Source: a virus. Taken from it: a stretch of DNA of 38,491 nt. Made by a program: the position numbers and the translations under genes. Numbering within the stretch: position 1 is the first letter of the stretch; each line of letters starts with the position of its first letter. Of this stretch, positions 1 through 38,491 are shown piece after piece. The stretch is from the IMG/VR virus record IMGVR_UViG_3300035662_000066, positions 1 to 38,491 of that record; one strand, 5' to 3'. The notes under the pieces are model-generated. The model was not told where the DNA came from, searched no databases, and worked only from the letters and a program-made list of their open reading frames with translations.

Positions 1-127
1 TAATTCCAACGGAAACGGCAGACACAAATCCATTCTTGATTTTGTCATTTACCTTGCATGCCTTTTCATCGTTCATGTCCAATTGGATTGTGGCTTCCAA
101 GTTTTCACCATTCAAGAAAAATCCAAG
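1..127. repeat. Terminal direct repeat, left copy (circular assembly overlap)
   Basis: These bases are identical to the last 127 bases of the window. The repeat lies inside the protease reading frame, and joining the two copies restores one uninterrupted 441-codon frame. A length of exactly 127 equals a common maximum assembly k-mer, so this is most likely the overlap left when a circular or circularly permuted genome was assembled. It is probably not a biological terminal repeat. Confidence 0.95.
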
Positions 128-694
128 GCATTTTCCAATTGGCAAATAATCTGATTTGTGATTGATTAAGACAACAGGATTATTCATGTATGCCGTGTAA
201 TCAATTCCTGATGGAACAATGATTGTGCCGTATCTATCAACATCAGGTGTGCTGATGGTGAAAGACCAAATGCCATCATCCTTTTCTTCATATTCCTTTT
301 CATCATAATCGCGTTTCACCAAAGTGAATTCACGATGAATAACATTTTGCATATTCATTCCTTTTGATTCTTGTTTTGTTTTTGCTGATTCAATTATGTT
401 TCTTGACCATGTGAAGCCTGCATCACCACCCCACAAACCCCATGCAACACGCCCTTTGCTTGGGTATCCTTTTTCATCAGGTTCAAAGCCTTCTGCTTTC
501 TTGTCAACTTCATGCCTTGAAAAATATGAATACATCCTTTGCACAATGTCAAATGATAATGAATCACCATTGACAATTTGTCGTGCTCTGATTCTTCCAA
601 CTCGCGTTCCACCATCATGACCATCTTCAATCCATTTGATTGCACGGGCGGCTTCAATCTTCATGCCGTCTGTTGGTTTGTATTTTTCTGCCAT
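1..694 (-). CDS. Prohead protease, N-terminal part (gene continues at 38364)
   Basis: This is the first 231 codons of an HK97-type prohead maturation protease (family S78/U35). The gene starts with ATG at 694, two bases after the portal stop, and continues across the cut to 37733, giving 441 aa in all. Residues 15-100 form an extra N-terminal domain with the motifs YSYFSRHEV and GRVAWGLWGGDAG, which I recognise as a common appendage on phage head proteases. The protease core begins near residue 115. His179 (in VVLINHKSD) and Ser228 (in SAVSVGI) fit the catalytic His and Ser of the family. The enzyme would cleave the capsid N-terminal arm and scaffold during head maturation. Confidence 0.88.
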   Translation of the reverse strand, partial: MAEKYKPTDGMKIEAARAIKWIEDGHDGGTRVGRIRARQIVNGDSLSFDIVQRMYSYFSRHEVDKKAEGFEPDEKGYPSKGRVAWGLWGGDAGFTWSRNIIESAKTKQESKGMNMQNVIHREFTLVKRDYDEKEYEEKDDGIWSFTISTPDVDRYGTIIVPSGIDYTAYMNNPVVLINHKSDYLPIGKCLGFFLNGENLEATIQLDMNDEKACKVNDKIKNGFVSAVSVGI

Positions 695-696
695 GA

Positions 697-2739
697 CTAT
701 TTGTCCTGAACAGGAAACAAATAACAACGGCAATTCACTACATTGGAAACATCAACCGATGTTCCTCCCTGTGATCTTCCACATGGTCTGTCAATCAATG
801 AACCATCACGAAATTTGAACCAACCAAGTTCATTTTCAATTTGTCCATCCATACGCCTGTGACTTGGTCTGACTCTGCCATCCCTTTGTGAATTCCACAT
901 TGATTTGATTCCCATTCCTGTGAATACGCTTTTTTGCGTTCCTGTGGTCACTGATGTTGCCGTTGTCTGTGCAATCATATTTGTTCTTGATGTTGAAAGT
1001 GTCCTGAATTTCCTTTGCAAAATTTCATCAATCACTTCCTTTGGTTGTGTTGCATTTTCGGCAATGGTTTCAATGACATCATCTTTTATCAGGAACATTG
1101 AATCTTGAATTGACTCTGATATATTTGCATTCAAATCCCGTGTCATCTGTTGAATTTCCTGTCCTAATTGCCCTGTCAAATCTTCCATGCCCAAACCCAA
1201 ATCAGACAAAACCTGTTGCATGACAACTTGTGTTGATTCTGCAATTGTCAAATTCAATTCATTCAATTGTTCATCAGTTAAATTCATTGACATTTCAGGA
1301 TCATAGCCTTTTGCAACGGCTTCATCCGCTTGTATTTGGAATTGTTCAACAAATGACTTGACAAGAATTCCCAATTTTCCTGATATGCTTTCTGCCATTT
1401 CATCATATTGTCTCCATGATTCCGCCTTGGCATCTGCTGTTTGCATAGGGAATGATCGTGGCACAATAGTGTTTTTTGCCCCCTGCAATGCCCTTGGTTG
1501 AACGGAAACGCTATCAGGGGATGAAACTACTGTTGCAATAGGAACAACGCCATTGACAAGCATTGCAACATCACCACCTTGAATTGTGTCATACCCTCTT
1601 TCACGCCTTGCATCATTGATTGTTTTGATGCCATATTTCAATTCGAATTCTTCCTGCTTGATTTGGGAATCAACATCAGCAAATTCATACGGCTGTGCCT
1701 GAATCAATATGTCATCTTCGTATCTTCTGAAATGTCTTGTGAATTCCTCTGCCATGTAAATTGCAACAGGATCAATTGTCTGCTGTCTAAACACAGCATA
1801 TTGCACTTCTGCTGTTGCACGATTTTGGAATTCACCTGTGAGCATTCCTGTTGGAACCCCAAACACCTGTGCAATTTGCGATCTCACATCTTTTGAAATT
1901 GAATCATAAGACATTCCAATTTGTGATTCAGGTGGCATTGTCAATTGCAATCCACCATCAAGCAATGCACGCAATCTGTAATTTGGCAAAGCCTCATTCC
2001 ATTGCTCTTTCAATGTATTCCATAAGTCACCATCAACATTATCTGCTGATGTTGCAATCAATGGTGGAACGGCATCATTTGCAAAGAATCTTGCAAGATA
2101 ATCGGACACCTCTCTGTCAATGCTTGCATATGGCAACACGGCGGAAACAAGTCCTTTGCCGAATATATTCATGCCAATCATTTCATCAGGTTTGGAAGAT
2201 GCAGGAAACAAATTCGCAATGTGCATTACTTCATCTTCAGGCAAAGTAAATGCACCATCATTCGCGGATTGATATACATAACCTTTGATGAAATTGTCAC
2301 CACCCCTGATGACTCTCATTCGTGTTGGATTCAAAACCCACATTTGCAATGGAACATCATGTCCAAGTTTTGGTGTCCACACAAATGCATTGCCATTGAT
2401 GTCAAACCAATTCTGAATTGATTTGAAAATTTGCGAATAAGTGAAATATGGATTTGGATTTTTCATCAGGCGATTTACCCAATGACTATTTGATATTTCT
2501 TCCTTTTCCCAATTCAATTCACGATATGGTTTCATGTCAACAGACATCAATCCATTGGCACGCAATTGCAAACATGCAAAGACAGTGCCTGTTGCTGATG
2601 CAATCAATTCCTGTCCTGATGTGACAGATGTCATTCCCCTACCATCATTCAAATATCCAATTGGTGGTCTTTTGCGCTTTTCCTGAACACCGCCTGCAAT
2701 GAATTTCACACGCTCTAATATGTTTGCATAAAGTGACAT
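697..2739 (-). CDS. Portal protein fused to a C-terminal MuF-like domain
   Basis: This 680-aa protein has an N-terminal two-thirds that is an HK97/lambda-type portal. It has the early ATGTVFACLQLRANG segment, the FGVPTGMLTG motif and the YAVFRQQTIDPVA helix expected of a dodecameric portal. The last roughly 90 residues match the SPP1 gp7/MuF head-morphogenesis domain (MWNSQRDGRVRPSHRRMDG, then VNCRCYLFP). A long polar helical linker at about 440-590 joins the two. The portal is the DNA entry and exit vertex, and MuF proteins are minor capsid proteins packaged with it. I use ATG 2739; the frame can also begin at TTG 2745. Being single-chain, this protein is longer than usual portals of about 400-450 aa. 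Confidence 0.9.
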   Translation of the reverse strand: MSLYANILERVKFIAGGVQEKRKRPPIGYLNDGRGMTSVTSGQELIASATGTVFACLQLRANGLMSVDMKPYRELNWEKEEISNSHWVNRLMKNPNPYFTYSQIFKSIQNWFDINGNAFVWTPKLGHDVPLQMWVLNPTRMRVIRGGDNFIKGYVYQSANDGAFTLPEDEVMHIANLFPASSKPDEMIGMNIFGKGLVSAVLPYASIDREVSDYLARFFANDAVPPLIATSADNVDGDLWNTLKEQWNEALPNYRLRALLDGGLQLTMPPESQIGMSYDSISKDVRSQIAQVFGVPTGMLTGEFQNRATAEVQYAVFRQQTIDPVAIYMAEEFTRHFRRYEDDILIQAQPYEFADVDSQIKQEEFELKYGIKTINDARRERGYDTIQGGDVAMLVNGVVPIATVVSSPDSVSVQPRALQGAKNTIVPRSFPMQTADAKAESWRQYDEMAESISGKLGILVKSFVEQFQIQADEAVAKGYDPEMSMNLTDEQLNELNLTIAESTQVVMQQVLSDLGLGMEDLTGQLGQEIQQMTRDLNANISESIQDSMFLIKDDVIETIAENATQPKEVIDEILQRKFRTLSTSRTNMIAQTTATSVTTGTQKSVFTGMGIKSMWNSQRDGRVRPSHRRMDGQIENELGWFKFRDGSLIDRPCGRSQGGTSVDVSNVVNCRCYLFPVQDK

Positions 2740-2748
2740 TCTCAATTC

Positions 2749-3903
2749 CTATACATGAATACTTGGTGTTTTTCTTATGGCATTGAACGCCATTGACAAT
2801 GCATCAATCATGTCATCATGCCTATCTTGTTTTGTGCCTGTGAATGATAGCAATTCATCAGTGAATTCAGGAAGCAAATGTGGGACATGATAAACAAGCC
2901 CGCGTTCATATTTTGCTTCAATCGGTTGAAATCTTATCATCTTGTCTTTTGTGCTTGGAATCCCAATCACATTCATTCTGGTGTTTCTTTTGAGTTCTTG
3001 GACAAGCCATGCCTGTGCCTGATTTGATTCAATGGCAACAACCTTTGGTTTCCATTTGTCTTCCATTGCAATGATCCTTTCACCAATTTCAACAAATGTC
3101 CAACGCCCTCGCATCATTTCACAAACAACAACTTCATTCTTTGCAGTTATTCCAATGACACAAATTGCCGTGTAATCTGCTGTCTCTTTTTCACTGATTG
3201 CCAAATCCACACCAATATAGAATGATTTGCATTCCATTTGATTTGAAATGCGAATCCATTCACGCTTGATTTTCGCTGCATCCCTGTCAACATATTCCGC
3301 CAAATATTCCTGTGCAAAAACAAGTGATGGCATCGAGTCTCTTTGTTGGTTCACTTCATCAGCATCAATCAATGGGTTGTCATATGTTGTGAAATGAAAT
3401 GACTGCCAATCATCAAACTTGTTTTGCATTGAATCAAGTTCTGAAAAATGATTCTTTCCTTTTGGTGTTGAAAAGAAAAATGAATCACCACGGTAATCAG
3501 TTAGCATAGGACGCAAAACAAAATTCCAATCATCTTCTGCATTGTCACAATATGCCCATTCATCTCCAATCATTCTATGGTATTTTGAACCTCGCAATGC
3601 ATCAGCACGCCAAATGCCTTTCAAGTGCAGGAATGATTCACCAAGTCTAATTTCGCCTTCCTTGCATTCTGCACCAACGGCAGTGAACATGTTCTTGGCT
3701 TCCTGATATCTGCCTTTCAATTCTTCATTCGATGGTGCCGTGTATAGAACCTTTGTGCCTTGCATTCCAACCATTGTTTCCAATGCCAATGCAAAAGCAA
3801 GTGTTGATTTTCCCCAACGCCTGCCACATCTAACAACATTGAATCTTTTGCGTTGATTCATCACTTCCATTTGTGTCTTATGTAGAGTGACATCAATTTG
3901 CAT
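2749..3903 (-). CDS. terL: Terminase large subunit
   Basis: This 384-aa packaging motor has an ATPase followed by a nuclease. The Walker A motif is CGRRWGKST at 26-34, Walker B is MIGDEW at 111-116, and the coupling motif STPKG is at 145-149. The C-terminal RNase H-like nuclease shows Asp233 (IGVDLAISE), Glu292 (AIESN) and the HDDMIDALS cluster at 362-370. It is shorter than many large terminases (about 420-550 aa), but every essential motif is present. It overlaps the small subunit by 11 bp and lies just upstream of the portal, the usual order. No cohesive-end signal was recognised, so headful packaging is my inference. Confidence 0.95.
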   Translation of the reverse strand: MQIDVTLHKTQMEVMNQRKRFNVVRCGRRWGKSTLAFALALETMVGMQGTKVLYTAPSNEELKGRYQEAKNMFTAVGAECKEGEIRLGESFLHLKGIWRADALRGSKYHRMIGDEWAYCDNAEDDWNFVLRPMLTDYRGDSFFFSTPKGKNHFSELDSMQNKFDDWQSFHFTTYDNPLIDADEVNQQRDSMPSLVFAQEYLAEYVDRDAAKIKREWIRISNQMECKSFYIGVDLAISEKETADYTAICVIGITAKNEVVVCEMMRGRWTFVEIGERIIAMEDKWKPKVVAIESNQAQAWLVQELKRNTRMNVIGIPSTKDKMIRFQPIEAKYERGLVYHVPHLLPEFTDELLSFTGTKQDRHDDMIDALSMAFNAIRKTPSIHV

Positions 3904-4255
3904 CCATCTGATTCCATTTAATTGTCAATGCGTCTTCCTTTTGCTTTGTTTCCTTTGGCACGCCTGATAGTCTTGCAGCTTCATCATCTGTTGCAATCAA
4001 TTTCATCAAGGCAACTTGCAATGTTGCATTCTCGGATTGATACCACTTTTTGCGCATGTTTGCTTTCATGCTGATTCTGTTCTTTGCCAATCTTGCTTTT
4101 ATGTCATTAAGTTCATTAGATTCAGGCGGGAAAAAAGAATAGAATGTTGGTGCTGAACATGGCAACAATCCAACAATATCATCAATGAAAATCAAGTGAT
4201 GTTTCTCAATCAGTTCCAATGATTCTTTCAATATGGTTTCTTTTTTATATGCCAT
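3893..4255 (-). CDS. Probable terminase small subunit
   Basis: This 120-aa protein sits directly upstream of the large terminase and overlaps it by 11 bp. The N-terminal half reads as a helix-turn-helix region (LIFIDDIVGLLPCSAPTFYSFF). The middle (NRISMKANMRKKWYQ) resembles a short family found next to large terminases in Bacteroidota phages. The C-terminus is polar and probably contacts the large subunit. The role would be recognition of phage DNA to start packaging. The assignment rests on position and remembered family resemblance. Confidence 0.75.
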   Translation of the reverse strand: MAYKKETILKESLELIEKHHLIFIDDIVGLLPCSAPTFYSFFPPESNELNDIKARLAKNRISMKANMRKKWYQSENATLQVALMKLIATDDEAARLSGVPKETKQKEDALTIKWNQMDAN

Positions 4256-4256
4256 T

Positions 4257-5282
4257 TCATTTGAACCATTGCAAATAGATTTGATGCGCTATCTGTGCAG
4301 TCATTACAGGCGGAACAGACATACCAATCAAATACATTGGACGCATATTTTGAAAAGAATAATCAAATGGAAATGTGCCAATTAATTTGACTTCATTATC
4401 TGATATCTTTCTTTTCTCTGTTGAATGAAAAAAACCTTCACATTGATTCGCGGTAATCGTATTGCAAACTTGAGTATCTGATAATCTGATTGATGAAAAA
4501 TTATTTCCATTACTAACGGTTGCAAAACTTTTGCCCTGTTCACATTTTTCCCACATCATTGATCTTTGCCCATTTATACCTATAGGCAATCCAGTTTCTT
4601 TTATTTTGCCAAATGGAATTGCATCTTCACTAAATTGCAAATCTAATTTTGGAAAATTCATGTCGTTGCGTTGGCAAATGAAAAAGACTCTTTCACGCTT
4701 TTGTGGAACACCCATTGATGCTGCATTCAAAAGAAACAACTGCACTTTATATCCTGCATCCTCAAAACCTTTTTTGATTTTGTGAACATAGGCTTTTGCA
4801 TTTCCTGAAATCAATCCTTTCACATTTTCAGCAATCACAACTTTTGGCTGTAATTTCTTTGCAAGAGCAATGTAATCAAAAAACAAATCATCCAATCTTT
4901 GATGCGCTTGTCCTTCGCGAAATACTTTTTCTTTTCCCCAATCCTTTTCTCTGTTTCCTGCCATTGAAAATGATGAACACGGCGGACTGCCATCAAGTAA
5001 GTCAAGTGAGAATAATTCATCAGGCAAATCATCTCTTTTGACAAATTCCCTTATGTCCTGAACATACAAATATTTTGGACTGTGATTTGCTTTGTATATT
5101 GATGCAACCTGTGGATCAATTTCAACACCGCCCAAATGTTCAAAGCCTGCCAATTTATATCCCATTGTTGAACCGCCACCACAGATGAAAGTTCCAAACA
5201 CTTTCAATCCATGATAGTCAATTTCTTTTGCTGGATAACCATCGGCAAGACGCCATTTATATGCAAACTTGTGTTTAGTCAT
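4257..5282 (-). CDS. DNA (cytosine-5) methyltransferase
   Basis: This 341-aa C5 methyltransferase has the standard motif order. The AdoMet-binding motif I is FGTFICGGGSTMGYKLAGF at about 29-47, GVEID is at 52-56, the catalytic PC (Cys102) is in DGSPPCSSFS, ENV is at 152-154 and QKRER is at 194-198. A target-recognition region of about 100 residues follows, then a C-terminal motif region. No cognate restriction endonuclease is visible, so it is an orphan enzyme. It overlaps the ParB-like gene by 8 bp and directly precedes the terminase genes in the late unit. Protection of phage DNA from host restriction before packaging is the natural inference. Confidence 0.93.
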   Translation of the reverse strand: MTKHKFAYKWRLADGYPAKEIDYHGLKVFGTFICGGGSTMGYKLAGFEHLGGVEIDPQVASIYKANHSPKYLYVQDIREFVKRDDLPDELFSLDLLDGSPPCSSFSMAGNREKDWGKEKVFREGQAHQRLDDLFFDYIALAKKLQPKVVIAENVKGLISGNAKAYVHKIKKGFEDAGYKVQLFLLNAASMGVPQKRERVFFICQRNDMNFPKLDLQFSEDAIPFGKIKETGLPIGINGQRSMMWEKCEQGKSFATVSNGNNFSSIRLSDTQVCNTITANQCEGFFHSTEKRKISDNEVKLIGTFPFDYSFQNMRPMYLIGMSVPPVMTAQIAHQIYLQWFK

Positions 5283-5823
5283 TGCCTAATAACTTCCATA
5301 CTGCCTGTTCTGGTGTTGATGCTATTTTTGCCAATTGCTCTTTCACAATCCAATATTCATCTTCTGTGAAATTCAATTTGATTGACATTTGTTTGTCAAG
5401 TTCATCAATATCAATTTCTTTGTTCTTGTCTGAATAATCTTCATCAATATCCATATTGACAGGCAAATCCAATCCCCATTCTTGTAATTGAATTGCATCC
5501 CATTCATTCGCCAATTCTTCATGATTCCATTCACCAAAATTCACATTGTCTTTGATCAGGAATTGTGCCTTTTGTTCCTCAGTCCATTCATCAGCAACAA
5601 TCACAGGCAATTCTTTGATGCCAAGTTCCTTTGCTGCCTTCAATCTCATGTTGCCACCCAATACAACAAACTTTCCATCTTTGTCAGTGAAAACAACCAA
5701 TGGTCTTTTTTCGAGCATGTCGGGAAAATCTTCAATGCTCTTTTTCAGTTTGTTGAATTTTTCATCACGAATCACACGCGGATTTTTCGGATTGTTTTTT
5801 AATTTTGTCAATGCCACCTTCAT
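5275..5823 (-). CDS. ParB/sulfiredoxin-fold domain protein paired with the C5 methyltransferase
   Basis: This 182-aa protein begins with a ParB-like nuclease-fold domain: LKNNPKNPRVI, then the diagnostic VVLGGNMRLKAAKELG and VIVADEWTEEQK segments. The C-terminal part is acidic and has no helix-turn-helix comparable to plasmid ParB. I choose ATG 5823 because it overlaps the previous stop as ATGA; the longer upstream extension is spurious. ParB-fold proteins are often encoded beside phage methyltransferases, where they may act as a DNA-binding partner, a CTPase or a nuclease. Which of these applies cannot be seen here. Confidence 0.82.
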   Translation of the reverse strand: MKVALTKLKNNPKNPRVIRDEKFNKLKKSIEDFPDMLEKRPLVVFTDKDGKFVVLGGNMRLKAAKELGIKELPVIVADEWTEEQKAQFLIKDNVNFGEWNHEELANEWDAIQLQEWGLDLPVNMDIDEDYSDKNKEIDIDELDKQMSIKLNFTEDEYWIVKEQLAKIASTPEQAVWKLLGND

Positions 5824-6302
5824 CTTGATGCTCCCAATATGCCAATGCCCAAACCAATGGCAAATGCTGAAATGATCCAACCAATATCTGTTGTTTTGCT
5901 TTCCTGAATAACAGGTATTTCAATTGTCTTTGTCAATATGGAATCTGGTCTTGGTTTGACTACCATACTGAAAAACGATTTGTCAAATGGCACATGTGAG
6001 AATGCAACTTGAATTGTATCCCCTGTTGTCGTGATAACTGAATCAGCCTGTGCAATGAATGCTGAATCACATGGCAATTGCTCTTTGACATACATTGTGT
6101 CATGATAGGGTACCAATATTTGCTTCACACGGACTTCAGGTTTAACGAAAACAGGTCTTTCGATAGTTTGTATGCTTTTAATAGTATCGTGTCTTAGAAT
6201 CGATTTATAGCCCTTTTCTTGACATCCTATGCCAAATAGGAATCCTGCAATCGATGCCATTGCAAGCATTGCCCAAATGATTCTATTCATGTTGTCTTTC
6301 AT
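5820..6302 (-). CDS. Candidate unimolecular spanin (lipoprotein-like N-terminus, C-terminal membrane helix)
   Basis: This 160-aa protein starts with a hydrophobic segment (about 8-26) ending in FGIGC, with Cys27 placed like a lipoprotein acylation site. It ends with a second membrane helix (about 139-157, WIISAFAIGLGIGILGA). The 110-residue middle is polar and beta-prone and contains LPCDSAFIAQADS and a KPRPDSI stretch. Outer-membrane anchor, periplasmic span and inner-membrane anchor is the layout of unimolecular spanins such as T1 gp11. The lipobox is imperfect because position -3 is Gly. Similar proteins occur in Bacteroidota phages without assigned function, so the spanin role is an inference. 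Confidence 0.5.
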   Translation of the reverse strand: MKDNMNRIIWAMLAMASIAGFLFGIGCQEKGYKSILRHDTIKSIQTIERPVFVKPEVRVKQILVPYHDTMYVKEQLPCDSAFIAQADSVITTTGDTIQVAFSHVPFDKSFFSMVVKPRPDSILTKTIEIPVIQESKTTDIGWIISAFAIGLGIGILGASR

Positions 6303-7162
6303 TTCATCACCTTACCATGTTCAATGATCATGTTCTGCATCTGTCCATCTTCATGAATGATTGCAAAACCATGATTGCTTTGTGAATGCATCATATATCC
6401 CCTTTTAAGCTTCGACAAGGTGCCAATTGAATCACACCTTATGAATTCACCATCCAATGTCTTTTTTCGCGCTGTGGATGTTTTATGCAAATGTCCAATG
6501 GCACAATTCGACATGACTTTATTCATCAATGCCTGTGCAGGTGACATTCCACTGACTTTCAATTCATGTCCATGTGCAAGCCAAATTGAATTCACCATCA
6601 TCAATTGCATTGAATCAACAAATGCAATTCCCTTTTGCTTTAACTCCAAGAGTGAAATCCAATCAACAATTCCTGCAAATTGTTCAGCCTTTTCCATGAT
6701 GTATCTTTCAAGTCTGTCTTCATGATTCCCAACTTTGAAATACAATTTGGCATTTGGGAATTGCTTTTGCAAGTTATCCATGAAGTTTCTTGCAAGTTTT
6801 AATTCCATCACAAATTCAATATCATCTTTTCTCTTTGCCCATCTTGACAATTTGTGTGCATCAATCAAGTCACCATTCAAAATGATGTTTTCAGGCTTTT
6901 CTTTTGCCAAATACATGATGCATGCTGTGATTGCATCAATGTCATGGAACCCCAAATGAATATCACATAAAACGGCTGTTTTCCCTGTGATGATTATTTC
7001 ATCAGGAATTTCATTTTTGCCATCTTCCATTTGCATCAACCAAGCAGGAACAATATCTGATTCATCAATCATTCCGTGCCTGTGTTGCATCAACATTTCA
7101 ATTTCCTGCTCGGACAATCGGAATCTGTTTGCACTATCAGATGTGTTTTTTGTCTTAGCCAT
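6299..7162 (-). CDS. Calcineurin-like metallophosphoesterase
   Basis: This 287-aa protein has the full metallophosphoesterase metal-site series: DIH at 67-69, GD at 97-98 (ILNGDLID), GNHE at 145-148, HGHE at 197-200 and GHLH at 223-226. The N-terminal 55 residues are a separate polar helical extension. It overlaps the neighbouring genes at both ends (8 bp with the gene before it, ATGA with the spanin candidate). Phage members of this fold include protein phosphatases and DNA or RNA phosphodiesterases. The sequence does not decide the substrate, and its place in the late unit is unusual for a DNA-processing enzyme. Confidence 0.9.
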   Translation of the reverse strand: MAKTKNTSDSANRFRLSEQEIEMLMQHRHGMIDESDIVPAWLMQMEDGKNEIPDEIIITGKTAVLCDIHLGFHDIDAITACIMYLAKEKPENIILNGDLIDAHKLSRWAKRKDDIEFVMELKLARNFMDNLQKQFPNAKLYFKVGNHEDRLERYIMEKAEQFAGIVDWISLLELKQKGIAFVDSMQLMMVNSIWLAHGHELKVSGMSPAQALMNKVMSNCAIGHLHKTSTARKKTLDGEFIRCDSIGTLSKLKRGYMMHSQSNHGFAIIHEDGQMQNMIIEHGKVMK

Positions 7163-7376
7163 TATTTGCTATGCTTTGCAAAATGATTTGTTTGGCGTCG
7201 TCCTCTGTCCCATTTATGCCCGTTTCCGTATTCCAAATATTGCCGTTTTCGTCTATAAATTTCCATAGCATTACGGGAAATGGTTTTCCATATTCAATTG
7301 GGTTTCTATCAGCATCAAATGAAATTGCAGGCGTGTTTTCGGCTTCAATTTTTTTTTGTAGTTCTAAATTCATCAT
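7155..7376 (-). CDS. Small protein following the tail fibre (tail-fibre assembly-like?)
   Basis: This 73-aa protein starts at ATG 7376, overlapping the fibre stop as ATGA. The central part, PVMLWKFIDENGNIWN, is a short beta-rich segment. Nothing identifies its function. Small genes translationally coupled to a fibre gene are often fibre chaperones or tip proteins, and I offer that only as a possibility. Confidence 0.6.
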   Translation of the reverse strand: MMNLELQKKIEAENTPAISFDADRNPIEYGKPFPVMLWKFIDENGNIWNTETGINGTEDDAKQIILQSIANNG

Positions 7377-8170
7377 GGCATCTCCCATACAATTAATTGA
7401 CTTTTTGCCAATATTATTGAACCCGTTGCATTACTTGAGCCTTGACACCAACGCAATCTAAGTGTGAAATTACTTGTTAAATTAACAACGCCGCGTATTT
7501 GGTGCAAAACTGGTATGCCCTGTGTCATGCCGTGTGAATTTGCGAATGCCACTGTTGTACCATCTGCTATCTGTCTTGAATTTGCACCGTTTTCAAAGAA
7601 ATTCCAAGACCCTTGGCTATTACCCGCTACTGCTAATTGATAACCTGGCGTGCCTGAAGAGTCTGTTCTATCAAGCAAAAGGTTAAAATTGAAAATATAT
7701 GTTTTATTCGCTGTTAACGCTTGATATAAGTGGTCATCATCTTGCAATGTTGTTGAGCTTGTAACAGTTTCGTTTGCAGTTTTTGTCACTACAAATGTCG
7801 GAGCACCTGGAGAACCGCCGCTTGCAGAAATTGTATTGCCTGCTAATGTTAATCCACTGCCAATTGTTATTTCTTCAATATCACCCGCGCCTGATGATGC
7901 CCTTCCGAGCAATCGCGATGTTGCACTAACATTTTGAATCTTTGCATAGGTTACTGCATCATTGTCAATTGTAAATGTTGCGCCGCCACCTGAAACAGTT
8001 ATGTCACCTTTATCGCCATCTGATACTCCACCTGTAATCAATATGCCGCCTGCTGTTGTACCATCGCCAATATACAAAGTTTTTGTATCAGTTGTGAATA
8101 TAGGTTCACCTTCGGCAGGTGTTATTGCCGTTCTGCCTGAATTTGTTCCGCGTCTTAGTTTCAATGCCAT
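7373..8170 (-). CDS. Tail fibre / receptor-binding protein candidate
   Basis: This 265-aa protein opens with LKLRRGTNSGRTAITPAEG and LYIGDGTT. This is a recognisable N-terminal virion-attachment module shared with Mtd-like and many other fibre proteins. Residues 45-110 are low-complexity beta-helix-like Gly/Ser/Thr sequence. The C-terminal 150 residues form a distinct beta-rich domain (YQLAVAGNSQGSWNFF, LRLRWCQGSS) that is the likely receptor-binding head. No reverse transcriptase or template repeat is present, so it is not part of a diversity-generating retroelement. Confidence 0.75.
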   Translation of the reverse strand: MALKLRRGTNSGRTAITPAEGEPIFTTDTKTLYIGDGTTAGGILITGGVSDGDKGDITVSGGGATFTIDNDAVTYAKIQNVSATSRLLGRASSGAGDIEEITIGSGLTLAGNTISASGGSPGAPTFVVTKTANETVTSSTTLQDDDHLYQALTANKTYIFNFNLLLDRTDSSGTPGYQLAVAGNSQGSWNFFENGANSRQIADGTTVAFANSHGMTQGIPVLHQIRGVVNLTSNFTLRLRWCQGSSNATGSIILAKSQLIVWEMP

Positions 8171-8171
8171 C

Positions 8172-8432
8172 TTAAAATGCTCCCAAATCTAAATTGTAAT
8201 TTGCAGGGCTGTCAAATGTTCCAAAGTCATAAAATGTACCTAAATCAATATCAGAACCTGCAACCGAAATCCAAGACAAATTTCCTGAACCATCAGTGGA
8301 TAAAACCTGTCCATTGGTTCCACCTGTTATTGTCAATTTTGTTGTGGTGGTGTCAATGTCATTTGATGTGTCAATTGTCTTGCTTTGAATAACATCAGGC
8401 AATTGTCCATTTTTTAATTTCGTTATTGGCAT
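8172..8432 (-). CDS. Short fibre-module protein
   Basis: This 86-aa protein lies between two fibre genes. It begins PITKLKNGQLPDVIQSKTI and has TITGGTNGQVLSTDGSGNLSW, a repeat-like fibre segment often seen in trimeric shafts, then an acidic, aromatic C-terminus (DLGTFYDFGTFDS). It is probably a small fibre or tip component. No catalytic motif is seen. Confidence 0.65.
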   Translation of the reverse strand: MPITKLKNGQLPDVIQSKTIDTSNDIDTTTTKLTITGGTNGQVLSTDGSGNLSWISVAGSDIDLGTFYDFGTFDSPANYNLDLGAF

Positions 8433-8448
8433 CCCTATACCCTTTCAA

Positions 8449-9273
8449 TTATTTCATGTAATCAGCAATCAAAACATCACCTGAAATTGGTGCCGTTGTC
8501 ATTGTAATTGTATTGGTTGAAATAGTGTAATCATTGCCTGCTCCGCTCTTTTGTCGGACACCGTTCAAATACAATTTCAATGTTCCTGCCGTTGGTGTTA
8601 CTGCCAATGTGAATGTGACATTTGAACCATTGATTGCTCCTGATGGTGTTTCTTCAGTCACAAAGTTTGTTGTTGACAAAGTTCCTGATGTATCTTGTGC
8701 ATATGTGACCGCTGTTGAACCTAATGTCCCACCTGAATTGCTTGTGCAAAAATACCTATATTCTGCTTGTGCTGAACCTTGGTCAACATACACCAAACTT
8801 CCAACCAATTCATCCCATGCATCTGAATCTGTTGCACGCGTCATCGCTGTGGACGAAGTGTCAAAAACATAAATTCCGTTCTGTGATGGTGTGTTTTGAT
8901 TATGCACCAAAACCCTGTCACCACTTGTCAATGAAATGCCATCAATTGTTGATGTGGCAGGATTTGACAAAGTGATGTTTGTTGTCGTTGCAACTTTCAC
9001 GTTTCGATATCGATATGCTGATGGCAATGATGCAATCAAGTTGTCAACATAACCTTTGTTTGCTGCATCCCCTGTGTTTGTTGGTGTTGCCAATGTAGTC
9101 AACTTATTGTTGCCCATTGATTGATCGCCTGTGAATGCAACGCTTCCATCTTTCTTCACAAAGTTTGAACCATCAGCCAATTTAGATGATGCAATGTTTG
9201 CACCTGATGCAACCTTTGAATCAGTTATTGCTCCATCCCTAATTTGCCTGCCTGCAATTGTAGTTTCTGCCAT
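8449..9273 (-). CDS. Tail fibre protein with C-terminal beta domain
   Basis: This 274-aa protein has fibre-type architecture. The N-terminus (AETTIAGRQIRDGAITDSKV) is a typical shaft-attachment repeat. A coiled segment with GDQSMGNNKLTTLATPTN and DAANKGYVDN is the phage fibre motif found before the tip. A beta-rich region (DRVLVHNQNTPSQNGIYVF) follows. The last 60 residues, starting GAINGSNVTFT, repeat the C-terminal domain of the next gene downstream of the fibre start (9281-9646). Confidence 0.8.
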   Translation of the reverse strand: MAETTIAGRQIRDGAITDSKVASGANIASSKLADGSNFVKKDGSVAFTGDQSMGNNKLTTLATPTNTGDAANKGYVDNLIASLPSAYRYRNVKVATTTNITLSNPATSTIDGISLTSGDRVLVHNQNTPSQNGIYVFDTSSTAMTRATDSDAWDELVGSLVYVDQGSAQAEYRYFCTSNSGGTLGSTAVTYAQDTSGTLSTTNFVTEETPSGAINGSNVTFTLAVTPTAGTLKLYLNGVRQKSGAGNDYTISTNTITMTTAPISGDVLIADYMK

Positions 9274-9280
9274 TGTTTTG

Positions 9281-9646
9281 TTATCCTAATTTGTAATTCA
9301 CTCGAATGATGTCACCAACAACAGGGCTGATATTCAAAATGATTGTGTTCACACCTGTTGTGTAATAGTCAATGCCATATGTCTGAATTGTTGAATTCAA
9401 AATCAAGTCAAGTGACAATGGCACAAAGTTTTGTTGTGTGGTGAATGTTGCATTACTTCCATTGATTGCTCCAATAGGTATTTCACCAACAATAAAAATG
9501 TCTGCATCTGATGATGTCAACAATTCATTTGTCTGCACAATGATTGATTCACCTGTGACTTGAATCACCTGTGAATCTTCATTCAATTCAATTGAAACCT
9601 TTTCCTGATTGACTACAATTGAAACATTGTCATTTGAAATGCTCAT
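9281..9646 (-). CDS. Fibre/baseplate accessory protein with duplicated beta domain
   Basis: This 121-aa protein has residues 1-55 that are polar and beta-prone (SIVVNQEKVSIELNED). The remainder (GAINGSNATFTTQQNF to GDIIRVNYKLG) is clearly homologous to the C-terminal domain of the fibre at 8449-9273, with shared GAINGSN, TFT, DY and GD positions. It overlaps the previous gene as ATGA. It is likely a virion surface component; the ligand is unknown. Confidence 0.7.
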   Translation of the reverse strand: MSISNDNVSIVVNQEKVSIELNEDSQVIQVTGESIIVQTNELLTSSDADIFIVGEIPIGAINGSNATFTTQQNFVPLSLDLILNSTIQTYGIDYYTTGVNTIILNISPVVGDIIRVNYKLG

Positions 9647-9984
9647 GGCGTAACTGTGTCCACAATTTGAACATCACCACCCAAATACTTTTTCACCGTT
9701 CCATTTGTCCATGAAATCTTCACATCATATGCCAATGCCTTTTGCGGTGTCAATGATGCTGATGTTGATGCACCCAATGATAAAGTGAATTGTCCTGATG
9801 TCGTTGGATTTGAAACAGTGCATACAAATGAAAACAAAACTGCATTTGATGATTTGTCACGGCATTGTGAAGTCAATGTTGCATTTGTCAAATCAATTGC
9901 AGTTCCTGTTGTATCTTTCAATGCAACTGCCAATGCAAATGATTCACCTTTGTGAATTGTTATATTGTATCGTTCTCTTTTCAT
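9643..9984 (-). CDS. Ig-like/BppU-type baseplate or fibre accessory protein
   Basis: This 113-aa protein has a compact beta-sandwich sequence: ITIHKGESFALAVALKDTTG, then IDLTNATLTSQCRDK and FTLSLGASTSASLTP. It resembles the N-terminal domain of upper baseplate proteins and related phage Ig-like folds. I use ATG 9984, which overlaps the preceding stop (TGATG); the frame upstream reads TTG at 9987. Confidence 0.65.
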   Translation of the reverse strand: MKRERYNITIHKGESFALAVALKDTTGTAIDLTNATLTSQCRDKSSNAVLFSFVCTVSNPTTSGQFTLSLGASTSASLTPQKALAYDVKISWTNGTVKKYLGGDVQIVDTVTP

Positions 9985-10520
9985 CAATTTTCTATCAAGA
10001 TATATTGGATATCTTTTCCACTTGGGAAGAATGTTTTGACAAGTGACATGAATTCATCCCATTGACTCGGATGAATAGTTTGACATCCCTCTGATGATGT
10101 CGTATTGAATCCACCCTTGTGAATGTTGATGCCAAAGAACCCTGTATGTTCTGTATTGGTCACATCCCTTTGAACAGTCACTTTTTCTTCCTGCACCAAT
10201 GCTTCATATTGCTTTGATTTTTCTTTTGACACACCATGAATTCCTACCTTGTATTCATAGGTTCCTGCCTTTAATGATGCAAGCCCTTTGCCAATTTTAT
10301 TGTTCATTCCGTGTCTTGATGGATCAGTGTTTGCATTGAATGAATACATCAAATTCGGTTCAATTATGAAAATTGCATCATCATAGATTCCACGATCATT
10401 CACACCCTTTCTTCCCATTTCATCTTTGAAATATCCTCGCATTCCAACAATACAAGGCACCTTGTATCCTGATGGCAATTTTGCAATCACTTGACTTCTG
10501 CTTAATCTTGGTCTTGTCAT
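9984..10520 (-). CDS. YkuD-like (L,D-transpeptidase-fold) protein, probable murein-active enzyme
   Basis: This 178-aa protein carries GINIHKGGFNTTSSEGCQTI near residues 125-146. The pattern of His followed by Ser-x-Gly-Cys matches the catalytic His and Cys of YkuD-fold L,D-transpeptidases and carboxypeptidases. There is no signal peptide. It lies directly after two holin-like genes, which suggests a role in peptidoglycan cutting at lysis or at entry. The SEGC spacing differs from standard SHGC, so a murein-active function is probable but not proven. Confidence 0.6.
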   Translation of the reverse strand: MTRPRLSRSQVIAKLPSGYKVPCIVGMRGYFKDEMGRKGVNDRGIYDDAIFIIEPNLMYSFNANTDPSRHGMNNKIGKGLASLKAGTYEYKVGIHGVSKEKSKQYEALVQEEKVTVQRDVTNTEHTGFFGINIHKGGFNTTSSEGCQTIHPSQWDEFMSLVKTFFPSGKDIQYILIEN

Positions 10521-10753
10521 TCTGATTCACCAAACATTTGTGATATGAAAGTTCCTGTGACAGTCATCACCAAACAAAGCAATGCAATGCGTTCATATTC
10601 CATTATGTAGCAAATTCCTGCACCTGCTGTTCCTGATGCTGCAATGGCAATTCCAAGCCGTTTCATTGCCTGTGGTGTTGTCAGTTTCAATCCCTTGAAT
10701 CCAAACAACACTTTCTTTGGTTCTCTTTTTTTTCTTGTCTTAACTTCATTCAT
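10517..10753 (-). CDS. Two-helix membrane protein, holin candidate
   Basis: This 78-aa protein has a basic N-terminus (KTRKKREPKK) and two hydrophobic segments at about 34-52 (RLGIAIAASGTAGAGICYI) and 56-73 (IALLCLVMTVTGTFISQM). That topology fits a small class II-type holin. I use ATG 10753, which overlaps the stop of the gene before it by 8 bp; the upstream ATG at 10783 would lie well inside that gene. It is followed by the YkuD-like gene with an ATGA overlap. Confidence 0.6.
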   Translation of the reverse strand: MNEVKTRKKREPKKVLFGFKGLKLTTPQAMKRLGIAIAASGTAGAGICYIMEYERIALLCLVMTVTGTFISQMFGESE

Positions 10754-11048
10754 GGCGATTGCTTTGAATGTTTGCAATGGCAATAAACAACTGATCTAAT
10801 CTTGCATTTAATGTTGAACCAAGTTCATGAATTGCCTTTGTGTTTTCCGCTTGTATTTCTTCAATCTCTCGGACTCTTGATTCAATGTGAGAAAGTTCAA
10901 ATGCTCTTTGTGTTGCATCCTTGATTGTGTCTGCAATCAACTTTGCATTTGTGACATCTCTTTTGTGCAAATACTTAAAAAGCATCCACATCAATGTTGC
11001 TGCCGAAACAATCGATGCCAATATATTTTTGAGGATTTCGAATTCCAT
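10746..11048 (-). CDS. Membrane protein with coiled coil, XhlA/holin-like; first gene of the late unit
   Basis: This 100-aa protein has one hydrophobic segment near residues 8-26 (NILASIVSAATLMWMLFKYL). A long helical, coiled-coil-like region follows (IESRVREIEEIQAENTKAI, then LNARLDQLFIAIANI). The layout resembles XhlA-type haemolysin/holin partners, with the segment order reversed relative to the classical one. It begins 25 bases after the terminator-like hairpin at 11074-11103, so its expression is the likely target of that element. Confidence 0.6.
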   Translation of the reverse strand: MEFEILKNILASIVSAATLMWMLFKYLHKRDVTNAKLIADTIKDATQRAFELSHIESRVREIEEIQAENTKAIHELGSTLNARLDQLFIAIANIQSNRHE

Positions 11049-11073
11049 TGCAATTTCATTTCAGGTAAGAAAA

Positions 11074-11111
11074 CAGGGCATCCAATCAAATTGAAATGCC
11101 CTGCTGGGCAT
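11074..11111 (-). promoter_or_regulatory. Three-segment attenuator-like structure in the late leader
   Basis: Read on the minus strand, segment 1 is ATGCCC (11111-11106), segment 2 is CAGGGCAT (11103-11096) and segment 3 is ATGCCCTG (11081-11074). Segment 2 can pair with segment 1 (6 bp, loop AGCA) or with segment 3 (8 bp, plus an inner CAAT/ATTG stem). The second pairing is followed at once by TTTTCTT and forms an intrinsic-terminator-like hairpin. The two structures exclude each other, which is the layout of transcription attenuators. Function is inferred from sequence alone. Confidence 0.6.
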
Positions 11112-11134
11112 AGGGATGATGAAAATGGATGACC

Positions 11135-11149
11135 ATTCACAATGTGAAT
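11135..11149. promoter_or_regulatory. 15-bp perfect palindrome, candidate operator
   Basis: ATTCACAATGTGAAT is a perfect inverted repeat of 7-bp arms around one central base. It overlaps the downstream half of the weak late promoter candidate (11140-11147). Such sites are typical of dimeric repressors or activators. The phage encodes ribbon-helix-helix-like proteins (14288-14506 and 16864-17169) that could bind it, but no direct link is visible. Confidence 0.5.
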
Positions 11150-11204
11150 TTCGCAAAAAAATCAACGCAAATGGAATTTGTGGAAAAATTGATTTGGATA
11201 TAAC

Positions 11205-11241
11205 AAAAAAAGAGCATACCAACACGCCTATTGATATGCTC
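11205..11241 (-). terminator. Intrinsic terminator of the early unit
   Basis: On the minus strand an 11-bp stem (GAGCATATCAA with TTGGTATGCTC, one G-U pair) encloses an 8-base loop and is followed by seven T residues (11211-11205). It lies 45 bases after the last early gene. This is a textbook factor-independent terminator for leftward transcription. Confidence 0.88.
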
Positions 11242-11285
11242 CAAATGATTGCAAGTTCCCCATGCCATTTCAACTGCCGTCACGC

Positions 11286-11453
11286 TCATGATTGTTCAGA
11301 TGTTTGCCCTTCAATTTGGACATAGATCATCCGTAGTGCTGTATCTTCAGCCTGTCGTCTTGACATCCTTGCATCATGTTCTAAAATTCCTGCATATTCT
11401 TCAAATAGTTCTTTGAATTCATCAGGAATTGCAAAATCAGGGATCATTCTCAT
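11286..11453 (-). CDS. Small hypothetical protein, last gene of the early unit
   Basis: This 55-aa open frame starts at ATG 11453, overlapping the previous stop as ATGA, and ends just before the early terminator. The product (starting MRMIPDFAIPDEFKELFEEY) is acidic and helical, with a central RRQAEDTALRMIY stretch. It has no membrane segment. The coupling and position support a real gene; the function is unknown. Confidence 0.7.
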   Translation of the reverse strand: MRMIPDFAIPDEFKELFEEYAGILEHDARMSRRQAEDTALRMIYVQIEGQTSEQS

Positions 11454-11656
11454 TTCCAATTTGCCCTTTCAAATCTGCACCAATACTTTCCACGCTTCAC
11501 TTTGTCACAATAAACGCATCTGAAAACCTCCACACGCTTTGAAAACTCAAATGTGCATAGTTCATTCAATCTTGGTTTATTTGAACCAATAGCAAGCCCT
11601 TCAATCGCGTCAAATGTAATTTTGCGGGCATCAATATAGTCAACAATGGGAATCAC
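11450..11656 (-). CDS. Small cysteine-containing protein, possible zinc-binding
   Basis: This 68-aa protein begins at GTG 11656, overlapping the previous stop (GTGA). The C-terminal half holds Cys47-VYCDKVKRGKYWCRFER-type spacing (FRCVYCDKVK then YWC), suggesting a partial zinc ribbon. The middle is basic. No family was recognised. Confidence 0.6.
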   Translation of the reverse strand: MIPIVDYIDARKITFDAIEGLAIGSNKPRLNELCTFEFSKRVEVFRCVYCDKVKRGKYWCRFERANWK

Positions 11657-11829
11657 TGATTGAATACACCAAATGTATTGATGAATTCCCCTGCCACTCT
11701 ATACAACAGGACTGCCATTCCTGCACAAATAACAGAAATAATGCACCAAATGATTTCAACTGAATTTTCTGCAATCCAATTGCCAAATTTTCTTGTCAAG
11801 TCTGTTATTTTTCTGATAAGTTTCAACAT
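11653..11829 (-). CDS. Small single-pass membrane protein
   Basis: This 58-aa open frame has a basic amphipathic N-terminus (MLKLIRKITDLTRKFG), one strong membrane helix at about 25-43 (EIIWCIISVICAGMAVLLY) and a short tail. It ends in overlap with the GTG start of the next gene. It is one of several very small membrane proteins after the endolysin gene. Lysis, superinfection exclusion or host-membrane interference are possible roles. Confidence 0.65.
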   Translation of the reverse strand: MLKLIRKITDLTRKFGNWIAENSVEIIWCIISVICAGMAVLLYRVAGEFINTFGVFNQ

Positions 11830-11832
11830 GAT

Positions 11833-11949
11833 TCATTTCCATAATGTTTCAAAATAGAACAATGCTTTGTTCAAAAACAAAACAAGCAGAATTCCCATGA
11901 TATTCTGCCTGTTCCTTCGGAGCAATAAACGGGAAGCCATTGCCATCAT
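11833..11949 (-). CDS. Very small membrane-type protein (38 aa)
   Basis: This 38-aa frame begins one base after the TAG of the gene before it and ends 3 bases before the next start, so it fills the gap exactly. The N-terminus is strongly basic (SRLLLRRNRQN) and a hydrophobic stretch follows (IMGILLVLFLNKALFYF). The evidence is spacing and composition only. Confidence 0.45.
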   Translation of the reverse strand: MMAMASRLLLRRNRQNIMGILLVLFLNKALFYFETLWK

Positions 11950-12120
11950 CTATGCCTGTTCATCTTTCAAGTCTTCCCAATTCAAAGCAAAATAGTATGC
12001 TAATTGAGTCACTTCCAATGGTGTCAATTCTTCACCATTGATGACAAACATTTGTGCATCCTGCAATTCATCAACATGCAATTTGCCATCTTTTTCAATA
12101 CAGTTCAAATTCATCTTCAT
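11950..12120 (-). CDS. Small acidic hypothetical protein
   Basis: This 56-aa frame starts at ATG 12120, or at ATG 12114 for 54 aa, inside the end of the preceding gene. It encodes an acidic helical protein (VDELQDAQMFVINGEELTP, ALNWEDLKDEQA). Overlapping starts of this kind are the rule in this genome. No function was recognised. Confidence 0.65.
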   Translation of the reverse strand: MKMNLNCIEKDGKLHVDELQDAQMFVINGEELTPLEVTQLAYYFALNWEDLKDEQA

Positions 12121-12358
12121 TGCCGTTGATTGCGTTGATTGATTCCAAATAACTATCAGCCATTGCCATTGCTTTCTTTTCAGATTTTGTTTTCAATTCA
12201 ATGTTGACAACATTACCTGATTCCAAACCAAAAACACGCAATGCCAATTTTCCTGATGCATCTGTTTTTATTTGTGCTTTGAAATAACAGTCAAGAACAC
12301 CACCTGTTTTCACAAATCCATTGTTTTCTTGAATCCATTCCTGTGATGTCTTTTTCAT
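12095..12358 (-). CDS. Hypothetical protein following the DUF3127 gene
   Basis: This 87-aa protein starts at ATG 12358, seven bases after the DUF3127 stop. It looks like a small beta-barrel with a helical tail: TGGVLDCYFKAQIKTDASG, then LRVFGLESGNVVNIELKTKS and an acidic C-terminus. The pairing suggests a function related to the single-strand-binding-like DUF3127 protein, but no family was recognised. The longer frame upstream overlaps the preceding gene and is rejected. Confidence 0.7.
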   Translation of the reverse strand: MKKTSQEWIQENNGFVKTGGVLDCYFKAQIKTDASGKLALRVFGLESGNVVNIELKTKSEKKAMAMADSYLESINAINGNEDEFELY

Positions 12359-12365
12359 GGTCAAA

Positions 12366-12701
12366 TCAAAATGGTGACATAATGTGTGCAATTGAATGTT
12401 CATTGTATTCTGCCTGTTCTGATTTGATTTCCCATGCAACCAAACTGTTCATCTGTCCTTTGGTTCCATCTTTCTTTTGGTATATTCTTCCACGCAAATC
12501 ACACTTTGCAAACACTTGACTTCCAATGCGAACACCATCTAATTTTTCACAAGTGTTTCCTGTTGCTTCACATTTGATATGCTGCAAATAGTTTCCGTTT
12601 GGAATCTCCAAAATGAAATCACGTTTTTTGAATTTGTCTGTGATTTGCTGTGTTGGGTAAACTTCATGCAATGTTCCGTTCAACTCTACTGATAACGACA
12701 T
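12366..12701 (-). CDS. DUF3127 (OB-fold, SSB-like) protein
   Basis: This 111-aa protein begins MSLSVELNGTLHEVYPTQQI. KFKKRDFILEI and a C-terminal Trp-Glu-Ile strand follow. This matches my memory of DUF3127, a small family common in Bacteroidota with an OB-fold-like pattern similar to single-stranded-DNA-binding proteins. Residues 28-90 hold several strands (IRGSQVFAKCDLRGRIYQ-like). ATG 12701 follows the preceding stop directly. A role in ssDNA handling during replication or recombination is inferred. Confidence 0.7.
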   Translation of the reverse strand: MSLSVELNGTLHEVYPTQQITDKFKKRDFILEIPNGNYLQHIKCEATGNTCEKLDGVRIGSQVFAKCDLRGRIYQKKDGTKGQMNSLVAWEIKSEQAEYNEHSIAHIMSPF

Positions 12702-12705
12702 TTTT

Positions 12706-12837
12706 TCACATCCTGAAATATTCATATAAAAACAACAATTCTTTCACTGCATGAATGCAAATTGCAATGCATGCCATAAGCAAAGTGAAGCCAAGAAAGG
12801 CATCAATCCATTTTGGTCTTTTGTCCATGTTCATCAT
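12706..12837 (-). CDS. Small membrane protein directly after the endolysin
   Basis: This 43-aa frame has its start ATG 12837 overlapping the endolysin stop (ATGA). It encodes a basic head (MDKRPKWIDAF) and one membrane helix (FLGFTLLMACIAICIHAV), then ELLFLYEYFRM. A small coupled membrane protein next to a GH19 endolysin is a holin or pinholin-type candidate. Its early position argues equally for another membrane role. Confidence 0.65.
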   Translation of the reverse strand: MMNMDKRPKWIDAFLGFTLLMACIAICIHAVKELLFLYEYFRM

Positions 12838-13436
12838 CCTATTTTCAACAATTCATGATAATATACGAAATGTTTATATCTTGCAAGCAAGCCAAGTTTT
12901 CCACCATTCACTTTTTTTGTCACCTGTTCGCAAATTTCAAGTGATGCACCTTTGTCTGCAATTTGATTCAATTTGACTGAATCCCAAAACCATGCTGCAC
13001 TGAATAACGGATATTTGGTTGCAATCCAATCAGGATTGTTCAAAATGTCTTCAGGCAATAGTTTGTCCAAGATTGCATATTTGTTGCGCCCTGTAACCTG
13101 TATGAACCCCCTGCCACGATATTTGAACCCGTCGCCTGATGATTCATCACGATTGCCAAGTCTGTTTGCATAGACTTTATTTCCAATCCGTTCAGGGTGC
13201 ATTGAATATCCCTTTGTGCTTTCGATTGTAGGGAAATGCCTTGGGAAAACTTGCAATAACCTTTTCTCTGAATACTTCATGTTTTCAGAAACAGATTTGA
13301 ACCCGCCTGATTCATGATGGCATTGACTCAAAAAATGAGAAAGGCGCAATGGTGTGTTGATTTGATATTTGTCAATGATTGCAGGCAATTCATCAGTGAC
13401 TTTCTTTGGAAGTTTTGTCAATAGTGCAATGTTCAT
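12834..13436 (-). CDS. GH19 family endolysin (chitinase-like lysozyme)
   Basis: This 200-aa glycoside hydrolase has CHHESGGFKSVSENMKYSEKR at about 39-59, where Glu42 is the likely catalytic acid and Glu51 the second carboxylate. The typical YRGRGFIQVTGRNKY segment is at 106-120 and FSAAWFWDS further on. GH19 enzymes of phages cleave the glycan strands of peptidoglycan. There is no signal peptide, so export would need a holin. I use ATG 13436, two bases after the methyltransferase stop; the longer frame is a shadow extension. It lies in the early unit, apart from the holin-like genes of the late unit. Confidence 0.9.
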   Translation of the reverse strand: MNIALLTKLPKKVTDELPAIIDKYQINTPLRLSHFLSQCHHESGGFKSVSENMKYSEKRLLQVFPRHFPTIESTKGYSMHPERIGNKVYANRLGNRDESSGDGFKYRGRGFIQVTGRNKYAILDKLLPEDILNNPDWIATKYPLFSAAWFWDSVKLNQIADKGASLEICEQVTKKVNGGKLGLLARYKHFVYYHELLKIG

Positions 13437-13437
13437 T

Positions 13438-14304
13438 TTATGCAGTCCATAATGTTGGTGATACCTTTTCCAATGCAGTCTTTGCAAATCCATATTCTTG
13501 AATATCTATTTTCTTTTGCTTTTCTTCATTCAACCATTTACTTGCTTTTTTATGGAATTCGCGATCAATTTCAAATCCGTATGCTTTCCTATTTAATCGC
13601 TCTGCTGCAATCAATGTTGAACCTGAACCTGCAACAGGATCAATCACAACATCGCCTTCATCAGTGAATATTTCAATCAATGTTTTCAGCAATTCAACAG
13701 GCTTTTGTGTTGGGTGTATTTTTTCTGATTCGTTATCGCGAGGCCAATCGAAACAATTGAAAATCATTTTGCCTTTGTTTCTGAATTTCGGTAACCTATC
13801 ACGATACAAGAGCAATCCATATTCGCAATTACCAACTACTTTCATATTCGCTTTCAAAACCTGTGCAGAAAAGTTTTTCCTGAACACTAAATTGATATAT
13901 TTTTTCAATCCATATTTTGCGCCTAATCTTATCAAATCCATTTGCTGTTCAAATGCGCAAAAGATAATCATACAAGGTGCATCCGTATCTGTTCTTTTTG
14001 AATTTTCATCTATTACCTTTTTCTTTTCTCCTTTCAACAAAGTGCTGCAAAAATGCATGAATTCAGCAGGTCTGAAATCGACATCAGTATGAAAAAAAGT
14101 AGTGCCTGCAAGTTCTGATTCTCCATTTGAATTGTCACCATCATTATACCATGCAGGATTTGATGCGTATGCATTATTTCCAAGATTATATGGAATGTCT
14201 GCAATTATCAATTGTGCCTTTGGTATTCCATAAGACTTGTAATTCTGAAAATGATCTCTTATCAACATCCGTATTGCTCCGTATTTTTTATTTTTTGTTT
14301 TCAT
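13438..14304 (-). CDS. DNA N6-adenine / N4-cytosine methyltransferase, beta class
   Basis: This 288-aa protein has the catalytic motif IV DIPY at 36-39, a NLGNNAYASNPAWYNDGDN insert, HPTQKP at 197-202 and the AdoMet motif DPVAGSGS at 222-229. Catalytic before AdoMet motif is the beta-class order. DIPY departs from the usual DPPY but occurs in related phage enzymes that I recall. The start is uncertain: ATG 14304 overlaps the preceding gene by 17 bp, while ATG 14268 has a GGAG sequence 9 bases upstream. No restriction partner is visible. Confidence 0.88.
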   Translation of the reverse strand: MKTKNKKYGAIRMLIRDHFQNYKSYGIPKAQLIIADIPYNLGNNAYASNPAWYNDGDNSNGESELAGTTFFHTDVDFRPAEFMHFCSTLLKGEKKKVIDENSKRTDTDAPCMIIFCAFEQQMDLIRLGAKYGLKKYINLVFRKNFSAQVLKANMKVVGNCEYGLLLYRDRLPKFRNKGKMIFNCFDWPRDNESEKIHPTQKPVELLKTLIEIFTDEGDVVIDPVAGSGSTLIAAERLNRKAYGFEIDREFHKKASKWLNEEKQKKIDIQEYGFAKTALEKVSPTLWTA

Positions 14305-14506
14305 CCATCATTTTTTGCAACTGATCAAATAGCCATTTTTTCCGCTCGGTTGCATCCGTTGGTGGAATGCTACCTTGGCTCTCATTGATATGTTTCTCAA
14401 CGGCCACTTGAATAACCTTAGACATTGGAATATCACATTGAATAGCAAATGCTTTTACTATGTCATAGGTATCTTCATTGACTCGCATCAGTTTGTGGTT
14501 TTTCAT
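14288..14506 (-). CDS. Ribbon-helix-helix-like small DNA-binding protein
   Basis: This 72-aa protein begins KNHKLMRVNEDTYDIVKAFA and IPMSKVIQVAVEKHI, a strand plus two helices compatible with a CopG/Arc-type ribbon-helix-helix. The second half is a polar helix (ERKKWLFDQLQKMMDENKK). It may be a transcription regulator of the phage. It overlaps the previous gene by 4 bp. Confidence 0.6.
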   Translation of the reverse strand: MKNHKLMRVNEDTYDIVKAFAIQCDIPMSKVIQVAVEKHINESQGSIPPTDATERKKWLFDQLQKMMDENKK

Positions 14507-14817
14507 TCTTCATCCTCTCTTGATTTGTTTTCATCAGTAAATTTCTTCAATGCTTTTGAATATCCATACCTATCAGCATAGGTAAACATTTCAACAAGTC
14601 TATCAGTATTTTCCATTGCCTCTTTTGATTCATAGAATTCATAATATAATTCATCAAATGTTTTTCCATCAGAACCTTTGCCAGATAAAAATGCCCTTCT
14701 CATATGATGCCGTTCTAATGTTTTTGCTGTTGTGAAAATGTAATCAGGAATGAATCCAAATTCCTGATGCATATCTTCGAGCCATCCAACCGTTGTCAAT
14801 GTGTTTTTCTCTTTCAT
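14503..14817 (-). CDS. Hypothetical protein downstream of the Vsr-like nuclease
   Basis: This 104-aa protein starts at ATG 14817, an ATGA overlap with the nuclease gene; the 132-codon version runs into that gene and is rejected. The sequence is helical and charged, with LEDMHQEFGFIPDYIF and FDELYYEFYESKEAMEN. No domain was recognised. Translational coupling suggests it works with the nuclease. Confidence 0.65.
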   Translation of the reverse strand: MKEKNTLTTVGWLEDMHQEFGFIPDYIFTTAKTLERHHMRRAFLSGKGSDGKTFDELYYEFYESKEAMENTDRLVEMFTYADRYGYSKALKKFTDENKSREDEE

Positions 14818-15155
14818 GCCTTTTGCTCCAAACATTTTTTGATTTGTGAATATGTTTCTGCTTTCTTGATTTGGTCTGTTGTGAATCTCAATACACGCCA
14901 TCCTTCTGATGTTGCAATGTTGTATTTTTCCATGTCTGATTTATAGCCAACACCTCTTGTATGTCTGCCTTGAATCCAAATGCCACCTTCAATTTCAACT
15001 GCCAATTTTTCATCCATCCATGCAAAGTCAAATCTGAATCTTCGCTTGTCAGTCACTTTGACTTCCTGCATTGGTTCCTGAATTCCATATGTCTTGCACA
15101 ACTGCAAAAACACAATTGCATTCTTTTTCTCTTTTCCTTTTCCATCTGTCACCAT
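14814..15155 (-). CDS. Vsr/PD-(D/E)XK-like endonuclease
   Basis: This 113-aa nuclease has RRFRFDFAWMDEKLAVEIEG at 38-57 (Asp43, Glu54, Glu56). GGIWIQGRHTRGVGY then follows (57-71, His65, Arg67), and EKYN and GWRVLRFTTDQI come after. This layout is typical of a compact phage endonuclease family related to Vsr. It overlaps the primase-helicase by 7 bp. Resolution of replication or recombination intermediates, or host DNA cutting, are possible. No Holliday-junction resolvase of another type is seen, so this may fill that role. Confidence 0.78.
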   Translation of the reverse strand: MVTDGKGKEKKNAIVFLQLCKTYGIQEPMQEVKVTDKRRFRFDFAWMDEKLAVEIEGGIWIQGRHTRGVGYKSDMEKYNIATSEGWRVLRFTTDQIKKAETYSQIKKCLEQKA

Positions 15156-16867
15156 GTTTGCCCCTCGTATGTTTGTAATTCAGAATATGATTGTGTTGGA
15201 ACATCATATTGAAATGGAATTCCCATTTTGTTGACTTTGCCAATGTATTTATTCTTGACTTTTGCAATCATGATTCTTGCAAGTGACTTTCCATCCATTT
15301 CAAAGTCACGATGCACAATCATGATGTTGTGTGGAATGTTGTAAAAATTGGATGATCCTGAAATTGAATAAGGTGTTGGCACCTCATAATTTCCAAAATT
15401 ATCCAATGACTGCATCTTTCTTGGATGTGCAATCAAGACAATATGAATTCCTGTCTTTGAGGCAAACATTCTCATTTTCGCGAGCATTCTTCCAACATAC
15501 AAATTCTCTGTTTCTCCTTTTGCCATTTGCATTTCTAAATTGTTCCATGGATCAATCACTAACATATTGATTCCAAACCTACGCAATAGCAACCGTGCTG
15601 TTGCCAAGACATCATCAAGAGCAAATGTATCTGAATCAGGCATGATATAAAACAAATGTTTTCCAATCCATGACAAAGCCTTTGCCATTGTTTCCTTTGT
15701 CATCCTGTTTCTATTTCCATTCTCAAAAGGTTGCTTGGTGAATATTTCACAAAGTCTCATCAACCAAATTTCAGGGGATGGATTTTCAGGTGAAAACACC
15801 GCTGTCTTCCATCCTGCATGTTCAGCCAATGCAATTGTGATATGGTCAATGAAATTTGATTTGCCAAATGACGGCACGCCTGATACAACAGTCAATTGCC
15901 CTGCATGCCATGTGAAGTGATTATCAAAGCGCGGAAAAATTCCTGTAACTGCACCATCTTGGAATCCATGTTCATAAATATCCATCATTGATTGCATGAA
16001 ATCTGTTGCTAATTTCACACCTTCAATTGGGTATTGTTCAGACTCTGCAATCAATTTGTACAGATGCTCTGCACCATGTTTCATCAGGACATCATTTGCG
16101 TCTTTGCATCCATCAGGGAACCTAACAATGCGACATCTTTCTTTTCCAAATCGCCTTGCCAATTCTTCGCATAATCTTCTGCCAACTGCATCAGCATCCA
16201 CGGCAATATGTATTTCATCAATGCCATCAAAATAATCAATGCAATTGTCAACATAGGACATTTTTGCAATGATATTTTTTGCATCAGGATTTACACCGCC
16301 TTCGGGAACGGAAACTACATTCTGAATTCCTGCCTGGACAAATGACAATGCATCAATTTCACCTTCGCATATTATGGCATATGATTTGTCTTTGATTGAA
16401 TCCAATCGGTAAAAACATTTGTAGCCATCTTTTGTTTGCCTGAATTCCTTTTGTTCTATTCCACGGTATTTCACATTGACAACTTCATCATTCATGATGT
16501 ATGGAAATGCAATCCAATCTTTTCCATAAGCAGAATATGTCACTACTCTTTCTGATTCCAACACATCTTTTGTGATGCCACGCGATTTGAAATAATCAAT
16601 CATCGCTTCTGATTTGTTATCATTGTGGAACCTGACTGCCTTTGGTGGTGGTGGTGCCTGCCATGTTTGCTTTGCATCCTTTGTTGTGATTCCACCGCTC
16701 CACCCGCAATGATGGCACAACCATGTCCTTTCATCAACATTCACAGACAGGCATTTTTCATTTGGATGATTCTGTCTTGTGTGTGAACATTCGGGACACA
16801 ATGTCCTTTGCTGTCCTTTGAATTTTGCATCTATTCCTTTGATGCCATAATCAATAAAACTACTCAT
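15149..16867 (-). CDS. Bifunctional primase-helicase (T7 gp4/Twinkle-like)
   Basis: This 572-aa protein has three parts. An N-terminal zinc ribbon has Cys24, Cys27, Cys51 and Cys54. A TOPRIM primase core has CEGEIDALS at 167-175 and AVDADAVGR at 222-230. A RecA-like DnaB-type helicase has Walker A GVPSFGKS at 330-337 and Walker B LVIDPWN at 436-442. A later AHPRK motif and a Ser-rich loop fit the DnaB family. It would unwind and prime phage DNA for the host polymerase, since no phage polymerase is present. It overlaps the genes on both sides by 4 and 7 bp. Confidence 0.95.
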   Translation of the reverse strand: MSSFIDYGIKGIDAKFKGQQRTLCPECSHTRQNHPNEKCLSVNVDERTWLCHHCGWSGGITTKDAKQTWQAPPPPKAVRFHNDNKSEAMIDYFKSRGITKDVLESERVVTYSAYGKDWIAFPYIMNDEVVNVKYRGIEQKEFRQTKDGYKCFYRLDSIKDKSYAIICEGEIDALSFVQAGIQNVVSVPEGGVNPDAKNIIAKMSYVDNCIDYFDGIDEIHIAVDADAVGRRLCEELARRFGKERCRIVRFPDGCKDANDVLMKHGAEHLYKLIAESEQYPIEGVKLATDFMQSMMDIYEHGFQDGAVTGIFPRFDNHFTWHAGQLTVVSGVPSFGKSNFIDHITIALAEHAGWKTAVFSPENPSPEIWLMRLCEIFTKQPFENGNRNRMTKETMAKALSWIGKHLFYIMPDSDTFALDDVLATARLLLRRFGINMLVIDPWNNLEMQMAKGETENLYVGRMLAKMRMFASKTGIHIVLIAHPRKMQSLDNFGNYEVPTPYSISGSSNFYNIPHNIMIVHRDFEMDGKSLARIMIAKVKNKYIGKVNKMGIPFQYDVPTQSYSELQTYEGQTW

Positions 16868-17169
16868 GGCATTTGCTCTCCAATATCTTGAAAGTATTTT
16901 GCCAATGCTGATTCAAGAATTGTCCTTTGTGATTGATTATTTTTTATTGATAACACTCTGACATGATTCACAATGTCTTCCTTTAATCGAACACCAAATG
17001 GAATATATTTGACTGCATTTGGATTTGGTTTGGGGCCGCGTTTCTTTGGTTCTGAATCTTGCATTTGCTTTTTTATTTTCGGTGCAATTGCAGATTTTTC
17101 AATTCTCTGTTTGTCCAATTTCAATTGCTCTGATAGTTTCATTCTCTGTTCCTTTGTTTTGTAATCCAT
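16864..17169 (-). CDS. Small basic protein with possible ribbon-helix-helix domain
   Basis: This 101-aa protein has an N-terminal lysine-rich helix and an AT-hook-like stretch (KKRGPKPNPNAVKYIPFG). The C-terminal part (VRLKEDIVNHVRVLSIKNN, then SQRTILESALAKYF) fits a ribbon-helix-helix fold. It directly precedes the primase-helicase with an ATGA overlap. It could be a regulator or a replication accessory factor. Confidence 0.6.
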   Translation of the reverse strand: MDYKTKEQRMKLSEQLKLDKQRIEKSAIAPKIKKQMQDSEPKKRGPKPNPNAVKYIPFGVRLKEDIVNHVRVLSIKNNQSQRTILESALAKYFQDIGEQMP

Positions 17170-17273
17170 TCCAAAAATAATAGTGTGACTGTTATCAATG
17201 CACCTGATGCAAATATTGCTAATGCTGTGATAAATAAAAATACTAATGTTTCAAAAACTATGTCCATGATCAT
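17139..17273 (-). CDS. Small two-helix membrane protein (44 aa)
   Basis: The start ATG 17273 overlaps the glycosyltransferase stop (ATGA). The product begins MIMDIVFETLVFLFITALAI and continues ASGALITVTLLFLEWITKQ, almost all membrane segment with a basic tail. Its 3' end overlaps the next gene by about 30 bases in another frame. It may anchor the adjacent glycosyltransferase or act alone on the membrane. Confidence 0.6.
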   Translation of the reverse strand: MIMDIVFETLVFLFITALAIFASGALITVTLLFLEWITKQRNRE

Positions 17274-17977
17274 GCCGTAATATAGTGATAATATTTCAAA
17301 TGATTTTTGCGTAAAAATTGCAAAGTTTCTGCATATTCATCATGATTGATTCCAACTGTTTGTGAACCGACATGATGAACATAGGAACGGCTTACAAAAT
17401 GCTTCAATCCTTTGTCTGCCATCATCAGACATTGAACATCATCTGAATATTGATTGATGGATAAAAAGTCAATCCATGATTTCCTTCTGATGACTGCGCA
17501 AATTGGTGCAATGATGTCTGTTTCAATTATTCTGCTTTCATGATTGAATTTCAAATTGACAATCTTTGTTTCGGAATCATGCCATCTGATATTTTGCTTT
17601 CCTCTTGCGAAATTGGAACGGCATGCCAAATATCCAACATTCTCTGAATCGTAATTCATGAGAGCATTCCAATCAGATTGCAACAATGAAAATGTTGATG
17701 GATCAAAAACAATATCATCATTTGCCACAACAATCGTTTCATGCTTTTCAAATGCCCTTTGACATATAAAATTATAGGCATCACCAAAATTGTTTGCTGT
17801 TGACTTCACAAGGTGCATTGAATGCCATCTTGAATGATAATCAATTGAATCAATACCTGAATGCGCAATGTATATTTCAACATTCGATGGCACATATTGT
17901 TCAATTGATTTAAGCATGACAGGAAGATTTCTTGCATGAACAGTGCTGATGCAAATTGCCGTGATCTTACTTTGCAT
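17270..17977 (-). CDS. GT-A-type glycosyltransferase-like protein
   Basis: This 235-aa protein has ITAICISTVHARNLPVMLKS at the N-terminus and VVANDDIVFDPSTF at 83-96, where NDD is placed like the DxD metal site of family 2 transferases. AYNFICQRAF and PICAVIRRKSW match the general nucleotide-sugar fold, and a HHVGSQT segment lies near the end. I use ATG 17977, which overlaps the previous gene by 11 bp. The target could be host surface glycans, phage DNA bases or a protein. Its early position favours modification of the host or of DNA. Confidence 0.72.
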   Translation of the reverse strand: MQSKITAICISTVHARNLPVMLKSIEQYVPSNVEIYIAHSGIDSIDYHSRWHSMHLVKSTANNFGDAYNFICQRAFEKHETIVVANDDIVFDPSTFSLLQSDWNALMNYDSENVGYLACRSNFARGKQNIRWHDSETKIVNLKFNHESRIIETDIIAPICAVIRRKSWIDFLSINQYSDDVQCLMMADKGLKHFVSRSYVHHVGSQTVGINHDEYAETLQFLRKNHLKYYHYITA

Positions 17978-18413
17978 CTTTGTGATTCCTGATGAATTCC
18001 AATACATATTCTGCTTGTCTATTTTTGTCAACTGCCATCATATTGATTTTGTTGACAATCCTAATTGGCAAATTGTAAATTGCTGATGCATGTCTGTCTG
18101 CACAAAACCTTCCGTCTTCATCTGAACACCATTCTTGATATTCTGCTGAATCGTATGTGAATTCAGTATCGTAGTCATTGATTGCATAAGATTTCAACCC
18201 ATTGTATTTGATGTAATCATCAGAGCGCAACCATGCCAACGCTTCAAAGAAATTCAATTTGATATTGCTTCCTGATTCCCAACCCTTGCCAAGATATGTT
18301 TCCAATTTTTCAGCATCTTCAAAGAGCGTTCCCAATCCGAATATGTCATAATTTTCAGTCGGGAAATGATCACGAAAATATATCGTGTCCTGTTCTAAAA
18401 AATCAAAGCGCAT
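17967..18413 (-). CDS. Hypothetical acidic protein
   Basis: This 148-aa protein is rich in Asp, Glu, Tyr and Phe (DYDTEFTYDSAEYQEW, FRDHFPTENYDIFGLG). It overlaps the DnaA-like gene by 11 bp and the glycosyltransferase by 11 bp. The composition resembles DNA-mimic or host-takeover proteins, but no family was recognised. Confidence 0.7.
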   Translation of the reverse strand: MRFDFLEQDTIYFRDHFPTENYDIFGLGTLFEDAEKLETYLGKGWESGSNIKLNFFEALAWLRSDDYIKYNGLKSYAINDYDTEFTYDSAEYQEWCSDEDGRFCADRHASAIYNLPIRIVNKINMMAVDKNRQAEYVLEFIRNHKDAK

Positions 18414-18972
18414 TGTGTTTCCTTCTGTTAGAAATTTGATGAATAAACTTATCTATTTTGTGACAAATTACACGCTCTCTTTCGTAGGCTTCAATCATTC
18501 CAATTGCATCATCAATATGGGTCACAATCGTGCTGTGGTCTTTGCCTAATAGTTTGCCAATTTGAACCATAGTCAATTGAAAATAATAATATGCAAAAAA
18601 TGATATGTATTTGCGAACAATTGGCAATGGAAGTTTTCTTGATTTTGACATCAATTCTTCCATGCTCACTTCATATAAATTGCAAATGAAAACCATTGTC
18701 AAATTGACATCCATGTGCAGTTTGTGACTTATGATATATTTGTTCCTGAACAATTCTGCAGACTTTGAAAAATGCGCTGCTGATGGTGTTGTTGACTTCA
18801 TTTCATCGGGTGCTCTTTGCATGTATTGCGTTGACTTTCCAAAGTATCTTTCACGCTCTTCCCGCAAAACATCAGAATGCCTGCCTGTCTTAACTCGGTT
18901 ATCTTTTGGCTTTGTGCTTTCCGCAACATCACCAAGATTTCCAATTGATACGAATCTTTCCATGTGGATCAT
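18403..18972 (-). CDS. DnaA domain IV-like replication protein (no AAA+ domain)
   Basis: This 189-aa protein has a C-terminal 100 residues matching DnaA domain IV. A helix with SMEELMSKSRKLPLPIVRKY is followed by the recognition signature IGKLLGKDHSTIVTHIDDAI, comparable to the (R)DHTTVLHA motif of DnaA. The N-terminal 80 residues are polar and lack Walker motifs. It could bind DnaA boxes or a phage origin without ATP-driven melting. It overlaps the origin-candidate gene by 4 bp, which supports a joint function in initiation. Confidence 0.8.
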   Translation of the reverse strand: MIHMERFVSIGNLGDVAESTKPKDNRVKTGRHSDVLREERERYFGKSTQYMQRAPDEMKSTTPSAAHFSKSAELFRNKYIISHKLHMDVNLTMVFICNLYEVSMEELMSKSRKLPLPIVRKYISFFAYYYFQLTMVQIGKLLGKDHSTIVTHIDDAIGMIEAYERERVICHKIDKFIHQISNRRKHNAL

Positions 18973-19586
18973 CCTTTGAATTGTGCTTTGACTGGTGAAT
19001 TCATTTTTGTTTGTGCCTGATTCTTTTTCAGCAAATTCATGATGACAAGTTCACCGTTTTTCATGGTGTTTGCCAATGCCTTCAAATGCCTGATTTTGTC
19101 ATTCCAAAATTCATCACGAAATGCACTAAACAAAGCCTGTTCAATCATGGCATGTGAATACCCTAATTTGTACAATTTGCGAAGTGCCTTCAAAGCATGA
19201 ATCTTTTGCTGCCTTGATGAAAGATACTCAATTTGCAATTCATCTTTCAAGTGCCCAAACAATTTTTCATTCAATTTTTCAAGTGATGCAAGTTCATTCG
19301 AATTGAAATCGGACAAACTTGATTCAGTTCGCTTTGGTTTTGGGGTTCCTGAATCATCACTGATTCCCCCCCCTTTATTCCCCCCCTCTTTTTCTCCCCT
19401 TAAACCCCTCTTATTCTCCCCCCCTATAATCCCCCCCAAATTTGAGAAAGAATATATTTCTTTTTGTGATACTTTTTCTTTGCCTGATTCATGCATCAAA
19501 TCCAACTTGGTGCTGATGTCTGCCAAATGACTTTCAATTCCTTGCAGAATTGTGGCAATTGTCTGAATTATGTTCTGATTTTCCAT
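18969..19586 (-). CDS. Replication-initiator-like protein with Gly-rich linker encoded by a G-tract cluster
   Basis: This 205-aa protein has three parts: an N-terminal coiled coil (1-40), a low-complexity linker (about 50-80, LGGIIGGENKRGLRGEKEGG) and a helical C-terminal domain (105-190). The last has IEQALFSAFRDEFWNDKI, reminiscent of phage replication and DnaT/lambda O-type domains. The linker-coding DNA is the G/C-tract cluster at 19366-19437. The layout recalls lambda gene O, whose linker-coding region is the origin. Domain assignment is my inference from architecture and position beside the DnaA-like gene. Confidence 0.65.
   Translation of the reverse strand: MENQNIIQTIATILQGIESHLADISTKLDLMHESGKEKVSQKEIYSFSNLGGIIGGENKRGLRGEKEGGNKGGGISDDSGTPKPKRTESSLSDFNSNELASLEKLNEKLFGHLKDELQIEYLSSRQQKIHALKALRKLYKLGYSHAMIEQALFSAFRDEFWNDKIRHLKALANTMKNGELVIMNLLKKNQAQTKMNSPVKAQFKG
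19366..19437. other. Mirror-symmetric G/C-tract cluster, candidate replication origin
   Basis: Six C-runs on the plus strand (G-runs on the minus) have lengths 8, 7, 4, 4, 7 and 7. Their spacers are 6, 9, 5, 9 and 6 bases, so the pattern is symmetric about the centre. The strand is nearly all pyrimidine. The element could form G-quadruplex or triplex structures. An A+T-rich stretch follows (19438-19485). Glycines here are mostly GGG, whereas the poly-Gly tail at 24288-24488 uses GGT and GGC, which points to selection on DNA rather than on protein. Confidence 0.7.
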
Positions 19587-19726
19587 TTTAACATCCTTGC
19601 ATAGTTTGTGAATAGTCGTTTTTGCTCGTTTTAAGGCTCACCATTGAATGAAAGGGCATAAACACATATATTCTTATGGGTTGACACCCTTTCGCGTCTC
19701 ATATTCGATTTATGGCAATTTTCAAT
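19587..19726 (-). promoter_or_regulatory. Structured 140-base noncoding gap
   Basis: This gap precedes the replication-initiator-like gene. Inverted repeats GAAAGGG (19650-19656) and CCCTTTC (19687-19693) enclose a second pair, CATAA (19657-19661) and TTATG (19674-19678), and a competing GGGT/ACCC pair. No gene on either strand and no clear promoter box was found. It may be part of the origin, a leader RNA structure or a small RNA. Confidence 0.45.
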
Positions 19727-20320
19727 TTACATGATTCCATTCAAGAAATTGCGTTGTGCATCAGTCTGAATAGTGGTTTGTCTTGCTTGTTTTGCCTGAT
19801 CATATTTCCATTGATCCTTTTGATGCTGGTTTTCCATAATATCAGAAACGGAATGCACTGTAAACTTATTCAAATGTGGTGTCAAAAAACCTTTTGCATT
19901 CAAAGCATTGGCAATTTGCAATCTTGAATATCCCTCTTTTTTCATAATCCAAGCAATTCGATATGGTTCATTGTATTGTTTTTCTGCATAGGTTCCAACA
20001 CGGCGCGTTCTTTTCTCATTCATTCTTTTTGCCAATGATGGATTTGTTTCATGTGCCTTTTCAACTGCCTTTGCTGATTGAATTTGCTTTGCAACTTCAT
20101 TCTGAATAATCTTTTTAAGTTCATCCTGAATCATCCTTGGAATTCTGAATTGAATTTCATTCACAATACTATTCAAATGCCTTGTCAATCCTTCAAAAGC
20201 CGTAACCTTCTCTATTGTTGAAATTTGCTGTGATTCCATTTGCTGCAATTTATCATTGAATTCCTGAATCTTTGCATCCAATCCAAGTGTGAATTCTTGT
20301 CTGTTAAAAAATAATCCCAT
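19727..20320 (-). CDS. Coiled-coil protein with C-terminal recombinase-type HTH
   Basis: This 197-aa protein has residues 1-100 that form a long helical, coiled-coil region (LDAKIQEFNDKLQQME). Residues 115-165 (YRIAWIMKKEGYSRLQIANA, then LNAKGFLTPHLNKFTVHSV) resemble the small DNA-binding HTH segment of serine recombinases. There is no catalytic recombinase domain. It may be a DNA-organising or regulatory factor. It lies between the nuclease gene and the structured gap. Confidence 0.65.
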   Translation of the reverse strand: MGLFFNRQEFTLGLDAKIQEFNDKLQQMESQQISTIEKVTAFEGLTRHLNSIVNEIQFRIPRMIQDELKKIIQNEVAKQIQSAKAVEKAHETNPSLAKRMNEKRTRRVGTYAEKQYNEPYRIAWIMKKEGYSRLQIANALNAKGFLTPHLNKFTVHSVSDIMENQHQKDQWKYDQAKQARQTTIQTDAQRNFLNGIM

Positions 20321-20338
20321 TTCATCATCTCCAAATAA

Positions 20339-20986
20339 TTAAAATAATTCAAATACAGATATGTCTTCATTTAATTGCATAGAATCTTCAATGCCTGAAA
20401 CAATTATGAATCTATGCAATTCATCAATTGTTGTTTTGATATGCTGTTCATCCATTTGTGATGCACGCAATGTGAATGAATGAAATGATTTGTATTGCAA
20501 CTCGGAATCAATGTCACTGATTGTTTTCCATTTTGTTGATGGTGCAGGAAATTCAAAAACAACATATTCAATTTCATCCGCTTCAAATAACCAACAGTAC
20601 ATTTGCCATTGAATTGAATCCAAATACTTGTCAATAGAGAATGAACCCCATGTTGTCTTCGCTTCGATCACACGCCTTCCAACCAAATAATCAGCAACAC
20701 CAGTAATGGCAATTTCACCATGTTTGGATTGATGTCTTTTTCTTGTCTTTGCTTCATGCATGCCACCTTGAAAAAGTGTTCTTGCATGATTGATTTGTTC
20801 TGCATTGAATATCATTGGAACATCAGCATCTTGATTTTCAATCAGTGAATGAAACATTGTTCCCAATTCCATTTTGATTGATCGCATGCCTGTTTTCAAC
20901 AATGTTTGTTTCAATTGATTTTCATCAATGATGTCATTGCAATATTTCAACCATGCATCACATTGTGTTGCTGATATTTTAATCAT
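20339..20986 (-). CDS. RecB/Cas4-like PD-(D/E)XK nuclease
   Basis: This 215-aa exonuclease-type protein has the motif series of the RecB family: His46 in LGTMFHSLIE, Asp99 in GVADY, Glu108-x-Lys110 in VIEAK, and QWQMYCW (Gln128, Tyr130). The four-cysteine cluster of Cas4 is absent. Together with the Sak4-like ATPase it would form a phage recombination or end-processing pair. Confidence 0.85.
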   Translation of the reverse strand: MIKISATQCDAWLKYCNDIIDENQLKQTLLKTGMRSIKMELGTMFHSLIENQDADVPMIFNAEQINHARTLFQGGMHEAKTRKRHQSKHGEIAITGVADYLVGRRVIEAKTTWGSFSIDKYLDSIQWQMYCWLFEADEIEYVVFEFPAPSTKWKTISDIDSELQYKSFHSFTLRASQMDEQHIKTTIDELHRFIIVSGIEDSMQLNEDISVFELF

Positions 20987-21299
20987 GATACAACCTCTTC
21001 ATTTCGCCTGTAATTGAGTCAGTAACACATTCATGCAAGCCATTTCCAATACCTCGAGCCAGATTGCTTCTTGCTTCCATCACCTTTTCAATTTCTGCAA
21101 TCACTTCATTCACTGTTCGCTTGTCATTGATGTAATTACCTGATGATTCACCATCACTATCACGAGAGCCATCATCAACAAATTGAATGCTTGTATGATA
21201 ATTCTTGATTTTGAAAACTTTGATAATGAATTCAGGGTTTATGTAAATTTCCTCAACATGTTTGTGAGGGCATTCAACTTTCAAAAAATACTTACTCAT
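20979..21299 (-). CDS. Hypothetical protein in the recombination cluster
   Basis: This 106-aa protein begins MSKYFLKVECPHKHVEEIYI and has a polar Asp/Ser-rich middle and a helix VNEVIAEIEKVMEARSN. I take ATG 21299, which overlaps the previous stop by 8 bp, instead of the longer frame. No family was recognised. Confidence 0.65.
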   Translation of the reverse strand: MSKYFLKVECPHKHVEEIYINPEFIIKVFKIKNYHTSIQFVDDGSRDSDGESSGNYINDKRTVNEVIAEIEKVMEARSNLARGIGNGLHECVTDSITGEMKRLYHD

Positions 21300-21576
21300 G
21301 GTCGCCTCCGTAGTTTTCTTTATAGTATTCCTCTGCTTGCGTGTATGCATCTTTTGTCAAATCATGTACAAGTCCGAGTAAATGAGCATCAACAATCTGC
21401 TCTTTTTCCATTTGCTTGGCTTTTACCAAAAATTCATCTAATTTTTCGTGTTGTATTTTAATTACAATGTAATTAATGATTTCGCCCTTTTGGGTGAAAA
21501 AAAATTCATCACCCCAATGTATAGATGTATTTTCTATACTTTGCCTCATCCAATCCACCGCCGTATGCTTACTCAT
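21292..21576 (-). CDS. Conserved Bacteroidota-phage small protein
   Basis: This 94-aa protein begins MSKHTAVDWMRQSIENTSIH and ends with EEYYKENYGGDHE. It has EFLVKAKQMEKEQIVDAHLL in the middle, a pattern I associate with a small protein frequent in Bacteroidota genomes and their phages. The function is unknown. It supports the host assignment. Confidence 0.7.
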   Translation of the reverse strand: MSKHTAVDWMRQSIENTSIHWGDEFFFTQKGEIINYIVIKIQHEKLDEFLVKAKQMEKEQIVDAHLLGLVHDLTKDAYTQAEEYYKENYGGDHE

Positions 21577-22475
21577 GATTGCACCCCTGTGAATTGTTTT
21601 GATTTGACATCATAATTGAATCCAAGTGATTCTGCCTTTGTCTTAATAGAATTCCAAATCTGCATCTTTTCACCTTTCGTGAATGATGATTCAGTCAATG
21701 TGTTCATGATGGCATTGATTGATTCAACTGATTCACATTTGCTTGCTGTTTCAATCATGTTATTGATTGCACGCAATGATTCAGTGTGATTCAATCTAGT
21801 GTGGTTGAATGCAGTCTTGGTTTGTTCAAATATGTTTGCCATGAATGATTCAAGTTCATTGTAATGTGGAATAATGATTGCAGGAAGTTCAGCAGAATTT
21901 TTACCAACTTTCCAATCCTTTGCATCAAAGTCAATGACTGTATTTCCTTTGTCATCTTTGAACATATATCCAACCATGTCTGCCTTCTGAATAATCAAAT
22001 CATAACTTGATCCCTGTGCCAATGGCTTTACTTTCAATTGTTCTGATTCTGTCACCTGTTTGGAATGCATGATAAAAATGATGTCTTTGTTCAATGCTCG
22101 AATCAATTTCAGGAATTTATGAAATGTAGTTTTCAATTCCCCAAACAATTGCATCTTCATGCGCTCTAATTTAGGATTTGTTTCAATATGCCATTCCATG
22201 ATTGAATCCAACATTGTGCCTGCTGTGTCAATTACAATGGTTTCATAATCTTTGATGATGTCAACAAGCATTGAATCATTCGCAATATCTCTCCAATGCA
22301 CATGCTCATAACAGTCTTTGCTTAGTTTGCTTCTTTGGTAACCTTCATCAAAATCCAATACCAATGGTTTGTTTGCTGTGTTTGCCAATGTTGATTTCCC
22401 AACACCCGCTTCACCATAGATGACAAAGATTGTTGATGTCAATGCAAGTGCCTGATCCTGTGTTTTGAATTTCAT
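21573..22475 (-). CDS. Sak4-like RecA-fold ATPase
   Basis: This 300-aa protein has Walker A GEAGVGKST at 21-29, FDEG at about 42-45 and Walker B TIVIDTAGT around 79-87 (Asp83). A sensor-like region FIMHSKQVT follows. This is the layout of phage Sak4 single-strand-annealing ATPases. The C-terminal 80 residues are helical and specific to this protein. Context with the RecB-like nuclease supports a role in recombination. Confidence 0.85.
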   Translation of the reverse strand: MKFKTQDQALALTSTIFVIYGEAGVGKSTLANTANKPLVLDFDEGYQRSKLSKDCYEHVHWRDIANDSMLVDIIKDYETIVIDTAGTMLDSIMEWHIETNPKLERMKMQLFGELKTTFHKFLKLIRALNKDIIFIMHSKQVTESEQLKVKPLAQGSSYDLIIQKADMVGYMFKDDKGNTVIDFDAKDWKVGKNSAELPAIIIPHYNELESFMANIFEQTKTAFNHTRLNHTESLRAINNMIETASKCESVESINAIMNTLTESSFTKGEKMQIWNSIKTKAESLGFNYDVKSKQFTGVQS

Positions 22476-22711
22476 TTTGTTTGCTCCAATTGTTTTGTGA
22501 AAAGTTCATCCAATTCTTTTTTGAAAATCAATGCCATTGGTTTGTTCTTTGCTGACATTGTGTATTTTATGTTTTTGACTTTTGGCAATACATGCCAAAT
22601 TGCTTTTCCTTTGCGCCGTCGCCTGCCTTTGCAAATCATCTGAATATACCTTTGACTCTTTCCGTAGATTTGCGATGCTTCTTCTGTTGTAATCCATTCA
22701 ATTTCATTCAT
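22472..22711 (-). CDS. Small HTH (excisionase/MerR-like) DNA-binding protein
   Basis: This 79-aa protein starts at ATG 22711, nine bases after a GGAG ribosome-binding site. ITTEEASQIYGKSQRYIQMI is a winged-helix-turn-helix start of excisionase type. A basic block KGRRRRKGKAIW then follows. It may regulate phage genes or act in recombination. The longer upstream frame lacks support. Confidence 0.65.
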   Translation of the reverse strand: MNEIEWITTEEASQIYGKSQRYIQMICKGRRRRKGKAIWHVLPKVKNIKYTMSAKNKPMALIFKKELDELFTKQLEQTK

Positions 22712-22725
22712 CCATTTGCGCTCCT

Positions 22726-22887
22726 TTAATGTATTGGCACATGCCAAAATCTGTTGATAATTAATTCAACTGTAATAATGAGAATGCAGACTAATGTCCA
22801 ACCGACAAAAAATTGTATTTGTCCTTTCAACTTCATGTGTTGTGCCTTCCAATAATCGCGATCACATTCTAATTGATTCTGATTCAT
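22726..22887 (-). CDS. Small single-pass membrane protein
   Basis: This 53-aa protein has an N-terminal polar, charged part (MNQNQLECDRDYWKAQHM) and one membrane helix (IQFFVGWTLVCILIITVELI), then a short tail. I favour ATG 22887, which has AAGGAA upstream; ATG 22905 is possible. The function is unknown. Confidence 0.6.
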   Translation of the reverse strand: MNQNQLECDRDYWKAQHMKLKGQIQFFVGWTLVCILIITVELIINRFWHVPIH

Positions 22888-22897
22888 ATTTGATTCC

Positions 22898-23092
22898 TTA
22901 TTCATATTCAACAACACCCATTAAATCTAATCTCTCAATTGCATCTTGCAGTTCACTTTCTGCATGACTCAATTCACCTTCCAATTGATCAACTGTTTTG
23001 CGCCATTTGTGATATTCTGCAATGGCTTCTCTGATTTCCATTTGTTCAACTTCAACCATTGTTTCAATGTCCGCTTCTGTGATTCTTCTCAT
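22898..23092 (-). CDS. Small coiled-coil protein
   Basis: This 64-aa protein is almost entirely acidic helix (ITEADIETMVEVEQMEIREA, then VDQLEGELSHAESELQDAIE). It likely forms a coiled coil or binds a partner. It lies three bases after the previous gene. No function was recognised. Confidence 0.65.
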   Translation of the reverse strand: MRRITEADIETMVEVEQMEIREAIAEYHKWRKTVDQLEGELSHAESELQDAIERLDLMGVVEYE

Positions 23093-23095
23093 TTT

Positions 23096-23341
23096 TCAAT
23101 TCTCCATAATTTGTGAAATTTCATCAGTCGTATATTGTTCTGCAATTTTCAATGCATCATTCATCATTGGCATTGCAAGTTTGATTGCAATATCAATCCA
23201 TGCTTGTTTCATCTGCTCGAATTCTTGATTGCATTCATTGCCCGCAACCGCAACTGCTTTTGCTAATTTTTCATCATTCATTGCAATACGGAATGCAACT
23301 ACAAATGCTGTGAATTTTTCTGATTCAGGAATTGTTCTCAT
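23096..23341 (-). CDS. Small hypothetical protein
   Basis: This 81-aa helical protein (EKLAKAVAVAGNECNQEFEQ, DIAIKLAMPMMNDALKIAEQ) has an ATGA overlap with the previous gene. No domain was recognised. Confidence 0.65.
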   Translation of the reverse strand: MRTIPESEKFTAFVVAFRIAMNDEKLAKAVAVAGNECNQEFEQMKQAWIDIAIKLAMPMMNDALKIAEQYTTDEISQIMEN

Positions 23342-23520
23342 TTTGTCTGCTCAAATTTATATGTGAAAAAAATAGATTGAAAGATTGCCCCTTCATTTAA
23401 TTGCTGAACCATAGTATCATAATTGCATGAAATGAATCCTGATAACTCTTCAAATGTTTTGTCCAAATCAAGCAATTCAATTTCCATTGTTTGCTTATCT
23501 TGTTTCGCTACTTGTCTCAT
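23338..23520 (-). CDS. Small hypothetical protein
   Basis: This 60-aa protein has ELLDLDKTFEELSGFISCNY and a C-terminal aromatic stretch (IFQSIFFTYKF). It is coupled by ATGA to the 59-aa gene before it and to the next gene. The function is unknown. Confidence 0.65.
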   Translation of the reverse strand: MRQVAKQDKQTMEIELLDLDKTFEELSGFISCNYDTMVQQLNEGAIFQSIFFTYKFEQTK

Positions 23521-23696
23521 TTCTCTTCTCCAATTAAATTATTGTAAAATGTTTTGTCAGATTCAAGAAAATGCAAGTACTCATTCAACTCATACCAAAT
23601 ATCTGCATTGTCCTTTTCATCCAGCAAATTTTTTGCATTTGCAATTTCAAGATTAATTCTTTCTATTGCTTTTGTGTATGTTGCCAATTCATTCAT
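23517..23696 (-). CDS. Small hypothetical protein, first gene after early promoter P2
   Basis: This 59-aa open frame from ATG 23696 is preceded by the P2 promoter and a CGGAG ribosome-binding site. The product (MNELATYTKAIERINLEIAN, then IWYELNEYLHFLESDKTF) is helical and acidic. It ends in an ATGA overlap with the next gene, which confirms the frame. Confidence 0.75.
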   Translation of the reverse strand: MNELATYTKAIERINLEIANAKNLLDEKDNADIWYELNEYLHFLESDKTFYNNLIGEEK

Positions 23697-23770
23697 TTCT
23701 TTTCTCCGAATATTGTTTGTTTTTAATTACAGATGCAATCTATGTTATTTTATGCGAACCACCAAACAAA
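23697..23770 (-). promoter_or_regulatory. Early promoter P2 with ribosome-binding site
   Basis: On the minus strand the -33 box TTTG lies at 23763-23766. A 20-base spacer follows, then the -7 box TAGATTGC at 23735-23742, then TTCGGAG shortly before ATG 23696. It is a near-copy of P1 and fits the Bacteroidota TTTG/TAnnTTTG spacing, with a weaker -7 end. Confidence 0.72.
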
Positions 23771-23778
23771 AAAATAAT

Positions 23779-24129
23779 TTATGCTATCGTTTCAAATTCC
23801 TTATCCCATTTACCAATGCCAAGCCAAATATAGTAGTTTGGTTGATATCCGTAGTCTCCTGTTTCGCGGTAAGTTACACCAAGAATCTGATTTGCCAATT
23901 GCTGAATTTTCATCATGACTGATTTTGCTTCCTGATGACTTGCAAATTGACTTTCCAAATGGTATTCATTTACTGACTTTTGATTGTATTCTTGAAAACC
24001 ATATTGTGCAGGCGCTTTCATCACATTGATATTGACTCCTGACCATCTTTCTTTTGTCACGCTGAATTTGATATCAGGGAATTCATTTTTCAATGCTGTT
24101 CTGATTTCTGCGATTCTTTGCTTGTCCAT
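23779..24129 (-). CDS. LPD29-like protein, first early gene
   Basis: This 116-aa protein starts with RIAEIRTALKNEFPDIKFSV and continues VTKERWSGVNINVMKAPAQY. This matches my memory of the LPD29 domain, found in large polyvalent and phage proteins and in many mobile elements. The C-terminus (YQPNYYIWLGIGKWDKEF) is aromatic-rich. As the first product of the early unit it is a candidate host-takeover or anti-defence protein, though LPD29 function is not established. Confidence 0.75.
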   Translation of the reverse strand: MDKQRIAEIRTALKNEFPDIKFSVTKERWSGVNINVMKAPAQYGFQEYNQKSVNEYHLESQFASHQEAKSVMMKIQQLANQILGVTYRETGDYGYQPNYYIWLGIGKWDKEFETIA

Positions 24130-24209
24130 TGTTTTGCTCCGAAGAATTATTGTGTGTGTTTCAATTACAAATGCAATATATGGGATATTGTGCGAACCAC
24201 CAAATAAAA
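24130..24209 (-). promoter_or_regulatory. Early promoter P1 with ribosome-binding site
   Basis: On the minus strand TTTG at 24201-24204 is followed after 20 bases by TATATTGC at 24173-24180, then CGGAG shortly before ATG 24129. Position just after the late terminator and the match to P2 support a real early promoter of Bacteroidota type. Confidence 0.75.
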
Positions 24210-24223
24210 ATTAAAATAATCTC

Positions 24224-24265
24224 AAAAAAAAATTGGCTTTATCGCTTAACTGCAATAAAACCAAT
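24224..24265 (-). terminator. Intrinsic terminator of the late unit
   Basis: On the minus strand an 11-bp stem (ATTGGTTTTAT with ATAAAGCCAAT, one G-U pair) with a 12-base loop is followed by eight T residues (24231-24224). It lies 22 bases after the last structural gene and just upstream of P1. Confidence 0.9.
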
Positions 24266-24287
24266 GATTTACAAGCAAAAATAATTT

Positions 24288-24488
24288 TTATGCCCCGCCA
24301 CCACCACCACCGCCACCGCTTCCAATATCGGAAACAAGCGTTGCAAATGATTCAGAAACATCATAGATGGTGCCATCAGTCATGTTGATACGCCTGAACA
24401 GTTCATCAATATCGTAAAATGATGCTACATTTGCTTTGTCAATTACAATTGTTGCACCTGTGTTCACATCCGTCAAAGATAATGCCAT
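24288..24488 (-). CDS. Small virion-associated protein with poly-glycine tail
   Basis: This 66-aa protein is the last gene of the late unit. The body, ALSLTDVNTGATIVIDKANV, is beta-rich, and the C-terminus is a run of eight Gly after GS, ending in Ala. The Gly codons are GGT/GGC, with one GGG only at the end. It probably belongs to the tail tip or is a cement-like protein. No family was recognised. Confidence 0.65.
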   Translation of the reverse strand: MALSLTDVNTGATIVIDKANVASFYDIDELFRRINMTDGTIYDVSESFATLVSDIGSGGGGGGGGA

Positions 24489-24502
24489 GAGTCATGATTC
24501 CT

Positions 24503-25000
24503 TTAGTCAATTGCAATGATTGCTGTTCCTGTGATCTTGGCTGTTGAATGGAATGTGTATGCACCCCTGACTTCAGGCACAATGTATAGTGATGTTGATG
24601 TTGGTTGCAATCCATACGGCAATTCAATTGTTGATTCAACATAGGCTGTCCCTGTTCCACCATTGATCCAAGATGGATTTGCAATGTCAATATAACCAAC
24701 TGCAATATCAAATTGTGCTTTGGTGAATGCCTGTGGTGAATTCCGTGCTGCTGGTGTTAATGATCCACCGAAAAACCACAAACGCAATGCAGGTCTTTGC
24801 AAAGTTCCTGATGTTGATTCAGCCAAAATGATTTTAAGCAATGTTCCTGAATCACCTGCAAATCTTGATGCATTTGGAATTGCAATTGCACTGCTTGTTA
24901 ATATGTCACCTGATGCATAGGCAACCGTGTCTAATGTTCCAAAGTCAAAAATTGATTTGACTTTTTCCTGTCCTGTTTGTCCTGAATAAAAAATTGGCAT
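24503..25000 (-). CDS. Putative tail tip/fibre protein
   Basis: This 165-aa beta-rich protein has FDFGTLDTVAYASGDILTSS, IILAESTSGTLQRPALRLWF and a domain of about 90 residues typical of phage tail decoration modules. It lies after the tail hub genes. There is no catalytic motif. Confidence 0.65.
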   Translation of the reverse strand: MPIFYSGQTGQEKVKSIFDFGTLDTVAYASGDILTSSAIAIPNASRFAGDSGTLLKIILAESTSGTLQRPALRLWFFGGSLTPAARNSPQAFTKAQFDIAVGYIDIANPSWINGGTGTAYVESTIELPYGLQPTSTSLYIVPEVRGAYTFHSTAKITGTAIIAID

Positions 25001-25011
25001 TGTATTTCCTT

Positions 25012-25734
25012 TTATGTTGCAATTGTAAATCTTCTATCAGCTTCAAATATTTCCGACAATTTGAATACATGCAATGATGCTCTGGTGTTTGCCGTTCCAA
25101 ATGAAACAAATGATGCATCTGTGAATAATCGAATTTGAAAACCATACCTACCTGATCTGTTCATCACTTCATTTTGATTTGGCAAATTGATGATTGTTGA
25201 ACCTGATAGTGTTGGATGTTTGTTTGCATTCTGATATGCAAAAAACTGTTCATAAGTTTCCGTGTAAATTCCTGATGAAACATTTGTTGCAATTTGCAAT
25301 CCCCAATCCAATGAACCTTGAATTGCTGTTGAATAGAAAAACGCCTGCACCCAATACCAACCCGCTTCATTCACATAAATTGTTTGGTCTCTTGAATCAT
25401 AGAAATAATTTGGATTGATGACATTGACAATTGAAAAGGGAATTGGAACAGAAAATGCACCTGCACCTGATTTTGCAAATGATGTTACGCCTTGCATTCC
25501 AAATGGATAGTTCTGTGCTTTCTTATGTGCAGAAGATGCTGCTGCTGTTGCTGATGATCTTGAAAGTCCAATTGCCTGTGATGTCACTTCCTGTGCAATG
25601 TGCAATGTTGAATCCTGTGCAATCAAATTGAATTCATCTTCATCATTCAACAGTTCACTATATTTGCTCCCTGTTGGGAATGCCAATTGGTTCCTGCCAA
25701 TTCCCTTTGCTCTTATTGGTTCATTGTATTTCAT
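25012..25734 (-). CDS. Putative tail protein with C1q/TNF-like region
   Basis: This 240-aa protein has an N-terminal 65 residues that are polar and Ala/Ser-rich helix. The rest is beta-rich, with TIYVNEAGWYWVQAFFYS resembling a strand pair of C1q/TNF-like jelly rolls, and ends in LHVFKLSEIF. It overlaps the hub gene as ATGA. A receptor-contact role at the tail tip is possible. Confidence 0.6.
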   Translation of the reverse strand: MKYNEPIRAKGIGRNQLAFPTGSKYSELLNDEDEFNLIAQDSTLHIAQEVTSQAIGLSRSSATAAASSAHKKAQNYPFGMQGVTSFAKSGAGAFSVPIPFSIVNVINPNYFYDSRDQTIYVNEAGWYWVQAFFYSTAIQGSLDWGLQIATNVSSGIYTETYEQFFAYQNANKHPTLSGSTIINLPNQNEVMNRSGRYGFQIRLFTDASFVSFGTANTRASLHVFKLSEIFEADRRFTIAT

Positions 25735-27548
25735 TGATACATCCTGATTGATATGTCAACACTTCCTGAATAAACATCCAATTTATGTTTTGTGATAACA
25801 CCTGTTCCTGTATTGGCATTGTAGATTTGAGTCACTAATGGATTGAGATCATTCAAATTGATTGTGCAATTTGCACCAACATCTTCAAAGCCACAAATGG
25901 AATGCCTTGTCTTGAATTCCAAATCAACTTGCTTTGAATCACCAAGTGATTTGACAAGTGCATACGCAATTGTGTATGGAACGCCCGCCTGTTGCTGTTC
26001 AATGATATGTTGAACAGTCACGGCATCATCCCTTTCAATGACTTCATAATTCAATGAAATAGAATCTGTATTTGAATACTTGAATTGACATTGTGTATCA
26101 GGTCTTTTGATTCTTCCTGAATCATTCCAAACAATCATTCCTGCATTGATAGATGATTTCCTTATGATGATTCTTCCTTCAGGTGTGTAGTCACTTGTCT
26201 GCCTGTAATTTGATGCCGTTGGTAAATTGTGGAATATCAATACAACATCCTTTCCATTGTCTGATGATGTTCCTTCCTGATATGGAAAAACCTTTGTGTC
26301 CTTTTCACCTTGTAAGGTTGAAACTGATGTCTGTGCAGATTTGACTGTTTCTTGAAATAACTTCATCTTAATATCAGAATATACATTGCTTTGATTGAAT
26401 GTGATTCCTGATGCTGTCAGTGGTCGAATAAAGTCCGATGTGTATGAAATACCAAACGCGCCTGTTGCAATCGAATACGACAGGTTTATGCGATAAATTT
26501 CCAATGTATTTTCAACCAATGATTGAAACACCTCATAAAAATTTTGGAATTTTCCAAATGCTGTTGAATCAATTATTGCACCACCTTTCAAAGATGTTAT
26601 TCCATTTTCATCCTTGTATATTTCAGAAACAAATGCAGGTTTGTCAATTACACCACCATAAGAATCCCCTGCATCCAATCTTGGTGCATAGAATGTCCAT
26701 GCCTTTGAAAAAGGAACAGGAATAGAAACTGTTGATGATGTGTTCCAAGTGACTGACTTCATGTATTCTGTCAACATAGAATCAATCAATGTTTTCAAAT
26801 TGTTGAATGTGTTAACAACAAAACTATATTTGTCAATTGTTGATTCCCTTGTTTCTTCTGTTTGTTCATCTTGTGCGCTTGCATAATATGCAGTGCCAAT
26901 CAAAATGTCATTGTATCTTGTGTTTCTTGCAATTGAATATCCATTCCCATAATCAAGTGCATTTGTATTGGTTGTGCCATTTGCCAAAAAATAATTTGCA
27001 TAATCTTCACCAACTATATTTTCACAAATGAACCTCATGACATCAAAACATTCAATCTTGAAATTTATCACTGAATCTAACTTTGTCAATGTCAATTCAT
27101 TTTCCGCTGCGAATTTTTGGCACCCAATAAAAACAGGTCTGTCACCACTTCCATCATTCACCATGAGAATAAAAGTGTTGAATCTTGGAAATGAAAATGC
27201 GTTATTGATGAATTGTGTTGATTGATATGGGTTGCCTTCCTGAACAAATCCCCTTAACAAACATTCACGCAATTCATTCAAATTTGTTGCACCTTGCAAT
27301 GCTGCCAAATTTACATTCAATGTCATGACTTGAGAAACAAGTCCTGCAGGAATTTCACCAAGTTCAGTTTCAACCGACAAAGACTTCATCAGGAAGTCAT
27401 CAGGCAATTCAATCAAATTGAATGTTGTCAATGTAGAATCAAGAAACAATTGCGAGTCATTTAAGTTTGCATTGCTTGGCAAAATATACAATGTATATTG
27501 CCATGAATTTTCATCTTCAAATTGGGTATAGTATCTGTTGTATGCCAT
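25731..27548 (-). CDS. Tail hub / baseplate-like protein
   Basis: This 605-aa protein is encoded after the distal tail gene. The mixed alpha/beta sequence includes LFLDSTLTTFNLIELPDDFL and FILMVNDGSGDRPVFIGCQ. A long C-terminal region has no protease or lysozyme motif that I recognise. Position and size fit the central tail hub that carries fibres and contacts the distal tail ring. Confidence 0.68.
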   Translation of the reverse strand: MAYNRYYTQFEDENSWQYTLYILPSNANLNDSQLFLDSTLTTFNLIELPDDFLMKSLSVETELGEIPAGLVSQVMTLNVNLAALQGATNLNELRECLLRGFVQEGNPYQSTQFINNAFSFPRFNTFILMVNDGSGDRPVFIGCQKFAAENELTLTKLDSVINFKIECFDVMRFICENIVGEDYANYFLANGTTNTNALDYGNGYSIARNTRYNDILIGTAYYASAQDEQTEETRESTIDKYSFVVNTFNNLKTLIDSMLTEYMKSVTWNTSSTVSIPVPFSKAWTFYAPRLDAGDSYGGVIDKPAFVSEIYKDENGITSLKGGAIIDSTAFGKFQNFYEVFQSLVENTLEIYRINLSYSIATGAFGISYTSDFIRPLTASGITFNQSNVYSDIKMKLFQETVKSAQTSVSTLQGEKDTKVFPYQEGTSSDNGKDVVLIFHNLPTASNYRQTSDYTPEGRIIIRKSSINAGMIVWNDSGRIKRPDTQCQFKYSNTDSISLNYEVIERDDAVTVQHIIEQQQAGVPYTIAYALVKSLGDSKQVDLEFKTRHSICGFEDVGANCTINLNDLNPLVTQIYNANTGTGVITKHKLDVYSGSVDISIRMYQ

Positions 27549-28031
27549 TTACACCCTCGCTGCCAAATCGCGTTGATAGCAAGTCAATGTCAATCTTTCA
27601 TTTCCTGATGTCCATTGCTTTTCATTTGATATATCACAACGAACAAAAACAAATGGAATCAATGCAGCCGTTCTTGGAAATGCTGTTGAATTTCGATAGC
27701 GATCAGGCAAAACTTTTGGTGCATCAGGTGCATTCAATCTCACAAACTTTCTTTGCAAAACAGAATCCAAAAGAAACATAATTGAATCAGTGTTCAGGTA
27801 TGTTGGTGGATTTGTCATCCATGTTGAATTCGGAAAACATTGAACCTCCAATGCACGACGCAATTTCCTTTGTCCAATTTCTCTGCCCTGCATTGAAACA
27901 TCAGAATCTGATTCTATTTCAAATGTAGGAAACATCCCAACAATCGGAATTTGAATTGCAGTATATGTTGCATTCCCTGTTGAAAATGTGTCAACATCAC
28001 AACCTTCAATTTTTACCCAAAATCTTGACAT
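27549..28031 (-). CDS. Distal tail (Dit-like) protein
   Basis: This 160-aa protein sits immediately after the tape measure (TGATG overlap), where Dit lies in siphophages. It has SRFWVKIEGCDVDTFSTGNA, a polar middle and a C-terminal beta strand set (FVFVRCDISNEKQW). I use ATG 28031; TTG 28034 is the only codon upstream in frame. The assignment is by position and size. Confidence 0.6.
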   Translation of the reverse strand: MSRFWVKIEGCDVDTFSTGNATYTAIQIPIVGMFPTFEIESDSDVSMQGREIGQRKLRRALEVQCFPNSTWMTNPPTYLNTDSIMFLLDSVLQRKFVRLNAPDAPKVLPDRYRNSTAFPRTAALIPFVFVRCDISNEKQWTSGNERLTLTCYQRDLAARV

Positions 28032-31000
28032 CAAAACCTCCGTGAATTTCTTTTGCGATTTGATTCAATCATTGCTGTGATGGAATTTCCATCTGCTGAC
28101 AACACACCATCAACTTTCACGCGGGTATTCCTATTAATATGCACGCCTAAACTCTCTGTGGTGACTCGTAATTGTCTTAGTTCATGGATTATGTCACCTG
28201 ATTCATTTACGCTTGTCTGTGACATTTGGTGCCTGTAAAATTCACGCAATGGCAATCCTGTTCTGTTCATCCATTCCAATTCAGTTTTATTCTCTTTCGT
28301 TGCACGGGCTGTGATGACTGATTCACCTTTTGACAACCATGCAGGAATGCTGTCACTTGTTTCTGTTCCTTCGCCTTGCAATTCAACAACGCCATCTTTG
28401 AATCCTGCTGCTGATTGTGCTGCTGCAAATAATCCATATAATGATGCTGTCAATGCTGCTGTTGTTGCGAGTCCTGCCAGTCCCATTTTTGAGACTTCTG
28501 TTCCAAAGATAGATGCAACCCAAATTGGAATTTGCTTTTGCAACAATTCAAATGCCAATTGCAAAGTGACTTTTCCAAAGTCTGCCAATGTTGCTTTTCC
28601 TGTTGCTGCCAATTGTGCAAATTGATTCAATGCTTTGCCCGCGAATTCTTCCAATACGGATGTTCTGAATCCATAGACATCTTCATCATTTTTGGCTGCA
28701 TCATTTTGAGCTTTTTCAAGTGCCTTTTGCGCTGCAATATATTCTTCTGTTCCAACCTTATTTTGAAGATCATCAAATTTCTTTTTGGCATCCGCTGCCT
28801 TTGCATCCAATGCCACTTGTTTGTTGATTCTTTCCTGTGCCAAAACATTCAATTTGTTGCCTTGATCTGTGAAGATTTGTGCAACCGCCTTTTCACCACC
28901 AATCTTCAAATCTTTCAACAATTGGTCACCAAGTTTTTCCTGTTCCAATCCTGCATCAATTCGAGCCTGTTGAATGTCTGCAATCTTTTGTTGGTATTCT
29001 TCAAATGTGATTGATCTATTAGCCAATGATTTTTCAAGGTCTGATTCTTCATCATCCAATGCTGCTTTCTTTTCATCTCTTAGTGCCTGATTTGCTCTCC
29101 TTTCTTCCATCAATCTATTGATGTTGAATTGTTCCATCATTGCCATTTGGAATGCAGATTGAATTCCATACATGACATTGTTTTGTCTGTCGTATTCTTC
29201 CTGTAATTTTGCACGCTCTTGCAAATATGTTGTTTCCAATTCTTCAATGGCAATCAAATTCCCTTCATTCGCTTCCTTTTCTTTTTCAAATTTCAATCTC
29301 AAATCAAATAGAGAAATTTCCAATGCCCTTTTGCTTGAATCCTGAATCCTGCCAATTTCCACACGCTCTTTTATATTGGCATAATCCCTTGTCAATTTTT
29401 CTTCTGTCTTTTTGTTCTCTTCTAATTGTTTCAATATTTCAATTTTTTGTTTGTCATCAGCATCCAAAAGTTTTGCATTGAAATCTTCATTTAATTTCAA
29501 CAAGTCATTTTGCACCTTTTGAATTTCGGCTGCATAATCTTCCTGTGACAATTTGAATGCATATTCTGTTGTCAATTTTTCAGGCACCGCTTTCCGTAAT
29601 GAATCAGCATCACCTTTTAATTTTTCCAATTCTGATTTGAATTGCTCCAATGAAAATTGACCGCCTGTTTTTCTGATTTGTGCAGAAACCTCAACTAATT
29701 TTTTGCGTAGTTTTTCATAGACTTCTGCTGCCTTTTCTTGTTCCTCTGCCGAGCCTTTGATTGATGATTTCACAACTTGATTTGCATCAACAGTCACCTT
29801 TGCCAAATCCACAATGTTTCCACGCTGTTTTTGTGATTGGTCAACATAATTTCCATTGGCATCTAACAATGTCTGCAATCTTTGTTTTTCAAGTTCCAAC
29901 AATTCCAATGTTGTTTGTTTTGAAATCTCTCCATTTTCAGATGCATCCAATGCATTTTGTTTCAATGCTGCCGATTGTTTTTCCTCTGCTTCAAATAATT
30001 CCAACACTGCTTTCAATTGCTTGTTTGTTGCCTTCTCTGATTCATTCTTTGCATTGTTGTTTGTGTTGGTATTTGTGGTGTTGTCTTTGATTGTATTGGT
30101 TGATGCCTTTTCCTGAACATCCAATGCTTTCATTGCTGCATTTGCTTTTGCTGCTGCTTCACTTATGAATCCAAATGCCTTTGCTTTGTCCTGTTCACTT
30201 ATGCTTAACCTACTCAATGAACCTTGCACTTTGTTCACAGCATCTGCAATTTCTTGTGAAGATTTCGCATTGTACAATGTGTCTGCAAAAACCTTCACTT
30301 GCTTTGCTGCTGCATCGGCTGCACCATCAAAAGTGATGGTTTTCCAAAATCCTGTGAACACCGCTTCCGCTTCTGATATGGCAACATTCCTTTGTGCAAA
30401 TGCCAAGTTCCTATTTGCCAATGCCAATGACTTGTCTAATTGTGCAGATTCCTTTGCAAGATTATTCAATTGCGTTCCTGTCTGATTCGCAATTTGTTTC
30501 ACACCATTCAAGTTTTCGCCAAATGATTTTGAATTTTTTACCAAGTCAGGATATTGTTTTGCCAAGTCACCTTGCAATGATTTCAACCGAGCCGTTTCCG
30601 CTGCTGACAATTTCTTTTTCTCACTTAACCTGACAAATTCATCAGCCATTGATTTTGTGCCTTTGACCATGACTTGATTTTCTTCATTGCTCTTTTTTTG
30701 CTGTTCAATCAACTTGACATTTGCTTCTGCATTTTCAGCAACCTCTTCTGTTGAAACAGACATTGCATCTGTCAATGCTGCCACGCCCGCAACCAATGCA
30801 ATCACACCCGCCAAAACTGCACCAACGGGATTCAATGACATTGCAAGATTGTATGCATATGTCGCAATTGTTGCCAATGATATTGTTCCACCAAGAGCCG
30901 TTTGCACTGCTGCATATGCTGCCGTTGCCAATGTGGATGCTGTGACAACTAATTGATATGCACCAAATGCTGCTGCTGCCACACCAACAACCGCTGCAAT

Positions 31001-32551
31001 GGTTCCTAAATTATTTGTCACAAAATTCAACAACGGTGCAATGAATTGAAATGCATCAGACATTGCTTTCACAATCACCGCGGAAACTTTCTGAAATTGC
31101 ATTTCCATGTTTCGTGTGAATGTGTCGAATGTCAAATATTGACCCGCTGCATTTTGGGCTTCCCTTCCTGCCTGTGCTGCCTTTGCTGCAATTTGTTCCT
31201 CTGGTATTGGAGCACCAAACATTCTTGCATACGCTTCTGCACCCAAATCTTCTGCTGGCGTTCCTGCAATGGCAACTTGCAATTGACTTCGCATTGCATC
31301 TGAAATGTCACCTGCATTGAATGCCTCTTCAATTGCACCACCTGATCTTTGCAAGAATTCTTTGATTGAAATTTGTCCTGATGATGCAAGTGATTCCAAT
31401 TCCTTGAATGTTGAACCAAGTGCCTTTGGAAGTGATGCCTGCAAATCAGTTATTGCTTTTGCCGTGTCACCTGCCTTCAATCTGATTTGCGCTTCCTTGA
31501 TTGAATCTGCAATCTTGTCTGTGTTGAACAATCCCTGTTCACCTGCCACTGCCATTTGTCCTGCAAATTCCTCTGCACTGAAACCCGCTTCACTTAGCAA
31601 TTGTGAATATTCTGCAAGTGTGTCCAATACATCATCCTGTGATGTCTTTCCTTCCTTTGATGCAAATGCAATCAGGTTGAATGCCTTTTCACCATCAAGT
31701 CCAAATTGCCTGATGAACGGTGCAGACTTGGAAACAACTTCATTGACATCTTTGTCATACAATGTTCCAAGTGCCTGTGCATTTTTTACAAATGTTCCAA
31801 TTTCTTCATTTGGTAGTGCATCCTTCAAAGCCAATTTTGCATTTGCAATTGCTTTTGTTGCTTCTGCTAATGATTCACCAACACCACCAATGAATGCATC
31901 TTCTGCACTTACTTTCAATGCTTCAAATTCTTCACCTGATGCACCTGTTGCTGCTTGCAAATTTGCCTGTGCTGAAATCAATTCCCGACCGCCTGAAATG
32001 ACTGCACCAAATCCATCAGCAATTGCACCAAGCCCCGCCTGAATTCCCTGTGCCAATCCACCACCAACCAAACCACCAATCAATCCACCTGAAAAGGCAT
32101 CATTCATCCCTGTTTTCAGACTTTCAATTGCACCCGCAAATCCACCAACTTTTTCACCATCAAATGCACTTGACAAACTTGCATCAACTTCCTTTGCTGC
32201 ATTGTCTATTTTATCAATTTCTTGCTTTGCATCTTTGATTGCTGATTCAATTTTTTGGTATGCATCCGAACCTTCATTCCCTGACAATTTCATGGCAACC
32301 AATGCTTTTTTCTGTTCATCAATAAAAGACTGCATGTCTTTCTTTGATGCCTGAATTGCATTCCCTGATTTTTGCATTGACTTTGCAATTGGATCATCAG
32401 ACAAAGCATTTTGCAATTGACTTCCAAATACAGATGCAAAACTTTGTGATGCTTCCTGTGCAGCTTCACTTGACTTCTGAATTATTTCCTGTAGTCCTTT
32501 GTCGGCACCATCGGAATCAACACCAATTTTCAGGGTTATGTCGTTTGCCAT
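28031..32551 (-). CDS. Tail tape measure protein
   Basis: This 1506-aa protein sets tail length and escorts DNA ejection. The N-terminal 120 residues are coiled coil. A tape-measure core at about 200-400 is Ala/Gly-rich helix. Hydrophobic segments at about 500-600 (NLGTIAAVVGVAAAAFGAYQ, AVLAGVIALVAGVAALTDAM) fit membrane insertion. Long coiled coils follow (about 850-1250), then a C-terminal region with MGLAGLATTAALTASLYGLF. At roughly 0.15 nm per residue the tail would be near 220 nm. A large plus-strand open frame opposite it is a shadow. Confidence 0.95.
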   Translation of the reverse strand: MANDITLKIGVDSDGADKGLQEIIQKSSEAAQEASQSFASVFGSQLQNALSDDPIAKSMQKSGNAIQASKKDMQSFIDEQKKALVAMKLSGNEGSDAYQKIESAIKDAKQEIDKIDNAAKEVDASLSSAFDGEKVGGFAGAIESLKTGMNDAFSGGLIGGLVGGGLAQGIQAGLGAIADGFGAVISGGRELISAQANLQAATGASGEEFEALKVSAEDAFIGGVGESLAEATKAIANAKLALKDALPNEEIGTFVKNAQALGTLYDKDVNEVVSKSAPFIRQFGLDGEKAFNLIAFASKEGKTSQDDVLDTLAEYSQLLSEAGFSAEEFAGQMAVAGEQGLFNTDKIADSIKEAQIRLKAGDTAKAITDLQASLPKALGSTFKELESLASSGQISIKEFLQRSGGAIEEAFNAGDISDAMRSQLQVAIAGTPAEDLGAEAYARMFGAPIPEEQIAAKAAQAGREAQNAAGQYLTFDTFTRNMEMQFQKVSAVIVKAMSDAFQFIAPLLNFVTNNLGTIAAVVGVAAAAFGAYQLVVTASTLATAAYAAVQTALGGTISLATIATYAYNLAMSLNPVGAVLAGVIALVAGVAALTDAMSVSTEEVAENAEANVKLIEQQKKSNEENQVMVKGTKSMADEFVRLSEKKKLSAAETARLKSLQGDLAKQYPDLVKNSKSFGENLNGVKQIANQTGTQLNNLAKESAQLDKSLALANRNLAFAQRNVAISEAEAVFTGFWKTITFDGAADAAAKQVKVFADTLYNAKSSQEIADAVNKVQGSLSRLSISEQDKAKAFGFISEAAAKANAAMKALDVQEKASTNTIKDNTTNTNTNNNAKNESEKATNKQLKAVLELFEAEEKQSAALKQNALDASENGEISKQTTLELLELEKQRLQTLLDANGNYVDQSQKQRGNIVDLAKVTVDANQVVKSSIKGSAEEQEKAAEVYEKLRKKLVEVSAQIRKTGGQFSLEQFKSELEKLKGDADSLRKAVPEKLTTEYAFKLSQEDYAAEIQKVQNDLLKLNEDFNAKLLDADDKQKIEILKQLEENKKTEEKLTRDYANIKERVEIGRIQDSSKRALEISLFDLRLKFEKEKEANEGNLIAIEELETTYLQERAKLQEEYDRQNNVMYGIQSAFQMAMMEQFNINRLMEERRANQALRDEKKAALDDEESDLEKSLANRSITFEEYQQKIADIQQARIDAGLEQEKLGDQLLKDLKIGGEKAVAQIFTDQGNKLNVLAQERINKQVALDAKAADAKKKFDDLQNKVGTEEYIAAQKALEKAQNDAAKNDEDVYGFRTSVLEEFAGKALNQFAQLAATGKATLADFGKVTLQLAFELLQKQIPIWVASIFGTEVSKMGLAGLATTAALTASLYGLFAAAQSAAGFKDGVVELQGEGTETSDSIPAWLSKGESVITARATKENKTELEWMNRTGLPLREFYRHQMSQTSVNESGDIIHELRQLRVTTESLGVHINRNTRVKVDGVLSADGNSITAMIESNRKRNSRRF

Positions 32552-32554
32552 TTT

Positions 32555-32830
32555 TTATCCTTTGAAGTTTCTTTCTTTGAAGTATGTCAAGTTCATTGCA
32601 TATATTCTGAACATTTCAAGTCTTGATGTTTCATGATACAAAAACCTGAATTCACTTGGACTGCCATTTGCAATGTTCCGAAAAACAAAATATTCATCAA
32701 TGATTGATTCATCCAAATATCTCATTGCCAATGGTTCATCATCCTGCACATATTTGTCATCATCAGGATCATTAAAAACAATCCATTCACCTAACATTTC
32801 AGATACTTGTCTTGATTCTAGCCAATACAT
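32555..32830 (-). CDS. Tail assembly chaperone, downstream (T-like) frame
   Basis: This 91-aa frame begins MYWLESRQVSEMLGEWIVFN, has a polar middle (DPDDDKYVQDDEPLAM) and ends just before the tape measure gene. It overlaps the end of the upstream chaperone by 32 bp, in the +1 frame. It is probably read as an extension of the upstream protein by frameshifting, as in lambda G-GT, although the ATG could serve independent translation. Confidence 0.75.
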   Translation of the reverse strand: MYWLESRQVSEMLGEWIVFNDPDDDKYVQDDEPLAMRYLDESIIDEYFVFRNIANGSPSEFRFLYHETSRLEMFRIYAMNLTYFKERNFKG

Positions 32831-33299
32831 TTGAACGAAAAAATTTAAGTGTTTCCAAGATTGAGTTCAAATCTTGCTCCTGCCAAAATTCAGATGTTGA
32901 TGGTTCATTGATTTTTTCATTCAATTCAGGATGCACAATTTTCTTTTTGTTTATGCAGACTCTAAACAAATCGAATATGGTCACAATTGTTTCATCATCA
33001 ATCGTGATATGCTCAAAAATGTTTTCTCTAATTGTGATCATGACTTCTGCAATCACCTCTTGGAATCTCATGTCATTTTTCAATGCATCCCATGCATTTT
33101 CACCTTGCAACAAATTGACTTTGCCACTGAAATAATTATCTGCAAAAAGTTTCTTTTGCAATAATGTTTCAAATGCCTTTCTTGCACCAAATGATGTTTC
33201 AAGTTTTGCTAATAGTGGTGTCACTTCCGTGTATAGTTTCTGTGAAAGAATCGAATGCAATTCAACCTTGTGTTCTTTGCCATCCAAATAAAGATTCAT
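32799..33299 (-). CDS. Tail assembly chaperone, upstream (G-like) frame
   Basis: This 166-aa protein from ATG 33299 begins MNLYLDGKEHKVELHSILSQ. The mostly helical sequence continues to ETLKFFRSNVLARIKTSI. Position between the major tail protein and the tape measure defines it as a lambda G-like chaperone. A longer frame from GTG 33350 would run through a hairpin and is less likely. A T-run near the end (codons for Phe-Phe) provides a slippery site. Confidence 0.78.
   Translation of the reverse strand: MNLYLDGKEHKVELHSILSQKLYTEVTPLLAKLETSFGARKAFETLLQKKLFADNYFSGKVNLLQGENAWDALKNDMRFQEVIAEVMITIRENIFEHITIDDETIVTIFDLFRVCINKKKIVHPELNEKINEPSTSEFWQEQDLNSILETLKFFRSNVLARIKTSI
32837..32846 (-). other. 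Candidate programmed frameshift site in the tail chaperone genes
   Basis: On the minus strand the 0-frame reads AAA TTT TTT CGT, with the T6 run at 32843-32838. A Phe tRNA can slip +1 (or -2) on this run with full re-pairing, entering the frame of the downstream gene. That frame is open from well before the site to its stop. The fused product would be about 247 aa from ATG 33299. Confidence 0.55.
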
Positions 33300-33337
33300 A
33301 TATGTCCCATAAATTGATTCTAAGCAATGAAAATAGT

Positions 33338-33364
33338 GGGCAGGACACAATCTATGCCCTGCCC
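33338..33364 (-). other. GC-rich hairpin after the major tail protein gene
   Basis: GGGCAGG (33338-33344) and CCTGCCC (33358-33364) form a 7-bp GC-only stem with a 13-base loop, just past the major tail stop. Only a weak T stretch follows on the minus strand. It may reduce read-through or stabilise the upstream mRNA end. It is not a full intrinsic terminator. Confidence 0.6.
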
Positions 33365-33373
33365 TTGTTTTGT

Positions 33374-33940
33374 TTAATTACCAACGCCTGTGAGCCATAA
33401 TTCCACATAACCTTTGTCTGCAGGTATTGTGACATATGTTGCCAATGTTACCAATGATGAACGGAATGCTGTGACAGGAATTGTCACAATGTCATCATTG
33501 TTTACAATTTCACCACCAACTTTTGGTTTGGTGTATTTGCCTGATTCCATGTCAAATGCTCCGACATCCTGTGCCAATTTGCAGAGCATCACAACAACCT
33601 TGCGTTTGCCTTGGTGTGATGGATTTGTGCCTGCATATTTTGAACCATAGGTAACTTTTGCAAGTGTTTGTGAAGCGGCTGTTGCCGAATTGAATTTGAC
33701 TCCATCTTCGTATTCACCTGAATCAGATGCTGCCTGTGTTTGTGGTGCATAAACTGTCAGGAAGTTTGTCAAATCTGGATCATCTTCATTTTGGTCAATT
33801 GTGAAATTAGTTCTTGTAACTGATGTCTTGATTTTCTTTGTCAAAGAAATCAATGGTGTTGTTGTTGTCGCGAACAATGGCACGCCGTTTGATTCAAACG
33901 CTGTGAAAAAGTCCGTGACATTTGCGCCTCCAATAAGCAT
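33374..33940 (-). CDS. Major tail protein
   Basis: This 188-aa protein has a beta-rich body (FATTTTPLISLTKKIKTSVT, RKVVVMLCKLAQDVGAF) and a C-terminal VTIPADKGYVELWLTGVGN. Position between neck genes and the chaperones fits the tube protein that polymerises to form the tail. A GC-rich hairpin follows the gene, consistent with a need for high expression. Confidence 0.78.
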   Translation of the reverse strand: MLIGGANVTDFFTAFESNGVPLFATTTTPLISLTKKIKTSVTRTNFTIDQNEDDPDLTNFLTVYAPQTQAASDSGEYEDGVKFNSATAASQTLAKVTYGSKYAGTNPSHQGKRKVVVMLCKLAQDVGAFDMESGKYTKPKVGGEIVNNDDIVTIPVTAFRSSLVTLATYVTIPADKGYVELWLTGVGN

Positions 33941-33944
33941 AGTT

Positions 33945-34631
33945 TTATTCCTTCGCTTTTAGTGTTGAAAAAGTCTTGATCAAATAATTCCAAGCCCGCT
34001 TGCTTGGTTTCCGTGTATATTCTCGAATCAGCAATTTTCCATTTCTTGTGCCTTTGTCTTCAAATCCATCACTATCAATTTTGTATCCATCATGAATCAG
34101 GACAATATCAGTATCAACAAATGCCGTTGTTTCATCATTGGACACCAACGCTTCGTGACAGATGCCTTCCCAAAACAATCCTGAATTCTTTTTATGTAAT
34201 CTTCCTGCATGAAGTGAATAGCGTTCCCTGACTCTGTCTTCATGGCTTGTGTCATACATCAATCCTGAAATTGTAATCCATCCACCAACCGCGCCCGCTT
34301 CATCTATTGCCTGAATTTCTGCAATCGCATCTTCTGGGAATGTTCCCAAATATTCATCAGAATCAATGTGCAAAGACCAATCACCTGATGCCAATTCATC
34401 CATCTTGTTTCTGATTTCGGCAAAGTCAAAGTCAATGCCATAATCTTTGTAATAGTAATGAATAGAAACAATGCTTGGTGTGTTTGCAATGACTTCAAAT
34501 TGATTTTCATATTCATCCCTTTGTTCAACTGCGCATGAAACAATCTGTGTTCCTTTTGGCAATCTTGAAATTAGTCTTGATAGGTTTGCTTTCTTTGGAT
34601 GAATGATGCAAACTGATAGTAAATTATTCAT
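33945..34631 (-). CDS. Family 2-like glycosyltransferase within the tail module
   Basis: This 228-aa GT-A enzyme has SVCIIHPKKANLSRLISRLP at the N-terminus and FAEIRNKMDELASGDWSLHI at 70-89. The DxD-type site DSDEY is at 90-94, and GRLHKKNSGLFWEGICHEAL lies later, all matching family 2 glycosyltransferases. It is placed between the tail terminator-like gene and the major tail protein. Glycosylation of a virion protein is suggested by that place but unproven. Confidence 0.85.
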   Translation of the reverse strand: MNNLLSVCIIHPKKANLSRLISRLPKGTQIVSCAVEQRDEYENQFEVIANTPSIVSIHYYYKDYGIDFDFAEIRNKMDELASGDWSLHIDSDEYLGTFPEDAIAEIQAIDEAGAVGGWITISGLMYDTSHEDRVRERYSLHAGRLHKKNSGLFWEGICHEALVSNDETTAFVDTDIVLIHDGYKIDSDGFEDKGTRNGKLLIREYTRKPSKRAWNYLIKTFSTLKAKE

Positions 34632-35089
34632 GATATTCTTGTGTAAAAAATGCGAAATGTCATCAATGTCAATCCCTTTGTTTCATCATCTGAATATGTT
34701 ATCGGTTCACTTGAAATATAGTGAACAGGTGAAAAGGTTGTTGTCTCATAATCTGATTTGTAGAATTCAATCCGCAAATCTTGCAATGAATATTCCACAC
34801 GCTCTGCCAATTCTTGCATGGCATGTCGTAATTTTCCTGCACCTAATGTTGGAACCTTTTTTACTGAATTCCCCAACAGAATGAACAAATCTATTTTGCC
34901 CAAATCAGCAACTGCTGACATGTCTTCCATTGACTCTGTGAATCTTTCATCTGTTGAACCATAGATGCCTACATAATCAAATTGATATGTTTCATATTTG
35001 TTCAACAGGATTTGTTCATAAATTCGAACACCTGACATCATGCCAAGTTTTTCAATGATTGCATCTGTGATATGTTTTTCTCTTGACAT
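34628..35089 (-). CDS. Putative tail terminator / neck protein
   Basis: This 153-aa protein begins SREKHITDAIIEKLGMMSGV and has a central ADLGKIDLFILLGNSV. TLMTFRIFYTRIS closes the sequence, a beta-strand end that resembles tail terminators of siphophages. It follows the gp10-like gene in the usual order. The assignment is by context and length. Confidence 0.6.
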   Translation of the reverse strand: MSREKHITDAIIEKLGMMSGVRIYEQILLNKYETYQFDYVGIYGSTDERFTESMEDMSAVADLGKIDLFILLGNSVKKVPTLGAGKLRHAMQELAERVEYSLQDLRIEFYKSDYETTTFSPVHYISSEPITYSDDETKGLTLMTFRIFYTRIS

Positions 35090-35092
35090 AGA

Positions 35093-35698
35093 TCATTCCC
35101 GTGTTCTGTTTTGCATGTCTTGAATTTGCTGAACAATTGCAATTCTCATTTGTTGTGTGAATCTTTCTTTGACATTGGAATTGAAATCATTGATTGCATT
35201 TTGCCAATATGGTCTTGCCTTAACATCAACACCGCCTTTCTGTTCAACTGATAATGCAATCCTTTTGAAAAATGGTGCTTTTGTTTTGTAGTATTTGAAC
35301 CAAAAGAATTGTGCCATTTTGGTTGTTTCCTTTTTCATCTTTCTACCGCTTTTGCTTTTGATGACAGTCAATGGTGTTCCTTTGATGAATCCACCGAATT
35401 CATGTATTGCTGCATAGACAACTTTGCTTCCATATTCCAATTCAAATTTATTTCCGCTTTGTTTTGCACGATAGATATTGTTTGGATTGTTCTTGATGAA
35501 TGATTGAAACAAATTGCCACTTGATTTGTAGAGAACATTTCCTGTATTGAATACAGGTGCTGCCGATGTTGCACCGCCTGTTGCACCTTGGTCTTTCATG
35601 AATTTCGCAATTGATATTTGCATGAATACAGGAAATTGTTGCATCTGATCTGCAATTACAGGTCTGATGACATTCATTGCTTGTGAAGCTGAAAACAT
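35093..35698 (-). CDS. HK97 gp10-like head-tail joining protein
   Basis: This 201-aa protein has the YAAIHEFGGFIKG motif near residue 90 and ends in VKARPYWQNAINDFNSNVKE. This is the classic pattern of HK97 gp10 and virion-morphogenesis proteins of Mu gpG type. It lies between the connector and tail terminator genes. Confidence 0.85.
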   Translation of the reverse strand: MFSASQAMNVIRPVIADQMQQFPVFMQISIAKFMKDQGATGGATSAAPVFNTGNVLYKSSGNLFQSFIKNNPNNIYRAKQSGNKFELEYGSKVVYAAIHEFGGFIKGTPLTVIKSKSGRKMKKETTKMAQFFWFKYYKTKAPFFKRIALSVEQKGGVDVKARPYWQNAINDFNSNVKERFTQQMRIAIVQQIQDMQNRTRE

Positions 35699-36325
35699 TT
35701 ACACCACCGCAATTCTATATTTGTCAAAGAATCTTTGCCATTTCAAATCTTGCAAAATACTTGCATTCACATTCTGTCCTGCACCACCTGTGGAAACAGA
35801 ACCAAGTCCAAACCAATTTCCACCATTTGCGCTTTGCTTGTAGATCCATGATGCCATTTCAACTATGCCTTGAATCACTGTATTGGGTAAATTGGCATCG
35901 CTCCACCCTGTTGAAAGTGTTGCACGAAATTGACCACTGTTGATATTCCTGAATATCACAAAGTTCAATCCATTGTCAACTGATGTTGTATAGTTTCCTG
36001 CACTGACATTTGCATAGTTTCCAAATTCATCAACACGCCATTGAAAAGCCGTTACAGATGTGTTTGCATTGAAAGGGATATATTTCCACCTGTGTTCACT
36101 TTCCAAGCCGTGGCGGGCTTGAGAATAGGTAAAAACATAATTTATAACAGATGCCCTGAGAGGCTGGTTGCAATAGCCCTCAGCCTCATCAAAGCATATA
36201 TCAAATAGATCATCGAACCATTCATATAAAACGGCATCCTCTGCAGATTGATCACCTGCCAATTCAAGATTGTTGAATTGAAAAAATGCCTGTTGAATGC
36301 GAGGGTATGCCGTTGAATAACTCAT
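35699..36325 (-). CDS. Head-tail connector (gp6-like adaptor)
   Basis: This 208-aa protein has the helical layout of gp6-type adaptors: FDDLFDICFDEAEGYCNQPL near 33-52, a YVFTYSQARH segment, and IVEMASWIYKQSANGGNWFG near the end. It sits after the capsid gene, where the adaptor that binds the portal is usually encoded. Confidence 0.78.
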   Translation of the reverse strand: MSYSTAYPRIQQAFFQFNNLELAGDQSAEDAVLYEWFDDLFDICFDEAEGYCNQPLRASVINYVFTYSQARHGLESEHRWKYIPFNANTSVTAFQWRVDEFGNYANVSAGNYTTSVDNGLNFVIFRNINSGQFRATLSTGWSDANLPNTVIQGIVEMASWIYKQSANGGNWFGLGSVSTGGAGQNVNASILQDLKWQRFFDKYRIAVV

Positions 36326-36504
36326 TTCTTTGTTGCCTTTGGTTCTGATGATTTTTTAGAAATTATGGATGCAGGTTTTTCGCCTGCATCCTCTTTTGTC
36401 ACATGTCCACTTGCATGAAGTTTTTCAAATTCCCAATCTTGCAATTGTGTTATTCTTCCAACTTCCAATCCTGCAAATGATTTCAAAACAATTGCATCAA
36501 TCAT
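36322..36504 (-). CDS. Small protein between capsid and connector
   Basis: This 60-aa protein begins IDAIVLKSFAGLEVGRITQL and ends in a lysine-rich tail (SKKSSEPKATKK). A 9-bp hairpin lies inside its coding part. It resembles short proteins found after many capsid genes, possibly a decoration or joining factor. AAGGTGA precedes its ATG. Confidence 0.65.
   Translation of the reverse strand: MIDAIVLKSFAGLEVGRITQLQDWEFEKLHASGHVTKEDAGEKPASIISKKSSEPKATKK
36367..36391 (-). other. GC-rich hairpin shortly after the major capsid gene
   Basis: GGATGCAGG (36367-36375) and CCTGCATCC (36383-36391) form a perfect 9-bp stem with a 7-base loop inside the small gene that follows the capsid gene. No T-run follows, so it is probably not a terminator. 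It may stabilise or process the capsid mRNA. Confidence 0.5.
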
Positions 36505-36512
36505 GGTTCACC

Positions 36513-37736
36513 TTAGGTTGTTGATGTTTTCAAAACACCGATTGCAGATGGTGCAGGGAATGCAATTCCAATTGACTCACTTACCATGATTCCGCGTTGT
36601 GATGTTCCACCCAAACCTGTTGATGCAAAATATTCTTTGTATTCATCAATCGAAACATCCTCACGAATTCCGAGAATTGAATATTGGCTAAAGTCTGCAT
36701 AAACTGCTGATGCAACATTTGCGCCGTCTGTTGGGAATAATGAATCAGGCACAACATGCATTGGTCTGCCTGTTGGTGTGACATAGGTATTGTTTTCAAG
36801 TGCAGTGAGTCCAATTGAATTCACTTCCATTGGTCTGATCATGTCCCAAATTGGTCTGCCATTCACACCGTCTGTTTCTTTGAGCAAATGTCCAAATACA
36901 GATTGTGGCACAACAAACACACCATTGGAACCAACTGATGAATTCACACCCAAGCGAAGATTGATAAGGTCTTTCCATGAGATGTCTGCAAATGCATCTT
37001 TTGTTGAATTATTTGCACCGCCTTGTCTAATTACGGATGTTCCTGACAATACCAAACATCCTGTGAATTCAGGTGCATTTCCTGTTCCTTTGAAGAATTG
37101 TTTGTCTTCTGCTTCTGCCACTGCCTGTGCCAATCCACTGATTGTGTAGTCCAAGAATGCAGGTGTTGCGTCTCTCAATTGTTCATCAGAAACAATACAT
37201 CCACCAACAATTTTCTTTGCTGTCAATGCTGTTCCTGTATAGAAATTTGCACTGTCTGTCAATGTGAGGGATGAACCTTCGGAAACAACCGCTGCACTGA
37301 ATGAACCTGATGATGTGATGTTTTCAACTTTGCCGCGCATTGGATATATTTTTGCAAGTGATCTTGCGTATCCAAATCTATCAGCATAAGTCATGATTTC
37401 TTCCACCCAAAATTGTGGAACCGCAAAACCACCTTGTGCATTTGTGCCTGTGTTGAAATTTGCTCTTGTCAAATACTTTTCATTTGCACGATTTGCAATG
37501 TCTTCAGCAACACCAATCTTGCCTTTGGTAATTGCTGTAATGTAATCACAAACAATGCGAGCCTGATCACGCTTTGAATCATGCTCTGCTTTGACTTTCA
37601 CAAAGCCAATTTGTGGAACATTCACTGGATTCATGCTGCGAAGTTTTTCCTGTGCCAATTCATTTGCTTTGGTTTCAACAACCTTTTGCAAATCTTCCTT
37701 TGTTGTTGTTATGATGTTGTTATTCATCTTATTCAT
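36513..37736 (-). CDS. Major capsid protein, HK97 fold
   Basis: This 407-aa protein has a helical N-terminal region (about 10-95, likely delta domain or scaffold-like). NFNTGTNAQGGFAVPQFW at about 96-113 marks the start of the mature coat, and EAEDKQFFKGTGNAPEFTG is typical of the HK97 fold. The sequence ends in SESIGIAFPAPSAIGVLKTS. The gene follows the protease. I choose ATG 37736, overlapping the protease stop as ATGA; ATG 37742 or 37727 are alternatives. Cleavage by the protease is likely near residue 90-100. Confidence 0.93.
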   Translation of the reverse strand: MNKMNNNIITTTKEDLQKVVETKANELAQEKLRSMNPVNVPQIGFVKVKAEHDSKRDQARIVCDYITAITKGKIGVAEDIANRANEKYLTRANFNTGTNAQGGFAVPQFWVEEIMTYADRFGYARSLAKIYPMRGKVENITSSGSFSAAVVSEGSSLTLTDSANFYTGTALTAKKIVGGCIVSDEQLRDATPAFLDYTISGLAQAVAEAEDKQFFKGTGNAPEFTGCLVLSGTSVIRQGGANNSTKDAFADISWKDLINLRLGVNSSVGSNGVFVVPQSVFGHLLKETDGVNGRPIWDMIRPMEVNSIGLTALENNTYVTPTGRPMHVVPDSLFPTDGANVASAVYADFSQYSILGIREDVSIDEYKEYFASTGLGGTSQRGIMVSESIGIAFPAPSAIGVLKTSTT

Positions 37737-38491
37737 TTCCATTCAATTGTGTTCAAAATTGTTTCTGCATTCATCTTGACAGGCAATTCAATTGAAAAGC
37801 CTCTTTCAGTATCAATCGCTTTTTTGATTTTCTTATTTCCTTCATTGATCATTCCAACGCCTTCCATAATCAATGACATTGTTGTTGCTGCAATTCTTCT
37901 GCCTGCTCTTGTTTCAAATGATGCTTCAACAGGTGCTGTTGCATCAGGTGATGGTTGTGCAGGTTCAGGTTCAACTTGCGGTTCTGGTTGTGTTGTTGCA
38001 TCAGGATTCAAAATTGACATGACTTTTTCTGCCATTGCAATTGTGCCTTCCTCTGCTGCTTGTGTTGCCAATGTTTCTTCAATTCCCAATTCCTCTTTCA
38101 AGAATAGCAACGCGGCTTCCTTGATGACTGGTAGCAATTGTTCTTCAATGGCAACAACCTGTTCAGGTGTCAACATTCGCTTTTCCTCATATAATTTTTT
38201 TAATACATCGCGGAAACTTTTGGGTTGCTGATTCTCAAAATGTTTCTTGATTAATGCATCACGATTTGCGGGAATCGTGACAACCGAAAATTCAACCAAT
38301 TCTGATTTTGTGTATGTGATTATTTTTTCACCATCAATGGTTTGTTCTGTTTGTTCAATTGGAATAATTCCAACGGAAACGGCAGACACAAATCCATTCT
38401 TGATTTTGTCATTTACCTTGCATGCCTTTTCATCGTTCATGTCCAATTGGATTGTGGCTTCCAAGTTTTCACCATTCAAGAAAAATCCAAG
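37733..38491 (-). CDS. Prohead protease, C-terminal part (gene starts at 694)
   Basis: This is the remaining portion of the 441-aa protease. The visible part includes Ser228 in SAVSVGI and LVEFSVVTIPANRDALI (about 254-270), the third catalytic region of HK97 proteases. A helical tail follows with a Pro/Glu-rich stretch (TTQPEPQVEPEPAQPSPD) that looks like a scaffold extension. The protein thus combines protease and scaffold-like functions. Bases 38365-38491 duplicate 1-127. The stop at 37733 overlaps the capsid start. Confidence 0.88.
   Translation of the reverse strand, partial: LGFFLNGENLEATIQLDMNDEKACKVNDKIKNGFVSAVSVGIIPIEQTEQTIDGEKIITYTKSELVEFSVVTIPANRDALIKKHFENQQPKSFRDVLKKLYEEKRMLTPEQVVAIEEQLLPVIKEAALLFLKEELGIEETLATQAAEEGTIAMAEKVMSILNPDATTQPEPQVEPEPAQPSPDATAPVEASFETRAGRRIAATTMSLIMEGVGMINEGNKKIKKAIDTERGFSIELPVKMNAETILNTIEWK
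38365..38491. repeat. Terminal direct repeat, right copy
   Basis: This copy is identical to bases 1-127, as described for the left copy. Removing one copy gives a closed 38,364-bp circle with the protease intact. Confidence 0.95.

Follow-up and report, generated by a model that had tools for sequence, protein, structure and literature searches.

H-DNA has been studied for decades, and few cases with a conserved biological job are known. Its purine-motif form combines a mirror repeat, a purine strand in one arm, in-register G.G:C, A.A:T and T.A:T triads and a short loop, a combination to which the element described here conforms. A purine-motif triplex, in which T is permitted in the third strand, needs the two arms to match in this way, and a quadruplex does not. 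Unlike typical purine-motif H-DNA, the present element has A/T spacers that interrupt it at fixed positions, is conserved between unrelated phages and sits in initiator genes; its triplex is a prediction from sequence.

The TM_ECO/boxC/PIT element of enterobacteria is an intrastrand triplex motif that folds as judged by CD and NMR and has been probed in vivo (PMC4666352). It is intergenic and repeated, with 9-nt stems, and Holder et al. (2015) saw no association with phages (PMC4666352).

For the setting of the element, the nearest parallels are lambda gene O and P22 gene 18, where origin parts lie in the linker of an initiator gene, together with iterons and an A+T-rich stretch. The annotated origin of Salmonella phage P22, in gene 18, consists in order of iterons, an A+T-rich stretch and, at the border of that stretch, the string C5 TTA C5 TAAA G5. 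The locus analysed here differs from both in that its host protein has no family match and no iterons were found. A literature search on phage origins that covered triplexes, mirror repeats and G tracts found no description of the element; subscription journals were mostly outside this search, and an earlier description is possible. A paper on Thermotoga oriC that contains the motif string proved irrelevant, as the string occurs in a mutant primer only.

The element and its surroundings

The window, which is the whole 38,491-base stretch of viral DNA that was analysed, contains the following features:

15149..16867, minus strand: primase/helicase gene (Toprim + DnaB_C) of the same replication module
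18403..18972, minus strand: DnaA domain IV-like gene (Bac_DnaA_C; PF08299, E 1.1e-9)
18969..19586, minus strand: host gene of the element, 205 aa, without a recognisable family
19366..19437, G strand on the minus strand: mirror-symmetric G-tract element, 32 of 33 triads allowed in mirror register
19366..19399, minus strand: 3' arm, proposed to supply the purine strand of the duplex part; all G and A but for one T
19400..19404, minus strand: central loop TTTAA
19405..19437, minus strand: 5' arm, proposed third strand of the triplex, with the T-bearing spacers ATTATA and AGAATAAGA
19438..19477: A+T-rich stretch, 82.5% A+T (genome 63%), abutting the outer end of the 5' arm

The initial annotation had described six C runs of 8, 7, 4, 4, 7 and 7 bases separated by spacers of 6, 9, 5, 9 and 6 bases, and this was borne out over 72 bases (runs at 19366-19373, 19380-19386, 19396-19399, 19405-19408, 19418-19424 and 19431-19437). 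Because the host gene is on the minus strand, the G strand is the coding strand in the window. Its 5' half reads 5'-G7 ATTATA G7 AGAATAAGA G4, followed by the central TTTAA and then by G4 AGAAAAAGA G7 AATAAA G8-3'. Apart from the four tract runs of C7 or longer, the 38,491 bases contain no C run of six or more, and the plus strand of the window has no G run of that length. Under a first-order Markov model fitted to its sequence, the whole window is expected to hold on average about one run of seven or more.

The A+T-rich stretch that was said to follow the tract is indeed present and is a candidate DNA unwinding element. No iteron family was recognised near the window tract. The window shows no enrichment of E. 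coli-type DnaA boxes (59 versus 68 expected), and none stands above chance beside the tract. GC skew, which had been proposed as a check on the origin, is monotonic across the window and has no turning point.

The host protein consists of an N-terminal helix (residues 2-35), a Gly-rich linker (37-82) and a helical C-terminal domain (about 90-194). The tract encodes the linker, which is predicted to be disordered, in agreement with the flexible linker first suggested. GGG accounts for 10 of the 18 glycine codons in the host gene versus 46 of 726 in the other genes, a usage about nine-fold higher that upholds the earlier remark on glycine codons; within the window, GGG-GGG codon pairs occur in the host gene only. 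The label of replication gene was not confirmed, as searches of Pfam, PHROGs and the PDB gave no credible match for the protein. Its AlphaFold model (mean pLDDT 69.5) gave weak matches only, the best of them, at E 0.015, to viral helix-turn-helix and replisome organizer models. The DnaA domain IV-like neighbour was recovered as annotated; its gene appears to occupy the same position in L381, L382 and L384, and its product is a candidate origin-binding protein. The gene upstream of the host gene (19727-20320) has a weak match to the Recombinase family (PF07508, E 5.9e-5), and a gene for a Sak4-like annealing protein is found at 21573-22475.

Conservation in homologues of the host gene

Homologues were sought with the whole protein, and the profile search was repeated with the C-terminal domain alone because the whole-protein profile took the tract itself as a pattern. 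Each of the nine homologues that cover the linker, with identities in the C-terminal domain as low as 24%, retains six mirror-matched runs. The run lengths on the G strand, with a slash at the centre, are as follows:

Window and L003: 7-7-4/4-7-8
L001 and L006: 7-7-5/5-7-7
L002: 7-9-6/6-9-7
L005: 6-7-5/5-7-9
L011: 7-7-4/4-7-7
L018: 8-9-5/6-9-8
L024: 7-7-5/5-7-8
L384: 8-8-3/3-8-8

The lengths vary among the homologues and do so in step on either side of the centre, with an inner pair of 3-6 nt matched within 1. The reading-frame register of the tract is shifted in L002, L018 and L384 within this one family. No homologue was found that keeps the linker and has lost the tracts. The kept runs, the shifting frame and the choice of glycine codons support the proposal of selection at the DNA level, and the element is almost certainly selected as DNA.

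Six further contigs (L004, L007, L008, L381, L382 and L385) stop inside or at the tract, and those of L381 and L385 are 36-37 kb long, close to the window's record. Such breaks fit a structure that stops polymerases; plain homopolymer trouble could also cause them.

Mirror symmetry and the fit to a triplex

The symmetry noted in the window is real and common to its relatives. In a set of 31 distinct multi-run elements, run and spacer lengths had a mirror asymmetry of 0.41 on average, versus 1.58 when lengths were permuted within elements, and none of 2000 permutations was as low; this and the other permutation figures are descriptive and not strict probabilities, because the elements are partly related by descent and were treated as separate. 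In the two-run form, equal runs flank ATTATA in 194 of 227 cases (85%), compared with 42% after shuffling (highest 55%).

The triplex model folds the 5' arm, as third strand, antiparallel onto the 3' arm, which is the purine strand. Under this model 81% of spacer positions are allowed, versus 66% in shuffled sets (highest 71%), and G faces G at 27 of 40 places in the spacers, where 8.7 were expected (highest 16). For whole arms, compared in 28 elements, 83% of positions are allowed with the element's own partner, 60% with swapped or foreign partners and 71% with the roles reversed. L006 reaches 33 allowed triads of 33. In L074, L078 and L166 the triplex fit is little or no better than with foreign arms. 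The spacers of the 3' arm are 83% purine and 7% T, and those of the 5' arm are 36-41% T; it is from this base composition that we infer the third-strand role of the 5' arm. As a separate observation, a C in place of A in the 3' arm of L216 and L178 tends to face T in the 5' arm, as if T.C:G triplets were formed.

It had been left open at first whether a G-quadruplex or a triplex would form. The symmetry, the arms and the two-run forms favour the triplex over the G-quadruplex, and it is fairly probable that the element acts as a purine-motif triplex. Under a G-quadruplex reading, replication proteins would be recruited or blocked by one or two quadruplexes formed from the six G runs. The element has a G4Hunter score of 2.11 and the highest density of G/C runs in the window, and the long form offers at least four runs with short loops. 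However, a quadruplex needs four runs and has no need of mirror-equal runs and spacers, and the symmetry is strong. Two-run forms keep equal lengths yet cannot fold alone, and nothing in a quadruplex calls for spacer letters that match across the mirror or for arms that differ in T content. We consider this alternative unlikely.

The same element in other phages

A spacer-blind scan of IMG/VR for two run pairs showed that other contigs share the element's architecture, and that ATTATA often separates their first run from the second. Many matches to a six-run pattern were poly-G ends of contigs, and these were filtered out on run length and composition. A scan for G5-ATTATA-G5 returned at least 119 stretches in IMG/VR viral contigs and again at least 119 in genome contigs. 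Over all viral contigs the reversed spacer was found 5 times and the complementary spacer 4 times, versus at least 119 for ATTATA. The centre loops of elements elsewhere are TCT, TGT, TTC, TGCA and TATTA.

When 56 ORFs containing the element were scanned against PHROGs, 21 matched phrog_270, 'replication initiation protein'; other frequent families were O-like, primosomal and DnaD-like. Hosts that were checked singly matched replication families in nine cases out of ten. The element is shared by phages whose replication initiator genes are unrelated. Repeated 9-mers (iterons) are commoner 3' of the element in 42 of 48 loci and 5' in 1 of 48, and the first 40 nt on its 3' side are 74% A+T in the initiator-gene class. 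In the window, the A+T-rich stretch is on the 5' side of the G strand, versus the 3' side in that class. At the level of sequence comparison, the element is established as a conserved mirror repeat under DNA-level selection that is common to initiator genes of unrelated phages.

The coding strand in the initiator-gene class is usually the C strand, opposite to the window, and many of these frames encode PP linkers in place of GG. With the gene on opposite strands in the two cases, an RNA or protein role is unlikely. An RNA element was rejected: Rfam gave no match, neither strand of the window element has a stable Watson-Crick fold (z about -0.7), and most relatives are transcribed from the other strand. 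That the tract serves the protein, as a Gly-rich or Pro-rich flexible linker produced by an accident of codons, agrees with the disordered linker that it is predicted to encode. It is highly improbable given that GG and PP linkers arise from opposite strands in different families, that the frame shifts within one family and that GGG is used so far in excess of other genes.

Two-run G_n ATTATA G_n forms also occur in intergenic positions by the terminase small subunit gene (L131, L162, L223, L163 and L204) and near the end of the large-subunit gene (L146/L179 and L187); some of the terminase-side forms adjoin a short inverted repeat. Since two-run forms adjoin terminase genes as well, the motif is not confined to origins and may have more than one use. 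A different G cluster, with five or six runs, was seen in the viral contigs L037 (4464-4527) and L052, and in L037 two DnaA-box-like TTATCCACA sequences, inverted with respect to each other, come after it. In Mycobacterium phage Brujita (L388), gene 63, a replication initiation gene, contains on its coding strand short GGGGAACA direct repeats and then G6 TGT G6.

Comparison with P22-type origins and TM_ECO

Modules similar to that of P22 are present at the same place in Cronobacter phage phiES15, Klebsiella KO-TP1 and Edwardsiella EPP-1, and are absent from the lambda ori and from the initiator genes of Pseudomonas F10 and Burkholderia Bcep176. Lambda gene O had been offered as a comparable plan; as lambda lacks the module, P22 is the better parallel. 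A scan of 296 Enterobacterales genomes with the pattern C5-N3-C5-N0-6-G5 gave 14 positives, and thirteen loci were examined. Six of the thirteen are prophage initiator-type genes with repeats, an A+T-rich stretch and the module, and the others are mostly GC-rich, palindromic or poly-C chance sites.

On its G strand, the P22-type module runs C stem, loop, G stem, TAA/TTA loop, G stem. TM_ECO shares this order of stems and a TTA-type second loop. The P22 stems, at 5 nt, are below the minimum of 6 in the search of Holder et al. (PMC4666352). Unlike TM_ECO, the form in the window lacks a C stem and would depend on a duplex: the element does not show the TM_ECO-type arrangement (a C stem 1-6 nt from the first G stem, with stems of at least 6), and next to its 5' end there is no C run of at least 4. 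Some relatives, for example L242, do have such a C stem. In Bacteroidales genomes, a repeated intergenic CCCCCTTTGGGGGATTATAGGGGG was observed that is REP-like and can also be read as a C-G-G intrastrand triplex motif; its loci include L243, L247, L278, L296, L310 (Xylanibacter rodentium), L265, L308 and L309 (Draconibacterium).

Proposed role in replication

The most likely explanation is that the tract is a cis-acting DNA element, probably part of a replication origin, and that the linker of the host gene is encoded incidentally. An origin role is likely because the same element occurs in initiator genes of unrelated phages beside iterons and because a related module lies in the annotated P22 origin. 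These relatives support the origin first proposed for the tract, and we regard it as likely that the element belongs to one.

Three other readings were considered. A single-strand signal, in which a folded G.G or C-G-G hairpin is read by a primase or primosome protein or acts as a barrier that determines fork direction, would not involve duplex opening. The module borders the A+T-rich stretch in P22 and the prophages, and forms of the type C_n-loop-G_n-loop-G_n can fold on one strand, both of which suit such a signal. The window form, however, has neither a nearby C run nor a stable Watson-Crick fold, and the confinement of the purine bias to the 3' arm points to a duplex partner, so this reading is improbable. 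A packaging signal or other DNA-end signal (cos/pac-like) would explain the two-run forms that adjoin terminase genes at the loci named above, but multi-run forms sit in initiator genes, and the window's own portal and terminase-type genes appear to lie some 15 kb off, at the record's opposite end, which makes it very unlikely. As for a promoter, the strongly preferred ATTATA is the complement of the -10 consensus, so TATAAT on the C strand could be a -10 box. No -35 enrichment was detected at 14-25 nt over 231 elements, several elements carry other spacers, and a promoter leaves the equal flanking runs and the mirror extension unexplained; we give it almost no weight.

We return to the triplex-forming part of a replication origin, an explanation that, taken as a whole, appears somewhat more probable than not. 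In negatively supercoiled DNA, the G strand would detach from its complement along its 5' half, and this half would turn back to lie antiparallel on the 3' half, against its purine strand. The product would be a purine-motif triplex, or H-DNA, of G.G:C, A.A:T and T.A:T with about 33 triads and a 5-nt loop. About 33 nt of the C-rich strand (19405-19437) would be left unpaired beside the A+T-rich stretch, which would favour opening and keep the two strands separated during helicase loading. Candidates for the origin-binding and loading factors are the DnaA domain IV-like protein and the product of the host gene. Simpler P22-type phages appear to rely on the same idea in a short C-G-G form. This opening mechanism is put forward tentatively, as somewhat less probable than not.

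The arms covary in many phages whose initiator genes are unrelated, which points to selection for a triplex at the start of replication. It is conceivable, though somewhat doubtful, that triplex DNA is a dedicated unwinding device built into the origins of many temperate phages, across a range that extends from phages of Bacteroidota to phages of Proteobacteria. As part of that same tentative reading, covariation would keep the mirror arms matched, and the triplex would be a general, unrecognised step in origin opening. If this is true, P22-type origins would be a tractable system for testing triplex-driven DNA opening in cells, the element would provide a practical sequence signature for locating phage origins, and the assembly breaks at such sites would be explained.
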